Assembly (NCBI RefSeq): GCF_003721435.2
Contig: NZ_CP054585.1
Span: 186,001 to 250,000, forward strand
Origin: Halorubrum sp. CBA1229
Lineage (GTDB): Archaea; Halobacteriota; Halobacteria; Halobacteriales; Haloferacaceae
Length of the DNA stretch: 64,000 nucleotides
Reading direction: 5' to 3'
Shown: piece by piece, positions 1 through 64,000 of the stretch
Layout: each line of letters opens with the position of its first letter
How positions within the stretch are numbered: the first letter of the stretch is position 1
The notes under the pieces: generated by a model
What the model was told of the DNA's origin: nothing
The model's database searches: none
Seen by the model: the letters and a program-made list of their open reading frames with translations, nothing else
Made by a program: the position numbers and the translations under genes

Positions 1-959
1 ACGGCGCGCGGGCGACGACCCACCTCGCCGAGGAGAGCATCCGCGCGTACAGCGACGACCACGTGCAGTCGCCGCGCGACCTCCACCCGATGGACTACGT
101 CGCGGGCGTCCTCGAGGAACTGGGCGTCGCGGACGGGCGCGTCGGGTTAGAGATGGACGCCGCCTACTTCACCGCGAAGTCGTACACGCGGCTGCAGGGG
201 AACCTCCCGGACGCCGAGTTCGCGGACACGACGCTGCTCGTCGGCTGGCTCCGGATCAAGAAGTCCGACCAGGAGCTGGAGTACATGCGGCAGGCCGCGC
301 GGATCTCCGAGAACGCGATGCGGGCGGGCCTCGACGCGGTCGGTGAGGGCGTCCCGGAGTACGAGGTCGCCTCCGCCATCTACCAGCAGCTGATCGACGG
401 GACCGACGAGTACGGCGGCGACTACCCGGCGATCGTCCCGCTGATGCCGTCGGGCGACCACACCGGGACCCCGCACCTCACGTGGACGGACCGGCGCTAC
501 GAGGACGGCGACCCGGTGATCATCGAGCTCTCGGGCTGTCGCCATCGCTACCACTCACCGCTGGCGCGGACCACCTTCGTCGGCGAGCCGCCCGCCGAGC
601 TTCAAGAGACCGCGGACATCGTCGTGGAGGGCCTGGAGGCGGCGTTAGACGCCGCGGAGCCCGGCGTCAAATGCTCGGCCGTCGAGGAGGCGTGGCGCAC
701 GACCATCGAGCAGTACGGCCTCGAGAAGGAGGACCGCATCGGCTACTCGATGGGGCTCGGCTACCCGCCGGACTGGGGCGAGCACACCGCGAGCATCCGC
801 CCGGGCGACGACACTGTCCTCGAGGAGAACATGACGTTCCACATGATCCCCGGCATCTGGACCGACGAGATTGGCATGGAGATCAGCGAGACGTTCCGCG
901 TCACCTCCACCGGCGCGGAGACGCTGGCCGACTTCCCCCGCGAGCTGTTCACGACCTGA
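1..959 (+). CDS. doeA: Ectoine hydrolase-like M24 metallohydrolase (5' end outside window)
   Basis: The reading frame is open from the first bases of the window, so the N-terminal creatinase-like part is cut off and only the C-terminal pita-bread domain is present. Visible stretches such as [29 protein letters not shown] and the closing FPRELF match what I remember of DoeA/EutD, which opens the ectoine ring to N-acetyl-diaminobutyrate. DoeA is creatinase-like, and the usual Asp/His/Glu metal-ligand set of aminopeptidases is only partly visible, as expected for that subgroup. The next gene, glutamate dehydrogenase, starts 77 bases downstream on the same strand. The family (M24) is secure. The ectoine assignment rests on remembered similarity plus neighbours, so another Xaa-Pro-dipeptidase-like role remains possible. 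Confidence 0.8.
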
Positions 960-1036
960 CCGGGTTCCGACCGCGCCGCGCTACCCAAGCTACCACACCG
1001 CGCTGCCAAGCCGACCGAACCACGACACCCCGACCC

Positions 1037-2323
1037 ATGAACACGACACCCACCGTCGACGACGAACCGGCAGAAGAGGAGTCAGAATCGACGCTCACCA
1101 CCGCGCGCAAGCAGCTCGAGCGCGCGGCGACCAACGTCGACGTCGATCCCGCGATCGTCGAGCGTCTCAAACACCCCACGCGGGTCCAGCAGGTCTCCGT
1201 CCCCCTCGAACGGGAGGACGGAACCGTCGAGGTGTTCACCGGCTACCGCGCCCAGCACGACGACGTCCGCGGCCCGTACAAAGGCGGGCTCCGGTATCAC
1301 CCGGAGGTCACCGCCGCGGAGTGCACCGGTCTCTCGATGTGGATGACCTGGAAGTGCGCCGTGATGGACCTCCCGTTCGGCGGCGGAAAAGGCGGGATCG
1401 CGGTCGACCCCAAATCCCTGACCGACGACGAGCGCGAGCGGCTCACCCGGCGGTTCGCGGAGGAGCTGCGCGACGTCGTCGGACCGACGAAGGACGTGCC
1501 CGCGCCCGACATGGGGACCGACGCCCAGACGATGGCGTGGTTCATGGACGCCTACTCGATGCAGCAGGGCGAGACGATCCCAGGCGTCGTCACCGGGAAG
1601 CCGCCAGTCATCGGCGGGTCGTACGGCCGCGAGGCGGCGCCGGGGCGGTCGACGGCCATCGCCGCGCGCGAGGCCGTCGGCTACTACGACCGCGACCTCG
1701 CGGAGACGACCGTCGCGGTGCAGGGGTTCGGCTCCGTCGGCGCCAACGCGGCCCGGCTGCTGGACGACTGGGGCGCGACCGTCGTCGCCGTCAGCGACGT
1801 GAACGGCGCGATCTACGACCCGGACGGGCTCGACACGCACGACGTTCCCACGCACGAGGAGGAGCCCGAGGCGGTGCTCACCCACGAGGCGCCGGAGACG
1901 CTGTCGAACGAGGCGGTCCTCGAACTCGACGTTGACGTGCTGATCCCCGCCGCTGTCGGCAACGTGATCACCGCGAGCAACGCCGACGCCGTCGACGCCG
2001 ACATCGTCGTCGAGGGCGCGAACGGGCCGACGACGTTCGCCGCCGACGCGATCTTAGACGAGCGCGACGTGGCGGTGATCCCGGACATCCTCGCGAACGC
2101 GGGCGGCGTCACCGTGTCGTACTTCGAGTGGCTCCAGGACATCAACCGGCGGACGTGGTCGCTCGAGCGCGTCAACGAGGAGCTCGAAGAACAGATGCTG
2201 TCCGCGTGGGAAGACGTGCGCGACGAGGTCGACGCGCGGGACCTGACGTGGCGCGACGCCGCCTACGTGGTCGCGCTGTCTCGGATCGCCGAGGCGAAGG
2301 GCGCGCGGGGGCTCTGGCCGTAG
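1037..2323 (+). CDS. gdhB: Glutamate dehydrogenase (Glu/Leu/Phe/Val family)
   Basis: This 428-residue protein has the full length of archaeal hexameric glutamate dehydrogenases. It interconverts glutamate with 2-oxoglutarate and ammonia. The N-terminal dimerisation/substrate domain shows [11 protein letters not shown], the catalytic-lysine region [17 protein letters not shown] and PAPDMGTD. The NAD(P)-binding domain shows the Rossmann glycine motif [12 protein letters not shown] around residue 235, followed later by EGANGPTT. I chose the ATG at 1037 because the protein then begins with an ordinary acidic haloarchaeal leader. The longer open frame upstream is out-of-frame DNA of the preceding gene. 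In this cluster it could regenerate 2-oxoglutarate or glutamate for the nearby aminotransferase and absorb ammonia from amine breakdown. Confidence 0.95.
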
Positions 2324-2352
2324 CCGCCCGCCGAGATTTTCTGACCGCCCGA

Positions 2353-3336
2353 TCAGTCGTCGTCCGGCGTGACGACCGCGTTCTCCAGCTCGCCGCCCGC
2401 GTCCAGCGCCGCGACGTTGTCCGCGACGATGTCGGCCAGCCGGTCCCAGTGCTTGGGCGTGTGGCCACCCGTGTGCGGGGTGATCAGGCAGTTCTCCAAG
2501 TCCCAGAGGACGTGGTCCGACGGGAGCGGCTCGGGGTCGGTGACGTCGAGGGCGGCGCCCCGAATGCCCTCGGTCTGGAGGGCGGACACCAAGGCGTCGG
2601 TGTCGACGAGGCCGCCGCGGGCCGCGTTCACGACGACCGCGTTCGGCGGGAGCGTCGCCAGCTCCGCCTCGCCGACCAGCCCGCGGGTCAGGTCGTTGAG
2701 CGGACACGCGAGCACGACGTAGTCGCTCCGGGCGAACGCCGCGTGGATATCGTCGTCGTCGAAGCCGAGCACCTCATCGGTGGGACCCCCCTTCTCCGGC
2801 GTGTAGCGGATCCCGATCGTCTCCACCTCGAACCCCGCGAGCCGCTGGACGACCGCCTGGCCGATCGACCCGAGGCCGACGACGGTGACCGTGCTATCGG
2901 TGAACTCGCGGGATTGGAAGTGGCGCCACTCGCCGTTCGCCTTCCGGCGGAGCCCCTCGTGGAGGTCCCGCGCGAACACGAGCATGTTGGCGATCGACTG
3001 CTCGGCGATCCCCGGCGCGTGGATACCGCCCGCGTTCGTCACCGTCACGCCGTGCTCGCGCAGCGCGTCGGTCGGGACGTGGTCGGTGCCGGCGAAGGTG
3101 CACGCGAACAGCTCCAGCCGGTCGGCGCGCTCGAGGAGGTCGGCGTCGAGCGTGATGCCGGTCACGACGCGGGCCTTCGGGACGAGGTCGCGCTCCTCGG
3201 CGGGGGTCCGCGCGAGCGCGACCGTCCGGTCCGGGAGCCGATCGCGGAGCGCGTCCGCGTACGACGCCATCGACAGGCCTTCCGTTCCCTCCCGCAACAC
3301 GACGATATCGGGGTCAGCGGTCTGATCTGAGCTCAT
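2353..3336 (-). CDS. D-2-hydroxyacid dehydrogenase (NAD-dependent)
   Basis: A 327-residue member of the D-isomer-specific 2-hydroxyacid dehydrogenase family, which reduces 2-oxoacids to D-2-hydroxyacids or the reverse. The Rossmann motif VVGLGSIGQAVV lies near the middle. The catalytic set appears in order: Arg in NAARGGLVD, Glu in DPEPLPSD, and His in ITPHTGGHT near the C-terminus. The start at the ATG at 3336 gives the usual length; in-frame codons upstream run into a promoter region. It is convergent with gdhB and divergent from the M20 gene at 3472, sharing an intergenic region that carries a TGTA-N7-TACA motif. The substrate cannot be told from sequence. In a catabolic cluster it may act on a keto-acid by-product. 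Confidence 0.88.
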   Translation of the reverse strand: MSSDQTADPDIVVLREGTEGLSMASYADALRDRLPDRTVALARTPAEERDLVPKARVVTGITLDADLLERADRLELFACTFAGTDHVPTDALREHGVTVTNAGGIHAPGIAEQSIANMLVFARDLHEGLRRKANGEWRHFQSREFTDSTVTVVGLGSIGQAVVQRLAGFEVETIGIRYTPEKGGPTDEVLGFDDDDIHAAFARSDYVVLACPLNDLTRGLVGEAELATLPPNAVVVNAARGGLVDTDALVSALQTEGIRGAALDVTDPEPLPSDHVLWDLENCLITPHTGGHTPKHWDRLADIVADNVAALDAGGELENAVVTPDDD

Positions 3337-3400
3337 GAGCGGTGGGCGCGTCGGAACGACGCGTTGGCGGATCAAGAAGAGGGGCGTTCTTAGCTTTTTG

Positions 3401-3415
3401 TGTATGTAGTGTACA
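3401..3415. promoter_or_regulatory. Putative operator, TGTA-N7-TACA motif, copy 1
   Basis: The sequence TGTATGTAGTGTACA lies between the divergent D-2-hydroxyacid dehydrogenase and M20 amidohydrolase genes. It is an interrupted palindrome. A 13/15 match with the same spacing lies just upstream of the aminotransferase start (9496-9510). A common regulator for these promoters is an inference; no regulator gene is present in this part of the window. Confidence 0.45.
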
Positions 3416-3471
3416 CGACAATCGTATACGATCAACTACTGTTAAGGATGTCGAGCGAGAGAGCCACTCGC

Positions 3472-4794
3472 ATGAACGAACCGATCCGCGATCGGCTCGC
3501 CAGCGTCCGCAGACGATTCCACCGGCACCCGGAGCCCGCGTGGCGCGAGTTCCTCACGACGGCGACGCTCGCCGAGGAGATCCGGTCGATCGGCGTCGAC
3601 GAGCTCGCGATCGGCCCGGACGCGTACGACCCGGCCGACCGCATGGCCGTGCCGGACGCCGACTTGGGCCCGTGGGTCGAGCGCGCCCGCGAGCACGGCG
3701 CGGACGCCGAGTTACTCGAGCGTATGACCGGCGGCAACACGGGCGCCGTCGCCGTCCTCGACCGCGGCGAGGGGCCCGCGATCGGCCTCCGCGTCGACAT
3801 CGACGGGCTGTTCATCGAGGAGTCGACCGACCCCGACCACCACCCCGTCGACGAGGGGTTCCGGTCCGAGATCGACGGGACGATGCACGCCTGCGGCCAC
3901 GACGTCCACATGACGTGGGGGCTGGCCGTCCTCGAGGCGATCGCCGAGAGCGACTTCGCCGGGCGGCTGGTCGTCTTCTTCCAGCCGGCCGAGGAGACCG
4001 GGGGCGGCGGCCACCCCATGGCCGAGAGCCGGTTCGCGGACGATCTCGACTACCTGCTCGCGGTCCACGTCGGCCTCGATCACCCGACCGGCGAGGTGGT
4101 CGCGGGGATCGAGAAGCCGCTGGCGATGGCGCACTTGGACGCGACGATCGAGGGGACCTCGGCGCACGCGGGGAAGGCGCCCAACGAGGGCGACAACGCG
4201 ATGCAGGCGATGGGGACGGCGATCGTGAACGCGTACGGCATCGCCCGCCACGCCGACGGCATGACGCGGGTCAACGTCGGGAAGGCCGAGGCCGGCACCG
4301 CCAGCAACGTCATCGCCGAGCGCGCGCACATGGAGGCGGAGGCGCGCGGCGAGACGACCGAGCTGATGGAGTACATGAAAGCGCAGTTCGAGCGCACCGT
4401 GCGCGGCGCCGCGACGATGCACGGCTGCCGCGCGAGCGTCGACCTGGTGAGCGAGTCGCCGCGCGCGGACAGCGACCCGGAGCTGCAGGCGCTGGTGACC
4501 GAGATCGCCGAGGGCGTCGACGGGATCGACACCGTGCTCCCGGCCGCGGACTTCGGCGCGAGCGAGGACGCGACGTTCCTGATGGAGCGGGTCCAAGAGG
4601 CGGGCGGCCTGGCGACGTACCTGATCGTCGGCACGGACCACCCGACGAGCCACCACACCCCGACCTTCGACGTCGACGAGCGGAGCCTCCGGCACGGCGT
4701 CGACGTGCTCGTCGGCGCGGTCCGCGACCTCGAACGGCGACACCCCGTCCCGCAGGCCGACACCCCCGCAGCGGCGCATCCGTCTCTCGAATGA
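3472..4794 (+). CDS. M20 family amidohydrolase (AbgA/B-like), paralogue 1
   Basis: A 440-residue zinc-dependent M20 amidohydrolase of the p-aminobenzoyl-glutamate/indoleacetamide hydrolase type, which cleaves N-acyl amino-acid amides. Metal-binding signatures are HACGHDVHM near residue 140 and FQPAEETGGGG near residue 175, followed by the dimerisation (lid) region with GTSAHAGKAPNEG and a C-terminal HHTPTFDVDE. An earlier in-frame ATG exists at 3448. I chose 3472 because the protein then aligns residue for residue at its N-terminus with the paralogue at 12472-13752 (MNEPIRDRL versus MSHDARARL). It overlaps the following dehydratase gene by ATGA, so the two are co-translated. In this context it is a candidate N-acetyl-diaminobutyrate deacetylase replacing DoeB, which is an inference. 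Confidence 0.88.
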   Translation: MNEPIRDRLASVRRRFHRHPEPAWREFLTTATLAEEIRSIGVDELAIGPDAYDPADRMAVPDADLGPWVERAREHGADAELLERMTGGNTGAVAVLDRGEGPAIGLRVDIDGLFIEESTDPDHHPVDEGFRSEIDGTMHACGHDVHMTWGLAVLEAIAESDFAGRLVVFFQPAEETGGGGHPMAESRFADDLDYLLAVHVGLDHPTGEVVAGIEKPLAMAHLDATIEGTSAHAGKAPNEGDNAMQAMGTAIVNAYGIARHADGMTRVNVGKAEAGTASNVIAERAHMEAEARGETTELMEYMKAQFERTVRGAATMHGCRASVDLVSESPRADSDPELQALVTEIAEGVDGIDTVLPAADFGASEDATFLMERVQEAGGLATYLIVGTDHPTSHHTPTFDVDERSLRHGVDVLVGAVRDLERRHPVPQADTPAAAHPSLE

Positions 4795-6110
4795 CCGACG
4801 GCGACGCCGACGACTGCGACGCGGCGGGCGACTCCGCCGACGGGGAGGGAGACGCCTCACCGGTCGTCACGCGCGGCGACGTCGAAGACGCCCGCCGCCG
4901 GCTCGACGACGTCGCGCATCGGACGCCGCTCGACACCTCGCGCACCTTCGCGGAGATGAGCGGGGCCGCGTCGCTGGGGCTCAAGCTCGAAGGGCTCCAG
5001 CGGACCGGCTCGTTCAAGATCCGCGGGGCGTACAACGCCATGGCGCAGCTCTCCGAGGCCGAGCGCGAGGCCGGGGTGATCGCCGCCAGCGCGGGCAACC
5101 ACGCGCAGGGCGTGGCGCTCGCGGGCGAGATCCTCGGGATCGACGCGACGATCGTCGTGCCCGAGGTGACGCCGGCGGCGAAGATCGCCGCCACGCGGGG
5201 GTACGGCGCGACCGTGCTCGTCGAGGGCGACATCTACGAGCGGTCGTACGAGTACGCCGTGGCGCGCGCCGAGGAAACGGGCGAGACGTTCGTCCACCCC
5301 TTCGACGACGCGGCCGTCATCGCGGGACAGGGCACGGTCGGGCTCGAACTGCTGGAGCAGTACCCCGCGATGGACACCGTGCTCGTCTCGATCGGCGGCG
5401 GCGGGCTCATCGCCGGGATCGGGACGGCCGTGGCGGCCGCGGACCGCGACGTCCGGGTCGTCGGCGTCCAGCCGGAGGGCGCGGCGCACGCCGGGCCGTC
5501 GCTGGCGGCCGGCGAGGTTCGCGAGCTCGACGACGTGGACACCGTCGCCGAGGGAATCGCCGACACGCGGCTGTCCGAGACCACCCTCGCGCTCGCCCGC
5601 GAGGTCGTCGACGACGTCGTGACCGTCTCCGACCGCGAGATCGCCGCGGCCGTGGCGCTGCTGGCCGAGCGGGAGAAGACGGTCGCCGAGGGCGCCGGCG
5701 CCGCGCCGCTCGCCGCCGCGCTCTCGGACTGGCTGGATCTGACCGACACCCACCCGGCCGTCGTCGTCTCGGGCGGGAACGTGAACCTCACCGACCACGC
5801 CGAGCTGACGCGCACCGGGCTGTTTGAGCTCGGGCGCTACGCCGAGGCGCGGCTCGCGCTCGCGGCGTGGCCGAGTCAGGTCGGCGACGTCGTCGAGGCG
5901 GTGACCGCCGAGGGCGCCGAGCTCGACACCTTGGAGCGCGCGCGTCGCACGGCGACCGACCACCCGAACCGCACCCCCGTGACGGTCGGGATCGAGGGCC
6001 GCGACGCCGACCACCTCGACGGGGTGTTGACAGCGGTCTCAGAGCTCGACGGCGTGTCGGTCGTCGAGCGGTCGACGGCGGACGCAACGTCGGACGCCTC
6101 GCGGGGCTGA
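4791..6110 (+). CDS. Threonine dehydratase-like PLP enzyme with C-terminal ACT domain
   Basis: A 439-residue fold-type II PLP enzyme of the catabolic threonine/serine dehydratase family. The PLP lysine sits in RTGSFKIRGAYNA, the substrate loop in ASAGNHAQG, and the phosphate-binding glycine loop in SIGGGGLIAGIG. After about residue 330 a regulatory ACT-like domain follows. The first 25-30 residues are an acidic, low-complexity extension. The ATG overlaps the stop of the upstream M20 gene (ATGA), which fixes the start and indicates an operon. Threonine deamination to 2-oxobutyrate is the default activity. EutB of hydroxyectoine clusters belongs to the same family, but the ACT domain makes a plain IlvA/TdcB-type enzyme equally likely. 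Confidence 0.88.
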   Translation: MTDGDADDCDAAGDSADGEGDASPVVTRGDVEDARRRLDDVAHRTPLDTSRTFAEMSGAASLGLKLEGLQRTGSFKIRGAYNAMAQLSEAEREAGVIAASAGNHAQGVALAGEILGIDATIVVPEVTPAAKIAATRGYGATVLVEGDIYERSYEYAVARAEETGETFVHPFDDAAVIAGQGTVGLELLEQYPAMDTVLVSIGGGGLIAGIGTAVAAADRDVRVVGVQPEGAAHAGPSLAAGEVRELDDVDTVAEGIADTRLSETTLALAREVVDDVVTVSDREIAAAVALLAEREKTVAEGAGAAPLAAALSDWLDLTDTHPAVVVSGGNVNLTDHAELTRTGLFELGRYAEARLALAAWPSQVGDVVEAVTAEGAELDTLERARRTATDHPNRTPVTVGIEGRDADHLDGVLTAVSELDGVSVVERSTADATSDASRG

Positions 6111-6284
6111 AGCCGCACGCGTCCCGCTCGTCCCGCCGTGACGACCGAATCTCCGTTCGAAGTCTCTCCGGATACGGTTCCCGTCCAGACCGGCGTCCGG
6201 ACCGCTCTCGGCGCCCTTCTGCGGGGCACCCTCGGCGCTGTTCCGTGATGCGTCGCGGTCACGCCGTTCTGCGAGGCGTCGCGG

Positions 6285-7512
6285 TCACGCGTCCTCCGGC
6301 TCCGGCGCGTACCACGCTAAGATCGCGCCGACCGCCCCGAGGACGCCGGCGACGAGGAAGGCCGCCTCGTAGCCCGCGGCCTCGATGAGCCTTCCGGCGG
6401 CGATCGGCGAGAGGAACGCCCCCGCCAGACCGACGCTCGTGAGGAAGGCGACGGCGGTCGCGGCGACGCCCGGCTCGACCAGTTCGCGAACGTACGCGAA
6501 GACGAGACCGAGACAGAGCTGGACGGCGAAGCCGGCGACGAGCAGCGCCGCGACGACGACGGAGACGGTTCGGATCGCGGTGAAGCCCGCGATGACCGGC
6601 GTCGCCACGATAAAGGAGAGCAGGACGACCGGACGGCGGCGGCCGCCGAAGAGGGTGTCCGAGACGACGCCGCCGGTCACGCGCGAGAGCACGCCGACGG
6701 CCGGAAATAGGGCGACGAGCGCGCCGCTGAGCCCCAGCGACAGCCGCAGGTCGTCGACGAGATACGACGGGGCCCAGCTGTTGACGAACAGGTACAGCGC
6801 GTAGCCGAGGAAGCCGAGGAGGCCGACCGTCCAGACGCGGCGGTCCGTGACGACGCGGCCGAGGTCCGACGGCGTCGGCGCCGGGGTCCCGGTCGCGCGT
6901 CCGCTGCCGCGACTCGTCGGCCAGAAGACGGCCAACCCCACGCACGCGATGCCGGTGAAGACGGGGAAGATCGCCGGCCATCCGAACCGCTGGGCGACGA
7001 CGGGGCCGGCGACCTGTCCGATGGTGAAGCCCGATCGGCCCGCTCGCGGTGAACGCCGCCACGGCCGTCCCCTGTCTGGCGCGATCGAACGAGCGCCCGA
7101 CGATGTCGATGCCCGCGTTCCAGACGACGACGTAGGCGACGCCGCCGAGGACGCGTGAGGCGACGAGCGACCAGTAGGCGCCGTCGGTCGCGGCCCGCCA
7201 GCCCCACCCCCCGGCGACGAGGAGGAGACCGACCGCCGCCGCAATAGCGTACCGCGAGTTCGTCCGGTCGAGGACGATCCCGACCGGGACGCTCGCGACG
7301 ACCGCCGTCCCGAACATGACGCTCACGAGGAGGCCGGCCGCCGACGCGCCGATCCCCAGCGACGACCGAACGAGCGGCGTCACGCTCGCCGGGACGAGCT
7401 CGTATGCGCCGAGCGCCACGGACATCAGGATCGCCCCGGCGAGCAGCCCCCAACGGGCGCGCTCGCTCGTCACGGCCGGCGTAGCGTCCGACGTACTCCC
7501 CTCGCTCGACAC
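6285..7512 (-). pseudogene. MFS transporter, frameshifted
   Basis: Two overlapping frames together encode one complete 12-helix major facilitator protein of about 400 residues. The first half (from ATG at 7512) reads well through VVWNAGIDIVGRSF and AAFTASGPIG. The second half continues one frame away from GFTIGQVAGP to the end at 6285 (APEPEDA). The break is a single-base excess in the GCCC run at 7029-7032: removing one base restores ASGPIGFTIGQVAGP, the expected sequence at this point of the family. Either the gene is recently inactivated or this is a homopolymer sequencing error. The substrate is unknown. It is convergent with the dehydratase gene. Confidence 0.85.
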
Positions 7513-7810
7513 GCTGAGGTCGTTCTCACCGGCCCCGTATCAACCCAGCGCGATGCGGTCGAACGACCCTCGTACGCGAGCCCGGGCGAACGACCGATAG
7601 CTCCGACTGCCACGACGCTTCCCCTCCCCGTCGGTCAGCCCGCTGCTGGCCGCTGTCTGGGTGTTTCCTAATGGCGTGTCGGATGGGCCGAATTCTGTAT
7701 GCAGTTGTCTTTGGCCATATTTATTTCGGTGTCAATAACTGGAGTTGTTTATATTGTTGATTAACAAATACGACAGAATTTTTTTATATGATCGAATGGA
7801 ACCGTGAGGT
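7513..7810. promoter_or_regulatory. AT-rich intergenic promoter region
   Basis: About 300 bases between the divergent MFS remnant and the small zinc-finger gene. The right half (7690-7800) is conspicuously AT-rich and holds a TATA-like stretch TTTTTTTATATG about 25 bases before the ATG at 7811, fitting a leaderless haloarchaeal transcript. Nothing else was recognised. Confidence 0.5.
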
Positions 7811-8047
7811 ATGGGATCGGACGGAAGCCGATCGCCGCTCGAACGGCTGAAGCGACACTACGATCAGGAGGAGCTCGTCTGTCCAGAGTGCGGCTTCGAG
7901 GACGAGGAGGGCGCGTGGGAGACGGAGGCCGACGGCGCTCAGGTCCTCTACCGCCACACGTGCCCCAAATGCGGCGCGGAACGGGAGCACGAACTGGCGG
8001 TGTCGGACCCGGACGCGGCGCGCGATCATGTCCGGACACGGAAGTGA
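7811..8047 (+). CDS. Small zinc-finger protein
   Basis: A 78-residue protein with two CxxC knuckles, CPEC near residue 24 and CPKC near residue 52, separated by an acidic stretch. This is a zinc-ribbon layout typical of the many small (<100 residue) haloarchaeal zinc-finger proteins. The middle is highly acidic (EDEEGAWETEADG) and the C-terminus is basic. The ATG at 7811 lies at the expected distance from an AT-rich promoter. Its function is unknown; nucleic-acid or protein binding is the general expectation for such proteins. Confidence 0.8.
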   Translation: MGSDGSRSPLERLKRHYDQEELVCPECGFEDEEGAWETEADGAQVLYRHTCPKCGAEREHELAVSDPDAARDHVRTRK

Positions 8048-8123
8048 CCCCGCCGAACCGAGAGTGACCTCGCCGAACCGGAACGTCCCGCCCGCCTCGG
8101 CGTGACCGCCGGTCGAGGCGCGC

Positions 8124-9485
8124 TCAGTCGGCGCGCGCGGTCGCGCTGACGGCGTCGATCGCGTCGAGGAAGAGCCCCGTGCCGAGCGCGATCTCGCGTT
8201 CGGTCGCGTCCAGCGGCGGGAGCAGTCGGATCGTCTTCTTCCCGCAGCCGAGCGTGAGGAGGCCGCGGTCGAGGGCGGCCTCGACGACCGCCGAGCGTCG
8301 CTCCGCCGTGTCGAACTCGACCGCGAGCATCAGCCCCTTGCCGCGGACGTCCACGACGGTGTCGGGCGCGTCGTCGCGCAGGAGCTCTTTCGCCTGCCGC
8401 CCGCGCCGGGTGGCGTTGGCCAGGAGATCGTGCTCTTGGATCGCCTCCAGCGTGAACGCCCCCATCATCGAGCCGAGGAGGTCGCCGCCGCCGAACGTCG
8501 AGCCGAGACGGTTCTTCTCCGTCGGGAACACCTCCGACCGGGAGATTGTCGCGCCGACGCGAAGCGCCTTCGCGGCCGCGATGACGTCCGGCTCGATCGC
8601 GTAGTGGTCCGACGCCCAGATCTTCCCCGTCCGGCCGATTCCCGACTGGATCTCGTCGACGACGACCGGGATGTCGTACTCGTCGGTGACGGCCGCCACC
8701 TCGTCCATGAACGCGTCGCTCGGGAAGCGGTAGCCGCCGACGCCTTGGATCGGTTCGAGCGTCAGGAAGGCGATCTCGTCGGGGTCGACGTGACCCCCCT
8801 CCGGCGCGAGTATATTTCGGAGCCGCGAGCCGCCGCCCGCGAAGAAGCCGCAGTCGCAGCTCGCGGCGTCGCAGCCGCGGTCCGCGCAGAACGGCACCGT
8901 CTCGATGCCGCTGATCTCGGGGTACCGTCGGGTGTACACGTCCTTCGATTTGGTCAGCGAGAGCGTCCCGAGCGTGCGGCCGTGGAAGCTGCCGTCGAAG
9001 GCGACGCCGTACTTCGCTGGCGCGCGGTGGTCGTGGGTGATCTTCATCGCGTTCTCCATCGCCTCCGCCCCCGAGTTCGAGAGGAACACCGTGTCCATCC
9101 CGTAGTGGCTGGAGACGTCCGTCAGCCGGTCCATGAGGTGACTCGACCCCGGGAAGTCGGCCTCGTCCGGGGTCGGCCCGGAGCCGAAGTACATGTCCTG
9201 CCCGGCGATCTTCAGCGGCTCGACGAGGTCGAACTCCCGCAGCTTCGAGAGCACCTTCTCGTTGTTGTAGCCGAGCGGGGCCGCGCCGATGTGACAGGTA
9301 AAATCGAGGAGGACGTTGCCGTCGACGTCGGTGACGAAGGGCCCGTCCGCCTCGCGGGTCACGTCCCAGACGAACTCGTGGGAGTACTCGCTGGGCGCGG
9401 AGTGCGACTGGTGGAAATCGACCCAGCGGCGCGCGTTCGGGCCGGGGAGCGCGTCCGCGTCGGGTTCCGCCGTATCCCTATCCAT
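8124..9485 (-). CDS. Class III (PLP) aminotransferase
   Basis: A 453-residue omega-type aminotransferase of the GABA/ornithine/diaminobutyrate group. Diagnostic parts are SNSGAEAMENAMK, the PLP-contacting aspartate in VVVDEIQSGIGRTG, and the Schiff-base lysine in IAAAKALRVGA. A cysteine-rich insert (CADRGCDAASCDCG) lies near residue 215, possibly a metal site. The open frame continues far upstream, but the ATG at 9485 gives the family length and lies directly behind a promoter-like TTTATGTATATAG region. The enzyme moves an amino group to 2-oxoglutarate. In an ectoine-type pathway it would be the DoeD step (diaminobutyrate to aspartate semialdehyde), an inference from neighbours; GABA, lysine or ornithine are alternatives. 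Confidence 0.88.
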   Translation of the reverse strand: MDRDTAEPDADALPGPNARRWVDFHQSHSAPSEYSHEFVWDVTREADGPFVTDVDGNVLLDFTCHIGAAPLGYNNEKVLSKLREFDLVEPLKIAGQDMYFGSGPTPDEADFPGSSHLMDRLTDVSSHYGMDTVFLSNSGAEAMENAMKITHDHRAPAKYGVAFDGSFHGRTLGTLSLTKSKDVYTRRYPEISGIETVPFCADRGCDAASCDCGFFAGGGSRLRNILAPEGGHVDPDEIAFLTLEPIQGVGGYRFPSDAFMDEVAAVTDEYDIPVVVDEIQSGIGRTGKIWASDHYAIEPDVIAAAKALRVGATISRSEVFPTEKNRLGSTFGGGDLLGSMMGAFTLEAIQEHDLLANATRRGRQAKELLRDDAPDTVVDVRGKGLMLAVEFDTAERRSAVVEAALDRGLLTLGCGKKTIRLLPPLDATEREIALGTGLFLDAIDAVSATARAD

Positions 9486-9495
9486 ACACAGTTTA

Positions 9496-9510
9496 TGTAT
9501 ATAGCGTACA
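9496..9510. promoter_or_regulatory. Putative operator, TGTA-N7-TACA motif, copy 2
   Basis: TGTATATAGCGTACA lies 11 bases upstream of the aminotransferase start codon, where it would overlap the transcription start. It matches the motif at 3401-3415 at 13 of 15 positions with identical spacing, which suggests repression of both promoters by one factor. Confidence 0.45.
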
Positions 9511-9577
9511 TTAAAACTTGGTATGGAAACCGCGCGAATCGGGGGCGACGGCGGTCGGTCGTCGTCCGCGACGGCCG

Positions 9578-11272
9578 TCAGTCGTCGTCCGCGCCGGCCG
9601 ACTCGACCGGAGCGGACCGGTCCGGGTCGTCGTCCGACCCCCACAGCACGGTCTCGTTCTGGAGGAGCACTTGGTCGTAGTGTTCGCCGAAGTCCTTGAT
9701 CAGCGACAGCATCGCGAGGAAGCAGACGAACGCGAACGGCGTCCCGGTGATGATCGCCGCCTGCTGGAGCGTGTTCGCGCTGCCGCTGCCGCCGAGGATC
9801 ATCAGGATCGCCGCCGTCATCCCGAGGACGACGCCCCAGAAGACCCGGTTGATGTTCGACGGCTTGGCCTTCCCGCCGGTGGTCATCATCGAGACGGCCA
9901 GCGTCGAGGAGTCCGCAGAGGTGACGAAGAACGTCGTCACGAGGATCATGAACGCGTAGATCAGCACGGACCCGATCGGGATCGTCATCGACGCGCCCCC
10001 GACGTTCAGCGAGAAGTTCAACGCCTCGAAGAGGATGAACCCGGACACCTCCGCGCCGGCCTCGCCGGAGATCACCGCACCGAAGTCGGCGATGCCGTTG
10101 TGCTGGGCCCAGACCGCGGTGCCGCCGACGAAGGTGAACCACGGGATGGTGGCGCCCGAGGTGGCGACGATGCCCGTGAACGCGACCTCGCGGACGGTGC
10201 GTCCCTTGGAGATGCGCGCGATGAACAGCCCCGCGAACGGCGACCACGAGAGCGCCCACGCCCAGTAGAACACCGTCCACGCGTTCATCCAGCTGGTCGC
10301 GCTCGCGTCGCCCCCGCCCATCGCGCCGGCGCCGGTGAAGAGGCTCATCGAGACGAAGTCGGTGACCATCCCGCCGAACGCCTGCGTGCCGAGCAGCACG
10401 AGGAACAGCGTCGGGCCCACGATGAACGTCACGAACATGAGCACGACGAACAGGATCATGTTGAAGTTCGAGAGCCGGCGGATCCCCTTGTCGACCCCGA
10501 GCACCATCGAGGTGGTGAACAGCAGGGTCATCATGGTGACGACCAGCAGGATCCCCAGATCGCCCATGTTGATCCCCCACTGGTAGTCGAGCCCGGTGAC
10601 GAACTGGCTCCCGATGAACCCGAGCGAGGTGGCGACGCCGCCGATGGTCGCGAAGACGGCGAGGATGTCGACGACCTTCGCGGCCGGGCCGTCGAGGTTG
10701 TCGGCGCCGAGGATCGGCGTGAGCGCCGAGGAGACCCGCAGCGGGACGTTATCGTAGTTGTACGCGAAGTAGCCGATCGCGATGCCCATGATGGTGAACA
10801 CCGCGAGCTGCGGCAGCGCCCAGTGGAACAGCGTCTGCTGGACGGCGACCGTCATCGCCTCGGCCGAGCCCCCCTCGACGCTACCGAACAGCGGCGAGGG
10901 GTTGTTGTAGTAGAACAGCGCTTCGGTCGGTCCCCAGAACACGACGCCGGCCGCGAACCCCGCGGAGTACAGCATCGCGAAAAAGGAGAGGAAGCTGTAC
11001 TCCGGGTCCGTATCGCCGAGCTTGATGCTGCCCCACGGCCCCACGATCAGGAACAACAGGAACAGCACGATCAGGAAGACGATCAGCAGCAGCGCCCAGT
11101 TGAACGCGCCGAGCAGCTGGGAGTTCAGCGACGAGATGCCGTTCTCGACGGTCGACGGGCTGATGAAGAACGCCGCGATCACGCCCACGGTTATCAGCGC
11201 GCCGAACGCGAAGACGATCGGGTCGATCTCCTCGCGGAACTCGTCGAACACGCCCTGGTCGGAGCCGCTCAT
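9578..11272 (-). CDS. BCCT family transporter (betaine/carnitine/choline or ectoine type)
   Basis: A 564-residue secondary transporter with about 12 membrane helices. It shows the BCCT signature region with the tryptophan-rich motif FYWAWALSWSPFAGLFIARISKGRT in helix 8 (positions around 10200-10270) and FWGPTEALFYYNNP early in the protein. BCCT proteins import zwitterionic or quaternary-ammonium osmolytes with Na+ or H+. The C-terminal tail is acidic, as in haloarchaeal proteins. It sits in the same orientation as and just upstream of the aminotransferase gene, so the imported compound may be the substrate of the cluster. Ectoine, betaine and carnitine cannot be distinguished from sequence alone. 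Confidence 0.93.
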   Translation of the reverse strand: MSGSDQGVFDEFREEIDPIVFAFGALITVGVIAAFFISPSTVENGISSLNSQLLGAFNWALLLIVFLIVLFLLFLIVGPWGSIKLGDTDPEYSFLSFFAMLYSAGFAAGVVFWGPTEALFYYNNPSPLFGSVEGGSAEAMTVAVQQTLFHWALPQLAVFTIMGIAIGYFAYNYDNVPLRVSSALTPILGADNLDGPAAKVVDILAVFATIGGVATSLGFIGSQFVTGLDYQWGINMGDLGILLVVTMMTLLFTTSMVLGVDKGIRRLSNFNMILFVVLMFVTFIVGPTLFLVLLGTQAFGGMVTDFVSMSLFTGAGAMGGGDASATSWMNAWTVFYWAWALSWSPFAGLFIARISKGRTVREVAFTGIVATSGATIPWFTFVGGTAVWAQHNGIADFGAVISGEAGAEVSGFILFEALNFSLNVGGASMTIPIGSVLIYAFMILVTTFFVTSADSSTLAVSMMTTGGKAKPSNINRVFWGVVLGMTAAILMILGGSGSANTLQQAAIITGTPFAFVCFLAMLSLIKDFGEHYDQVLLQNETVLWGSDDDPDRSAPVESAGADDD

Positions 11273-11733
11273 CAGGTAACACCCCCGCGACGGCGACGAC
11301 TACTTGGCCCACAGTGCCTCCGCCGAGTCAGTCCCATGCCACGTGCTGGCATGCACGGTCGATCGAAGTTGTACACAATAAGTGTTTCTCAAAATGCGAT
11401 ATTCTACTCGGTTTTTGTATCCTGTATATATGATCAACATAATTCGAATCCGGGAGATACCAAGACGGGATCGCCAGTTCGATCCGCAAAAATCTGTACG
11501 TTCAGCGAGAAAGTGTCGGTATAACCCCAAAGACAGTGGTAAAAACCGATATTCTCGGACAGCACCGAGCGTCCGTGGAATCAGCACCACCGCGGGCGAA
11601 CGGCCACGAGGCGTCGGACTGTCACCGATATCTGTTACCGTGCGGAGGACAGCATGTTACGGAGAATCGAGGCGAAAGCCTCGCGTTTAGCGCGGGGAGG
11701 ATGTCGATCGGTCTGTTCGTCGACTCACGCCCC
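11273..11733. other. Intergenic region upstream of the BCCT gene
   Basis: About 460 bases without a convincing gene. The part from 11365 to 11440 is AT-rich, with TGTACA at 11370 and TGTATCCTGTATATA at 11416-11430, and probably holds the BCCT promoter. The part nearest 11700 holds a relic IS200/IS605 right end, described separately. Confidence 0.5.
11668..11705 (+). mobile_element. Solitary IS200/IS605 (IS1341-type) right-end relic
   Basis: A perfect hairpin CGAGGC-GAAA-GCCTCG (11668-11683) is followed by CGTTTAGCGCGGGGAGGATGTC. This closely resembles the right end of the IS1341-type element at 13785-15275, whose end reads CCGTTTACGGCGAGGAGGATGTCAC on the minus strand. No tnpB is attached. 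It is either a deleted element or a small palindrome-associated non-autonomous relative. Confidence 0.45.
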
Positions 11734-12381
11734 TCAGTTCGTCAGTTCTTCGAGCGTGCGGTCGTGCGTGGCGGCGCTTTCGGTCAGCTTCTCGGCGAAC
11801 TCGTCGACGCGGTCTTTGATCTCCTCGCCGGCCTCCTCCGGCGAGAACGACTCCGACATCGTCAGCAGGCGGACGAACGCGCGGAGCTCCTCGTCGGTGA
11901 GCTCCGCGAACTCGTCGTTCTCGAGCTTGCCGACCACCTCGTCGACGTCGATCTGGCCGACCGGTTCGACGTTGAACTCCACGTTGACCATCCGGTAGTT
12001 CGACCCGGCGAGCTGCTGTTCGGCCTTGCCGACCCCCTCGGAGAGCATGTCTTTAAATGGTGTGTGGTACCCCATCGTGCCGAGGTGGAGGAACGCGAGC
12101 ATGTCGGTGATCCCCTGCGTGTACGCCTCGCGGTCCTCGTCGTCCGGGTCGAAGACGGTCTTTCGGTCGCGCTCCTCGAGACACTCAAAAAGGATACTGA
12201 AATCGAGAATGGCGTTCCGGACGCGGCGGCGGATCCGGTTCCGCTTCTGCTTCCGCGAGTGGTCCGTGTAATCCGTCTTGCGCCCGAGCAGAAAGTCGCG
12301 GTCGGACGGCGTGAGGATGCCGCGAGGCCGGTCCGACTCGGCCGCCGCCTCCAGCGACTCCGGCACGTCGTTCTGGCTCAT
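11734..12381 (-). CDS. Uncharacterised haloarchaeal protein (GILTPSDRDFLLG family)
   Basis: A 215-residue soluble acidic protein. The N-terminal part carries GILTPSDRDFLLG followed by a basic RKQKRNRIRRRVRNAILDFSILFE segment (12190-12290), a signature I recognise from many haloarchaeal proteins of unknown function, often near mobile or regulatory genes. The C-terminal third is helical and acidic with no known motif. No membrane segments or metal motifs are visible. It lies between two metabolic genes on the same strand with gaps of 90 bases or more, so it is probably transcribed on its own. I do not assign a function. Confidence 0.75.
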   Translation of the reverse strand: MSQNDVPESLEAAAESDRPRGILTPSDRDFLLGRKTDYTDHSRKQKRNRIRRRVRNAILDFSILFECLEERDRKTVFDPDDEDREAYTQGITDMLAFLHLGTMGYHTPFKDMLSEGVGKAEQQLAGSNYRMVNVEFNVEPVGQIDVDEVVGKLENDEFAELTDEELRAFVRLLTMSESFSPEEAGEEIKDRVDEFAEKLTESAATHDRTLEELTN

Positions 12382-12471
12382 GGCCGAAATACCGGGTGCC
12401 AGCGGATTAACAGTACTGATCGCTCCAACGAACGCCGCCGTTCGAGCCGAACATCTCCGGTCCGCGCCCCG

Positions 12472-13752
12472 CTACGGTCGCCGCCGCGAGAGCTCGACGA
12501 ACGCGTTCGTGAGCAGGTCGACGCCGATCGCGAGGCTCGCCTCGTCGACGTCGAACGTCGGCGTGTGGTGGCTCGTCGGGTGGTCCGTGCCGACGATGAG
12601 GTACGAGGCGAGCCCGCCCGCCTCCTGGACCTGCTGCATCAGATACGTGGCGTCCTCGCTCACGCCGAACTCCTCGGACGGGATCACGCGCTCGACGCCG
12701 TCGACGTCCCACGCGACGTTCCCGACGAGCTCGCGGAGCGCCGGGTGGCTGTCGACGCACGGCGACTCGCTGATCATCCGCGGCGTGACGTCGCAGTCGT
12801 GGAGCTCGGCGGCGGCGTAGAGGACTCGTTCGAGCTCGTCGCGCGCGTACGTCATCAGCGCGGTCGTCTCGCCGCGGACCTCGGCGTCGATCGTCACCTC
12901 CTCCGCGATCACGTTGCTCGCGGAGCCGCCCTCGATCTTCCCGACGTTCACCCGGGTCGCCCCGTCGCGGTGGCGAGCGATCCCGTACGCGTTCTGGATC
13001 GCGGCCGCGGCGGCCTGCATGGCGTTGGCCCCCTCGTTCGGCGCCTTCCCCGCGTGTGCGCTCGCGCCCTCGAAGGTCGCCGTCAGGTGCGCCATCGCCA
13101 GCGGGCTCTCCACGCCGGCGACGATCTCCCCCGTCGGGTGACCGAGCCCGATGTGGAGCGCGAACAGGTAGTCGACGCCGTCGAGGTGGCCGCTCTCGGC
13201 CATCGCCTTCCCGCCGCCGGAGATCTCCTCGGCCGGCTGGAAAAAGACCTTGAGCGTCCCCTCGAAGTCGCTCTCCTTGACCGCCTCGATCGTGCCGAGC
13301 GCGATCGCGAGATGCGCGTCGTGGCCGCAGGCGTGCATGTACCCGTCGTGTTCCGACCGGAACCCCGCCGCCGCCGGCCGGTGGTCGGGGGCGTCCGACT
13401 CGCGGATCGAGATCGCGTCCAGATCGACGCGCAGACCGATACACGGCCCCTCGCCCTGCGAGAGCGTCGCGACGACGCCCGTGTGGCCGCCCGCCGTGCG
13501 CTCTAAGAGATCGTCGCTGACCCCCGCCTCGCGGGCGCGGTCGAGCCACGGCTGAATCTCGTCGTCGTCGGGGACGGCCATCCGTGCGTCCGTGGCGAGC
13601 GCGTCGCGGCCGACGGCGATCTCGTCGACGCCGATGCGCTCGAGCTCCGCGACGACGCGGGCGGTCGTTCGGAACTCGCGCCACCCCGGCTCCGGATGGC
13701 GGTGGAACGCCCGCCGGAGGTCGCTCAGTCTCGCTCGCGCGTCGTGGGACAT
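12472..13752 (-). CDS. M20 family amidohydrolase, paralogue 2
   Basis: A 426-residue M20 zinc amidohydrolase very similar to the one at 3472-4794, with the same motifs in the same order: HACGHDAHL, FQPAEEISGGG, GASAHAGKAPNEG and HHTPTFDVDE. The two start at equivalent residues, so both ends are reliable. Two copies in one cluster suggest either different N-acyl substrates or a heteromeric enzyme, since AbgA/AbgB-type M20 proteins can work as pairs. The promoter side was hit by an IS1341-type element whose right end lies only about 35 bases from the ATG, which may have changed its expression. Confidence 0.88.
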   Translation of the reverse strand: MSHDARARLSDLRRAFHRHPEPGWREFRTTARVVAELERIGVDEIAVGRDALATDARMAVPDDDEIQPWLDRAREAGVSDDLLERTAGGHTGVVATLSQGEGPCIGLRVDLDAISIRESDAPDHRPAAAGFRSEHDGYMHACGHDAHLAIALGTIEAVKESDFEGTLKVFFQPAEEISGGGKAMAESGHLDGVDYLFALHIGLGHPTGEIVAGVESPLAMAHLTATFEGASAHAGKAPNEGANAMQAAAAAIQNAYGIARHRDGATRVNVGKIEGGSASNVIAEEVTIDAEVRGETTALMTYARDELERVLYAAAELHDCDVTPRMISESPCVDSHPALRELVGNVAWDVDGVERVIPSEEFGVSEDATYLMQQVQEAGGLASYLIVGTDHPTSHHTPTFDVDEASLAIGVDLLTNAFVELSRRRP

Positions 13753-13895
13753 CTGTACGAAGGAGAGGCGGTCAGGCTACTTAACGGTGACATCCTCCTC
13801 GCCGTAAACGGAGAGGGAGCGGATCTCCCTCAGGCAGTCGGGCTACGCCCGACGACAGCGAGGCTTCCCGTGCCGCAGGTGGGATATTTGCTGGT

Positions 13896-15146
13896 CTACG
13901 ACACGACCTGCTCTCTCGTGTGAAACGTCCCGCTCTCGCGGTCGAACAAGTGTGTCGATGGCTGTGCCACACAGCCGTTACTCCTATCCTCACCGTGAGG
14001 ACTCGGAGTTATCTTCTGACGCATGTTCTCCGCCCCGTTACAATCCGCGTTGGCTACCAACTCACACGACGAGCAGACGTACAAGCCACGTTCGACACGG
14101 TTCGATTTCGTGTCGTCTCCACAGCGGGAACACGTTTTCGAGGTGTTCCATTCGTTCTCTTTCAGCACCTCAACACCGCACATCTCGCCTTTGTATTCGA
14201 GGTACTGGTAGATGCGGTCGAACGCCCACGAGTGTAGTTTCTTGTTACCGGTCTTGCCCCAATCTGACTCACGCACGTCTTCAGGCCAACTCACCGCGAG
14301 CGTACCGACACCGCGTTCGACACACTCCGTAATGATGGCGTCCGCCAGCGTGTGGTAGAAGTGTGTCTCACGTTCGGAGAGTTTTCGACGTGCCCATCTC
14401 GACTGCGCTGACGGGCCGTTCTCTCCCTCGGTGTCGTACTCCGCTCTGGTGAAGTAGTGTTTGTCTTCTTTGAGCGAGTTGCCGGGGTACAACACGTATT
14501 CGTCGGGGAACGCGACCGTGGCGATGTTTGTGATGCCGAGGTCGATCCCTGCCACGCCGTCGCCAGCCGAATCCTCCGTTTCGAGTTCGACCTTACAGAC
14601 GAAGTGGAGTTCCCATTCGTCACCGTTCCAGACGGCACGAACGTTCTGGACCGCGTTGACCGCCGAGAGGTCAACGTCTGGCCGGGTCTGGTACTCGCAA
14701 AGCAGGAAGTCCGAGAAGTGTTCTTTCAGATTCGAGCCTTTCGAGAGTCGAACGCGGTTGTTCTCGGGGTCGTGTTTGAACCCGTCTTCTTTGAACGTGA
14801 CCGTACTGCGTGGTCGGGTGTCACCGTGTTTGCGGTAGCCGGGGGGGTTCGCCTCACTGAACCTTTGTCGCAGATCGAACCATGACTGGAAAGCGTCAGA
14901 GAGTTCTTCGATGACTTTCTGACTGGATTGTGCGTTCAAATCTTTCCAGCACGGCTGGTTCTTCATATACGATTTCAGCACACTACCGGTCGGGATCTTG
15001 TCGGTTGCGTCCCAGATACGGTCGGCTGTCCATCGTGCGACGTTCCAGATTTTCGAGGCGGAGTCTCCGAGCGAATCAAGGCCATCGTAGACCTGTTGCG
15101 GGTTCTCGATGGAACCAACGTAGGTGCGTGTGGCCTTGATCGCCAT
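13896..15146 (-). CDS. tnpB: TnpB RNA-guided endonuclease (IS1341-type)
   Basis: A 416-residue TnpB. The split RuvC site is complete: Asp in GIDLGITN, Glu in SWPEDVRES and Asp in NADCNGAEN. A zinc ribbon with CSRCG and CSSC sits between the last two. The start at 15146 (MAIKATRTY) is at the usual place, just behind the palindrome ACATAG-C-CTATGT, which may contain the promoter. TnpB proteins cleave DNA guided by an omega-RNA made from the element's right end, which would overlap the 3' end of this gene (about 13785-13950). All catalytic residues are present, so it is probably functional as a nuclease. Confidence 0.92.
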   Translation of the reverse strand: MAIKATRTYVGSIENPQQVYDGLDSLGDSASKIWNVARWTADRIWDATDKIPTGSVLKSYMKNQPCWKDLNAQSSQKVIEELSDAFQSWFDLRQRFSEANPPGYRKHGDTRPRSTVTFKEDGFKHDPENNRVRLSKGSNLKEHFSDFLLCEYQTRPDVDLSAVNAVQNVRAVWNGDEWELHFVCKVELETEDSAGDGVAGIDLGITNIATVAFPDEYVLYPGNSLKEDKHYFTRAEYDTEGENGPSAQSRWARRKLSERETHFYHTLADAIITECVERGVGTLAVSWPEDVRESDWGKTGNKKLHSWAFDRIYQYLEYKGEMCGVEVLKENEWNTSKTCSRCGDDTKSNRVERGLYVCSSCELVANADCNGAENMRQKITPSPHGEDRSNGCVAQPSTHLFDRESGTFHTREQVVS

Positions 15147-15245
15147 ACATAGCCTATGTAGACAGAATTGCTTAATGGTGTGGATCGGCATGGAATATCC
15201 GACCTGCCGTCCATGATGGATCGTGTCGGTGTTGTCGGATTTACT

Positions 15246-15263
15246 CCCGGCGTAAACGCCGGG
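15246..15263. repeat. Left-end hairpin of the IS1341-type element
   Basis: A perfect inverted repeat CCCGGCG-TAAA-CGCCGGG. Single-stranded hairpins of this kind are what TnpA recognises at IS200/IS605 ends. It shares the GTAAACG core with the right end of the same element. Confidence 0.6.
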
Positions 15264-15311
15264 ATTCTCTCCTCGTAGAAAGATAGTCGATACCGCGTCT
15301 CGCCGGCCGGG

Positions 15312-16295
15312 CTACAGTTCGACCTCGGTGCCGTCGCCCGCCTCAACCGCTCGCCGATATATCGCCTCGCCCGCCGCGGCGTCCAGCGTCGCGGACCCGA
15401 CGCTCACGACGACAAGCGTCCCGTCGGGCGATTCCCTGACGTACCCGTCCGCGAGAGGGACGCCGAGCTCGACCACGTCGTCAGCGTCGAGGTCGCTCGC
15501 GAGGAGGTCGCCGGTGTCGGCGGCCTCCTCGGGCACGTCGGCGAACACCCGTTCGGCGCGGTCGAGGACGCGAGGATCGAGCTCCTGGGTCTCCGCCGTG
15601 AACGCGCCGACCGCGACGACGAGGGCCCCCGCGTCGAGCGCGTCGGGCGGGAAGACGGGCTCGGTCGCGGTCGTCGCGGTCACGACCACGTCGGCGCCCG
15701 CGACGGCTTCGCCCGGCGCGTCGACCGCGCGCGCCGGGACCCCCTCGTCGCGCAGGTCCGCCGCACACGCCTCCCGCGAGTCGCTCGGCGAGTGGACCCG
15801 CACGTCCGACAGCGTCGCGACGGTCGCGATCGCCCGCGTCTGCCAGCGCGCCTGTGCGCCGGCCCCCACGACGCCGAGCGTGAGCCCCTCGCCGTCCGGA
15901 TCCGGGGCCAACGCCCGGACCGAGACCGCCCCGATACAGCCGGTTCGGGCGTTCGTGATCGCCGTCCCCGCCATGAGCGCCGTCGGGAGGCCGGTCCGGG
16001 CCGCCGTGAGCACGATCTGCGCGTTGATCGTCGGAAGCCCGCGCTCTGCGTTCCCCTCGTGAACGCCGACGAGCTTCGTCGCGTAGTGGTCCGCGCCGTG
16101 GACGTACGCCGGCATCGCGATGCCGGTCCCGAGCGGGTCGTCGCCGTCGAGCCCCTCGCCGACCGGGAAGTGCGGCCGGTGGGGTCGTTCGACCTCGCCG
16201 GCGGCCTGTTTGACTAACGCGTCGTCCACCACGTCGACGAGCGCCGCGAGATCGAGGCGTCGGTCGACCTCCTCCGCGGAGAGTACGAGCACCAT
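15312..16295 (-). CDS. Ornithine cyclodeaminase / mu-crystallin family protein
   Basis: A 327-residue member of the OCD/mu-crystallin family, which includes ornithine cyclodeaminase, alanine dehydrogenase (archaeal type), ketimine reductases and EutC of hydroxyectoine clusters. Seen are the N-terminal substrate domain with YATKLVGVHEGN and LMAGTAITNARTGCIGA, then a Rossmann fold with LGVVGAGAQARWQTRA near residue 140. The ATG at 16295 is immediately preceded by a short divergent promoter region shared with the FAD oxidoreductase gene. With a dehydratase-like and a DoeA-like gene in the same region, an EutC-type role is attractive, but the family is too diverse to fix the substrate. Confidence 0.87.
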   Translation of the reverse strand: MVLVLSAEEVDRRLDLAALVDVVDDALVKQAAGEVERPHRPHFPVGEGLDGDDPLGTGIAMPAYVHGADHYATKLVGVHEGNAERGLPTINAQIVLTAARTGLPTALMAGTAITNARTGCIGAVSVRALAPDPDGEGLTLGVVGAGAQARWQTRAIATVATLSDVRVHSPSDSREACAADLRDEGVPARAVDAPGEAVAGADVVVTATTATEPVFPPDALDAGALVVAVGAFTAETQELDPRVLDRAERVFADVPEEAADTGDLLASDLDADDVVELGVPLADGYVRESPDGTLVVVSVGSATLDAAAGEAIYRRAVEAGDGTEVEL

Positions 16296-16385
16296 ATTCG
16301 GGGGTCGCCTCCGGGCGACTTAGCCTGATCGCCGGGGCGACTGACGTCGTCGTACGTTTATCATTCCGGAGGGCGAACGCCGAGC

Positions 16386-17552
16386 ATGGACGTACTCGTC
16401 GTGGGCGGGGGCGTCGTCGGGCTCTCGGCCGCGTACGCGTTGGCCGACCGCGGCGCGGACGTGACCCTCGTCGAGAAGGGGTCGCTGGGGAACGCCAGCA
16501 CCGGCCGCTCGGCCGGCGGGATCCGGTCGCAGTTCTCCTCGCGCGTGAACGTCGAACTCTCGCTCGCCAGCAAGGCCGTGTGGAACGACTTCGAGGAGCG
16601 GTTCGGCGTCGACACCGGGCTGCGGAAGACCGGCTACCTGCTCCTGGCTCGGACCGACGCAATCGCCGAGCGGTTCCGCGCGAACGTCGCCATGCAGCGC
16701 GAACTCGGCGCGGACAGCGAGTTTCTCACGCCCGCGGCGGCGACGGACCACTGCCCGGGGCTCGACCCGGAGCCGTTCGTCGCGGCGACGTACAACCCCG
16801 ACGACGGGTTCGCCGACCCGAACCTCGCCGTGCAGGGATACGCCGCGGCCGCCCGCGACCTGGGCGTCGACGTCCGGACGAAGACGGCCGTCACGGACCT
16901 CCACCGCGAGGGCGACCGCGTCGTCGGCGCGGACATCCGCGAGACCGGTGCGACAGACGCCGAGCGCCACGCGGTCGACCGCGTCGTCAACGCCGCGGGC
17001 GCGTGGGCCGCCAACGTTGGCGCGATGGCCGGTGTCGACCTCCCGATCGCGCCCCGGCGCCGACAGATCGCCGTGGTCGACCCGACGCCCCCAGTGCCCG
17101 AGTCGGTCCCGCTGACGATCGACCTCGAGACCGGGTCGTACTTCCGGCCCGAGCGGGACGGGGCGGCGCTCGTCGGCGGCCACTTCGACGCGGCCGACCC
17201 CGACTACGACCCCGACGCCTACGACGAGGGGATGGACGTCGAGTGGGCGGCGCGCGCGGTCGAGCACGCTGCCGACTACACCGCCTACTTCGGGCCCGAC
17301 ACCCGGATCAAACGGGGGTGGGCCGGGCTGTACGCGGTCACGCCCGACCACCACCCGATCATCGAGGAGACGCGCCCCGGCCTCGTGACCGTCGCCGGGT
17401 TCTCCGGCCACGGCTTCCAACACGCGCCCGCCGCCGGACGGATCGCCGCCGACCTCGCCATCGATGGAGACACGGATCTCCTCGACGTCTCCCCGCTATC
17501 GGGCGACCGGTTCGAGCGCGGCGAGACGCTCAGCGAGCGACACGTCGCCTGA
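16386..17552 (+). CDS. FAD-dependent oxidoreductase (DAO / sarcosine oxidase beta-like)
   Basis: A 388-residue flavoprotein of the D-amino-acid oxidase/glycine-sarcosine oxidase superfamily. The FAD-binding motif VVGGGVVGLSAAYALADRG is at the very N-terminus, followed by TGRSAGGIRSQF, a second nucleotide-contacting region VNAAGAW near residue 200, and the C-terminal GLVTVAGFSGHGFQHAPAAG, which holds the isoalloxazine side. It oxidises secondary or primary amines to imines. It is divergently transcribed from the OCD-family gene with 90 bases between, and the pair could work together on a cyclic or N-methyl amine, though the sequence does not identify the substrate. Confidence 0.88.
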   Translation: MDVLVVGGGVVGLSAAYALADRGADVTLVEKGSLGNASTGRSAGGIRSQFSSRVNVELSLASKAVWNDFEERFGVDTGLRKTGYLLLARTDAIAERFRANVAMQRELGADSEFLTPAAATDHCPGLDPEPFVAATYNPDDGFADPNLAVQGYAAAARDLGVDVRTKTAVTDLHREGDRVVGADIRETGATDAERHAVDRVVNAAGAWAANVGAMAGVDLPIAPRRRQIAVVDPTPPVPESVPLTIDLETGSYFRPERDGAALVGGHFDAADPDYDPDAYDEGMDVEWAARAVEHAADYTAYFGPDTRIKRGWAGLYAVTPDHHPIIEETRPGLVTVAGFSGHGFQHAPAAGRIAADLAIDGDTDLLDVSPLSGDRFERGETLSERHVA

Positions 17553-17663
17553 CCGGCCGCGGCGGGGCTTGGAGAGCGGGAGGGAATGAAAGCGAGAGAA
17601 AACGAGAGAGCGACAAGGAGGCAAAAATCGAGGAGGACGTGTCGTGCGTGGAACCGACCCCGC

Positions 17664-18686
17664 CTACTCCCCGTCCGCCGCTGCCACCTGCACCACCTGC
17701 TTGCCGATGTTGTCGCCGGCGAACAGCCCGAGGAAGGCGTCCGGAGCGTTCTCTAGTCCGTCCACGATCGTCTCGCGGTGCTTCAACTCGCCGCTCGCGA
17801 CCCACCGTCCGAGCCGCTCGCTGGCCTCGCCGAACCGGGTCGCGAAGTCGCCCACGAGCAGCCCCTCGACCCGCGCTCGCACAGAGATGAGCTGGGGCAG
17901 CTTCCGCGGGCCGGTCGGGATCGCCTCGTCGTTGTAGTGAGCGATCTGCCCGCAGACGGCGACGCGCGCGTCGAGGTTCAGCTGCGTGAACACGGCGTCC
18001 GTGATGGGCCCGCCGACGTTGTCGAAGTAGACGTCGACGCCGTCTGGCGCGGCCTCGTCGAGCGCGGCGCGGTAGTCGTCGGTCGTCTCGTAGTTGATCG
18101 CCGCGTCGAAGCCGAGCTCGTCGGTGAGCCAGTCGGTCTTCTCGTCGCTGCCAGCGAAGCCGACGACGCGGCAGCCGGCGCGCTTCGCGATCTGGCCGAC
18201 GACCGAGCCGACCGCGCCCGCGGCGCCCGAGACGACGACCGTGTCGCCGGGCTTCGGCTCGCCGACCTCGAGCAGCCCGAAGTAGGCGGTCCGGCCCGGC
18301 ATCCCGAGGACGCCGAGGTAGGCCTCCGGGTCGGCGACCGTCGGATCGACCGGGGCGACGTCGGCGGCGTCGAGGGTCGCGTAGTCGGCCCACGCCCCCT
18401 CGCCCGTCACGAGGTCGCCCGCGTCGTACGCGTCGCCCTCGCTCTCGACGACCTCGCCGACGATCCCGCCCTTGAGGGGGTCGCCGACGGCCCACGGCTC
18501 AGCGTACGATTCGGCGTCGCGCATCCGCCCGCGCATGTACGGATCGACAGAGAGGAATCGGGTCCGGACGAGGAGCTCGCCCGGCGCGGGGGCGGGAACG
18601 TCGGTCTCGCGGAGTTCGAAGCAGTCCGGGTCGGGCTCGCCGGTCGGCCGCTCGGCGAGCAGCCACTCGCGGTTGGTATCTGTCAC
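17664..18686 (-). CDS. NADP-dependent oxidoreductase (zinc-free MDR, CurA/PTGR-like)
   Basis: A 340-residue medium-chain reductase lacking zinc ligands. It shows the family hallmarks: SVDPYMRGRM near residue 50, the GMPGRTAYFGL segment, and the NADP-binding loop GAAGAVGSVVGQIAKRAG near residue 155. Later VYFDNVGG and GQIAHYN are also typical. Such enzymes reduce alpha,beta-unsaturated carbonyls with NADPH. It ends convergently with the FAD oxidoreductase. Upstream, at 18721-18733, a perfect palindrome may be its operator. Confidence 0.9.
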   Translation of the reverse strand: MTDTNREWLLAERPTGEPDPDCFELRETDVPAPAPGELLVRTRFLSVDPYMRGRMRDAESYAEPWAVGDPLKGGIVGEVVESEGDAYDAGDLVTGEGAWADYATLDAADVAPVDPTVADPEAYLGVLGMPGRTAYFGLLEVGEPKPGDTVVVSGAAGAVGSVVGQIAKRAGCRVVGFAGSDEKTDWLTDELGFDAAINYETTDDYRAALDEAAPDGVDVYFDNVGGPITDAVFTQLNLDARVAVCGQIAHYNDEAIPTGPRKLPQLISVRARVEGLLVGDFATRFGEASERLGRWVASGELKHRETIVDGLENAPDAFLGLFAGDNIGKQVVQVAAADGE

Positions 18687-18720
18687 GCTCGCCGTTGTCA
18701 GTTGGAACCCAATAGGGTTG

Positions 18721-18733
18721 TGTAACTGTTACA
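18721..18733. promoter_or_regulatory. Perfect 13-bp palindrome upstream of the MDR oxidoreductase
   Basis: TGTAAC-T-GTTACA lies 35 bases upstream of the oxidoreductase start on the minus strand and about 50 bases before the IS607 recombinase. A two-fold symmetric site of this size at a promoter is typical of small wHTH regulators. It could instead be part of the IS607 left end. Confidence 0.4.
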
Positions 18734-18781
18734 GAATTCAGTATTTATAAGCAACTACAAGTAGTAATTAGTAATATCAGA

Positions 18782-19393
18782 ATGCCGCGGTCGTACTCGG
18801 TTGGTGAGTTCGCGGACGAACTCGGCGTTCACGCCCAGACAGTCAAACGCTGGTGTCGCAACGACGACCTCGATTACACTCGGACACCGGGCAGGGAACG
18901 ACGGATTCCATATCGGGAACTCCGCCGACTTGCTGGCGATACTCGCCCGACAGACCGTGTCGCCCTCTACGCTCGTGTTTTCAGTCACGGACAAAAAGAC
19001 AACGGCGACCTCGACCGGCAACTCGACCGACTCACAGACTACGCGCACGACCATGGCTGGAGCGTCGAAAACATCTACACTGACGTTGGCAGTGGTCTGA
19101 ACGAAGACCGCTGTGACCTCGACTCACTCCTCGATGACGTGCAAGATGCCGACTACGGGCGCGTCCTCGTTACCTACGAAGATAGACTCACTCGATTTGG
19201 TTTCTCGTTTCTCAAACGATGTTTCGACTGCTACAGTGTCACCGTTACCGTCATCGAAGACGAGACTGACAAATCTGCACAGGAAGAACTCGTTGACGAC
19301 CTCATCAAGCTCGTCGCCAGTGTCACCGGCAAGCTCTACGGGATGCGTTCATCAAAAAACAACAGGTCGTCAACACCGTCGAATCAGCGGTGA
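18782..19393 (+). pseudogene. tnpA: IS607 serine recombinase TnpA, probably inactive
   Basis: A 203-residue protein with a MerR-like DNA-binding head (SVGEFADELGVHAQTVKRW) and a resolvase-type catalytic domain (ALYARVFSHGQK, DLDRQLDRLTDYA, VLVTYEDRLTRFG). The catalytic serine after ARV is replaced by Phe67 (codon TTC at 18980-18982), one base away from a serine codon. In addition, the A-run at 19354-19359 is one base short: restoring it would turn the aberrant C-terminus (KNNRSSTPSNQR) into KKQQVVNTVESAVKPGE, ending at 19407 and overlapping tnpB as is usual. Both changes point to a dead recombinase; the next serine (Ser68) is an unlikely substitute. Confidence 0.8.
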
Positions 19394-19399
19394 AACCCG

Positions 19400-21121
19400 G
19401 TGAGTGACCACCTTTCACTTCCGATTCACCTTCCAGACGAGGACGCCGAGCGATTCAAGCGACTGGCGACACTCACGCAACGAGTCGCCAATCACGTCCT
19501 CGAAGACCACTGGACGCCAGCCCATCTCGACGGGATTGCTGACGCATCCCATCAGGCGTGGAAATACTTTGACGAACATGAACCGTTCGGAGAACTCGAA
19601 CTGTATCTCCCCTCACGGTTTCGACGGTGTATCTTGCAGAAAGTCGGTGAAACGCTTCGAAGTCACGCCGGCCGCCGAGACGCTTTTCAGTCTATTCAGA
19701 GCGTGTTGCCTGACCACAAAATCCGACGTATTCACCGCCGACACATCAAAGACCAGCTCTGGGAGGACGGTGATTATCTCTCATCGGGTTACGTTGACAT
19801 CCTCATCGACCAACTCAACAGCTACTACGACCGTCACGGCACGTATCCAGACACGTATCTGGAGATGCAGGACTGCCCGGAGTATGACAACGGCGTACTC
19901 CCGTTCTCTGCGGATGACGGCCCGACATCGGGCCAAGCTGTCAAATACCAGTACGACACCCATAGCGAGACGCTGACCATCCGAATCAAGACGCCAGACA
20001 CACGTTCACCAGAGACACGCGGCGATTGGTCGTGGACAGAGTACGAGCGCGACGGCTACGAGGCATTTCACAACCTACTTTCCCACGGCGATCTCTCGGC
20101 TCCTGAGTTCCAGCCGTCTCATCGCAAAACTGGTGACACCTACTACGAACTTTCGTTCCCCGTCGAAGTCGAACACGCAGAGGCAACTGACGGAACCGAC
20201 TGCGTACTGGCGCTCGACGCCGGAATACGGAAAGACATGACTGCCGTGGTGGTCACTGACGATGGCGAGCAACTATCCACGCCACATTTCATTCAGTTCA
20301 CCGACCGTGACGGGATGCGACGACTTCACCGGGAACGCACCCGCCTGAACGACCGCCTTGCCGCGTTGCGCCGTGACGGTCGCTCGCATACTGGCGAGTT
20401 CGCTCACATCCACAGTGAGTACGAGCGGGTGAACAGCAAACTCCAAAACAAGCGTGACCAACTGACACACGGCGCAGCCAACCAAGTCCTCGCGCTCGCA
20501 CTCGCCTACGACGTGGATACAATTGTTCACGAGGATTTGCGCTCGCTCTCACCGCCGGGTGACGAAGGCGCGTTGTCGTGGGAGTTGTCATCGTGGGCAC
20601 GGCGAGATATCATCAAGAACATCGAGTATCGGGCAGAATGTGCTGGACTCGCTGTCGAGCGGGTCTACCCGGAGGGGACAAGTCGGTCGTGTCCTCGGTG
20701 TGGTTCGACCGGCCACACCTGTAAGTCACCCGATCATCACCACGAACAGTGGTGGGGCGGGCACTTCCGGTGTGACAACGCGCGGTGTGGCTTTGAGGGT
20801 GACCGGGACTACATCGGGGCGCTAAACGTGGCTCGCGTGTTCTTCAGCGAGACGGACGAGCTAGACCACGGTTTCACATCTTCCTATACGGGGGATTCTG
20901 AAATCGTGCTAGCTGGCCGTTCCGCTGGCACGCGGCTCACGTTCGGATCTGGCATCGTCGCCTACGAACCCGAACAGGCAACGGCGACCACTGGTGGTGG
21001 GTCGGCTGTCATAGCGCCTGCTGTCGTCATGCCCGAGTCGAACGCAGATGGTAGTAATGGACGTGGCCCAGTCGTCCAGCAGTGTACCCAATTCTTACGG
21101 TGTACTACTGAATGCTACTGA
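19400..21121 (+). CDS. tnpB: TnpB RNA-guided endonuclease of the IS607 element
   Basis: A 573-residue TnpB with a GTG start that would overlap the repaired tnpA end. The RuvC residues are present: Asp in LALDAGIRK, Glu in VHEDLRSL and Asp in GDRDYIGALN. A zinc ribbon carries CPRCG and CDNARCG. After the last catalytic Asp about 100 further residues of low-complexity sequence follow, longer than usual. This part of the gene overlaps the region expected to give the omega-RNA, so its codons may serve the RNA more than the protein. With TnpA apparently dead, an intact TnpB is worth noting as a possible domesticated or merely surviving nuclease. Confidence 0.9.
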   Translation: MSDHLSLPIHLPDEDAERFKRLATLTQRVANHVLEDHWTPAHLDGIADASHQAWKYFDEHEPFGELELYLPSRFRRCILQKVGETLRSHAGRRDAFQSIQSVLPDHKIRRIHRRHIKDQLWEDGDYLSSGYVDILIDQLNSYYDRHGTYPDTYLEMQDCPEYDNGVLPFSADDGPTSGQAVKYQYDTHSETLTIRIKTPDTRSPETRGDWSWTEYERDGYEAFHNLLSHGDLSAPEFQPSHRKTGDTYYELSFPVEVEHAEATDGTDCVLALDAGIRKDMTAVVVTDDGEQLSTPHFIQFTDRDGMRRLHRERTRLNDRLAALRRDGRSHTGEFAHIHSEYERVNSKLQNKRDQLTHGAANQVLALALAYDVDTIVHEDLRSLSPPGDEGALSWELSSWARRDIIKNIEYRAECAGLAVERVYPEGTSRSCPRCGSTGHTCKSPDHHHEQWWGGHFRCDNARCGFEGDRDYIGALNVARVFFSETDELDHGFTSSYTGDSEIVLAGRSAGTRLTFGSGIVAYEPEQATATTGGGSAVIAPAVVMPESNADGSNGRGPVVQQCTQFLRCTTECY

Positions 21122-21271
21122 AAATTGGAACGGTTTGGACCCCAGCAGGGAGCAAGGCCGACGTGGATGGGACCGATCGATACTGCTGGTTCGCATGACC
21201 GTATTGTGAGCACCGGTGACCGCGACATTCATTATGATATAAACGCTTACAGTTGGATTTGAGCAATACTC

Positions 21272-21766
21272 ATGCCCGTCGATCTTCTAAAAAGTGACCC
21301 ATATGACACGATCAACGTCCGTCTCGGGACAAACAAAGCTGCAATCATCAAACTCCTGTACCAGGATACTAATCTCGCGTACACACCGGCAGATATCCGG
21401 GAGGTGCTTGACCTGCCGCGCGGTACAACATCGACGACGTTGTCCCGCCACTACGACGACGGGCTGATCGGAAAGACCAGCGACGGACTATACCACGGGC
21501 TTGAGAGTCGGGATGAGGTACGGCGATTCGCGCGGAGTCTCGTTCAACTCGACGACATGGCGACTCGATATCCAGATCCAGGCCTCACCCCAGACGACGT
21601 TGAACAGACTGGCGAGGGCGCACGGCTACCACACGACCGTGCCGGCGCCGACAGCGTCAAGTCCGAAGAGGAGCCAGCGCCCACTGAGTGGGTCGACAGT
21701 ACTGACACCGCATCGAGCCCAGACACTGACTCGGCCTCAGACGGTGTGTCTGATGACGGGCGCTAA
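21272..21766 (+). CDS. Winged-helix (MarR-like) DNA-binding protein
   Basis: A 164-residue protein. The first 75 residues form a winged-helix domain: a helix with IIKLLYQDTNLAYTPADI, a recognition helix VLDLPRGTTSTTLSRHYDDG and a wing GLIGKTSDGLYHG. The remaining half is acidic, Ser/Asp-rich and probably disordered. Proteins of this kind in haloarchaea often act as antitoxins with a PemK/MazF toxin encoded behind; here the next gene is on the opposite strand and is not a toxin. A TATA-like ATGATATAAACG lies about 35 bases upstream of the ATG. Function beyond DNA binding is not assigned. Confidence 0.7.
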   Translation: MPVDLLKSDPYDTINVRLGTNKAAIIKLLYQDTNLAYTPADIREVLDLPRGTTSTTLSRHYDDGLIGKTSDGLYHGLESRDEVRRFARSLVQLDDMATRYPDPGLTPDDVEQTGEGARLPHDRAGADSVKSEEEPAPTEWVDSTDTASSPDTDSASDGVSDDGR

Positions 21767-21769
21767 CAG

Positions 21770-22306
21770 CTAATTTGACAAGTCGTTTGGCCCCGAGTTT
21801 GGTTCATAAGCGCTGCCGTAGAGTGCAAACACATGTTTCAGCAGCCGTTTGTTGTCCTCGTAGCGTTCCCACTGCCGAAGGACGCGATTCCGGTCTCGAA
21901 TCGCTGTGCTGTCGAGGTCGTCATCCGTGAGTGTCGATTCTAACTCGTCACGGGACTCGACCCCAAAGTCGGCCTTCCACTCGTCGATGTCGTCTTGGAT
22001 GGCCGCGACCTCCTCACGGAGGTCCGCTCGCGTGTGCGTGTTGATCAGCTCGGTCAGTTCGGTGAAGTAGCGCAGCTGGTAGTTCGGTGCGTACTTGGTG
22101 TGCCCGTCATCGCCGTCGACGGCTTGTATCTGCCCGAACTCGACGAGCATCTCGAGCTCATCTTTCGCGGTTTGCCAGGCGGACACCTGCGCTTCCTCGC
22201 GAACCCACTCGACGGAGCGCGGTTTGGTGAGCGTTGTCGCAACTTCCCTGACACGCTCGCGAGCGGAGAGGTCGTCCGTCCACGGTGCGAGGCCATGATC
22301 GGTCAT
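21770..22306 (-). CDS. Haloarchaeal winged-helix protein (DUF7342-like)
   Basis: A 178-residue protein with an N-terminal winged-helix segment containing TLTKPRSVEWVREEAQVSAWQTAKDEL, a pattern I recognise from haloarchaeal proteins of plasmids and integrated elements, probably DUF7342. A wing with DGDDGHTKYAPNYQLRYF follows, then a helical C-terminal half (EEVAAIQDDIDEWKADF), probably a coiled-coil dimerisation region. It is convergent with the MarR-like gene with 3 bases between stops. It probably regulates element genes; the target is unknown. Confidence 0.7.
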   Translation of the reverse strand: MTDHGLAPWTDDLSARERVREVATTLTKPRSVEWVREEAQVSAWQTAKDELEMLVEFGQIQAVDGDDGHTKYAPNYQLRYFTELTELINTHTRADLREEVAAIQDDIDEWKADFGVESRDELESTLTDDDLDSTAIRDRNRVLRQWERYEDNKRLLKHVFALYGSAYEPNSGPNDLSN

Positions 22307-22647
22307 ACAGGGCTGTACACGCGATATTCTGTTATTTTTTGGGATGACTCACACACAGACGAGACCACGGAGCGCAGCGCGACTGGCATCCGCCGACGAC
22401 TCCGTCACTGGTGGGATGCGCTGAGGGTGTCTCGTCACAGCAGTGTCAACCCCGCCTCCCCAAGACACAGCGAGAACCGGACCGCGTCGGGGCGAGGTAG
22501 TCGGGGTGAGCGTGCGCGATACGACAGGTCGACCGTGTCGTCGCATGCGTCTATTCCCACGCGTTGCCCCCGCTGCTCGCCGAGACGCCCGCCGTTCGGC
22601 CACCGATCGGCATAATTCTTAATAGATATTAATGACGTTTGGATCAC
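22307..22647. other. Intergenic region, no gene recognised
   Basis: About 340 bases between divergent genes. The left edge holds an AT-rich promoter-like stretch (CGATATTCTGTTATTTTTTG) for the winged-helix gene. The right edge holds TTCTTAATAGATATTAATG before the acyltransferase start. The GC-rich middle shows no recognisable gene. Confidence 0.4.
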
Positions 22648-23565
22648 ATGACGAAGCGATCCGTTTCCGTCCCGCCGGAGGTCCGGGCGCGGATCGACCG
22701 GTACATCGACTCCGTGGACGACCGACTCGCGGGATCGGAGCCGACGGCCGACGTGGTACAGGAGGTCCTCGCCGAGCTGCACGGCGACGGCGACGTGTAC
22801 GACCGGTGGCAGGCGGGCGAGTCGATCCGGTCGTTCCAGCGGCTGCGTCTCGACCGCTACGACCCGAGAAACGTGCTGGTGAAGGGCGACGAGTGGGCCG
22901 AGAAGGACGAGCGGGCGTTCCGCGAGGCGAAGTCGATCAAGTGGCTGTGGGCGGGGTTCGACGCCTCGCCCGCGGCGAACGACCTTGCGTTCGCGCTGCC
23001 GTTCCGGGAGATGCTGGCGAATCACCTCTTCGCCGAGGCGGGCGAGGACCTCTTCTTGGAGCGGGGGATCACCTTCCCATGCGGGCACAACATCGAGATG
23101 GGCGATCGCACGGTCGTCCACCAGAACGTCCTGTTGGACGACAGGGGCGCGCTCTCGATCGGCGACCGCGTCTCGATCGCCGACGGCGCGACGATCCACA
23201 GCCACGGCCACGACGTCGTCGATCAGACTGACGTCTCCATCTATCTGACCGAGATCGACGACGACGTCCGGATCGCCTCCGAGGCGATGGTGGCGGCCGG
23301 CTGTCGCGTCGGCGAGAACGCCATGGTCGGCGCGAAGGGGATCGTCCGCGGCGACGTGCCCGCGCACCACGTTGCCGTCGGGACGCCGGCGAAGAGCGTG
23401 CGGGTCAAGCCGGGGTGGGAGTCGGTGGCCGCCGACCCCGGCCCGCTCACGGACCGGCGCGACCAGCGACGGATCGACTACGACATCGCCGAGGAGATAG
23501 ACGTCGTCGACGAGTTCCAGCGGAACCTCTCACCGCCCGACAGCGGCGACACCGCGGGCGACTGA
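22648..23565 (+). CDS. Left-handed beta-helix acyltransferase with N-terminal RHH-like segment
   Basis: A 305-residue protein. The C-terminal 200 residues are a hexapeptide-repeat (LbH) acyltransferase: IEMGDRTVVHQNVLLDDRG, LSIGDRVSIADGATIHSHGHDV and a closing GVGTPAKS-type turn (VAVGTPAKSVRVKPGW). The first 50 residues (KRSVSVPPEVRARIDRYIDS followed by a helix) resemble a ribbon-helix-helix DNA-binding segment, an unusual head for this enzyme family. I chose the ATG at 22648; a TTG three codons earlier is possible. It probably transfers an acetyl or similar group to a sugar; the acceptor is unknown. Confidence 0.8.
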   Translation: MTKRSVSVPPEVRARIDRYIDSVDDRLAGSEPTADVVQEVLAELHGDGDVYDRWQAGESIRSFQRLRLDRYDPRNVLVKGDEWAEKDERAFREAKSIKWLWAGFDASPAANDLAFALPFREMLANHLFAEAGEDLFLERGITFPCGHNIEMGDRTVVHQNVLLDDRGALSIGDRVSIADGATIHSHGHDVVDQTDVSIYLTEIDDDVRIASEAMVAAGCRVGENAMVGAKGIVRGDVPAHHVAVGTPAKSVRVKPGWESVAADPGPLTDRRDQRRIDYDIAEEIDVVDEFQRNLSPPDSGDTAGD

Positions 23566-23577
23566 CGGCGGGCCTTA

Positions 23578-24786
23578 TCAGCCGGTGTGGGGCGTGTCCG
23601 CGGCCGCTCCGTATCCGCCGTGGCGCGTGGCCGCGGTGTCGTCCGCCGCCGAGGGAGCCGACTCGCCGGCCAGCGGGATCGAGACGCGATTGTCGGTCCG
23701 CTCGACTGCGATCCCGAACGCCGCGGAGCGCTCGGCGACGGTCTCGCGCACCCACGCGGCGACCTCGGGGCCAGCGAGCGTCGCCGCCTCGTCGGCGATC
23801 GCGGTCGGCTCGACGCGCAGCTCGGCGAGGGTGCCGTCGCGGACGACCAGCTCGAACAGCGCGCTGCGCTTGTTGTGGACGCCCTCGCGGTCGGCGTAGT
23901 CGACGTAATCGTCCACGAAGTCGCCCGCGTCGTAGATGATCGGGCGGCCCCGATACACCTCGACGCCCTGCAGGACGTGCGCGCTGTGGCCGTGGACGAC
24001 GTCGACGCCCCGGTCGACGAGCCATCGCCCGAACCGCTCGTGGACCCGCCGCGGCTCGGTCTCCCAGTTCGCGCCCCAGTGGAGCGAGGCGACGACGAGG
24101 TCGGGATCGTGTGCCCGGGCGCGTTCGAGGATCCCCTCGACGAGCGACCGGGTCGCGGGGAGCCGCGGATCGAGTGTCGCGAAGGCGGTCCCCGGCTCGT
24201 TCGCCGCCGCGGCAAAGGCCGCGGCCTGGTCGGTGAGGCCGAACGCCGCGACGGTGAGCTCGCCCGCCTCGAAGACCGCGGGGGCGAGCGCCGCGTCGCG
24301 GTCGGTCCCGGCGCCGGCGTGCGCGATGGCGGCGTCGCGCAAGTGCGTCCGCGTGTCGCGGAGCGCGGGCCCTCGAAAGTCGAGGACGTGGTTGTTCGCG
24401 AGCGAGACGAACGACGCGCCGGCGGCCTCCAGCGCCGGTATCGCGAAGGACGGGTCCGACCGGAAGTAGTACACCTTGTCGGGCCATCGCGTGCCGCGGT
24501 CGGAGACGCAACACTCGAGGTTGGCGACGAGCCCGTCGAGCGCCTCGAGCTGCGGCAGCGTCGAGCCCCAGACGCCCGCGGGGTCGTCGTCGACCCAGCG
24601 CTCGGTGACACTGCGGCCGAGCATGCAGTCGCCGACGAATCCGATCCGCGCGTCGACGTCGGCGGCGTTCGGGCCGTCGTGGTTCGCCCCGTCACCGGCA
24701 CGCCGACCGGACGGCAGCGCGGCGCAGCCGGCGACGCCGGCGAGTCCGGCGACGCCCGACGCCAGCAGGCTTCGACGCGTTCGCAT
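23578..24786 (-). CDS. CapA-family metallophosphatase-like Tat lipoprotein
   Basis: A 402-residue exported protein. The N-terminus MRTRRSLLASGVAG has the twin-arginine motif and is followed by a lipobox ending in AGC near residue 21, so it is probably anchored in the membrane by a lipid on that cysteine. The mature part has CapA/PgsA-like motifs: VGDCMLGR, VANLECC, FVSLANNHVLDF, VVASLHWGANWE and VVHGHSAHVLQG. This is the calcineurin-like fold linked to poly-gamma-glutamate capsules. Start at 24786 chosen because it places the signal at the N-terminus. No capsule synthase genes (CapB/C) are nearby. Confidence 0.88.
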   Translation of the reverse strand: MRTRRSLLASGVAGLAGVAGCAALPSGRRAGDGANHDGPNAADVDARIGFVGDCMLGRSVTERWVDDDPAGVWGSTLPQLEALDGLVANLECCVSDRGTRWPDKVYYFRSDPSFAIPALEAAGASFVSLANNHVLDFRGPALRDTRTHLRDAAIAHAGAGTDRDAALAPAVFEAGELTVAAFGLTDQAAAFAAAANEPGTAFATLDPRLPATRSLVEGILERARAHDPDLVVASLHWGANWETEPRRVHERFGRWLVDRGVDVVHGHSAHVLQGVEVYRGRPIIYDAGDFVDDYVDYADREGVHNKRSALFELVVRDGTLAELRVEPTAIADEAATLAGPEVAAWVRETVAERSAAFGIAVERTDNRVSIPLAGESAPSAADDTAATRHGGYGAAADTPHTG

Positions 24787-24888
24787 CGCGTGTGGGTTCG
24801 CTGAGAGAGAAGTTGAACCCACCGCTCGGACTGTCGTTTGATGTAGTGGTGGGTTGGTCGCTAGAGTATATGTGTTATGAGGTCATAG

Positions 24889-24984
24889 AACATAATAGAA
24901 TTCCAGAATATCACCGCACACATCGCCCGCTTCCTCCAAGAGGTCGCTCAGCTCTCCACGATCGAGGATACAAACTATGACTGA
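24889..24984 (+). pseudogene. Possible remnant of a TumE-type toxin gene
   Basis: A short open frame (about 31 codons) after an in-frame stop reads IEFQNITAHIARFLQEVAQL and ends overlapping the next gene by 8 bases. HVO_A0114-type antitoxins are normally preceded by, and overlap, a TumE-type toxin gene, and this stretch looks like the toxin's last residues. The rest of the toxin is gone. The match is short, so the identification rests mainly on position. Confidence 0.4.
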
Positions 24985-25438
24985 ACCCACCGACGACGGC
25001 TGGCCCGAGAAGTACCGTGATCCCCGTGATCGCCCCCATCCCAGCGTGCTTCGCGTCACTGTGGAGTCGTTCGAGGAGATGCGTGAGGAGACCCGCAATA
25101 CCATCGAAACGGTCAGTGAGGGTGACGAGCAGCCTGCGGTCGTCTCGTTCGCGACGGTCGGTGAGCTGCGGACGATCCTCACCGACCGCCGGATCGAACT
25201 GCTGCGGGCGCTCCTCGCAATCGGTGGCGCGGCTGAGAGTATCTCAGCGCTCGCAGACGATCTCGGCCGGGACTATCGAGCGGTTCACGACGACGTGTCG
25301 CTGCTCGCCGACCACGGCTTGCTGTTCATCGTTGCGGAGGGCGGGTCGAAACGACCGTACCTCCCGTACGAACGCATCCATCTTGACGTCGAACTCGTTG
25401 GCGGCACACCCGGCGAAGAGCACGCCCCAACGCGGTAA
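24977..25438 (+). CDS. HVO_A0114-type winged-helix antitoxin/regulator
   Basis: A 153-residue MarR-like DNA-binding protein. The N-terminal region has VTVESFEEMREETRNTIETV, typical of the family, then FATVGELRTILTDRRIELLRALL and a winged helix with ISALADDLGRDYRAVHDDVSLL, and a C-terminal strand LPYERIHLDVEL. In haloarchaea this family is the antitoxin partner of TumE-like toxins. Here only a short toxin-like fragment remains upstream, overlapping the ATG. It may still bind DNA and act as an orphan regulator. Confidence 0.82.
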   Translation: MTEPTDDGWPEKYRDPRDRPHPSVLRVTVESFEEMREETRNTIETVSEGDEQPAVVSFATVGELRTILTDRRIELLRALLAIGGAAESISALADDLGRDYRAVHDDVSLLADHGLLFIVAEGGSKRPYLPYERIHLDVELVGGTPGEEHAPTR

Positions 25439-25490
25439 ATCAGCGCTGTCCTTTTTTAATGAGTAATCTAACGTATTGGTATAGAATAGT

Positions 25491-25766
25491 ATGAGTAACA
25501 CAGAGTCTGAAAAAGTGGTCTCTGTGTCATCGCGGGGACAAGCGACCATCCCGAAAGAGTTCCGTGAGGAGTTGGGTATCGACACGCCCGGCCGTGTAAA
25601 GTTCGTTCGGACCGAGGAGGGCGACATCGTTGTGCGTCCGATCCACTCGGTGACAGACTTGCGTGGGATTCTGAAAGACAAAACTGACGACCAGGGGCGC
25701 ACGGCAACCGAGCGCCTTCAGAAGGAACGCGCAGCGGAATTACTGGACAACTCAAGCTCCTTCTGA
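25491..25766 (+). CDS. AbrB/SpoVT-type (VapB-like) antitoxin, orphan
   Basis: A 91-residue protein with the swapped-hairpin AbrB domain at the N-terminus: VVSVSSRGQATIPKEFREELGI then GRVKFVRTEEGDIVVRP. The C-terminal half is charged and helical and would bind a PIN-domain (VapC) toxin. No toxin follows: the DUF368 gene ends 9 bases downstream on the other strand. A TATA-like stretch and ATGAGTAAC define the start. It is the second antitoxin-type gene here without an intact partner. Confidence 0.85.
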   Translation: MSNTESEKVVSVSSRGQATIPKEFREELGIDTPGRVKFVRTEEGDIVVRPIHSVTDLRGILKDKTDDQGRTATERLQKERAAELLDNSSSF

Positions 25767-25774
25767 CCCCGCAG

Positions 25775-26719
25775 TTAGTACTCGATGGCCGCGGAGTACC
25801 GGTCCAACACGAGCACGAACGCCGCGCCGGCGACTGCCGCGAGCGCGAACCGCGGCGCCGCGGCGCGCCACGTCTCGCTGCTCTCGGCCAGGCGGAGCGA
25901 CACCTCGACGAGGGGCGCCCGGAGCGCGCCCACGACCAGGCTGACGAGAAAGGCGAGCGTCGCGGCCCGGGCCCGCGCGAGCGCGTAGCGGATGGCGTGT
26001 GCGACCGTGAACAGCCCGACGACGCCGCCGGCGAGGAACGCCACCACGGGCGGGACGGTCGCGAGGAGCGCGTCGCTTCCGTTGCCGGTGAGGAACGCGA
26101 CGAGCCCATCAACGGCCCGGCTCACGGTGCCCGACATGTACTCGTACTGACCGAGCACGACCAGCAGAAGCGACCCGGAGATCCCCGGAAGCACCATCGC
26201 ACTGACCGCGACCGCGCCGGCGACGAAGACGACCGGCAGCGAGCTGCCGAGCGCGGTCGACGCGTACCCCGACGCGAGGAAGGCGAGCAGAAAGCCCGCG
26301 ATCGCCGCCGCCTTGCGACGGGGCGTGTCGAGCGCGACGCCGCCGAGCAACACGCCCGCCGACGCCGCGATCAACCCGAAGAAGAAGCCGTACGTCGCGA
26401 CCGGCCGGGTCGAAAGCAGATAGTTGACGCCGCTCAAGACGGCGACGACCGCCGTGCCGATCCCCGCGCCGAGCACGAGGAGGAAGGCGCCGTCGATCTC
26501 GTGGAACGCGGCGCGCGCGTCCGGGATGTTGGCGGGTCGGACGCCCGTGAGGATCCGTTGGATCCGTCCGGGATCGATCGCGGTGACGGCCGCGATCAGC
26601 CGCTCGTAGATGCCGACGATGAGCGCGATGGTGCCGCCGGAGACGCCGGGGACCGCGTCCGCGCTCCCCATCGCGATCCCCTTCAGATAGAGGGTCGCCC
26701 ACTCCCGGAGGCCGGCCAT
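25775..26719 (-). CDS. DUF368 (PopT-type) polyprenyl-phosphate translocase-like membrane protein
   Basis: A 314-residue multi-helix membrane protein with the DUF368 signature near the N-terminus, KGIAMGSADAVPGVSGGTIALIVGIYERL, and a second related glycine/proline motif VLPGISGSLLLVVLGQYEYM at about residue 185. DUF368 proteins were shown in bacteria to move undecaprenyl phosphate back across the membrane. The gene begins 6 bases after the stop of aglB on the same strand, so the two are almost certainly co-transcribed. That context supports recycling of dolichyl phosphate after glycan transfer, which is an inference for archaea. Confidence 0.88.
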   Translation of the reverse strand: MAGLREWATLYLKGIAMGSADAVPGVSGGTIALIVGIYERLIAAVTAIDPGRIQRILTGVRPANIPDARAAFHEIDGAFLLVLGAGIGTAVVAVLSGVNYLLSTRPVATYGFFFGLIAASAGVLLGGVALDTPRRKAAAIAGFLLAFLASGYASTALGSSLPVVFVAGAVAVSAMVLPGISGSLLLVVLGQYEYMSGTVSRAVDGLVAFLTGNGSDALLATVPPVVAFLAGGVVGLFTVAHAIRYALARARAATLAFLVSLVVGALRAPLVEVSLRLAESSETWRAAAPRFALAAVAGAAFVLVLDRYSAAIEY

Positions 26720-26725
26720 CGCTGG

Positions 26726-29700
26726 TTACGCGCTCGTCCCGTCCCGGGGCGTCGCGACGGTCGCCGTCGCGTCCGCGACAACCGGGCTCGCGGGCGTGAT
26801 CGCCGCGCTCTCGTTGCCTGAGCCGTCGCCATTAGAGCCGCTCCCGTCGACCGGACAGTCGGGGTCGCCGCTCGGGCAGTCGATGATTTCCTCTTCAAGC
26901 TCGACCGTCGCCGCCGCGTCGTCTTCGCCGACGACCTGGCCCTCGGTCACTTCGACCTGCCCGACGCGCTGGGTGGTGTACAGATCGTCGCCGGTCACCT
27001 GTTCGGTGCTGACGGTGTACGGCCCGGTCGCGCGGACGCTGGTGTTGGTGTAGCCGTTCTCGGGCCCGAACTCGTCGTACCCCGTCGTGGAGTACGGCAC
27101 CGTGAGTTCGAAGTTGCCGTTGGAGTCGGCCTCCGCGTACTGCGTGTACTCGAACGTCTGCCCGGAGGGCTTCTGCATCTCGACGGTCGCTTCAACTTCT
27201 TGGCCGGGCTGGGCGCCCGACCCCTCGATTGTCGCGCCGGGCACCCGTTCGAACGTCTTCACGTAGTCGTCTTGGAAGGCCGCGAGGAAGGATTCGCCGA
27301 GGATGTCCTCGACGCTCGTTCCCTCGGAGACGAGCTGTTGGAGCACGCGGACCTGCAGCGCGGAGGGCGACTGGCCCCGCGCCTGCGAGGCGTGGACGAG
27401 CCGGTGGTGTTCGAGGGCTGTGACGCGCTCGGAGGGGAGCGTCCCGACGCCGCCGACCTGGGCGCTGCCGTCCTCCGCGACGTACTCGCGGGCCGCGGTC
27501 ATGTTGTCGAACTGTTTGATCGTGGCTGTCGGGTCGGCCGGGAGCGTGTTCACCTCGACCTGCTCGCCGCTCTGCGTCTGGGCAGTCCGGGTCTCCCAGT
27601 CGACGACGACCGGTTCGGGCTCAACCGCGCTGCCGTAATGCTCGTACAGGCGGATCATCTGGCTCTCGTGGTAGCGCTGGGTGTTCACCTGCATCACCGT
27701 CTGGAACCCGCCCTGCTCGGTCTGCTGGTAGAGGACGCGGTTGAAATCGGAGCGCGTCTCGTTGCCCGAGTAGAAGGTGACAGGCGCGCCGAACTTGGAG
27801 TTCGGCGAGGCCATCTGCCAGTCGACCATCACGTAGCGGGTGTGTTCGCCCTCGGTGCTCTGGCTCGCGAGAACCTCGCGGGCCTGCTCCTCGCTCGGCG
27901 CGAGGAGGTAGTCGGCCGCTTCACCTGCATTTTGTTGGAACGGGTTCGCGTTCGGGATGCGCTCCGCGCGGGTGGTGATCCAGTGGCCGTAGTCCCACCA
28001 CGACTGCACGCCGTACGCGCCCTCCGGGTACTCAAAGTCGCCGTCGTCGGGGCGCTCGTAGGTGCCGTACAGCTCCATCGGGTTGTCCGCGCCCTCGAGT
28101 TCGCCGGGCGTGGGCGTCTCGTCGTTCATCCACTGGAGGCTGCCGTCCCACTGGGTGACGCCGCCGGGGCCGGTGTTCGCGCCGGCGGCCCAGACGGGGG
28201 TCGCCATCGCGACGAGCGGGACGATGAGGACGACGACGAGGGCGATCGCCGTCATCGCCTGCCACCCCTCGACGTCGCGGAGGTCGTCGAGCGAGCGGAG
28301 GCTGATCGCGTCGAGCGCGACCTGGAGGAAGTACGCCGCGCCGACCGCGACGATCACCGCGAGGTAGTAGTTGAAACGGGTCTGCGTGAACGCGGCGCTT
28401 CCGATGAACGCGGCCCAAACGACGAAGTACAGCTCCTCGGTATCGTACTCGACGAGGAACGTCGCGCCGACGAGGAAGGCGGCGGCGATGACGAGCCCGA
28501 CCACCTGCCAGCTCACGCCGACGACGCCGCCGACCGCGTCGTACAGTTGCGGGACCGCGTAGACGGAGCCGACGACCGCGAGCGCGGCCGGAATGTAGAG
28601 GGTGTGGGTGCTGTCGTCGGAGCGGTAGAGGGGGCGCGCGAGGACGTAGAGGATCGCGGCGAGCGCGAGGAAGAACGCGAAGCCGTACTGCGAGAGGACG
28701 AAGTCGGAGAAGGCGGCGTTCTGGAGCGGGGGTTGGCCCTCGCCGATCGTCTGGAACGTCGCACGGGCGCTGAACCCGACAAAGTTCAGAAGGTTACTGG
28801 TGAGCGTCGACCACAGCGAGGGAAGCGCCAGCCAGACGACGCCGGCGGACGCGAGGATGAGGCCGCCGACGGCCGGCGGGTACGTATTCACCTCGAGTTC
28901 GCGCGACTCCCACTGACGGGCGAGCCACGCAAGGAAGACGGCGCCGAGGGCGACTCCGAGCGGGAGCACGACCTGCGTGAGCGAGTAGCTGGTAACGCCG
29001 AAGGAGAAATTGTCGAGTGGAATCACCTGCATCAGCCCGGCGACGCCCATCGACACCGCGCCCGCGAACGCGATCGGTTCGGGACTCGTGTTGTGGTATA
29101 CATCGCTCGTGATCTTGATCGCGAGGAAGACGCCCGTGAACCCGACCATGAGAACGCCGGGCTGCCACGTCCACATGTACAGACCGAGTGCGACGCCCGC
29201 GGCAGCCGCGTACGCGGCCGGACGTTTGAGCGCGTCCCAGTCTTGATCGACGACGAGCTCCCAGACGGGCGCTTCGCGTTCGGCGACCGCGAAGGCGACG
29301 AGGAACGCGAGCACGGCAAGACTCTGGAAGAGGACTTCGGCCGCGCTGTGGTCCGGGAAGCCGACGAGACTGTAACTGAAGAAGGTGCCCGGGAAGAGAG
29401 CCAGGACGACCACGGCGGCGACCGCAGCGAAGCGGTCGACAAACCGGCGCGCGATGAAGTACGTCGGGATCGCAACGAGAGAGCCGGCGATTGGGGCCAT
29501 GATGAGCATGACCTCTTCGGTGCTGCCCATAATCGGGCGGGCGATCCAAACGCTGACTGCCATGATGTGATCCCATAGCGTTCCGAACTGGCCGGCCGAC
29601 CGGCCGACCGGGAAGCCGGTCCAGACGTCGAAGGGGAGGGTGTTCGGCCAGTTCTCGAGGAGGTAGCTCGTCTCGCGGAAGTGGTACCACGCGTCGTTAC

Positions 29701-29866
29701 CGCGGAAGTACACTTCGCCGTTCTGAATGAAATTCCCGTACGATCGGAGGCGGGTCCACAGCATGAAGGCCACGGCCACGAGGAGGAGCGGGACGTGGTA
29801 CCACCGTTGGAGGACATCGAGGGGCGATCCCCCGTCATCCCCGACGGCGTCGGTTTGCTCTCTCAT
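26726..29866 (-). CDS. aglB: Archaeal oligosaccharyltransferase AglB
   Basis: A 1046-residue STT3-family enzyme that transfers lipid-linked glycans to Asn in N-X-S/T sequons on the outer face of the membrane. The first 580 residues are about 13 membrane helices. An external-loop acidic motif with Asp58 is seen in FRGNDAWYHF, and a second in GFPDHSAAE. The catalytic/sequon-binding motif WWDYGH is at residues 623-628. The extracytoplasmic C-terminal half includes a long beta-rich domain, ending in a Ser/Gly-rich tail. A TATA-like TATATAAC at about 29910 on the minus strand would serve as promoter. It leads an operon with the DUF368 gene. Confidence 0.96.
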   Translation of the reverse strand: MREQTDAVGDDGGSPLDVLQRWYHVPLLLVAVAFMLWTRLRSYGNFIQNGEVYFRGNDAWYHFRETSYLLENWPNTLPFDVWTGFPVGRSAGQFGTLWDHIMAVSVWIARPIMGSTEEVMLIMAPIAGSLVAIPTYFIARRFVDRFAAVAAVVVLALFPGTFFSYSLVGFPDHSAAEVLFQSLAVLAFLVAFAVAEREAPVWELVVDQDWDALKRPAAYAAAAGVALGLYMWTWQPGVLMVGFTGVFLAIKITSDVYHNTSPEPIAFAGAVSMGVAGLMQVIPLDNFSFGVTSYSLTQVVLPLGVALGAVFLAWLARQWESRELEVNTYPPAVGGLILASAGVVWLALPSLWSTLTSNLLNFVGFSARATFQTIGEGQPPLQNAAFSDFVLSQYGFAFFLALAAILYVLARPLYRSDDSTHTLYIPAALAVVGSVYAVPQLYDAVGGVVGVSWQVVGLVIAAAFLVGATFLVEYDTEELYFVVWAAFIGSAAFTQTRFNYYLAVIVAVGAAYFLQVALDAISLRSLDDLRDVEGWQAMTAIALVVVLIVPLVAMATPVWAAGANTGPGGVTQWDGSLQWMNDETPTPGELEGADNPMELYGTYERPDDGDFEYPEGAYGVQSWWDYGHWITTRAERIPNANPFQQNAGEAADYLLAPSEEQAREVLASQSTEGEHTRYVMVDWQMASPNSKFGAPVTFYSGNETRSDFNRVLYQQTEQGGFQTVMQVNTQRYHESQMIRLYEHYGSAVEPEPVVVDWETRTAQTQSGEQVEVNTLPADPTATIKQFDNMTAAREYVAEDGSAQVGGVGTLPSERVTALEHHRLVHASQARGQSPSALQVRVLQQLVSEGTSVEDILGESFLAAFQDDYVKTFERVPGATIEGSGAQPGQEVEATVEMQKPSGQTFEYTQYAEADSNGNFELTVPYSTTGYDEFGPENGYTNTSVRATGPYTVSTEQVTGDDLYTTQRVGQVEVTEGQVVGEDDAAATVELEEEIIDCPSGDPDCPVDGSGSNGDGSGNESAAITPASPVVADATATVATPRDGTSA

Positions 29867-29964
29867 TACACGAAGTCACTTCCAAAACCTCCATAAGGCT
29901 TGTTATATACCGCCCGGCGGCGGGTTCAGAATCCTTATTGATCCGGGCGGGAAATTTGGCGCTA
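29867..29964. promoter_or_regulatory. Divergent promoter between aglB and the AglG-like gene
   Basis: About 100 bases. GGTATATAACAAG on the minus strand (around 29910) is a good TATA box for aglB. On the plus strand TCCTTATTGATCC about 30 bases before the ATG at 29965 may serve the glycosyltransferase. Confidence 0.5.
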
Positions 29965-30903
29965 ATGAAGGTCTCCGTCGTCGTCTGCACGTACACGATG
30001 GACCGCTACGACGTGTTCACGGAGGCCGTTGAGAGCGCGCTCGCACAGACGTACGATCCAATCGAGGTCGTGCTTGTGATCGACGGCAATCCCAAGGTGT
30101 ACGAGCGAGCGGTTGAGGACTTCGGCGAACGTGAGAACGTCGTTATTTCCGACAACGAGGAGAATGAAGGCATCTCCTACAGTCGGACGCGCGGCGCGGA
30201 GCTGGCGTCGGGGGAGATCGTCGCGTTCATCGACGACGACGGCGTGGCCGAGGAAGACTGGATCGCGAACCTCGTCGAGGTGTACGAGGAGATGGACGCG
30301 ATTGCGGTCGGCGGTGACGTGCGCCCGAACTGGCAGGGCGAGCGACCGGACTTTTTCCCGGAGGAGTTTTATTGGCTCGTCGGCTGCGTCGAGCCGGGCT
30401 TTGCCGAGGACGGCGAAGAGGTCCGGAACACGTACGGGTCGAACATTTCGTATCGGCGCGAGGCGTTCCTGCAGGTCGGCGGCTACGATCCGAACACGGG
30501 TCGGAAGGGGGACAAACATCTGCAGGCACACGAGGCGCCCGTGGGTATTCGACTCATGGAGGAGTTCGGTAAGGGGATGGTGTACACCGAGGACGCCGTC
30601 GTGCACCACACCCTGTTCGAGTATCGCGGGGAGTTCCGGTGGTTGGTGTTCAGGTCGTTTTGGCAGGGGTACTCCAAGCGCGTGATGGATCTACTGTACC
30701 CGGACGCGCCCGACGCCAAGGGTGACTACCTGAAGTGGTTGCTAACGGAACGGATTCCGCGCCGGTTAGAGGGGTTGGTTCGGTCGCCGTCGACGGCCGC
30801 GGTGACACAGCTCGGGGCGATAGGGGCATTTACTGCGGCCGTCGGGTTAGGGTATTTGTACGCGATGGCGACGCCGGGGCTGGTGGGGAAAGCGAATCAG
30901 TAG
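29965..30903 (+). CDS. aglG: AglG-like family 2 glycosyltransferase (glucuronosyltransferase type)
   Basis: A 312-residue GT2 enzyme. The GT-A core shows VSVVVCTYTMDRYD at the N-terminus, VVLVIDGNP, and the metal-binding DxD region AFIDDDG near residue 90. A C-terminal hydrophobic segment (GAFTAAVGLGYLYAMATPG, 30820-30880) would anchor it. The CTYTMDR variant and overall length are those of haloarchaeal glucosyl-dolichyl-phosphate glucuronosyltransferase AglG, which adds the second sugar to the lipid-linked glycan. It is divergent from aglB. Its likely donor, UDP-glucuronate, would need a UDP-glucose dehydrogenase; the copy in this window is degraded. Confidence 0.82.
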   Translation: MKVSVVVCTYTMDRYDVFTEAVESALAQTYDPIEVVLVIDGNPKVYERAVEDFGERENVVISDNEENEGISYSRTRGAELASGEIVAFIDDDGVAEEDWIANLVEVYEEMDAIAVGGDVRPNWQGERPDFFPEEFYWLVGCVEPGFAEDGEEVRNTYGSNISYRREAFLQVGGYDPNTGRKGDKHLQAHEAPVGIRLMEEFGKGMVYTEDAVVHHTLFEYRGEFRWLVFRSFWQGYSKRVMDLLYPDAPDAKGDYLKWLLTERIPRRLEGLVRSPSTAAVTQLGAIGAFTAAVGLGYLYAMATPGLVGKANQ

Positions 30904-30935
30904 CTAACTCTCGAGACGTTATGTAGTATCTTCGA

Positions 30936-31922
30936 TCAACGGTACCCGAGATCACGGAGGTGTTCTGCAACGTCGGTTTCGACAGAGTCGGATTCAATTT
31001 CGATATCGGGCTCTCGGGTGTGCTTGTCTTTTGCGGTGGTCTCTACCCACGGGACCTTTCGAACTACCGGATGAGGGAATCCCTCGGGGTGTCCGTATGC
31101 TTTCCACTCGCCGAAGGCTTCGCCATGATCAGACGTGATGACGACCTTTTCGGCGTCGATATTCTCTAAGAGCTCCTCGACATCGTCAAGCACCCACCGG
31201 AGCGTCTCCTTGTACGCGTGGTAGACTTCGTCACGAGAATCGTGGCCTTCTTCAAGAAGCTCGTAGCCACGGTTCTCGATGTTAGTCGCCTCTCGTCCTT
31301 CGCGATACGCAGCACCGATGTAGGGAAGGTGTGGTTGCGTGTAGTGGGTGATGATGCGATTGGCGTCACCGTTTCGTCCTTCCTCGATAGTGTAGTCCGT
31401 CATCGGTTCAGGAAGCACGGAACCGTAGGTATCGTCGTGGTTCGTCTCCCAAACCTCAATATGAGAGTGAAGAGTGTTCTCATCGACAGTAGACCAAGAA
31501 GAGATATCTAACGGGATGGTGTTGTTGGCTGGTGGTCGATTTCCACGTTTCAGTATCCCTGCACTAAACCCATTACCTGAGATATATGTTGTACCCTCAA
31601 TCTCCGCTCGGTATGAATCCGTCAGTGTATTTGCCATCCACTCGGCGGACTGACTGCCGACTGACCAGGTGCTATCGACATTCTCAATAAAACCGTACTC
31701 ACCGGCGACTTCTCGTAGAGTGTCTACGCGGCACGCATCGAGGATGACGAGCAGATCCCAGTCAGTCTCGTAGACATGCCGTCCGAATGGCCATCGGGAG
31801 GTAACGGCGTACCAAAGCGTGAGGTAGAGCGTGAACACGAAGTATAATGGGGCTCGTTTCGGATGCTCGCGGATGTGCTCACGGATCTCCGTGAACCACT
31901 CGCGGAAATTCGTCTCCATCAC
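30936..31922 (-). CDS. Alkaline-phosphatase-superfamily membrane hydrolase, type A copy 1
   Basis: A 328-residue protein with one membrane segment near residues 25-45 (APLYFVFTLYLTLWYAVTS). The hydrolase core follows: DWDLLVILDACRVD contributes a metal-binding Asp, GSQSAEWM holds a candidate Ser nucleophile, and TSDHGEAFGEW and YGHPEGFPHP give further metal ligands. It ends in HLRDLGYR. The closest relative in the window is 41664-42608, with the same LLDACR start. Such proteins transfer or hydrolyse phospho- or sulfo-groups on glycans. It is the first gene of the lower-GC island. The substrate is unknown. Confidence 0.78.
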   Translation of the reverse strand: MMETNFREWFTEIREHIREHPKRAPLYFVFTLYLTLWYAVTSRWPFGRHVYETDWDLLVILDACRVDTLREVAGEYGFIENVDSTWSVGSQSAEWMANTLTDSYRAEIEGTTYISGNGFSAGILKRGNRPPANNTIPLDISSWSTVDENTLHSHIEVWETNHDDTYGSVLPEPMTDYTIEEGRNGDANRIITHYTQPHLPYIGAAYREGREATNIENRGYELLEEGHDSRDEVYHAYKETLRWVLDDVEELLENIDAEKVVITSDHGEAFGEWKAYGHPEGFPHPVVRKVPWVETTAKDKHTREPDIEIESDSVETDVAEHLRDLGYR

Positions 31923-31979
31923 ACGCTGGTAGTGAACAGCCTATCAAGAAGACCGTGGTATCTGTGTCGTTGTTTCGAT

Positions 31980-33365
31980 TCAGAGATAGCCGAGTTCTTC
32001 CAGCTGAGACTCTACTGCACTGTTGACATCTGTTGTCTCGTTATTGGTGCTCACATCTTTGATATCTGTCGTGAATGGTACCTTGGCGTTTGCTGGGACG
32101 CGTTCAAAATCACCCTTGTGTTTGAGTACGTATTCGCCGTTCGTACGTTCGTAGTGGCGTGCTTCACCGTGTGAATTCCATACGTACTTGTCACAACCGG
32201 AGTTTATATAGGCGCACCGCGACACCCGGTTCCAGTAGTCGAAATCCTGATGATCAGTTGGAGGATGTGCCACGCCGAGGCCAGCGACTTCTACGGCGAT
32301 CGGAGACTCCCTCTCGAATTCGGTCCCGGTGGCGATCGCAGTGACTAGCTTTCCAAGGTCAAGGTGTGAGATTGGGGCAGATTCATCCAGTGATAGGTCA
32401 GCATTAACAACTTCAAGCGGAACGTGTACCAGCGCCTCCGACATATCCGGTGTGACGTGACCGAAGCGCCGCTCGTCGGTTGTCTCGCCGAGTTGTTCAC
32501 CGTGATCCGCCGTGATAACGACAGCTGTATCATCAGCCAAGCGTTCACAAAATTGGGCGACCTGTCGAGCGGTGTACTCAACGGCAGCAGCGTAGAGGTC
32601 GCGGTAGGCTGCGATGTCTAATTCATGTTCGTCGAACGTCTTGTCCATGTTCATCGACAAGGCACTGATGTCCGGGCTGCTATTGCGGTGATCGTCCGCT
32701 ATTAGCGACTGATCATATCCATGAACATTCGTTAACGGACCGTGCGCGTCCATAATATTCACGAACACGAAGGTCGGTTGTTCGGACTCGTTCAGTACGT
32801 GGCGTGTCCGAGACAGAATTCGCTTGCATCCATCATCGAATGGCTTCGGAAGGGGAAGTTTCTGGAACAGTTTCTCAGTCTGGGATGCGATGCCATTACC
32901 GAGGCTCTTCAGAGGGTGGCTGTGCTGTACACACGATGCTAGGAATTCTAGGTAGCGCGTCCAGCCATCTGTTGAGGATTCGTGCCAAAACTTCGATGGC
33001 GACAATCCCTCAGCCCAAGGCATCGAGGATTCCACGTGATAGAATTCATCGAAAAGTTCATCAAATCCGAATATCGGACTTGCGTACGGGTTCGCACTTA
33101 CGCCGACACACTGGAAGCCGTCCAGATTAGAAAGGAACGTATCCTCGGGGCCTAGTTTACCAAATGCTGGAGTGGCAGAATGGAATCCGTGCTGATGTGG
33201 TAGTATCTCTGTGAACATGCTCGCGTGGCTCGGGACGCTCCATGTACTTGCAGTACGACACTCCTCAAAAGAATGGTCTACAAGAGCATCAAGATCATCG
33301 GCATGTTGGTTGAAGTAGTCGTATCGGACCGTATCAAGACAGAGGAGCACGATATTTCGGGTCAT
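31980..33365 (-). CDS. Sulfatase-like alkaline-phosphatase-superfamily hydrolase, type B copy 1
   Basis: A 461-residue sulfatase-fold protein. It begins with the metal motif NIVLLCLDTVRYDYF. The nucleophile region is STWSVPSHASMF, with Ser where true sulfatases carry the Cys that becomes formylglycine, so it is more likely a phospho- or phosphoglycerol-transferase type, or a serine-type sulfatase. VVITADHGEQLGE and FGHVTPD give further metal ligands. It ends in QLEELGYL. It follows the type A hydrolase gene with 57 bases between, same strand, probably one transcript. Confidence 0.8.
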   Translation of the reverse strand: MTRNIVLLCLDTVRYDYFNQHADDLDALVDHSFEECRTASTWSVPSHASMFTEILPHQHGFHSATPAFGKLGPEDTFLSNLDGFQCVGVSANPYASPIFGFDELFDEFYHVESSMPWAEGLSPSKFWHESSTDGWTRYLEFLASCVQHSHPLKSLGNGIASQTEKLFQKLPLPKPFDDGCKRILSRTRHVLNESEQPTFVFVNIMDAHGPLTNVHGYDQSLIADDHRNSSPDISALSMNMDKTFDEHELDIAAYRDLYAAAVEYTARQVAQFCERLADDTAVVITADHGEQLGETTDERRFGHVTPDMSEALVHVPLEVVNADLSLDESAPISHLDLGKLVTAIATGTEFERESPIAVEVAGLGVAHPPTDHQDFDYWNRVSRCAYINSGCDKYVWNSHGEARHYERTNGEYVLKHKGDFERVPANAKVPFTTDIKDVSTNNETTDVNSAVESQLEELGYL

Positions 33366-33536
33366 AGGGCATTTACTACAGAAAACGATAAAGAAACCCT
33401 GGTATATTATTAGATCGAAGATATTGACGCCCGTACTCCAGATCTTGTTTCTGTTATTAAACCCACATGCGAGCGCACAAAAAACGTTCTCCCAAAATCG
33501 CGTAGTTGAGCTGTCGGGGAATTTTGATAACTGATA

Positions 33537-34070
33537 TTAATGAAACTTATTTTGTTTTTGCAAAGAGTGATAATGTTCCATATCCCGCATCGAGAACTGC
33601 TCTGCCGGATGGCCGCCAACAATTGCACCCTTCGAAATGTCGTCAACAACGGTCGATCCTGCTTGAATAATGGCCCCTTCCCCGATTTTGACGCCGGGAA
33701 GAATCGTTGTCCCAACACCTATCCACACATTATCTCCGATCTCAACTGGTTTTCGAATGTACGTAGAGTCATAAGGGATCGCATCCCCACTGCGATAGTT
33801 ATGGTTGCGGGTCAATATACGGACATCCGGGCCAGAGTGAAAATTGTCACCGATGGTGAGTTTTCCGTCTCCACGAACATGCAGTCCATTGAAGTTGACA
33901 TTGTTTCCCAACTTCGTTTTCGAATTAACCGAACTGGGACCATTCACTCTCAGGTTATCTCCCACTTCTTCGGCTGTTTCACGAACTAAATAAGTGTACT
34001 ATTGTCTGTGTAGGATATCTTTCGCTCCATTAAGCATTTCCCAGAGGCGCTTGATGACTTGTTTGATCAC
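33537..34070 (-). pseudogene. Hexapeptide-repeat acetyltransferase, interrupted by an amber codon
   Basis: The conserved part (33537-33965) is a WbbJ/Maa-type sugar O-acetyltransferase: KTKLGNNVNFNGLHV, VRILTRNHNYRSG, EIGDNVWIGVGTTILPGVKIG and VVGGHPAEQF-type end. Upstream in the same frame the N-terminus continues back to a GTG at 34070 (VIKQVIKRLWEMLNGAKDIL), giving the normal length of 177 codons, but codon 24 is TAG (33999-34001). Translation could restart only at the GTG at 33965, losing 35 residues. It is therefore probably inactive, or N-terminally shortened. It would have acetylated a glycan of this locus. Confidence 0.75.
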
Positions 34071-34353
34071 AATTTTATTGGATGCTAGACGGTCAGTTAA
34101 ATTCTCCGTATATACCATCCACTAATTCATATACGATCTGCTAAATTGTTTCTGGCCACTGGAGTATTGGTATCATATAAAATCATGGAATTGGACGGTG
34201 CCCGAGTTTTTAAGCGGTATACTCATTACTTCACTGTGAGCAACAGACACGAAAAATGCGAAATGACTGAACAGAAATGATCTCTTGAAATGTTCTGAGA
34301 TGGAGTCCACGGAATCAGAAATTGCTTAATCAAGGATGTTGAATAGACACAAA

Positions 34354-35793
34354 ATGACGGGGACTAAGCCGAATATCTTCTGGATTACGCTAGATAGTGT
34401 GCGGGCAGATCACACCTCTTTGCACGGATACGGTCGAGATACCACTCCCGAACTTTCTCGAATCGCAGCTAGTCCAAGCGGAGTTCAATTTCAGCAGGGG
34501 ATTGCACACAGTACCCGCACTCCGGTTTCAGTTCCTTCTATGTTTACTGGTTTGGTTCCCTCCCGTCACCAAATGATCGGTCAGCGGTCCGGTAATGCGC
34601 TGCCGGCAGAGGTGGATACGGTTCCCGATCTCTTGTCAGAAATTGGCTATCATACCATCGGTGTCTCTGAAAATGGATATGCTGGAAAAGCTAAGGATAT
34701 TGACATACGTTTCGACGAATTCGTTAAATCCTCTCCGACAGAACTAAGTGATTTTTTAACCTACGACTTAGGTACTAGCTTTCTAAAATACTGGTTCAAT
34801 ATCCGTGAGCATGGGCCAGGATTTACTGCTAGTATTAGTGCACACGGAAAGCAGAATTCGTTTTTTACCTCAGATATTGCAAAGCGTAAGATTAGGAAAT
34901 ATGCTAACTCCGGCGACCCGATTTTCTGTTATATTCACTACAACGATCCTCATCATCCCTATGTCCCGCCGTCATCATTCGTGAACGAATATATATCTGA
35001 GATTGATGCGACAGCTAAAGAAGCAGTTGAGTTCTCTCTCGAAATGCATGATAAAATGTATGAGTGGATGGCAGACGAGTTACCGCTAACAGAGACAGAC
35101 TGGGGCAAGCTATACGCTATGTACGACGCTTGCATAAAGTATACCGACGCTTGTGTCGGGGCGTTGTTCGATTTTATCACGGAGAGGTTTGACAACGCAA
35201 TCGTTGTTATCACCGCGGATCATGGGGATCTATTCGGTGAATACGGACTTCTCGGTCATCACATGGTCCTTCACGATGGTCTCATTCATGTTCCTCTAAT
35301 CACACACGGACTGAAGGAAGTTACTCATCACGCGGATCGACCAACGCAGCATATAGACATCATGAAGACGCTACTCTCTCTTGTCGGTGCCGATACTAGT
35401 CAATTTCAAGGATATGACATCCGAACCCAGACAAGGGAAGTCGCCATTAGCCAAGACTATCGCGGGTCGGTTGACAATCCGGACTCTGAGAACTACGAAC
35501 GGATCAAAAAACACAATCCCAACGTCGATCTCTCCCATCTGCCAGCCTCAATGGTGACAGCTGCAAGAACCCGGGATTTCAAACTGATCCATACGGAGGA
35601 GAACACGATACTCTTTCAACTTCCGGATGAGTTAACTGACGTTAAAAATGAATTCCCAAACGTCCATTCTGAACTGTGTTCGTTCGTTAACGAATGGTTG
35701 GAGAACGAGGGGGAACCGATTGAGAGTTCGCCAACAGATCCTGAATTGGCCGGTGCGACAAAAAAGCATCTTGAAGAGATGGGCTACCTATGA
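34354..35793 (+). CDS. Sulfatase-like alkaline-phosphatase-superfamily hydrolase, type B copy 2
   Basis: A 479-residue sulfatase-fold protein. It starts with KPNIFWITLDSVRADHTSLHGYGRDTTPEL, the classical N-terminal metal site and loop. The nucleophile region is RTPVSVPSMFTGL, again Ser and not Cys. VVITADHGDLFGEYGLLGHH carries the C-terminal metal ligands. It ends HLEEMGYL. An alternative ATG six codons upstream (34336) is possible. It overlaps the following glycosyltransferase gene by ATGA, so the hydrolase and the transferase are co-translated, which suggests they modify the same glycan. The 260 bases before it are AT-rich and hold the promoter. Confidence 0.8.
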   Translation: MTGTKPNIFWITLDSVRADHTSLHGYGRDTTPELSRIAASPSGVQFQQGIAHSTRTPVSVPSMFTGLVPSRHQMIGQRSGNALPAEVDTVPDLLSEIGYHTIGVSENGYAGKAKDIDIRFDEFVKSSPTELSDFLTYDLGTSFLKYWFNIREHGPGFTASISAHGKQNSFFTSDIAKRKIRKYANSGDPIFCYIHYNDPHHPYVPPSSFVNEYISEIDATAKEAVEFSLEMHDKMYEWMADELPLTETDWGKLYAMYDACIKYTDACVGALFDFITERFDNAIVVITADHGDLFGEYGLLGHHMVLHDGLIHVPLITHGLKEVTHHADRPTQHIDIMKTLLSLVGADTSQFQGYDIRTQTREVAISQDYRGSVDNPDSENYERIKKHNPNVDLSHLPASMVTAARTRDFKLIHTEENTILFQLPDELTDVKNEFPNVHSELCSFVNEWLENEGEPIESSPTDPELAGATKKHLEEMGYL

Positions 35794-37010
35794 ATCCCAG
35801 ACCTAAGGACCAATATATGGACACAAAACAAACAGATCTAGATCAAGTAGCAGTTGCTCACTGGGGAGAACACGTCAACGGCGGTGGTGACCGCGTTGCC
35901 TGGGAACTCTCACGAGTGTTCCAAGGTGGGCCGCTGTTCGTGGGATGGCAGGACAAGAGTATTGAACCTCATGATATCGAGACGCAGCAACTCATTAACG
36001 GTCGACTGAGTAGGTGGGCATTAGAGCGGGGTGGCATCGCGAGGATGGTAGCACACATGCTTGGGTGGCAGGTGGCCGACCCTCTTCGGGATTACGATGT
36101 GCTCGTAACAAGCGGGAACGAGCCGCTGTTCTACGTACCACCGACCGAACAGGTCTGGGTGGCGTACATCCATCACACGAATCGTCGTCAATCTGACCAG
36201 ATTCAAGAGGTTGAGAACGGTAAATTCGGACCCCTAATGCTGCTGTTCTACTACGCGATCCGTGTCGCGTTCGACCACAACACGCACAAACCAGATGTCT
36301 TCCTCGCCAACTCTGAACAAGTGAAACGACGGATGATCCGCTACTGGGGGGTTTCCGAAGAAAAAATAGACGTAGTATATCCGCCAGTGAGCACTAACGC
36401 CTACTCGCCTCATGATGCCGAGACTGGCGACTACTACCTCACGCTGTCGCGGCTTGATTGGCACAAAAGTGTCGATGACATCCTGCGTGCGTTCGACAAT
36501 CTTGACGAGAAACTCGTGGTCGCTGGAGATGGTCCCGAACGTGACGACCTCGAGCGAATTGCGAGCGAAAATGTCGAATTCGCCGGCTACGTTAGCGAGG
36601 AAAAAAAGAAGCAACTGCTCGCCGGCGCAAAAGCGTTCATTTTCAACGGACAAGACGAGGATTTCGGTATCTCTCCTGTGGAGGCCTTGGCCGCTGGAAC
36701 GCCACTGCTGGGTGTCGAAGAGGGAATGACACAGTACCAAGTCATCGAGGGGAAAACGGGGTACACATTTGAACGAGAAGAGTCGGGACGCACGATTCGG
36801 AGAGTGGTTCAACAGTTTGAGGATAACGGTGTCGACTGGGATACCCAAAAGATCGCTTCTTTTGCGGACCGCTTCTCTGTCCAAGCGTTTCACGATCGTA
36901 TGCACGAGGCAGTCGCTCACGCAGTCGAGAACGCGGACCTGACTCCGGAGTGGTACTCCGAAGTCGAAAACATATCATCTAATCCGGAGCAAGGCTTCAC
37001 AGAAAATTAA
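35790..37010 (+). CDS. Family 4 glycosyltransferase (GT-B)
   Basis: A 406-residue GT-B glycosyltransferase. The C-terminal donor domain has YYLTLSRLDWHKSVDDILRAF, KLVVAGDGPERDDLERIA, FAGYVSEEKKKQLL and DEDFGISPVEALAAGTPLLG, the EX7E-type motif of GT4. The N-terminal acceptor domain has GGGDRVAWELSRVF and YIHHTNRR. The ATG lies in the stop of the upstream hydrolase (ATGA). It would add a sugar to a lipid-linked or surface glycan on the cytoplasmic side. The donor sugar is not readable from the sequence. Confidence 0.88.
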   Translation: MNPRPKDQYMDTKQTDLDQVAVAHWGEHVNGGGDRVAWELSRVFQGGPLFVGWQDKSIEPHDIETQQLINGRLSRWALERGGIARMVAHMLGWQVADPLRDYDVLVTSGNEPLFYVPPTEQVWVAYIHHTNRRQSDQIQEVENGKFGPLMLLFYYAIRVAFDHNTHKPDVFLANSEQVKRRMIRYWGVSEEKIDVVYPPVSTNAYSPHDAETGDYYLTLSRLDWHKSVDDILRAFDNLDEKLVVAGDGPERDDLERIASENVEFAGYVSEEKKKQLLAGAKAFIFNGQDEDFGISPVEALAAGTPLLGVEEGMTQYQVIEGKTGYTFEREESGRTIRRVVQQFEDNGVDWDTQKIASFADRFSVQAFHDRMHEAVAHAVENADLTPEWYSEVENISSNPEQGFTEN

Positions 37011-37025
37011 GTGCGCTTTGTGTGC

Positions 37026-37970
37026 TCACCGAATGAACTGCTTAACGAACGTCAGCAGCGGGCCATTTCTGTTAACGCCGAACAGCGCGATGATGAACAT
37101 CGCGTAGGAGATCGGCCGGACCGGATACCGAACAATAGCGAGTCCGAGGTGCTTCAGCGCCTTCCGGCGGTTCCCGTTGGATTCGTAGTCTCGACCGATG
37201 ACGTGGTGGTGATACGAATAGATGCGGCTTCGGGTACCGAAATCAAGGTCTGCTGCGCGTTCTTTGACCTTCTCGAAGACCGCGAGGTCGCCCTCAATTC
37301 GGCTGTCGAAGTCCTTCGAGATGCTGTTCGGTTGTTCGCGCTTGTCAACGAGAACCTCGTCCACGTAATCGACCTCGTAGTGTTCTGTGATGCGGAGCCA
37401 GAGATCATAATCTTGGCGGCTTGGCATGTCGGTGTCAAATCCACCGACTTCCTCTAGTACGTCTCGTCGAACCATCACCGTCGAGGTGGGATGGACGCGA
37501 TCGCGCTCCAGCTCGTCGACGTAGATGTCTCCCCTCGCTTCAGGATATCGTTCCCACTCGGTACCATCGAGTTCGTACTGGACGAATCCAGTGTAAACGA
37601 GGCCAATCTCGTCGTATCTCTCTTCGAAGACGCGGTGCTGCTTCTCGAGTTTGGTCTCTTTCCACGTATCGTCTGCGTCCAAGAATGCTAAGAAAGTGCC
37701 ACGAGCAGCCTCAACACCGGTGTTTCTAGCTGCACCTGCACCCAAATTCTTTTCATGAGAAACAAGTCGAGCATTGGGGAACTCACTCACTACTGCGTCT
37801 ATGTCTGCACTGGAATTGTCGTCCACTACGACAACTTCGAACTGATCGTAGGTCTGTTGGAAAACGCTTTCAAGGGCATCACTGAGCAACTCTGGTTGCT
37901 CGTAAACGGGAATAATGATGGTTGTATCCACAGTATCTACGGTATTCTTTGTTGTCATAATACAGTTCAT
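37026..37970 (-). CDS. Family 2 glycosyltransferase
   Basis: A 314-residue GT-A enzyme: TTIIIPVYEQPELLSDALESVFQQTY at the N-terminus, VVVVDDNSSADID, GAGAARNTGVEAA, and DxD in LAFLDADDTW near residue 95, followed by SRQDYDLWLRI, the typical acceptor/catalytic Asp region. A C-terminal hydrophobic stretch (ISYAMFIIALFG) may bind the membrane. A second in-frame ATG at 37958 is also possible. It is convergent with the GT4 gene. The sugar is unknown. Confidence 0.87.
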   Translation of the reverse strand: MNCIMTTKNTVDTVDTTIIIPVYEQPELLSDALESVFQQTYDQFEVVVVDDNSSADIDAVVSEFPNARLVSHEKNLGAGAARNTGVEAARGTFLAFLDADDTWKETKLEKQHRVFEERYDEIGLVYTGFVQYELDGTEWERYPEARGDIYVDELERDRVHPTSTVMVRRDVLEEVGGFDTDMPSRQDYDLWLRITEHYEVDYVDEVLVDKREQPNSISKDFDSRIEGDLAVFEKVKERAADLDFGTRSRIYSYHHHVIGRDYESNGNRRKALKHLGLAIVRYPVRPISYAMFIIALFGVNRNGPLLTFVKQFIR

Positions 37971-38036
37971 GTCATTCTCAGTGTGATATTTTCGGACATC
38001 GTGTATTCCGTTCGTAGTTCTCCTGTCATTTTCTGT

Positions 38037-39464
38037 CTATGACTGGTTACGGACTAACGCTAGTGCACGTTCGAAGTTTTTGATTGGGGTATCGCAGAAA
38101 AATAACTGAGGGTCGATCTTTGTCTCCTCTACCGACGACAGCGCTGTTTGTAGCTGGTCTACATCTGAAACTACTGGAATATCGTATTCAGCCACTAATT
38201 GCTCCATATGACTAATTCCGTTTGTATCCACCAGTACCGTAGGTGTTCTAAATCGGAGACCTTCATAGACAGCAGTTGAGTATACACCAACTTGAGTAGA
38301 CGCTCGACTCAATAACTCATACAGTGCTACTTCATCAGCGACCACGTTAACGTCAGATTCCAAGAGCCAAGGGTAATTTGTACGCCACCGATTGTACTCT
38401 CCTGGATGAAGCTTATACGTTATAGCTACGTCCTGTCGCCATTCCTCGGCCAGCTCGGTAGCTAATTTACTCAGCTGTTCACCAATTGTTCCTTGCGAAA
38501 TGAACACTATCTCTTCCCTATTCTCAGCATTCCGATACTGCTGATATTCCCGTTCCAAGTACTGATAGCCGACAGGGAACACGTCCTCCTCGTCCACTGG
38601 CAGCTCAACACCGTCGGTCCATACCGGCCCGAAAGTGAACAGAAAATCCGGTGCACACTGCTTCTCCCGGTTACCGGGAAAACTATAACCAAGATGGTAT
38701 TTATCTATAGTCCCATGCTGTAGTTCTACGACGGGGATATCGGCCTCAGAACAGGCTTCGATGAAGGTCTCACGTCCGTATCCAACAACGACGAAGGCGA
38801 TCTCGGGGGAGACGCGTTCTAGCAAACAACGATATAGAGGTAAATATACGCGCCGATCAGTCAACTCCTCGTACGCGAGTTGGCCGATATCAACATCGAC
38901 ACCGAATCGTTGTTTGAGTTCTGTTTTAATTTCTGCCACCCGCGATGATGTCAGTCGTTCACCCCTCCGTGTGAGTTTTCGATAAATAGTACTGGTGAAG
39001 GTGATTACGTCCAAGTAGTCTACGTTATTGGTCTTCGGCGGTCGATGGTGAGTTAGGTTGTGGTCCGACTCGAGGTACTGGTGATCGAGCGGGAGTTTTT
39101 CGAAAAGAGGATCGACGTACAGATCCCACCAGTAACCGTCGTTGAGTTGCTTTCGCCGCTGATGGCCCCAAATCAGCAGGTCGTGCTCGTCGCCGAACAG
39201 GGGGTTGCGGAACGCAATATTCCGAGCCCACAGATATCCCCCTCGAAGAAAGTCGGTCGTGTCCTTCTCGATCGAGTCCTGAGGCTGGCCGAAGACTCCG
39301 CTTGCTTGAAGAACTGAACGGTACACCGAGAATCGAAGACGTTCCCAGAGCGGAATATCGTTCTCTCGCCACTCGAACAACGAGAGGTCGGACTCGAGCT
39401 CCAAGAACGCCTGATACACGTCTCGTAATTCATCGCCGTGAAATGAGATTTCGTTACCAGTCAT
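38037..39464 (-). CDS. Capsule/polysialyltransferase-like GT-B glycosyltransferase
   Basis: A 475-residue soluble protein of low GC content. The C-terminal half resembles GT-B enzymes that polymerise or transfer acidic sugars and polyols: ELQHGTIDKYHLGY, TFGPVWTDGVELP, a donor-binding ITYKLHPGEYNRW near residue 345, and GVYSTAVYEGL with TPTVLVDTNG. The LHPGE and YST patterns are shared by capsule-type, polysialyl- and Kdo-transferase-like families. NeuA and NeuB-like genes lie 3-5 kb away, so transfer of a CMP-activated nonulosonic acid is a reasonable inference. The N-terminal half is not recognised. Confidence 0.65.
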   Translation of the reverse strand: MTGNEISFHGDELRDVYQAFLELESDLSLFEWRENDIPLWERLRFSVYRSVLQASGVFGQPQDSIEKDTTDFLRGGYLWARNIAFRNPLFGDEHDLLIWGHQRRKQLNDGYWWDLYVDPLFEKLPLDHQYLESDHNLTHHRPPKTNNVDYLDVITFTSTIYRKLTRRGERLTSSRVAEIKTELKQRFGVDVDIGQLAYEELTDRRVYLPLYRCLLERVSPEIAFVVVGYGRETFIEACSEADIPVVELQHGTIDKYHLGYSFPGNREKQCAPDFLFTFGPVWTDGVELPVDEEDVFPVGYQYLEREYQQYRNAENREEIVFISQGTIGEQLSKLATELAEEWRQDVAITYKLHPGEYNRWRTNYPWLLESDVNVVADEVALYELLSRASTQVGVYSTAVYEGLRFRTPTVLVDTNGISHMEQLVAEYDIPVVSDVDQLQTALSSVEETKIDPQLFFCDTPIKNFERALALVRNQS

Positions 39465-39619
39465 GTTATCACGACTTTTCGGTGAGTCCGAGAATCTATT
39501 GGTTTTTATTTTATATTATTTGGGACTGTATATTTGGTCAGCTCCGTCCAATTGAGCCTTGTCTTAGCGGCGACAGAGTTTCAAGTATTTGGATTGAACG
39601 ATACCAGTTGGTACTGAAA

Positions 39620-40681
39620 GAGGGTGTCATAGAACGGTTACCACACCAAAGAGCAGGGTGAACGCTGAGGTGGATGAGTTCAGCGACCCTGCAAGATGAG
39701 CCTTCGGTAGAGTCGTTCTTCAATGTCGCGGAGACCGAGACACTAGCGTTGTTTGAGCATCTTTCCTTCGAGTTTCTCGAAGAGTTCGACGTGTTCGCCC
39801 CGGCGTAGACGGGGCGAACACGAGAACATGAACCACCAGAGCTGATGCGTGGCTTCCTTTATTGCTACTACCACGACATCTACGGGATCCGTCCCGTTGA
39901 ACGAGAGCTCCGGAACACGGTCGTCTGGCTGAGCTGTGGCTTCGATCGACCGCCGTCAAGAGATGCGGTTGATCGCTTTCTCACCGATCTTGAACACGTC
40001 GTAGATGAGGTCTTTGACCGACTCGTCGAGCAGGCCGCTCGGCGCGGCCTGCTCGACTTGACCTACTGTATCGATTCAACTGACGTGAGGGCGATGCCTG
40101 CCGATCAAGACGCCTCGAAGTGCTACGATCCAACCGACGACGAGTACTACTACGGCTGTACGATCGTCTCGACCGGGCAAAAGATCCCGATTGCGGCGGA
40201 GTTCACAGAGAGTAAGCAAGCGCCAGAGGAGACGGCGATGCGCGTCACGCGTGACGCGCTCGCCGTCGCCACACCGATCTGGATGCTTGGAGACAGCGCC
40301 TACGACACGCTCAACTGGCACGACCACCTGCTGGCCGCAGGGGTCGTGCCAGTCGCTCCGTACAACGCCCGAAACACCGACGACCCGAAAGATATCGAGT
40401 ACAGGGTCGAAGACCGCATTGACGAACACAGCGAAGACGTTCAATTGAAACAATCCACCTTGGATGAGACGTACAACCGCCGTACCGGAGTCGAACGAAC
40501 CAACGAATCAGTGAAGGACTGCGGCCTCGGGCGAACGCACGCCCGAGGCCGCGTCCATGCACGAGCGCAGGTATTCCTGGCACTCTGTCTGCGTCTTGTC
40601 GTCGCAATCACCAACTACGAACGCGGAGACAATCCGGGAAGCACGATCATCACCGTGTGAGAACTCTTCTATGACACCCTC
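39620..40681 (+). mobile_element. DDE insertion sequence with 15-bp terminal repeats and 7-bp target duplication
   Basis: A 1062-base IS bounded by perfect inverted repeats GAGGGTGTCATAGAA (39620-39634) and its complement (40667-40681). Immediately outside both ends is the direct repeat ACTGAAA (39613-39619 and 40682-40688), the target-site duplication. It carries one transposase gene that contains a stop codon. It is inserted between the polysialyltransferase-like gene and the FkbM gene. Confidence 0.9.
39674..40660 (+). pseudogene. IS5-type DDE transposase with in-frame amber codon
   Basis: The frame from ATG 39674 to 40660 (329 codons) encodes a full haloarchaeal transposase, interrupted once by TAG at 39806-39808 after FLEEFDVFAPA; the frame resumes unchanged with TGRTREHEPPELMRG. 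The DDE residues are visible: Asp in YCIDSTDVRAM, Asp in WMLGDSAYDTL and Glu in GVERTNESVKD. A restart at the ATG at 39845 would give a 271-residue protein lacking the N-terminal DNA-binding part. The element is fresh-looking (perfect TIRs and TSD), so the mutation is recent, or the element is now moved only in trans. Confidence 0.85.
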
Positions 40682-40800
40682 ACTGAAAGTTAGTCGCAAA
40701 CTCAACTTCTGAATACTTCCAGACAAATAGAAAGAGCCGATCTCCCGAATAGACCAAATTACACCTATCTGGAAGGGATATCGTTAATTATCCATAGTAC

Positions 40801-41628
40801 ATGCAGGAGGATATGCGTTCGCTAGCGGCAGCATTTATTGACGAGGTTCGCTCTGGGGGTGTTCGCGGCGCAGCAGCTGCCACACATGATTATCTATCGT
40901 ACCGTCTCTCCCCCATTATCCAGCCGCTTTCTGACACCCTCTATAATTACGTCGCGATCCGGAATGCGCCAGTCGAGCACTATGGCGTTCGACTGCCGAC
41001 CGACGCAGCAGTCTTCTCGAAGAACGTAAGAGCGCGCTTCGCACGGGGTGACTACGAAGCCGAGGAGGCTGAGGCGCTCCAACAATACTACGATGGTACA
41101 CATGATTTAATCGACTTGGGCGCCTCAACAGGATTCTTGAGTGCGTTTGCGGACAACCTTGCGGACGCATCATCACAGGTTGTTGCCGTAGAAGCAAACC
41201 CTGACCTAATCCCAATTCTCAAGCAAACAAAACAGATGAACGGGGCATCTTACAAGATCGACAATCGTGCATATCAATCGAGTGGTGGCACTGCAACGTT
41301 CAATCGGCACAATCTCACTGTCGGTGGCAGTATACAGCGTGAAACTGATGATCAAGTGTCAGTTCCAGCTGTGTCACTCGCTGACCTCATCGATGATCAT
41401 GGCTTACAGAACCCAGTCGTGATCTGTGATATAGAAGGCGGCGAAGTTGATCTGGTGATGAACGAACTGCATATACTCGAAAATGTCTGTCCGTTATTAA
41501 TATTGGAAACACATTGGTTCGCCTCCGGTATTGAGGAAGCCGAAAAAGCGCTTACATCTTCACAGTTCAATTTGATTGCAGAATTTGATGGTACTCTTGT
41601 ATATGAGAACTCAGGGATATATAATTAA
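40801..41628 (+). CDS. FkbM family methyltransferase
   Basis: A 275-residue SAM-dependent methyltransferase. The SAM-binding motif is DLIDLGASTGFLSAFA near residue 100, followed by VVAVEANPDLIPILKQ and the FkbM-typical VICDIEGGEVDLV near residue 205. The first 80 residues are helical and not conserved. FkbM enzymes O-methylate hydroxyls of sugars and antibiotics. In this glycan locus it probably methylates a glycan sugar, as AglP does in Haloferax (a different methyltransferase). It follows the IS element; the promoter lies in the 120 bases between. Confidence 0.85.
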   Translation: MQEDMRSLAAAFIDEVRSGGVRGAAAATHDYLSYRLSPIIQPLSDTLYNYVAIRNAPVEHYGVRLPTDAAVFSKNVRARFARGDYEAEEAEALQQYYDGTHDLIDLGASTGFLSAFADNLADASSQVVAVEANPDLIPILKQTKQMNGASYKIDNRAYQSSGGTATFNRHNLTVGGSIQRETDDQVSVPAVSLADLIDDHGLQNPVVICDIEGGEVDLVMNELHILENVCPLLILETHWFASGIEEAEKALTSSQFNLIAEFDGTLVYENSGIYN

Positions 41629-41663
41629 ATACTACTATTTTCAACCACCAGCGATACAAAAAT

Positions 41664-42608
41664 ATGAATTCGTCAATTGAAACCCTATTTACAGGTCTCA
41701 GACACCCTAATCGAGCAGTCAAATACATTCTTAGCGGAGCACGCCAAACGGTTCAAAACGCTTATTTCAGGTTGAAGTACGGCGATGGAATTGACGTAAC
41801 CGACCGTGACTGGGATAATCTTATTTTGTTAGATGCGTGCCGGTACGACTATTTCAAAGAGGAGAACCATATTGAAGGGGACTTAGAGCCAGTGGTTTCT
41901 AAGGGATCACGAAGTTGGGAGTTTATGATGAAAAACTTTGAAGGAAATGACTTATCAGATACCGTTTATGTGACCGCAAATCCGTTTGCCGATCAACTTT
42001 CAGACGATATCTTCTACACCGTCGAACCAGTGTTTCACGATTGGTACGATGATGCCGGAACGGTTCGCCCTGAAAAAATCGTTGAGGCAGCACGTTCCGC
42101 TCAGGAATTATACCCCCAGAAGCGCCTCATCATTCATTTCATGCAGCCTCACGACCCCTATCTTGGTAACACAGGTGCCGAACTCCGAGACCGATTTAAC
42201 CTTCATGGGTGGAACAAATATCACGGACACAATAATAAAGAGCATAGCCAGTCCGGTAATAGTGTGTGGGACAAAGTGAAAACAGGAGAAATCAGCCATG
42301 AAACGCTCCGAACGGCGTATAGAGAGAATCTTAACCTTGTGCTTGAGCACGCAGATACGCTCGTAACGGAGCTGGATGGACGAACCGTCATTACCGCTGA
42401 TCATGGCGAACTCTTGGGAGACCAATGGATAGGCCCACAGTATGGGCATCCAGGTGGCGTCTACACTGAGGATTTATGTATCGTTCCGTGGCTCGTCATT
42501 GAGTCAGAGACTCGTCGTGTTGTTAAATCAGAGGATCCGATTGGGTTCGATCGCCTTGATGAAACGACGAGAAAGGATCGCCTCCGCGATTTAGGCTACA
42601 TTACGTAG
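41664..42608 (+). CDS. Alkaline-phosphatase-superfamily hydrolase, type A copy 2
   Basis: A 314-residue protein, the same subfamily as 30936-31922: DWDNLILLDACRYDYF at the N-terminal metal site, GSRSWEFM as candidate nucleophile region, HFMQPHDPYLG, VITADHGELLGD and YGHPGGVY as further metal ligands, and the C-terminal RLRDLGYIT. No clear membrane anchor is seen. It lies 35 bases behind the FkbM gene on the same strand, probably an operon. The substrate is unknown; phospho- or sulfo-ester chemistry on glycans is the family expectation. Confidence 0.78.
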   Translation: MNSSIETLFTGLRHPNRAVKYILSGARQTVQNAYFRLKYGDGIDVTDRDWDNLILLDACRYDYFKEENHIEGDLEPVVSKGSRSWEFMMKNFEGNDLSDTVYVTANPFADQLSDDIFYTVEPVFHDWYDDAGTVRPEKIVEAARSAQELYPQKRLIIHFMQPHDPYLGNTGAELRDRFNLHGWNKYHGHNNKEHSQSGNSVWDKVKTGEISHETLRTAYRENLNLVLEHADTLVTELDGRTVITADHGELLGDQWIGPQYGHPGGVYTEDLCIVPWLVIESETRRVVKSEDPIGFDRLDETTRKDRLRDLGYIT

Positions 42609-42779
42609 GTACTCATAATGCTTCATGCGAAAAATTTTCACTAATTAATCTGTGAATGTAATTCTTGATGTAATCATTCTAGCCCTTGACCAGATCTACC
42701 TCTTAGAAGCGAACTTTGCGAAGTCAACTAATTGCTCACAAAAGCCAAAAGTCATAAAGAAAAGATTAGAATATAGCGT

Positions 42780-43478
42780 GTGACCGTTTCAATCATCCCC
42801 GCACGCGGCGGCAGTAAGGCTATTCCCAAAAAAAATATTGTCGATTTCCTCGGGAATCCCCTAATTGAGTACACCATCGAGCAATCGAAATCTTGCGAGA
42901 GGATCGATGAAACGTACGTATCGACGGACGACAATGAAATTGCAGAGGTTAGTCGGGAAGCAGGAGCAACGGTCATTGACCGCCCTGAAGAGATCGCTGG
43001 AGACTTCGCCTCCACTGAGGACGCATTGTTACATGCCCTCGGGGAAATGCGAGCAGATGGTGTTCACCCCACAACAGTCGTCCTGCTCCAGTGTACCTCA
43101 CCACTGCGGCGCGAGAGCGACATCCCCGCGACCGTTGAGTTAGTCGAAGAAGATCGTTTCGACTCGGCACTCACTTGCTGTGAGGACCACAAGTTCTATT
43201 GGGAGCTATCCGACCAAGGTGTGGCAGAACCGATCAACTACGATCCGAAGAATCGGTCCATGCGTCAGAATTTATCGAAGCGATATCAGGAGAACGGATC
43301 GGTGTATGCCGTACAAACGGAATTGCTCGAGGAAGAGGAGTGTCGTTTAGGCGGAGACATCGGGATACACGAGATGCCGGAGACGCACAGTTTCGAGATC
43401 GATACCTACGAGGATTTAGAAATTGTGGAACAACTGGGTCGGTCAGTTGATTTCCATCACTGCGGACTACTAGACTAA
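42780..43478 (+). CDS. neuA: CMP-nonulosonate (NeuA/LegF-type) cytidylyltransferase
   Basis: A 232-residue nucleotidyltransferase activating a nonulosonic acid with CTP. The N-terminal IIPARGGSKAIPKKNI is the CTP-binding signature of CMP-sialate synthetases. LIEYTIEQ, YVSTDDNEIAEV, VLLQCTSPLRRESDI and NGSVYAV, HSFEIDTYEDLEI follow in the family order. The start is GTG at 42780. It converges with the NeuB-like gene and their stop codons overlap by 4 bases. Which nonulosonic acid is used (neuraminic, legionaminic or pseudaminic-like) cannot be told. Confidence 0.88.
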   Translation: MTVSIIPARGGSKAIPKKNIVDFLGNPLIEYTIEQSKSCERIDETYVSTDDNEIAEVSREAGATVIDRPEEIAGDFASTEDALLHALGEMRADGVHPTTVVLLQCTSPLRRESDIPATVELVEEDRFDSALTCCEDHKFYWELSDQGVAEPINYDPKNRSMRQNLSKRYQENGSVYAVQTELLEEEECRLGGDIGIHEMPETHSFEIDTYEDLEIVEQLGRSVDFHHCGLLD

Positions 43479-45364
43479 AACACGTCCGACAGGCGCTCCG
43501 CTGCCTTCTTGAATCCCTCACCACGGCGCTCGTGACCTCGCCAGATCTCTGTGATGATCGGGCCATCGAAATCCTCAAACACTGGGGCGATACGCTCGAA
43601 GTCGATTTCCCCGTCTCCGATCTGGAGTCCTTCCCCGTCAACACCTGCAGCGTCGGCTACGTGTAGATAGTCGACGTACGGTCGAAGGGTCTTCGCGTGT
43701 TCTCTCAGATCCTCGCCACTGTAGTTACACCATAGTTTTGCGTGCGACGTGTCGTAACAGATCCGCTGACCTGTCCGCTCACAATACGCCGCGATCTCCT
43801 CGGCGTCCATGAAATTGTTGTGGTACTGCTGCCCGCCGTAAATCCACGGCAGTGGCGGCATATTCTCCAGAAGCAAATTTACTCCCTCGTCATCTAACTC
43901 TGACATGCTGCGTTCAAGCATGTCGTTCATCTCTTCAGTGGCTTCCAACTCCATGTGGTCGACAGTTATTCCACCAGGATGGATGATTATGTACGGCTCG
44001 TGGTCGATATCGAAGTGAGGTTTTACGACATTCCTAACTATATCGATGACCTCTTGTATGATTTCGACCGCCTCGCGTCTAGTCTCTTCTGTCCGTGCAC
44101 TTAGATCAACGAGATCGTGTCCCTTTTGTTCAGGTGCGTGGATACCGAGTCGCTTGTTGATAGTCTGTCCCTCAAGCGCATTCGCGATATCCGCTTCCAT
44201 ATCAGCCCCGTTAATACGGAACTCGTACACGTCGGGATCTCCCCAGTCGTGTTCGATGATGTCAGAAAAGCGTACGACAACCCCCCAGTTTTCGAGGTCT
44301 GTCTCGTACTCGTCGTAATCGTCTTCTCTTACGTCCTCCCACTGGATAAGCTGGTCTTCCTGGATATCTCGCACCGCTCGGGAGCCAACGACTTCATACA
44401 GGTGTTGTGGAGAGATTCCCTTCGCCGGACTCTTTGCGGTTACTTGTTCACGAGAAATGGTCTCTCCAGACGATATCGGTGCTTCCGAAGCTAGGCTCTT
44501 ACCCAGTGCTACACGATTGTTGTACTCGCCTCGTGTCATGTATCGTGCGCTGCTACCCATGCTCTCCTCGACATTTCTGATGTCCCGAACGAGTTTCTTG
44601 AGGCCCGTTGGCTCTAAGCTGGCGGCGTGGTCCGGGCCTTCCAGCGTTCGATCTAATGTGAAATGCCGCTCCACGAAGCAGGCGCCCATTGCAGCTGCAG
44701 CCTCAGTGATTGCGATCCCCCGTTCGTGTCCGGAATACCCAACCGGTACATCGTATGCATTCATCAACTCTTCCATGAACCGAAGATTCAGGTTATGGAA
44801 GGGGGCAGGGTATGTACTCCGGCAATGGAGAAGACCGAACTCTACATTATGTTCGTTCAAGAACGAAATTGTCTGCTGAATTTCCTGTTTGTCCGCCATC
44901 CCAGTAGAGACCAGAATTGGTTTACCCGTCTCAATAACCCGTTCAAGAAGCACAAAATTTGTCAGATCAGGTGAACCAATTTTATAGAATGGGATGTCGA
45001 GAGTTTCGAGAAAATCAACGCTCTCAGAATCCCAGGGAGAGCAAAGAAATTGAATATCGGATTTCTCGCAGTAACGTGCTAGCTCCCGAAACTGCCCGTC
45101 TCGGAGAGAGACGCGCTTAAGATTGGATACAGTATACTCAATCCCCATCTCTGCCACAGAGGGATCATCAACAATATCATTAATATATGTCTTTTCCAGT
45201 TTTCGCTTTTGGAATTTTACCGCATCTGCATCTGCTTCCACTGCAACATCCACAAGCTCCTTCGCTGTTTGTAGACTGCCATTATGATTGATTCCTGCTT
45301 CTGCAATGATGTATGTTGGATCGTTTGGACCCGCTTTCCGATCACCGAGTTGGATGTCCGTCAT
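43475..45364 (-). CDS. neuB: NeuB-type nonulosonate synthase fused to a xylose-isomerase-like TIM barrel
   Basis: A 629-residue fusion. Residues 1-270 are a NeuB barrel: IIAEAGINHNGSLQTAKEL, AVKFQKRK, FLCSPWDSESVDFL, YKIGSPDLTN, LVSTGMAD, VGYSGHERGI, and FVERHFTLDR. Residues 285-345 are the antifreeze-like SAF domain (SGETISREQVTAKSP, VGSRAV). Residues 350-629 form a second barrel of the xylose-isomerase/AP-endonuclease type: LGIHAPEQKG, YIIIHPGGI, LLLENMPP, RICYDTSHAKLW, YLHVADAAG and ITEIW. NeuB alone is about 340 residues. NeuB condenses phosphoenolpyruvate with a hexosamine. The second barrel could supply an epimerised or isomerised precursor; this is inferred. Confidence 0.9.
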   Translation of the reverse strand: MTDIQLGDRKAGPNDPTYIIAEAGINHNGSLQTAKELVDVAVEADADAVKFQKRKLEKTYINDIVDDPSVAEMGIEYTVSNLKRVSLRDGQFRELARYCEKSDIQFLCSPWDSESVDFLETLDIPFYKIGSPDLTNFVLLERVIETGKPILVSTGMADKQEIQQTISFLNEHNVEFGLLHCRSTYPAPFHNLNLRFMEELMNAYDVPVGYSGHERGIAITEAAAAMGACFVERHFTLDRTLEGPDHAASLEPTGLKKLVRDIRNVEESMGSSARYMTRGEYNNRVALGKSLASEAPISSGETISREQVTAKSPAKGISPQHLYEVVGSRAVRDIQEDQLIQWEDVREDDYDEYETDLENWGVVVRFSDIIEHDWGDPDVYEFRINGADMEADIANALEGQTINKRLGIHAPEQKGHDLVDLSARTEETRREAVEIIQEVIDIVRNVVKPHFDIDHEPYIIIHPGGITVDHMELEATEEMNDMLERSMSELDDEGVNLLLENMPPLPWIYGGQQYHNNFMDAEEIAAYCERTGQRICYDTSHAKLWCNYSGEDLREHAKTLRPYVDYLHVADAAGVDGEGLQIGDGEIDFERIAPVFEDFDGPIITEIWRGHERRGEGFKKAAERLSDVF

Positions 45365-45577
45365 TAGTATGAGTCTTCCACTAGAGCTATAAAAATGCCA
45401 TTCAACTGGCTACGAGCATCGTGTTTAGCACACGTCAATTTTACTCAAACTTGTCATGTGGTATATATATATCCCGGAGAATCTACAACAATAGTCAGGA
45501 TAATTGTCATGTAGAAATTAGAGATGGATGAATAAGAGATTCTCATTCAATGACCGGGTAGAATCTACGAACCAAGT

Positions 45578-47011
45578 TCACGTGAGTCTCTTCTTCAGCA
45601 ACGATACATTGAATGGAAGATTCTCCTCAACAGTCGTACGGAATTCCGGTGAAATAGCCATCAGCACAGTGAAGTACACACCTACACCGGTAACAACGAG
45701 AATAAGTACGACCGATAGTGTTTCGCCGAATAGGAGTCGGCCTACATACACAACCAGTGCCATAACGCCTGCTGCAGAAAGTTGTTTTCCGACCACATCA
45801 ATCGGCACAACAACATCGATAATCCGGCTCGTGTAATAATAACCGAACACGAGTCCGAGCGCAGCAGACGCTGTCGTTGCGGCAGCTGCCCCGTACCAAC
45901 CGTATTGCCAAGTCAATAGAATATTTAAAACAAGATTCACAGCGACAAAGACGCCGTTGATACGGAATGTCAGATCCGGACGATTGACCCCGTCAAGTAC
46001 AGTCAGAAACTGTCCTTGATATCCGTACAGAAGTCGAGCGAATGTCAAGATGAGCAGAATGTAGTATCCGGTCTGGAACCCCGATCCGTATATTGTCAGA
46101 ACGACGTCACCCACGATCGCCGCACCGATTAATCCTGGAATGATGAATAGTCCGGAGTACGCGAGGCTGATTCGAAACAACTCCGCAATTTCGTCGCTTG
46201 CTCCCTCCGCGGAGGATATTTTACTCATCTCAGGAAACAGCGTGCGACTGACCGATGATCCGAAGATAGCGAATAGTGATGCGAGGTTCCACGCGATCTC
46301 GTAAACGGCGATGACGCTGTTTGAGACGAAGACGGCAAGCACGAGCGTGTCCATCGAGAGGAACGTTCGACCTTTCACCGATGCAAGCCACGAGAACTGC
46401 GCATACGAGCGCAGCCGATCGAAGTCCCGACGAGAGGGAAGCGACGGATCGAACGATGCAAAGTACACACCGATAACTACTGCAACAAGAGCACCAACGA
46501 CGTATCCCGCAAACGCTCCGACCACTCCCAGTCCTGATAACACGAGCGCGATCTGGACGACACTCCGGCTAGTCCATTCGATCGGTGAGAGCAAACTCGA
46601 GATGTGAACCAAATGTTGGCCGTCAAGAACAGATTGGATAAAATCAGTTGCGAGTTTGACTGCCAGAAGCAGAATAAGAATTGCAGTCGCGTCAATCTCC
46701 ATGTAAGCGTTCAGATATGGGCGGGCGATCCAGAGACAGATGGCGACAATAGCATACAAAATCAACTGTACGATAGCGCCGGAGACGACGTAGTTCCCGT
46801 CGTCAGCTTCGCTCACGCGCTTTTTGATTGCCGGCGATAGTCCCAGATTCCCCGCGATTGCGACCCACGCCAGTACCGAGAGGACGACGACGTATGCCCC
46901 GTATCGCTCTTGTCCGAGCGTTCGAGTGAGGACAATCGTCGCGACGAACCCCGAGAATGACATGACGATCTTCGACAAGAAGTCGATCATCGAGGTTCGG
47001 CCGTATTTCAT
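45578..47011 (-). CDS. Wzx/AglR-like polysaccharide flippase
   Basis: A 477-residue MOP-superfamily membrane protein with 12-14 helices. The N-terminus KYGRTSMIDFLSKIVMSFSGFVATIVLTRTLG and the LGQERYGAYVVV turn are typical of oligosaccharide flippases, as is the polysaccharide-synthase pattern repeated in the second half. The start is ATG at 47011; a GTG at 47059 is in frame but adds only an unstructured head. AglR in Haloferax is a relative thought to flip dolichyl-phosphate sugars. Here it would move the lipid-linked glycan of this island outward for AglB. Confidence 0.88.
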   Translation of the reverse strand: MKYGRTSMIDFLSKIVMSFSGFVATIVLTRTLGQERYGAYVVVLSVLAWVAIAGNLGLSPAIKKRVSEADDGNYVVSGAIVQLILYAIVAICLWIARPYLNAYMEIDATAILILLLAVKLATDFIQSVLDGQHLVHISSLLSPIEWTSRSVVQIALVLSGLGVVGAFAGYVVGALVAVVIGVYFASFDPSLPSRRDFDRLRSYAQFSWLASVKGRTFLSMDTLVLAVFVSNSVIAVYEIAWNLASLFAIFGSSVSRTLFPEMSKISSAEGASDEIAELFRISLAYSGLFIIPGLIGAAIVGDVVLTIYGSGFQTGYYILLILTFARLLYGYQGQFLTVLDGVNRPDLTFRINGVFVAVNLVLNILLTWQYGWYGAAAATTASAALGLVFGYYYTSRIIDVVVPIDVVGKQLSAAGVMALVVYVGRLLFGETLSVVLILVVTGVGVYFTVLMAISPEFRTTVEENLPFNVSLLKKRLT

Positions 47012-47177
47012 GTACGGATCACAGGGGGGTTCGTCAGTTGCTCGCTTTCGACTGACCACGTATCAATACCGCGCTTTCGCAATCACGGAATACAGTCTGT
47101 ATCCAGGCTCCGAGTGGTATCACAGAATGTCCGGATGGGTAACAAAGTATTTGCAACCCCACCAACACCACCAAGGT

Positions 47178-47945
47178 ATGCAAGCAGTCGTACTCGCCGC
47201 GGGCAAAGGAACACGCCTCCGACCGCTCACCGACGATAAACCGAAGGTCCTCGTCGAAGTCAACGGCACACCGCTGATCGAGGACGTCTTCGACAACCTC
47301 ATCGCCTGCGGTGCGACCGAGCTGGTCGTCGTCGTCGGCTACAAGGCCGAGCAGATCATCGACCGCTACGGCGACGAGTACCGTGACGTGCCGATCACCT
47401 ACGCCCACCAGCGCGAACAGCTCGGCCTGGCCCACGCCATCCTCCAGGCGGAACCGCACGTCGACGGCGACTTCATGCTCATGCTCGGCGACAACGTGTT
47501 CCGCGGGAATCTCTCGGATGTCACCAACCGCCAGCGCGAAGAGCGCGCCGACGCCGCGTTCCTCGTCGAGGAGGTCCCCTATGAGGAGGCCTCCCGCTAC
47601 GGCGTCCTCGACACCAACGAGTACGGGGAGGTCGTCGAGGTCGTCGAGAAGCCCGACGACCCGCCGAGCAACCTCGTGATGACCGGGTTCTACACGTTCA
47701 CGCCCGCGATCTTCCACGCGTGTCACCTCGTGCAGCCCTCCGACCGTGGTGAGTATGAACTCCCAGACGCGATCGATCTGCTCATTCAGTCCGGCCGCAC
47801 CATCGATGCGATCCGACTAAACGGTTGGCGTGTCGACGTGGGGTATCCCGAGGACCGCGATCGCGCCGAGGATCGGTTGGACGAACAGGTTAATGACGAT
47901 ACCGAAGGAGAAGCGGATGGAGATGAAGCCGCCCTCAATAATTGA
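47178..47945 (+). CDS. aglF: AglF-like sugar nucleotidyltransferase
   Basis: A 255-residue nucleotidyltransferase of the glucose-1-phosphate uridylyl/thymidylyltransferase family. MQAVVLAAGKGTRLRPLTDDKPKVLVEV is the complete nucleotide-binding signature, followed by LMLGDNVFRGN (metal-binding Asp), EVVEKPDDPPSN and NGWRVDVGYPED. Its GC content is clearly higher than that of its flanking genes, so it looks like a host-type gene inside the island. AglF makes UDP-glucose for the glycosylation pathway. The longer open frame upstream is not part of it, because the signature starts at 47178. Confidence 0.88.
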   Translation: MQAVVLAAGKGTRLRPLTDDKPKVLVEVNGTPLIEDVFDNLIACGATELVVVVGYKAEQIIDRYGDEYRDVPITYAHQREQLGLAHAILQAEPHVDGDFMLMLGDNVFRGNLSDVTNRQREERADAAFLVEEVPYEEASRYGVLDTNEYGEVVEVVEKPDDPPSNLVMTGFYTFTPAIFHACHLVQPSDRGEYELPDAIDLLIQSGRTIDAIRLNGWRVDVGYPEDRDRAEDRLDEQVNDDTEGEADGDEAALNN

Positions 47946-48139
47946 GTCGGATCGGTAAGGAGGCGCAGTTGCCAGTCGACTTCCTCTACCAATTGTTTGT
48001 ATCGGTTTGATGTCGAGTCGTTCATCTTGTTAATTCACACGGAGTCATCTTCGTCTCGTACGAGATGAATTAATTATTCGATGAACATACTCGGTAACCG
48101 AAGCGGTTTTGCGTTACCACTTTGGAAAGATACTATCAG

Positions 48140-49594
48140 ATGTTACGAGAACTTGAGGACATATTCACAAAATGGAGTATATGTCTGTTGACGATAGGGA
48201 GTATTCTATCAGCTCTCTACATCTTCACAGGGGTTCTACACGGAGTCGTCCAAAAAAAATCAATTTTAATGATCTTCGCTATTAGTGGAGTGCTGCTTAC
48301 TACAAACTTCTACCTCTTCCGTGTACACGCAAACGATCTTGAATTGTATATACACGATATCGCTAGCACGGATCTATGCATAATCCGCAAAAAGAATTTC
48401 ATAGCGATCACGTGGTTGACCCTTATTGCGCTGCCGTTCGGTGTTCTCGTTTTGAAATTCACCGGGATTGCTGATGGGACGAACTTCTACGACTTCGGTG
48501 CGTACTATAATGCTGCCGAACGGGTGATTCACGGTTACCCTCTTTATGACTGGACTTCCTCATACCCGGGCGTTACCGAGCTCCCAGAGTCTCCAGATCG
48601 CTACTTGTACGCACCTCTCGTCTCACTCTTATTTGTGCCATTCGGGTTCTTACCCTTTGAGACCGCTGCGCTCGCTTGGTCAACACTCTCGGTCATGGTC
48701 TATCTTGCTGGAATCACTGCATTCGTTAAAACACTCACCGCCCCACTTTCCCGACGAAAGTGGGTGGTGATTTATACAGCATCTTTGGGATTCGGTCCCT
48801 TCGTAATCACCTTTATCGCTGGGCAAGTAACTGGCATCCTCGCTGGAGTCCTCTGTTTTGCAGCTGCTCGATATCATAATCAAGAGCGAAGAGAGGTGCT
48901 TTCAAGTATCCTGACGACGGTTCCAGTCATGTTCAAAGCATACTATGCACCGGTTGGTGCTCCTCTGCTCCGAGATCGCCGCCGTCTTTTGAGCGCGCTT
49001 GCCGCCGGCACTAGTATTATTTTTATAGGCGTGCTTGTCTTTGGTTTTCAGACAACTATTGAGTATCTCAAAGTACTCGCAGGGGGCAAGGGTTGGGGAT
49101 CTGCTATTGACCCACCAACCATGTGGAATATCAACGATTTCCATCCCTTCTACTACTTAGACAGCACAGGGTATATTATCCGCGTGCTCCTCCTCGTAAC
49201 AATTGCTACGGTTGCGTATCGGGGTCGTCATTATGCGTTCAAATATGTTGATCTTTACGTGTACTCATTCGGGCTGCTTGGAATTGTACTCGGCGCTCCA
49301 GTCATTAGTACATCTGGTCTAATAGTTACTGTCCCGGTTATTCTGTTTCTTTTGCTGACAACAATTCATGACAGACCGGGAGTGTTCGTCGGTACGCTCG
49401 GCGCTACAATCTTAATTCACATCCACCCGTACACGAATGAGTTCTTGTCAAGCATCCTTCTCCCAGCACTTGACGCAGGCAGGTTTGCGGGCGTGATCCT
49501 TCCAGTGGTGCAGCCTGCTGTTTGGGGGGTCTGTCTCCTACTTATCTGTGTGATTTACGAGTACACGCGACGACTCTCAAATGAATCCACTTGA
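48140..49594 (+). CDS. GT87-type (DUF2029) polyprenyl-phosphate-dependent glycosyltransferase
   Basis: A 484-residue membrane protein with about 10-12 helices. The first external loop holds NFYDFGAYYNAAERVIHGYPLYDW, with the acidic residue and ALR-like pattern of GT87 enzymes, then YLYAPLVSLLFVPFGFLP, the diagnostic YxYPP-like loop. GT-C enzymes of this family take mannose or another sugar from a polyprenyl phosphate and add it outside the cell. The start is ATG at 48140, with a TTG at 48122 possible. Low GC content marks it as part of the acquired island. Confidence 0.8.
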   Translation: MLRELEDIFTKWSICLLTIGSILSALYIFTGVLHGVVQKKSILMIFAISGVLLTTNFYLFRVHANDLELYIHDIASTDLCIIRKKNFIAITWLTLIALPFGVLVLKFTGIADGTNFYDFGAYYNAAERVIHGYPLYDWTSSYPGVTELPESPDRYLYAPLVSLLFVPFGFLPFETAALAWSTLSVMVYLAGITAFVKTLTAPLSRRKWVVIYTASLGFGPFVITFIAGQVTGILAGVLCFAAARYHNQERREVLSSILTTVPVMFKAYYAPVGAPLLRDRRRLLSALAAGTSIIFIGVLVFGFQTTIEYLKVLAGGKGWGSAIDPPTMWNINDFHPFYYLDSTGYIIRVLLLVTIATVAYRGRHYAFKYVDLYVYSFGLLGIVLGAPVISTSGLIVTVPVILFLLLTTIHDRPGVFVGTLGATILIHIHPYTNEFLSSILLPALDAGRFAGVILPVVQPAVWGVCLLLICVIYEYTRRLSNEST

Positions 49595-50219
49595 TTTTCA
49601 TAAAACGAAATCTATGTGCTATCGGTAACACTCTCGTCGAAGCCACTACGCAGCATCAACGCGAAAGAGCACATGTTCGATATGGAATTCTCCGGAATCC
49701 TCGTTAAAAATTCCAATACGACGGTGTTTTGTTCTGTTTCAATCTTAAGATAGAGAAAAGATAAATTAGTGAAGATTCACTCGGTCCCCTTCTTCAATCC
49801 TGATCAGTACCTGGAAGTTGTTCATTCAGCTCTGTTGAATCCGCAGACTGCGTGTTGATCGGGTCTGAATACACGTTCATCAAACTTCAGTGGTGACGGA
49901 TTCTCACGAGCGGACTTCGAGGGGATAATTTTGGAGAGCGAAAGGCGGTCCCGACCAGCTATCTGTCGCTGATTCCTGCTCAAACACTGGATGCTAGTCC
50001 GCCGATCCGACCGCAGTCATCGGATTCAACACAGCAGTTCATTCCTTACTCTGCGTGGGCCTTGTTTAGACGGGACACGGCTCTCCCGCTACACTCGTAC
50101 CCAAAAAGACAAAATCGAACTAAGAGGGTTCACAGCCAATCTTACCCTGTAATACAGTCATTAATCAAGATTTTTCAGGAACGTTCAAATAGGGTCTCAG
50201 CTCAGGATAGAGTCATATT
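49595..50219. other. Gene-free region containing a MITE
   Basis: About 620 bases without a convincing gene. The centre is a 209-base MITE described separately. The remaining parts are AT-rich and show nothing recognisable. Confidence 0.55.
49828..50036. mobile_element. 209-bp MITE with about 24-bp imperfect terminal inverted repeats and 8-bp target duplication
   Basis: The left end contains TGTTGAATCCGCAGACTGC (49833-49851). The right end contains the complement of TGTTGAATCCGATGACTGC (50013-50031), 17 of 19 positions matching, and the match continues outward with a shared GCT at both ends. Directly outside are identical 8-base direct repeats GTTCATTC (49820-49827 and 50037-50044), a target-site duplication. 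There is no coding capacity. The parent transposase was not found in the window; the 8-base duplication fits haloarchaeal IS5-type elements. Confidence 0.8.
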
Positions 50220-50666
50220 CTATATGTCCCAAGTAATCAAAGACTCAGCAACATAATTAAGAACCATTCCGACACCAATACCAATAAAATTCGCGACTGC
50301 TGGCCAAAAATCCGCACCATATATCGTTATTGACATTTCCAAAAAGCTAGTTAATAGATACAACGTAGTGAATGAGACTGCAAGGCCTCCAGTTCGAACA
50401 AGATGAGACTTCATCCATCGTTGGAGTACCGCACGCAATTCAGTGCTCCCTTCCGTGGCAAATGTCCATTTATCATTAATACCAAACATTATCGAGATCG
50501 ATACCTCAGCACCGATCGCCTTTGCGAAGAGTGGGCCGATACCAAGTCCAGCAGTTAAGATGGTTACAATAATTGTCTCAATAGTTGCACCAATTGCACC
50601 GACGGAAACAAACTGACCAATTCGCGTTGTATGAATAAGCCGATTAATCTTTGATTCAGTCGTCAT
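50220..50666 (-). CDS. GtrA-like membrane protein
   Basis: A 148-residue protein with four membrane helices: IGQFVSVGAIGATIETIIVTILTAGLGIG (50540-50630), FAKAIGAEVSISIMFGINDKWTF with the GtrA-typical NDKWTF turn, a third helix after HLVRTGGLAVSFTTLYLL, and IGIGVGMVLNYVAESLITW at the end. The ATG at 50666 overlaps the end of the upstream GT2 gene by 11 bases, so the pair is co-translated. GtrA proteins work with polyprenyl-phosphate glucosyltransferases and are thought to flip the lipid-linked sugar. Confidence 0.87.
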   Translation of the reverse strand: MTTESKINRLIHTTRIGQFVSVGAIGATIETIIVTILTAGLGIGPLFAKAIGAEVSISIMFGINDKWTFATEGSTELRAVLQRWMKSHLVRTGGLAVSFTTLYLLTSFLEMSITIYGADFWPAVANFIGIGVGMVLNYVAESLITWDI

Positions 50667-51438
50667 CCCAACCCTTTTCCAATCTATCTGATTTATCGGT
50701 TGTTTCAACACCATGGTATCGTGGGCTTACCGCAATTGCATCTGTCCGTCGCTTAACATCGATTAATGCAGTTGCCAACTCAATAGAAGTGGAGATCGGT
50801 GCTACTGATGAATCTGGATGGTCCTCCCACGTAATCGGAACTTCTGAAATGTTGTAGCCTAGGGACCCAGCAACAGACACAAATTCAAGATCCCACGCAA
50901 ATCCAGGTTCATAACAATGATGCCCTATTGATGACCACGCGTCAGCAGTTACAGCCTTTGCACCGCACTGGTAATCCATACACTGGGTTGGAAGTAGATA
51001 TCGAGCACCTCTCGCAAAGATATCTCCAAGAAATCGCCGCAGGATAGTTTGATGGTTAACAATAATTGAGTCTGGATGGCGCCGGGAACCAATACTTACA
51101 TGAGCGGTAGATTCTAAGATTGGCTGGAGAATACCTTTAAGCGAACTGGCGGGAACTGACCCGTCAGCGTCAGTGAACAGACAAATATCAGTATCTAACG
51201 CATCAAATCCAGCCATAACTGCAGCTCCTTTCCCGCGACGATCCGGTGAGACAGAGATATCAACATCGTATTCTGAGAGTATGTCAACAGATTCTGGAGA
51301 GGGAGAGTCTACCTCAATTCGAATTATTTCTGGAGAGAGGCTTGATTGGATATTCGAGATATAATCTGTTAGTAATGATAGATCTGGCTCATATGCTGGT
51401 ATAACCACTCCAATAGATGTACTCATCTCTGTAGTCAC
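50656..51438 (-). CDS. Dolichyl-phosphate hexosyltransferase (GT2, DPM1/GtrB-like)
   Basis: A 260-residue GT2 enzyme: GVVIPAYEPDLSLLTDYI at the N-terminus, VSPDRRGKGAAVMAGFDAL and DICLFTDADGSVP with the metal-binding DxD near residue 93, then SIGSRRHPDSI and CGAKAVTADAW, the pattern of polyprenyl-phosphate mannosyl/glucosyltransferases. No membrane helices are attached, unlike AglD. The overlapping GtrA gene supplies the membrane part. The product, a dolichyl-phosphate sugar, could be the donor for the GT87 enzyme 1 kb away. Confidence 0.87.
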   Translation of the reverse strand: MTTEMSTSIGVVIPAYEPDLSLLTDYISNIQSSLSPEIIRIEVDSPSPESVDILSEYDVDISVSPDRRGKGAAVMAGFDALDTDICLFTDADGSVPASSLKGILQPILESTAHVSIGSRRHPDSIIVNHQTILRRFLGDIFARGARYLLPTQCMDYQCGAKAVTADAWSSIGHHCYEPGFAWDLEFVSVAGSLGYNISEVPITWEDHPDSSVAPISTSIELATALIDVKRRTDAIAVSPRYHGVETTDKSDRLEKGWDDD

Positions 51439-52299
51439 TTACTTCTCTAGCGTATTGGATGCCACTAAAACGTATTCATATTCAATATTGTGTAGTAATT
51501 CCCGTGAGATAATCATGCACAACTATCATCTAGAATAAAATTAATATTTACAATTGTATTTATATTCGATTGGGTTTCGCCAATATGCTATCAGATATTA
51601 TCATTCTCACTCGATTGTGTCCGATAACAGTGCAGGGATCACCTATGAATAGCACCAATCTCTTCTGGATATATTGCTCTTTTTGCTCGATTTAAATTGC
51701 CCGTACATACTACTCATCTCGATAGTCGACGAGTTTGAGCGAGGAGTGTGACGGATGTATCATCGACATACTACATGAGCTTCCTAAACAACCCGTTCCA
51801 AAACGATTATCTCGAAGACAGAGGTGTCGTGGCCTGCTGCTGGCGTGAGAACCGTCCTGCCGACAAAAGTTAGCGATCACGTGTGATCGCAAAGAGATGC
51901 ACTGAAGTGCGCTAGATCCATCGCTTGTACGCCAACAGGAATGCCTCGCTAGGAATTGCGGTGCCACCACCACAGACTCGACGTTCGAGATAGCCCATCC
52001 GGCGTCCGGTGACGAGGACGTGGCGAGCCCGGATATCGTCGCGGTTGAGCCTGCGCTCGATCGCGGTTCACAGGGGGTACTCGGCGACACCGAGTGTGCA
52101 TCCGATCCCGTTGTGGAGGGTGGGATCCACGAGTTAATTAAAAGACTACAGCGATCGGAGTGAGACGATGAGTACGATGTAGGCGAGCCCGAGACGCGCT
52201 GCCCGACACCGAGCGGTCTCGATCTGTTGGAGGGGAGTATCTGGGCGCCCATGCGAAGCGACACCGACAGCAGTCGCTCAGCTGTCGAGGCGCGGCGCG
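51439..52299. other. Gene-free, degraded region
   Basis: About 860 bases. The left 280 bases are AT-rich and probably include the promoter of the GT2/GtrA pair. From 51760 on the sequence is GC-rich and looks like decayed coding DNA with stops in all frames. One plus-strand frame (51962-52161) runs open but resembles no family I recognise. I see no intact gene. Confidence 0.5.
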
Positions 52300-52399
52300 A
52301 TAAAGAAAGACCGCGAAGGAGTCGGCCCGTGAGAGCCGATGGTTAGCAAGTGTGAAGCGTCGCAGTCGCGTTACTCGTTACGCCGCGTAGCGAGGAGCG
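52300..52399 (-). repeat. Duplicate of the S-layer gene 3' end and terminator, copy A
   Basis: This 100-base stretch matches 53726-53824 almost perfectly over its last 70 bases. It includes the codons for the final residues LLATRRNE and the stop (52371-52373 on the minus strand) plus a decayed copy of the terminator hairpin. It is the stump of a second S-layer-type gene, now joined to the dehydrogenase remnant. Confidence 0.85.
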
Positions 52400-52400
52400 T

Positions 52401-52836
52401 GGATACGATCCGGCGGTCCTCAACGCGGCGGTAGAGGTCAACGATCGATAGCCCGAGCGCCTAGTCGAGCTCCTCGCCGGACACATCGATATCGACGGCG
52501 CCAAGATTGCCGTCCTCGGTCTCACGTTCAATCTCGGCACCGACGACATGCGGAACTCCCGTGCGATCCCGGTGATCGGCGATATCCGAGCGCGGCGCGA
52601 CGGTCGCCGCCTACGATCCGGTCGCGATGAAGAACGCCCCAAACTACGTCGACGGCGTGAAGTACGCTGATTCGGCCGCGGCGGCGCTCGCCGGACGGGT
52701 CGGTCGTCGTCACCGACTGGGACGAGTTCGCCGCCCTCGACGATGAGTTCGACTCGATGGCCGACTCCGTCATCGTCGACGGCTGCGGATCGTCGAGCGG
52801 CGAGACGGGATCACGTACGAGGGACTGACCTGGTAA
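52401..52836 (+). pseudogene. Remnant of UDP-glucose 6-dehydrogenase (AglM-type)
   Basis: Fragments in two frames form the C-terminal part of a UDP-sugar dehydrogenase: YDPAVLNAAVEVNDR, then a TAG in place of the expected Gln codon, PERLVELLAGHID, IAVLGLTFNLGTDDMRNSR, a frameshift, GATVAAYDPVA and [17 protein letters not shown], another shift, and a perfect family ending [11 protein letters not shown] at 52836. The NAD-binding N-terminal half is missing. AglM normally makes UDP-glucuronate for the AglG step. This copy cannot be functional, so another copy must exist elsewhere if the pathway needs it. Confidence 0.85.
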
Positions 52837-52870
52837 CCGCTTTCTCCAACTGTCAGTTCGGTAGTCAGAA

Positions 52871-53300
52871 TCAGTGGCTCACCGTTTCGGGCGCCTCGAC
52901 GTACGCCCGGACGTGCTCGTGGTACGGCTCGGGCAGCGATCGGAACGCTCGAAATGCGTCGTGCTGGTCGTCCGGTTCGGACTGGCCGTCGACGACGTCG
53001 ACCACGTACCCGTTCGCGAGATAGTGCTTCGAGTCGACGCCCGGGGCGTCCGACGTGTCGTACAGGTGCTCGAACGCCCCGAGCGACTCGACGGCCTCAA
53101 CCACGACCTCGATTCCGAGTTCCCCGGCGGCGAACCGATGGACCGCTTCGCGACGCGTTTCTCCCTTCAAGACACGCCCGCCGAGGACGAACCAGTACCC
53201 CTTGACCGGCTCGTTCGCCCGTCCGCCCGAGCACCACGCCGCTGTCGCGCCTGATTACCTGATCGACGGAGACGATCGGCACGTTGGCGACGATCCTTCG
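52871..53300 (-). pseudogene. NUDIX hydrolase (GDP-mannose mannosyl hydrolase-like), frameshifted
   Basis: Two frames give one NUDIX protein: IVANVPIVSVDQVIRRDSGVVLGR up to about 53223, then, after removal of one base at 53222, ANEPVKGYWFVLGGRVLKGETRREA and onward to the end at 52871 (EAPETVSH). The NUDIX box is recognisable as GGRVLKGETRREAVHRFAAGELG with substitutions. The N-terminal codons are also disturbed and no good start codon is left. Such enzymes occur in haloarchaeal glycosylation loci. It converges with the dehydrogenase remnant. Confidence 0.78.
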
Positions 53301-53725
53301 GCAGTCCCGTCCACCACTCTACCAACACGAATAGGTGAGTCTAGCCCAATATTATATTTCAAATATCTATAAGTAAATTTCCGCAAACGACCAAGCGTCG
53401 GTCCCCTACCAGTACTTAGTCGTGTGCGGGAGCAAAGTGCCCGGATTCACGTTGGGATTCAATCGGCCTAACCGTTTCGGTAGTTTGACTCCCGGAGTGA
53501 TATTAGGTTTCCAGACGGTTACCATCAGGTGGTACCAACAGTCACTTATCACTTGTAGAGTACAGACCTGATTAGGTCTAAGAGACAATCTGGTGGCAGA
53601 CACCGTCAGAGTCTCCCCAATCTTCTCACAGACTGATTACTGCCTATTGCGTCGCTCATCATTTTGATCAGGTGCCAGGCCACGGTATGGTAATAGTGTG
53701 TGCCGCTGCTCAGCGGGTGAGTCCA
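53301..53725. other. Gene-free region between NUDIX remnant and S-layer terminator
   Basis: The first 80 bases are AT-rich (TTATATTTCAAATATCTATAAG). The rest has one short minus-strand frame (53406-53603, ending TLLPHTTKYW) that resembles a decayed mobile-element product but cannot be assigned. Nothing else was recognised. Confidence 0.4.
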
Positions 53726-53824
53726 ATAAAGAAGTGCGGCAAGGGGTCGGCCCGCGAGGGCCGATAGTTAGCGAGTGTGAAGCGTCGCAGTCGCGTTACT
53801 CGTTACGCCGCGTAGCGAGGAGCG
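53726..53824 (-). repeat. S-layer gene 3' end and terminator, copy B (intact gene)
   Basis: The functional copy of the sequence repeated at 52300-52399. The direct repeats are 1.4 kb apart and could recombine, deleting the intervening NUDIX and dehydrogenase remnants. Confidence 0.85.
53747..53764 (-). terminator. Likely transcription terminator of the S-layer gene
   Basis: A perfect 7-bp stem, TCGGCCC-GCGA-GGGCCGA, about 30 bases downstream of the S-layer stop codon. It is followed on the minus strand by a pyrimidine-rich stretch including TTCTTTATTGG. A highly expressed gene is expected to need a strong stop here. Confidence 0.6.
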
Positions 53825-56531
53825 CAGCCGCGATGAGAGCGACGAGGGCGACGAGCGCGCCGAAGCCGGGCGTGCTGTCGTCCGTGCCGCTATCGTCACC
53901 AGTGTCGTCACCAGTGTCGTCACCAGTGTCGTCACCAGTGTCGTCACCAGTATCGTCACCGGTGTCGTCACCAGTGTCGTCGCCGGTGTCGTCACCAGTA
54001 TCCTCTTCGATGGTGAGCGTACCGGTCTCTTCGTCGTTGTCGGTGGCGATACCGTGTTCGTAGTCACCAGCGTCAAGGCCGGACGTGTCGGCAGTGAACT
54101 CAACGGTGGTGCTACCGCCGGCCTCCAGAGTGGTCTCCTGGCTGTCGAGCTCCTCGCCGTCAAGCGTGAGCGCGACATCCTGAGTACCCTCTGCGTTGCC
54201 GGTGTTCTCGATCGTCGCGGAGACGGTCACTGAGTCGCCAGCCGTCGCGGTGGCTTCCTGCGGGCTGAGGTCCGAGACATCGAAGCTCGCTCGCTCCTCA
54301 ACTGTTTCGACGACCGTCCCGTCAGAAGTGGCGTCGAAGGCAGCCTGGCGCACAGACGCCTCGAACGTGTCGTTCACTTCGGTTTCACTGAAGTCGAAGG
54401 TGGCCTCGAACGTGCCGTCGGGCGTCACGATGAGGTCCTCGTCGTTCTGGATGAAGCTTGTCGACGCGTCGTCGTCGCTGCGGACGCGCACGTCGATTTC
54501 CGTCCCGGGCGCAACGTTAGTCGTACCCGTGATGGACTGCTCTTCAGCGGCTTCGACTTGGATATCGTCCTCGTTGTCGAACTCGCCCTCGGCTGCTTCA
54601 GCCGTGAACGAGGCCGAGTTCTCGAGGAACGCATCCTCGAAGGCATCTTCGTCATCCTCTTCGAGAGTGTCCAGCAGCCGCGCGTCCTGCACGTTGATCT
54701 GGACCTCGTACTCGTCCTCATCCTCGATGTCCTCACTGACCTCATCGTTGAGTTCATCGGTGTTTGCGACGATGTAGTAGTTGTCTGTGTCCTCGTCGTA
54801 GACAACCGTGAAGATGTCCGAGAATGCAGTACTACTGATGTCCTCGTTCACGTCGATCGAGGTGGTCGGCTCGTTCGGACCGGGGTTCTGGAGTTCCAGA
54901 ACCATTTCGACCTTGTCATCGCTACCGTTGGCAAGGTCGGAGTAATCCGATTTGCTGTCGTAATCGTTCGTCTCCTGGAGAAGCGCGTAGAGCTGGGTCG
55001 TCCGATCGCCCTGGCCGAGGCTATCTCCATCGGCGCTCTCGAGGACGCCCTCCAGCCCACTCGCGGTGAGCTGGTGGACGAGCACGTCGCTGCGCGAGCC
55101 GTCGTCATCGACGGCAAGCGTGTCAGTCTCCGTGACGAGGTCGCCTTCGACGGCGCTGTTGATCAGTTCGACCGTGGCGCTCTCGTTTTCATCGCCGAGT
55201 TCCTCTGCGACGTCTTCCTCAACGCTCTCGCTGGTCCGCCAGAGCGCGAGGCTCGTCTCGGACCGCTCCTGAATTGAGAGCGAGGAGATCGTGTCCGGAT
55301 CCTCGATCGTGTCGATGAACCGCTGGCTGTCACTGCTGTTGGTGTACGGGCCGACCGCAAGGTCGTACGTACCCGTATCAAGGATGTCGGTCAGGTCCGA
55401 ATCATTCGCAAGTGACACTTCCGCGTCGTCATCGTCCGTGTAGACGATGTCGTCCGGACTCGCGTTGGCGTCTCCAGCTGCGTACGTGTTGAAGAGGACA
55501 ACCACTTCGTCGTCTTCCTCGTCCTCAATAGTCACGTTCGCCTGGTATCCGTCGTCCTCTTCGTTACCGATCACGAGTGTACCCTGATCGGTGTTGTCGA
55601 GTTGGACGGTGATCTCGGCGACGTCACCCTGCTGCTCAACGACCGAATCAGCGATGTCGAGTTCGCCTTCATCGGCCTCGGTGACGTTGATCGTATCGGT
55701 GTCCTCAGCAGTCGAGTCAACTACGCTCACTTCGAACTCGTACTCGTCCTGATCGATATCAGTGAAGTCAAGTTCGTGATCGCTGTCCTCAGCGTCAAAC
55801 AGCGTGATGATGTCATCATCTTCGTTGAGCGCGTAGTCTACATCCTGCTGACTAGAATTGTTAGCCCAAGCGGAGACTTCATAGCGGTCCCAGTCGCCGT
55901 CCTCGTCCGTGATGTTCTCTGTAACATCACGGTCGTAGGACGCGTTCCCGCTACCGGTGAAGATGTCTTCAAGATCGCCCGCGTCGAGGCCGTCTGCCTG
56001 GACGTTGACGACGTATTCGTTACGCGCGTCTGAATCGATCTCGTAATCGACAAGCGCGTCGTCACCAGAGTCGCCGACTTCGTCGTCGTCAAACTCGGTC
56101 GTCAGATCTTGGGCGACAACTTCGAACCGGATGTCGCCCTCACTAGTGTTGAACTCGTCACCGCTGCTCTGCGTGGTGATGACGTATTGGCCAGCCTCAC
56201 GGTTGGAAGTATCGATGACGACGTAGTCGCCATCCTCGGGGTCAAGTGCTGCTTCCAGACCACCGATCTGGGCTGGGCTCTCACTTGTGTCAAGCTCTCG
56301 GAGCTCGAGGTTTTCGTCAGTGTTACCCTGAACACTGCTTATGTCGAAGATGAGCTCTTGGCCCTGGTACGCAGTATCGCCGCTATCTGCTTCTTGGTCG
56401 TACTCTGCAGTCTGAATATTGGCTGCAGCTGCGGGAGCAGCTGCAAAGCCAACTGCGACCATGGAGATAACCATGACCGCTGCGAAGAAGACTGCATTAG
56501 CCTTCTTGCGTGTTGTATTGTCGTTTGTCAT
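53796..56531 (-). CDS. S-layer-type surface glycoprotein with PGF-CTERM anchor
   Basis: A 911-residue, extremely acidic secreted protein. Residues 1-37 are a signal peptide (KKANAVFFAAVMVISMVAVGFAAAPAAAA), the type found on haloarchaeal major surface glycoproteins. The body is beta-rich with many N-X-S/T sites for AglB (for example NASYD, NITDE, NNSSQ, NVTEA, NESAT). A CARDB-like domain precedes a linker of nine TGDD repeats where Haloferax has a Thr-rich, O-glycosylated one. The C-terminus TPGFGALVALVALIAAALLATRRNE (53799-53873) is a PGF-CTERM signal for archaeosortase A processing and lipid attachment. A strong promoter and long leader precede it. Confidence 0.93.
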   Translation of the reverse strand: MTNDNTTRKKANAVFFAAVMVISMVAVGFAAAPAAAANIQTAEYDQEADSGDTAYQGQELIFDISSVQGNTDENLELRELDTSESPAQIGGLEAALDPEDGDYVVIDTSNREAGQYVITTQSSGDEFNTSEGDIRFEVVAQDLTTEFDDDEVGDSGDDALVDYEIDSDARNEYVVNVQADGLDAGDLEDIFTGSGNASYDRDVTENITDEDGDWDRYEVSAWANNSSQQDVDYALNEDDDIITLFDAEDSDHELDFTDIDQDEYEFEVSVVDSTAEDTDTINVTEADEGELDIADSVVEQQGDVAEITVQLDNTDQGTLVIGNEEDDGYQANVTIEDEEDDEVVVLFNTYAAGDANASPDDIVYTDDDDAEVSLANDSDLTDILDTGTYDLAVGPYTNSSDSQRFIDTIEDPDTISSLSIQERSETSLALWRTSESVEEDVAEELGDENESATVELINSAVEGDLVTETDTLAVDDDGSRSDVLVHQLTASGLEGVLESADGDSLGQGDRTTQLYALLQETNDYDSKSDYSDLANGSDDKVEMVLELQNPGPNEPTTSIDVNEDISSTAFSDIFTVVYDEDTDNYYIVANTDELNDEVSEDIEDEDEYEVQINVQDARLLDTLEEDDEDAFEDAFLENSASFTAEAAEGEFDNEDDIQVEAAEEQSITGTTNVAPGTEIDVRVRSDDDASTSFIQNDEDLIVTPDGTFEATFDFSETEVNDTFEASVRQAAFDATSDGTVVETVEERASFDVSDLSPQEATATAGDSVTVSATIENTGNAEGTQDVALTLDGEELDSQETTLEAGGSTTVEFTADTSGLDAGDYEHGIATDNDEETGTLTIEEDTGDDTGDDTGDDTGDDTGDDTGDDTGDDTGDDTGDDSGTDDSTPGFGALVALVALIAAALLATRRNE
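53893..54003 (-). repeat. 12-bp tandem repeat encoding (TGDD)9
   Basis: About nine units of a 12-base repeat (TCGTCACCAGTG on the plus strand) with a few third-position changes (CACCGG, CGCCGG). They encode the cell-wall-spanning linker just before the PGF-CTERM signal. Copy number is likely to vary between strains. Confidence 0.9.
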
Positions 56532-56697
56532 ATTGTTGTCGTTGTGTTCTACGTCGCGACAGTCTGCTTTGTCCTCGCCTGAGTCGCCCGTTCATCACCA
56601 CCCTACACACCCGATGTGGTACAGCCGGACTTGACGCGGATTACTTGCGGTCGTGTCGCATTGTGGGGTAGGGGCTGCGACCAGTTGTTAAAGCGGT

Positions 56698-56708
56698 CAG
56701 TATAAGTA
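56698..56708 (-). promoter_or_regulatory. S-layer gene promoter (TATA element)
   Basis: On the minus strand TACTTATACTG lies about 170 bases before the ATG. Transcription would start near 56674, leaving a leader of roughly 140 bases, a length also seen for S-layer genes of other haloarchaea. The leader is unusually pyrimidine- and CA-rich near the start codon. Confidence 0.55.
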
Positions 56709-56875
56709 CTTTGTGTGAAACCGAGATGTGTGTGAATGTGTCTCAAGGCGTTTTCAGTGGGTTGAGACAGCCGTTTTCAGATTTCAGATCATGAGCCCAA
56801 ACTGAAGCCAAAATAAGCGAGTTAGCACAGAGCGCAAATGAGTGAGACTATCTCTGGATACCGAGTTTCAGACGG

Positions 56876-59392
56876 CTATGCGGATGAGATATTTGTCTGA
56901 TTACCCTCAAGGACATGCTTGTCAGTTACGGAGACGGTCCGGTTACCAATCGTGTATTCACCAGGGTATGCAACCCGGATCACAGCGGTACCCTCTGTCA
57001 CCGTAGCATTCCGGGTATATTCATACGTCTCATCAGCGAGCGACATCGACGTACTGGCAGCCACGCGTTCACCGTTCGTGCCACTCACTCGTAAGGTCGC
57101 ACCGGGGACGACTGCAAAGGTCCGAACGCCGTCATCAGCTGCAAGCAGCTGATAGTGGCCAGTAGTGGCCGTCCCGTTGGCGCCGACACCCAGTCCCTCA
57201 TAGAGCGCCCCGTAACTGGAGTTTGTCGGTGGGGCATTCTCCCGATCAGCGATGACAACGTACCCGACGCGATCTTGGAAGCGATCGTACCACGCGTCTG
57301 GGTCTGGCGCGGCGAGGAATGGGTCATGAGTACTCTGTGCATAGCCGTAGCTTTGTGACTCACCGCTCACGAAGTAGTTGTACATCCGGTTGTCGCCCCA
57401 CCGGCTCAACACGAAGTTCTGTGGATACTCACGATCGACAGCGTCGGCATGTCCGTCGATCGTTTGTGCGGCCTCAAACTGTGCCCGGTCGTGGGTCATT
57501 TGTCCGACAAGCGGTGGAATGAGAATGAGATTAAATACGAGCACAAGGGCTACTGCGGCAACAAGAAGACCACGTAGGCGGGTTTCACTAGGGAGCTGGA
57601 CGGAGGTGATGCCATGGGCTGTCTCAGCGTCACCGATGCGGTCAAAGATAGAGCTGTCCTCACTGGTGCCTCCATCCCACTCCGAGTAGAAAGACCCCTC
57701 CGTGTCACCGGTCCTGCTTGCGGGGCCAAGCACCTCAACAGGCCGAGCGATATCGATCGCGGCGAGCAGGTATACCAGTCCGATCCCCGCAAATGGAGCA
57801 ATAAAAATCGCCAACTGGCCCGCGAACCGAACCTGGATCGTCGCGAGCAGCGTGTAGTACCACGCGAAACAGACGGGGACGAGCCACCCCGGTTCATATC
57901 GACGAGCCACAACCCACGTCGCAACCCCGAGGACGGCGATCCCGAAATAAAATCCGAGGCCGAGCTGGATGAGCGGGCCGAATACCACCGCGAAATCGGG
58001 ACTGAACAGCGAGGCTGTCTCAGTGGCGCCCTCACGGAAAAAGAGATCCTCCGCACGGGTCCGAAACCGCTCAATCTCGGCCGGGCGAAGCTGCCAATAC
58101 GCAAAGAGCCCACCTGCAGCGACAATCGCCTCGACAACGACGAAGCCCGACGCTGGAAGATCCGTCCGGCGCCACAGCTCGCCGGCGGCGACGACTGCGA
58201 CGGCGCCGCCAGCGACGAGCACGGGCGTGACTGCCGCAATCGATTCATGCCAACTGAGACCGAGATGCGCGGCGAGTGCGAGTCCGGCGCCGACTATGAG
58301 CCCCACAACCAGAGGCACGTTTCCAAAGGCTGGCGAACCGCCATGTCTGATGTCGAGTGCGACGCGAAAGCCGACCACAGCAGCAACCGGAATGAACGTG
58401 AGCGGCGATCCGCCCCACAGATGTGCGGAGGCTGCGACAGCAACTGCCAGACCAGCGGCAATACCCCATGATCGCGGGGCGCGTGCGTGGGCGCGTGCGG
58501 CGCTAGCCGGATCCGTCTCGCGGGCGCGACGGGCAACGTCTGTCGCAAGGGTAGTCAACGCAACAACGAGCAATCCGAGCCAGAGATACTGATGAGCCTG
58601 GTGGTCGAGAAAGCCGACCGTCGTGTACACCACGTTGGCGGGAGCAAGTCCGTAAAAGAGGACGGCGGCGAGTGCCACGCGAACGTCACTGGTGAGCAGG
58701 TAGGTAAGTCGGTAGACAACGTATCCGAGACAGACAGCCGTCACAATCGGCAGCCACGCGGCAACCAGTGGGGCGGCATCAACCCCACCGAGCAACACGG
58801 TCACCCACCAGTTGATGGCGTGCGAGAGCGGCCGCGTGCTCGCAGCCCCACCCATATCAGCGAACAGCGCGAAATCAAAGATACCGTCTGCACGAGCGGC
58901 CAGTTGCTCCTGCCAGTAGCGGAAAAAGTAGGTGTCGTTGGCGGGTGACACGACGTATCCATCCCGGAGCACAGCCGGCGCAGCGACAAGCCGTGCCGCA
59001 ACCACGGTGAGGAGTGCGCCGACTACCGCGAGACGCGTTTGAAAGTCGCCAGCGAGACGATCAGATAACATTTCAGACAGGGAGACCCCCTTCGCCGCTG
59101 TATTCTCAGCGGTCGCAGGATTGTTGCCTTCAGTCGATTCAGCCATATCGGCTCCATCGAGCGCAGCGCGAATCGCAGCCGGCCGCTGGAGGCGATACCC
59201 ATCATCGACAGCAGTCGCGAGATCACGCGAGACGAGCTCACCAAACTGGCCAGAATCAAGATTCGTCTCTGCAAATGTCCAGGGATTACCATCAGCATCG
59301 CGCTCAAGGAGTGACCCGAGCGCGTCTTCGGCCTCCGGGTGGTCCGCGAGATACTCGCGGGTGCGTGCGGTTGTCTCCTCGGGCGAGGGCAT
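56876..59392 (-). CDS. STT3-like membrane glycosyltransferase lacking the WWDYG motif
   Basis: An 838-residue protein. Residues 1-115 form a soluble, helical head with a winged-helix look (EDALGSLLERDADGNPWTFAETN). A GT-C membrane region of 11-13 helices follows, with the first-loop acidic motif at Asp153 (ANDTYFFRYW, compare GNDAWYHF in AglB) and FLDHQAHQYLW in place of the second DH motif. The outer domain has no WWDYG; at the corresponding place it reads SRWGDNRMYNYFVSG (W665-D667). It may use a different acceptor site or lack sequon recognition. The gene lies next to the S-layer gene. Confidence 0.8.
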   Translation of the reverse strand: MPSPEETTARTREYLADHPEAEDALGSLLERDADGNPWTFAETNLDSGQFGELVSRDLATAVDDGYRLQRPAAIRAALDGADMAESTEGNNPATAENTAAKGVSLSEMLSDRLAGDFQTRLAVVGALLTVVAARLVAAPAVLRDGYVVSPANDTYFFRYWQEQLAARADGIFDFALFADMGGAASTRPLSHAINWWVTVLLGGVDAAPLVAAWLPIVTAVCLGYVVYRLTYLLTSDVRVALAAVLFYGLAPANVVYTTVGFLDHQAHQYLWLGLLVVALTTLATDVARRARETDPASAARAHARAPRSWGIAAGLAVAVAASAHLWGGSPLTFIPVAAVVGFRVALDIRHGGSPAFGNVPLVVGLIVGAGLALAAHLGLSWHESIAAVTPVLVAGGAVAVVAAGELWRRTDLPASGFVVVEAIVAAGGLFAYWQLRPAEIERFRTRAEDLFFREGATETASLFSPDFAVVFGPLIQLGLGFYFGIAVLGVATWVVARRYEPGWLVPVCFAWYYTLLATIQVRFAGQLAIFIAPFAGIGLVYLLAAIDIARPVEVLGPASRTGDTEGSFYSEWDGGTSEDSSIFDRIGDAETAHGITSVQLPSETRLRGLLVAAVALVLVFNLILIPPLVGQMTHDRAQFEAAQTIDGHADAVDREYPQNFVLSRWGDNRMYNYFVSGESQSYGYAQSTHDPFLAAPDPDAWYDRFQDRVGYVVIADRENAPPTNSSYGALYEGLGVGANGTATTGHYQLLAADDGVRTFAVVPGATLRVSGTNGERVAASTSMSLADETYEYTRNATVTEGTAVIRVAYPGEYTIGNRTVSVTDKHVLEGNQTNISSA

Positions 59393-59543
59393 TAGCGTGC
59401 AACTGTGGCGGGCCCGGATTAGCGTTTTCGTTCGATACGATTCACTGACGAGGGCTGTCAGGTCAGCAACACCAACAGATGGTTCCCAGACCAGACGCCA
59501 ATAATAACATGAATCTTATGTCGTGACAGAGTCTCGTCGGTGT

Positions 59544-59990
59544 ATGCGCCGACTGCGGCTCCCGCTCATCCCGAATACAGTTCGATGGGGGGCTGTCCTT
59601 GTAGTTGTAGGAGTTATCCTGTACTATTCGATTCAAGCCGGGCCAGGCACACAGACATTTCAGACCGGACCGCTTGGCTTGTTCCCTTACTCAGACTGGC
59701 TCCATTTTCTCGCGTACGCCTGTCTTGCGGTCATGCTCGCGTACGCCCTTCATGACTCTCGCCTGCCGGAGTGGCAAGTGTTCGTCCTCGTGTTCGGCTG
59801 TGCGGTTGGCTACGGGGTGACGATTGAACTGTTGCAGTCGAGACTGCCGTCACGAACGTTTGCGTTCGGCGACATGGGCGTGAATGCAACCGGGGCGGCG
59901 GTGGCAGTTGTTTGCTGGCGGATTCTCATGCGGTACGTCCGATTCTATCGAGTGGCGCGAGCAACTGAAGTTGAATCGCCACTCAGCTAA
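59544..59990 (+). CDS. VanZ-like membrane protein
   Basis: A 148-residue protein with four membrane helices. The VanZ pattern is visible: WGAVLVVVGVILYYSIQAG, SDWLHFLAYACLAVMLAYAL with the conserved D-x-x-x-H/F arrangement, GYGVTIELLQSRLPSRTFAFGDMGVNATGAAVA (59810-59905) with the family's E-x-x-Q and D-x-x-x-N motif. A GTG seven codons upstream (59523) is an alternative start. It is divergent from the STT3-like gene. The biochemical role of VanZ-like proteins in archaea is unknown; a surface or membrane-lipid role is usual. Confidence 0.82.
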   Translation: MRRLRLPLIPNTVRWGAVLVVVGVILYYSIQAGPGTQTFQTGPLGLFPYSDWLHFLAYACLAVMLAYALHDSRLPEWQVFVLVFGCAVGYGVTIELLQSRLPSRTFAFGDMGVNATGAAVAVVCWRILMRYVRFYRVARATEVESPLS

Positions 59991-60160
59991 GCTCCCGCAG
60001 GTGACACAGTTGTCAGCTGCTCCTGCAGCCACACCACCTCGGTTACATGTCTCAGTGTCCCCTCTGGAACAGCCATTACCGCGATGTCCGTCGGTTTGTA
60101 AGACGATCTTAACGCAGATTCGACACTCCTTACAATCCCTCTCGGTTGTGTTGTGCGCCT

Positions 60161-63100
60161 ATGTCCAGCCGCAAGGCTGCCGCCATCTGTGGTTGCGCTC
60201 TAGTTATTTTTGCAGCGGTTACCCTCGCAGGAGGGATTGGCATCGGAGGCTCAGCCGCCGCCGTTAACGCCGAGTTTGAAGTGACGAACGCCAACCTTGC
60301 GGAGACGGAAATCGTAGAGGGAGAGGCCGCCACGATCACAGCAGACATCACGAACGACGGTACGGAGTCCGGAACGTTCACGGCCAAACTTCAGAGCGAT
60401 GCAGAGGGCGTCATCAACACCACAGACGTTGAGGTCGGAGCTGGTGAGACGCAGACCGTCGAGTTCACTCAACCGTTTGAGGCAGCAGGAACCTACGAAC
60501 TCAGCGTAAACGAGGTGGCTGCAGGAACACTCACCGTCGTCGAACCAGAGCCGGCAAACATCTCGGTCACAGATGCGGAGCTTTCACCAACGCGCATCAA
60601 TCCAGGCGAGACAGTAACAGTCACGGCGACCGTCGTAAACGACGGCGGCAGTGCAGGCGATTTTACTGCCGATCTCAACATTAACGGGATGACGAATGAG
60701 TCGGAGACAGGGACACTTGGTGCCGATGAGCAGACGACCGTTGAGTTCACGCCGAGCTTCGAGGAGGCGGGAACGTACGACATTACTGTCAACACTGAAT
60801 CGGCTGGAACCCTCACCGTTTCAGAACCTGCGGCGTTTGAGATCTCCAACGCACAGCTCGCTGAGAACACCATCTTGGCAGGCGACAACGCAGTCGTCTC
60901 CGCCGAGGTAACAAATATCGGTGATACCGAGGGGGAATTCACTGCCGAATTCCGCGCGACAGACGAGGATGAAAACACCCAGACGGTCGATACACACTCG
61001 GTGACGCTTGCAGGTGGCGACTCACAACAGGTCGAACTCCGTGGACCTGTCGAGCAGCCCGGCGAGTACGATATGCAGGTCAACCAAACGGATGCTGGGA
61101 CACTAACAGTCGAGTCGCCGGCCAATTTGACTGTCACAGATGCGGAACTCGAGGATGACGTGGTATCCGTGGATGATGAGGTCACCGTCAACGCCATCAT
61201 CAAGAACACCGGTGACCGTGAGGGGAGCCTCTCAGTTACGGTGGCGGCCGACGGAACGAGCAAGACAACCAAAGAAGTGACTCTTGGCCCCGGAGAGCAG
61301 AGTACGGAACAACTCACCTACATAGCGACTGCCGCCGGGGAGTCCGAAATCATGGTTAACGGTGTGACTGCCGGAACGCTCACTGTGGTCCGCCCGGCGA
61401 CGTTCCGAACGACAAATGCGGATCTCGAGCCAGACACAGTCCTTGAGGGCGAATCCACCGAGGTAACTGCAACCATCGTGAATGTTGGGACCGAGTCAGG
61501 AACACACACCGCAACGTTGGTCGCCAACAACGAGTCGGTCGCGAGCCAAGAGCTCGATATCGGTCCTGGCGGCAGCGAGACCGTCGTCTTCTCACAGGCG
61601 TTCGACACGGCAGACGAGTACGCGATCGCGGTGAACGACAACCCGGCTGGCACGCTCCGAGTCCTCGAACCCGCGAATGTCACGATCCGTGAGACGACCT
61701 TGTCGGCCGAGACGATTACCACCGGTGAGTCTGCCACAGTAACCGTCGAACTCGCAAACGATGGTGACGTGGACGGCGAGTTCACGACGGAACTTCGAGA
61801 CGACAACACCACACTCGAGAGTGATACCCGGACGGTCGGCTCGGATGCGAGCGAGACGGTTCGCTTCAATCGGACGTTCGAACGGGGAGAGTACAATCTC
61901 AGCGTTAACGACGATCCTGTTGGGACCCTTGCCGTCCTCGAACCCGCAGATGTGTCGCTTGGAGCGACAACAGTTGCTCCCGAATCAGTTGAGGTCAACG
62001 AGTCGGTCACACTCACTATCGAACTGCGGAACGACGGTGAAGCCACAGGCCAACGAGACGTCGATATCGCGCTTGGTGACGGCACTACTGTCCAGCGAAC
62101 CCCCGACGTGCCCGCAGGCGGAACGACACTGACGATCAGCCATGCATACAACGCCACCGGCGAGTACCCCGTCACGGTCGATGAGACGACCGTCGCGAAC
62201 GTCACCGTTGTCGACCCGCAAAATAACGGCGGCTCCGGTGGCGGCGGCGGATCGTCCGGGTCATCGGGGTCGTCAGGATCGGCTCCGACGGGCGGGCCAG
62301 AGCCAACCGTGATTCGGTCTGAGTCGAACGAGGGCGTCACGGTCAGCGTTGCCGGTGCGACTGGCGAGCGCTACGAGATCGCCGTCGACCTTGCCGGCCC
62401 GTCGGACTCCCAACCCGCCGTGTCAGTGTCCTCGGTCGGAGTGGATCCAGTTGGAGATCCTGCGGTGTACGAAACAACGATCGGCCGACCAACAGCCGAC
62501 CCAGCTGGTCGCGATCCCGTCCCCCATGGGGTGGCACTCGGGTACATGGGATTCAATTCGTCGCTTGGCGCAGCCGACACGAGTGCGGCGACACTCCAAT
62601 TTACGGTCGATGAGGAGACGATCCCGGATGGGCTGGATCAAACGGATATCGCCGTACTGCGGTACTCTGACGGCGAGTGGACAACGGCGACCGTCACCCA
62701 TACGATCGAGGATACCACCCACTCCGTGACGCTGCCACACGCTGCGCCCGTGGCTGTGGTCGCACTCGAACCGGGGCGAGTCGATATCGTCGAGAGTGGA
62801 GTGCCAGCCGATCGGGTGCGGGCGGGCTACGAGACGACGCTCCGAACGACCGTCGAAAATCCCGGTGACCGCTCGGCAACCCGAACACTCACCGTCAGCA
62901 TGAATGGTGAGGCGGTCACCGAACGAGAGGTGACACTCGGCCCCGGTGAGAACACGACCGTCGAGATCAGGTTCCAACCACCCGAAAGCGGACCAGTCTC
63001 ACTCGAGGGGAGCGAGGTCGGCGCGATCTCCCTGTTCGGTGACGACGGAGGCGACGCGACGTCACCGGGCGCCGAGACGGACGAGAGCGCGCCGGGGTTC

Positions 63101-63163
63101 GGTGTGATCGCCACGGTGCTTGCACTCGTTGTGACAGCACGTGTGGTCCGGCGTCGACGATAG
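60161..63163 (+). CDS. CARDB-repeat surface protein with PGF-pre-PGF domain and PGF-CTERM anchor
   Basis: A 1000-residue secreted protein. Residues 1-35 are a signal peptide (KAAAICGCALVIFAAVTLAGG). Seven Ig-like CARDB repeats of about 90-95 residues follow, each opening with a strand like FEVTNANLAETEIVEGE and closing with AGTLTVVEP. A Gly/Ser-rich linker (GGSGGGGGSSGSSGSSG) leads to a PGF-pre-PGF domain (VALGYMGFNSS, VLRYSDGEWTTATVT) and an eighth CARDB-like repeat. The end APGFGVIATVLALVV plus Arg tail is a PGF-CTERM signal. It probably forms a rod-like adhesin or envelope component and is a likely glycosylation target. Confidence 0.9.
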   Translation: MSSRKAAAICGCALVIFAAVTLAGGIGIGGSAAAVNAEFEVTNANLAETEIVEGEAATITADITNDGTESGTFTAKLQSDAEGVINTTDVEVGAGETQTVEFTQPFEAAGTYELSVNEVAAGTLTVVEPEPANISVTDAELSPTRINPGETVTVTATVVNDGGSAGDFTADLNINGMTNESETGTLGADEQTTVEFTPSFEEAGTYDITVNTESAGTLTVSEPAAFEISNAQLAENTILAGDNAVVSAEVTNIGDTEGEFTAEFRATDEDENTQTVDTHSVTLAGGDSQQVELRGPVEQPGEYDMQVNQTDAGTLTVESPANLTVTDAELEDDVVSVDDEVTVNAIIKNTGDREGSLSVTVAADGTSKTTKEVTLGPGEQSTEQLTYIATAAGESEIMVNGVTAGTLTVVRPATFRTTNADLEPDTVLEGESTEVTATIVNVGTESGTHTATLVANNESVASQELDIGPGGSETVVFSQAFDTADEYAIAVNDNPAGTLRVLEPANVTIRETTLSAETITTGESATVTVELANDGDVDGEFTTELRDDNTTLESDTRTVGSDASETVRFNRTFERGEYNLSVNDDPVGTLAVLEPADVSLGATTVAPESVEVNESVTLTIELRNDGEATGQRDVDIALGDGTTVQRTPDVPAGGTTLTISHAYNATGEYPVTVDETTVANVTVVDPQNNGGSGGGGGSSGSSGSSGSAPTGGPEPTVIRSESNEGVTVSVAGATGERYEIAVDLAGPSDSQPAVSVSSVGVDPVGDPAVYETTIGRPTADPAGRDPVPHGVALGYMGFNSSLGAADTSAATLQFTVDEETIPDGLDQTDIAVLRYSDGEWTTATVTHTIEDTTHSVTLPHAAPVAVVALEPGRVDIVESGVPADRVRAGYETTLRTTVENPGDRSATRTLTVSMNGEAVTEREVTLGPGENTTVEIRFQPPESGPVSLEGSEVGAISLFGDDGGDATSPGAETDESAPGFGVIATVLALVVTARVVRRRR

Positions 63164-63235
63164 TGGGTGACGATTCGAAAAATTCGGCACGCAGAATTCA
63201 ACGAGCAGTCGAGTCGTCGGCGCGTCCGGCTCGCG

Positions 63236-64000
63236 TCACACGACGACTGAGACGATCCCACCGCCGACGACTGCGAGCCCGCCAAGCCCGAAACAGACGG
63301 CCCAGAACGGGACACGTTCGACGACGCGCATGAGCGCGTCAATCGTGAGATAGCCGACGAGAGCACTGACGCCCAGTGCAACGGCCGCGGCTGTGGGACG
63401 AATGCCGGGGAGCCCACCTGCACTCAGCAGCGTGAGGACTGCAGCGCCGAGACTCGCCGGAATAGACAACAGAAACGAGAGTCTGAATGCGGCCGGTGGT
63501 TCGTAGCTGCGGAACAGAAAGACACTCGTGGTCATTCCCGATCGCGAGATGCCGGGCAAAATCGCGAGCCCCTGAACGGCGCCGACGAGAACTGAATCCG
63601 TGAGTGTTGGGGCTGTATGGCCACCCATCGAGACGGATTCGGAGGCGAGCTGGAGAACCCCAGTTGCGATCAGTAAGAGACCGATCACGGCGATGAACAC
63701 GCCACCTGTGAGTTGCCCGGCCAAATCGACGGCAAAGATGTAGAGCGGGATGCCGACGATGCCCGTCATGAACGACGCGATCACGATATACGACGCGATC
63801 GCGTTGTCGCCCTCGTAGGCAGCACGGGGGCGCCAGCCCGGCACCGCCGCGAGTGCGGTCTGGAGTTCGTGTCGGTAGTACGTCGCCGCCGACAAGGTCG
63901 TGCCGACCTGCAAAAAGAGCGCGAGCTGGATCGCAACCGCGGGGTCGGTCCCAACCAGCGTCAGGACCAACGACAGATTCCCCTGACTGGAGACGGGAAG
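63236..64000 (-). CDS. uppP: UppP/BacA-type polyprenyl-diphosphate phosphatase (5' end outside window)
   Basis: The last 255 codons of a multi-helix membrane phosphatase; the frame is open to the window edge with LPVSSQGNLSLVLTL, the first active-site motif region (family LPxSSxGH). The second motif LPGISRSGMTTSVFL, with the catalytic Ser/Arg, is near 63540. UppP removes the terminal phosphate of polyprenyl diphosphate to regenerate the lipid carrier. After AglB-type transfer from dolichyl-diphosphate carriers such a step is needed. It ends 72 bases after the CARDB gene, convergently. Confidence 0.9.
   Translation of the reverse strand, partial: LPVSSQGNLSLVLTLVGTDPAVAIQLALFLQVGTTLSAATYYRHELQTALAAVPGWRPRAAYEGDNAIASYIVIASFMTGIVGIPLYIFAVDLAGQLTGGVFIAVIGLLLIATGVLQLASESVSMGGHTAPTLTDSVLVGAVQGLAILPGISRSGMTTSVFLFRSYEPPAAFRLSFLLSIPASLGAAVLTLLSAGGLPGIRPTAAAVALGVSALVGYLTIDALMRVVERVPFWAVCFGLGGLAVVGGGIVSVVV

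Follow-up and report, generated by a model that had tools for sequence, protein, structure and literature searches.

We analysed a 64,000-nucleotide stretch of the genome of Halorubrum sp. CBA1229 (hereafter, the window), in which an S-layer gene is adjoined by the gene for a distant AglB-like protein, X. Comparison of genes, genomes and predicted structures suggests that X is probably a second oligosaccharyltransferase, which would transfer a Dol-PP-linked glycan onto the S-layer protein at its N-terminal Asn, independently of a sequon.

Results

The X locus

The genes considered here are as follows.

26726..29866, minus strand: the genome's canonical AglB (940 bits against TIGR04154; motifs GND, DHS, TIGE and WWDYG)
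53796..56531, minus strand: S-layer glycoprotein gene, proposed substrate of X (profile matches)
56876..59392, minus strand: protein X, 838 aa, candidate second STT3/AglB-like GT-C transferase (profiles, predicted fold)
59523..59990, plus strand: VanZ-like membrane protein, a recurrent neighbour of X
60146..63163, plus strand: CARDB-repeat PGF-CTERM surface protein (profile matches)
63236..63970, minus strand: BacA/UppP polyprenyl-pyrophosphate phosphatase, whose frame runs beyond the window end

The reading frame of X is intact, and its full length is kept at 59-72% identity within the genus Halorubrum. X and the S-layer gene lie in tandem on the minus strand, the S-layer gene 344 bp downstream of X. 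Profile matches identified a surface-glycoprotein signal peptide, a BGTF surface domain and PGF-CTERM in the S-layer protein. The CARDB protein is predicted to be cleaved between SAAA and VNAEF, and is possibly a second substrate of X. AglB at 26726-29866 was the sole PF02516 match above cut-off in the window genome.

Family membership and predicted fold of X

X scored 88 bits against TIGR04154 (cut-off 450). No PF02516 match was listed for the window X; one Halobacterium member of the family exceeded the cut-off of that profile (29.4 vs 24.5). AglB_L1 matched the C-terminus of X weakly, slightly under cut-off, and a PDB sequence search with the single X protein gave no match. When a profile of 40 X homologs was compared by hhalign with one built from 20 haloarchaeal AglB proteins, the two matched with a probability of ~100% (E 6e-39) and about 20% identity across 663 columns.

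The AlphaFold2 model of X (pLDDT 87, pTM 0.79) had 13 long helices in membrane order, counted manually from the DSSP string, and an outer alpha/beta domain. Foldseek analysis revealed that the best PDB matches of this model were four Archaeoglobus AglB structures (E 9e-18 to 2e-15), followed by eukaryotic STT3, DPY19 (2e-7) and PglB (3e-6). ArnT (E 1e-4) and PMT (E 0.03) were far weaker matches than AglB (9e-18), and the PMT profile gave weak matches in just 2 of the 40 X members. X is almost certainly a GT-C enzyme of the oligosaccharyltransferase type. It is not the AglB ortholog, because this genome also encodes a canonical AglB.

The model also contained a separate N-terminal domain:

59153..59392, minus strand: soluble head of X, residues 1-80 (AlphaFold2 model; conserved D46-S-G-x-F-G-E motif)

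The head was folded (pLDDT 87-96) and was followed by a disordered linker (residues 81-113). The head lies ahead of the first membrane helix and for that reason is presumably cytoplasmic; it may bind a cytoplasmic partner. The same 80-aa domain recurs in proteins of ~310 aa.

Catalytic residues of X are conserved and WWDYG is absent

In Archaeoglobus AglB (AfAglB), the metal ligands are Asp47 (of Gly-Asn-Asp), Asp161 and His163; Glu360 of the TIXE motif acts via water, and WWDYG together with DK/MI forms the Ser/Thr pocket (PMC8342417). The corresponding positions of X are listed below.

58934..58936, minus strand: Asp153 in the first external loop, equivalent of the metal ligand Asp47 of AfAglB (alignment, PMC8342417)
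58601..58606, minus strand: Asp263-His264, second DXD motif, corresponding to Asp161-His162 of AfAglB (alignment, PMC8342417)
58019..58021, minus strand: Glu458, the TIXE glutamate, corresponding to Glu360 of AfAglB (alignment, PMC8342417)
57377..57400, minus strand: W665-G-D-N-R669-M-Y-N672 in place of WWDYG (family alignment)

N152-D153 was invariant in 41 X sequences and was aligned by hhalign to the Gly-Asn-Asp of AglB. In the second motif, H264 was present in 41/41 sequences, and position 263 was Asp in 38/41 and Glu in 3/41. The third residue, after Asp-His, varied in X (Q, H, R or T); it is Ser in the AglB of the window (DHS). E458 was invariant in the family and aligned to the glutamate of AglB TIGE, with a variable T-I portion. 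WWDYG was found in none of the 41 X members, which mostly had W-G-x-x-R-x-x-N instead. R669, N672, G677 and Y682 were invariant across the family. We read this pattern as retention of catalysis with probable loss of the sequon pocket.

A sequence-only reading of this DNA had described an AglB-like GT-C membrane part with an aligned Asp153 loop, a soluble N-terminal head, SRWGDNRMYNYF in the place of WWDYG, and an adjoining S-layer gene. All of these features were borne out by the results above. That reading had also called for a structure prediction, and the model kept the AglB-like fold, including the outer globular domain. Its suggestion of a glycosyltransferase with another acceptor held in part: a GT-C enzyme with a changed acceptor site is supported, and the acceptors it had named, Thr residues of a linker or a lipid, are not (see Discussion).

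X is linked to a phosphoglycosyl transferase and UppP

A search of 292 Halobacteriales genomes with the X profile gave 175 matches at E 1e-20. Three genomes with weak matches of E about 1e-22 to 1e-26 (G103, G117 and G152) were left out of the X-positive (X+) counts, giving X in 172 of the 292 genomes. The AglB core domain was present in 289/292; X is thus additional to AglB.

Clustering of neighbours across 40 X loci revealed a family of ~490 aa at 25 loci, the S-layer gene at 18 and UppP at 10. The ~490-aa neighbour is a polytopic phosphoglycosyl transferase (PGT; PF02397). PGT was present in 165/172 X+ and 34/120 X-negative (X-) genomes (Fisher 7e-37), and UppP in 146/172 and 30/120, respectively (2e-25). 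The association was also observed within the genus Halorubrum, where PGT was present in 13/13 X+ vs 2/11 X- genomes and UppP in 13/13 vs 1/11. Seven X+ genomes lacked a PGT match and 26 lacked UppP. The 34 PGT-containing genomes without X indicate that PGT serves other pathways too. The window genome has a single PGT, whose gene lies 28 kb from X and is grouped with genes for a nucleotidyltransferase, an epimerase and a UDP-sugar dehydrogenase.

Enzymes of the PGT class (PF02397) make polyprenyl-pyrophosphate sugars. Given this established activity, the linkage of PGT to X points indirectly to a Dol-PP-linked donor, and a Dol-PP-linked glycan is likely the donor of X. The reported donor of haloarchaeal AglB is Dol-P.

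Control profile searches for PGT and UppP found neither in Hfx. volcanii. The low-salt Asn-498 glycan of that species sits on a monophosphate carrier, and X is unlikely to be the enzyme for it.

S-layer proteins of X+ genomes often have an Asn close to the predicted mature N-terminus

The predicted signal cleavage of the window S-layer protein falls between AAA and ANIQTAEYD, which places an Asn at mature position 2. The context of this Asn is N-I-Q, which is not a sequon.

56418..56420, minus strand: codon of S-layer Asn38 (mature Asn-2), proposed glycosylation site (sequence and comparative test)

Mature N-termini were predicted by the AxA rule for signal cleavage; two signal-peptide parsers led to the same conclusion on the early Asn. 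In the genus Halorubrum, an Asn was present within mature residues 1-4 in 24/30 S-layer-type proteins of X+ genomes vs 1/25 of X- genomes (p 8e-9), the latter count omitting one more X- case (Asn-3 in L303) that the parser missed. An independent set from other genera gave 33/46 vs 7/42 (p 2e-7). Genus means were 0.72 for X+ (24 genera) and 0.12 for X- (20 genera) (p 1.5e-5), and among seven genera containing both X states, six favoured X+ and one was a tie. The pooled counts were 59/77 for X+ vs 10/68 for X- (p 3e-14), and the association persisted after collapse to 36 similarity clusters (p 7e-4).

The early Asn was part of N-X-S/T in 13/59 cases, similar to the background given by other Asn of the same segments (71/327). 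In X+ genomes, 18/77 S-layer-type proteins had no early Asn, and some of these were not the X-linked gene. In G021, the X-linked S-layer-type protein starts with VNIS and a distant one with DASG. In G035, the X-linked protein starts with FNDE and distant ones with VDDP and EDGG. Two S-layer-type genes near X differ in G003 (AANGH and APAGG).

These findings make the S-layer N-terminal Asn a likely acceptor of X. The chief alternative is that S-layer gene and X are inherited as a cassette and have no substrate relation; the tests collapsed by genus and by similarity cluster weaken this explanation without removing it.

X in Halobacterium

The S-layer protein of Halobacterium carries at Asn-2 a repeating glycan built of sulfated pentasaccharides. 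This glycan is Dol-PP-derived and bacitracin-sensitive, and it persists when Ser-4 is replaced by Val, Leu or Asn (PMC2952790; PMC3871713; PMC6591318). No second oligosaccharyltransferase for it was found in the Halobacterium genome (PMC2952790; PMC3871713).

We assigned genus g30 to Halobacterium by csg; in G114, the examined genome nearest to Hbt. salinarum, csg was 88% identical to the csg query sequence. X lies 3.3 kb from csg in G114, followed by glmS, two GlmU-like genes and PGT, all within 15 kb. With predicted cleavage between AAA and ANADQ, mature csg of G114 begins with an Asn-2 that is not in a sequon. Within the genus, X was present in 4/5 genomes with salinarum-type csg and 0/8 genomes without it; PGT was a few kb from X in three of these genomes. 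On these comparative grounds, we consider it fairly probable that X is the same enzyme as the one that would act on Asn-2 in Hbt. salinarum.

Discussion

The mechanism described here is one that we infer, as regards the reaction of X, its donor, acceptor and glycan, and the site of signal cleavage. PGT would begin the glycan by attaching a sugar to polyprenol through a pyrophosphate (Dol-PP-sugar). The completed Dol-PP glycan would then be flipped to the outer face of the membrane. There X, an AglB paralog, would bind it via an AglB-like metal site (Asp153, Asp263-His264 and Glu458), and would move it to the neighbouring S-layer glycoprotein, joining it to the amide of an Asn among mature residues 1-4, usually residue 2. 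Without the WWDYG pocket, which recognises the +2 Ser/Thr, X would have no need of a sequon; the site would be chosen by its closeness to the N-terminus. We propose carrier recycling as the role of UppP (BacA) beside X, where it would act on the Dol-PP that X releases. In Halobacterium, X would be the enzyme that glycosylates Asn-2 of the S-layer protein with the repeating-unit glycan.

Cassette inheritance would leave room for X to be a ligase or polymerase that moves a Dol-PP polysaccharide to a lipid, a different surface protein or a polysaccharide chain still being built. Exopolysaccharide and capsule pathways also include PGT and UppP, 34 of the 120 X- genomes have PGT, and a given S-layer type may be exchanged jointly with surface polysaccharides. 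However, an enzyme of this kind does not predict the early S-layer Asn, which was seen in ~24 genera and held both within mixed-state genera and after similar proteins were collapsed. The fold of X is that of Asn-modifying oligosaccharyltransferases, not of known ligases. We therefore regard a ligase or polymerase as unlikely. The lipid acceptor of the sequence-only reading was likewise disfavoured, since the genomic data point instead to the S-layer N-terminal Asn and a polyprenyl-pyrophosphate donor. The Thr of a TGDD linker, the other acceptor proposed there, would make X an enzyme that O-glycosylates Thr/Ser in a TGDD or Thr-rich linker of the S-layer protein. Such a role would suit the loss of the sequon pocket and the adjoining S-layer gene, and no enzyme is known for the O-linked Glc-Gal disaccharides reported on Thr-rich regions (PMC4245038). 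Hfx. volcanii, however, has these O-linked disaccharides (PMC4245038) and is described as having AglB as its only STT3 homolog (PMC3871713), so X is not needed for this Thr modification. The linkage to Dol-PP, PGT and UppP would also be unexpected for a disaccharide built from Dol-P or nucleotide sugars, and the N-terminal Asn would be left unexplained. O-glycosylation by X is accordingly very improbable.

We considered two further explanations that place X closer to AglB. X could be an ordinary AglB paralog that transfers Dol-P glycans at normal sequons and is specialised in glycan type. There is a precedent in Archaeoglobus, which has three AglB paralogs (PMC3703281), and the fold and catalytic residues of X fit. 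Nevertheless, the WWDYG that forms the Ser/Thr pocket (PMC8342417) is absent from all X members, X is linked to PGT and UppP, genes of a pyrophosphate-carrier pathway, and the associated Asn lies in a sequon at no more than the background rate; there is little chance that X is such a paralog. Lower still is the probability that X is a partner of AglB, either catalytically dead or regulatory. The departure from WWDYG and the presence of X and AglB in the same genomes agree with a partner. The conservation of D153, H264 and E458 as invariant residues and of D/E263 in 41 divergent sequences argues against a mere regulator, and the earlier suggestion that X regulates AglB is not supported. AglB is moreover near-universal, whereas X has a patchy distribution that follows PGT and UppP.

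Taking X as a sequon-independent oligosaccharyltransferase for the S-layer N-terminus, we lean, with rather less confidence than for its acceptor, toward a broader view: more than half of Halobacteriales species may have a second system of N-glycosylation that comprises a separate oligosaccharyltransferase class, a pyrophosphate-linked glycan and an Asn chosen by position, and this system may explain Halobacterium Asn-2. By the same reasoning and with the same reserve, X may have been overlooked for want of WWDYG and because its scores are mostly under profile cut-offs. In a literature search with little coverage of subscription journals, so that an earlier mention is possible, we found no report of a second archaeal oligosaccharyltransferase or of a PGT tied to a haloarchaeal S-layer.

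The first known non-eukaryotic glycoprotein came from Halobacterium. The Asn-2 glycan of this genus is a decades-old puzzle, for which the X family offers a concrete candidate gene, together with an acceptor rule that is testable in many cultivable species. If the proposed role is true, X would be an oligosaccharyltransferase free of the N-X-S/T rule, which would aid the understanding of sequon recognition and be useful for glycoengineering. Studies of S-layer glycosylation confined to aglB would then have missed a common second pathway.

The X system resembles the Halobacterium Asn-2 system in the predicted acceptor Asn at mature position 2 and, as judged by sequence statistics, in a dispensable Ser/Thr; its carrier is predicted to be a pyrophosphate. 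The link between the two is comparative, and in Halobacterium G114 N-acetyl-sugar genes (glmS and GlmU-like) adjoin X and csg. The GT-C membrane fold is common to X, the DPY19 C-mannosyltransferase, ArnT and PMT, all three of which are weaker structural matches. Bacterial PglB (GT66), a GT-C transferase of one subunit, takes its glycan from a polyprenyl-pyrophosphate carrier and has a phosphoglycosyl transferase as its partner. It has WWDYG and requires a sequon, whereas X has no WWDYG, and PglB matched the X model far less well than AglB did (E 3e-6 vs 9e-18). The closest known relative is AglB, of the STT3/AglB/PglB group (GT66), with which X shares the predicted 13-helix GT-C fold and outer globular domain, the first-loop Asp, the Asp-His motif, the Glu of external loop 5 and a weak AglB_L1 match. 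X differs from AglB in that it is devoid of WWDYG, has an extra folded N-terminal head and scores below the TIGR04154 cut-off; it is found in addition to AglB, and its linkage is to PGT and UppP, not to the AglB cluster.

X is the second STT3/AglB-like protein of the window. In G029, a member of the genus, only a 71-aa C-terminal relic of it is left (G029:C1:231649-231861), 2.5 kb from an S-layer gene (G029:C1:234407). The mature product of this gene starts with VGGGED and lacks the early Asn, and UppP was not found in the G029 genome. G029 appears to have lost the pathway naturally. In the compared genome G021, X lies in two overlapping ORFs (G021:C3:880845-883303), reflecting a frameshift, a sequencing error or a pseudogene. 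The N-terminal head of X (residues 1-80; window 59153-59392) is shared by proteins of ~300-376 aa that differ from X in the rest of their sequence and are spread over the order (genomes G053, G081, G082, G068, G042 and G009).

A VanZ-like small membrane protein (window 59523-59990) is a recurrent neighbour of X in several species. At three loci the CARDB-repeat PGF-CTERM protein near X, like the S-layer protein, has an Asn at roughly the second mature residue:

Window, 60146-63163: mature start VNAEF
L031, 12029-15337: mature start VNAEF
L062, 4560-7847: mature start GNADI

This protein is a possible second substrate of X.

For AglB, two draft genomes of the genus gave no AglB-type match, G001 with TIGR04154 and G002 with TIGR04154 or PF22627; this may reflect draft incompleteness or real loss. 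AglB of the window adjoins a low-GC island (31000-52000; 44-57% GC vs ~70% upstream) containing sulfatases, glycosyltransferases, an FkbM methyltransferase, a cytidylyltransferase, a flippase, a transposase and a NeuB-type sialic-acid-like synthase fusion. The island is probably the AglB glycan cluster.
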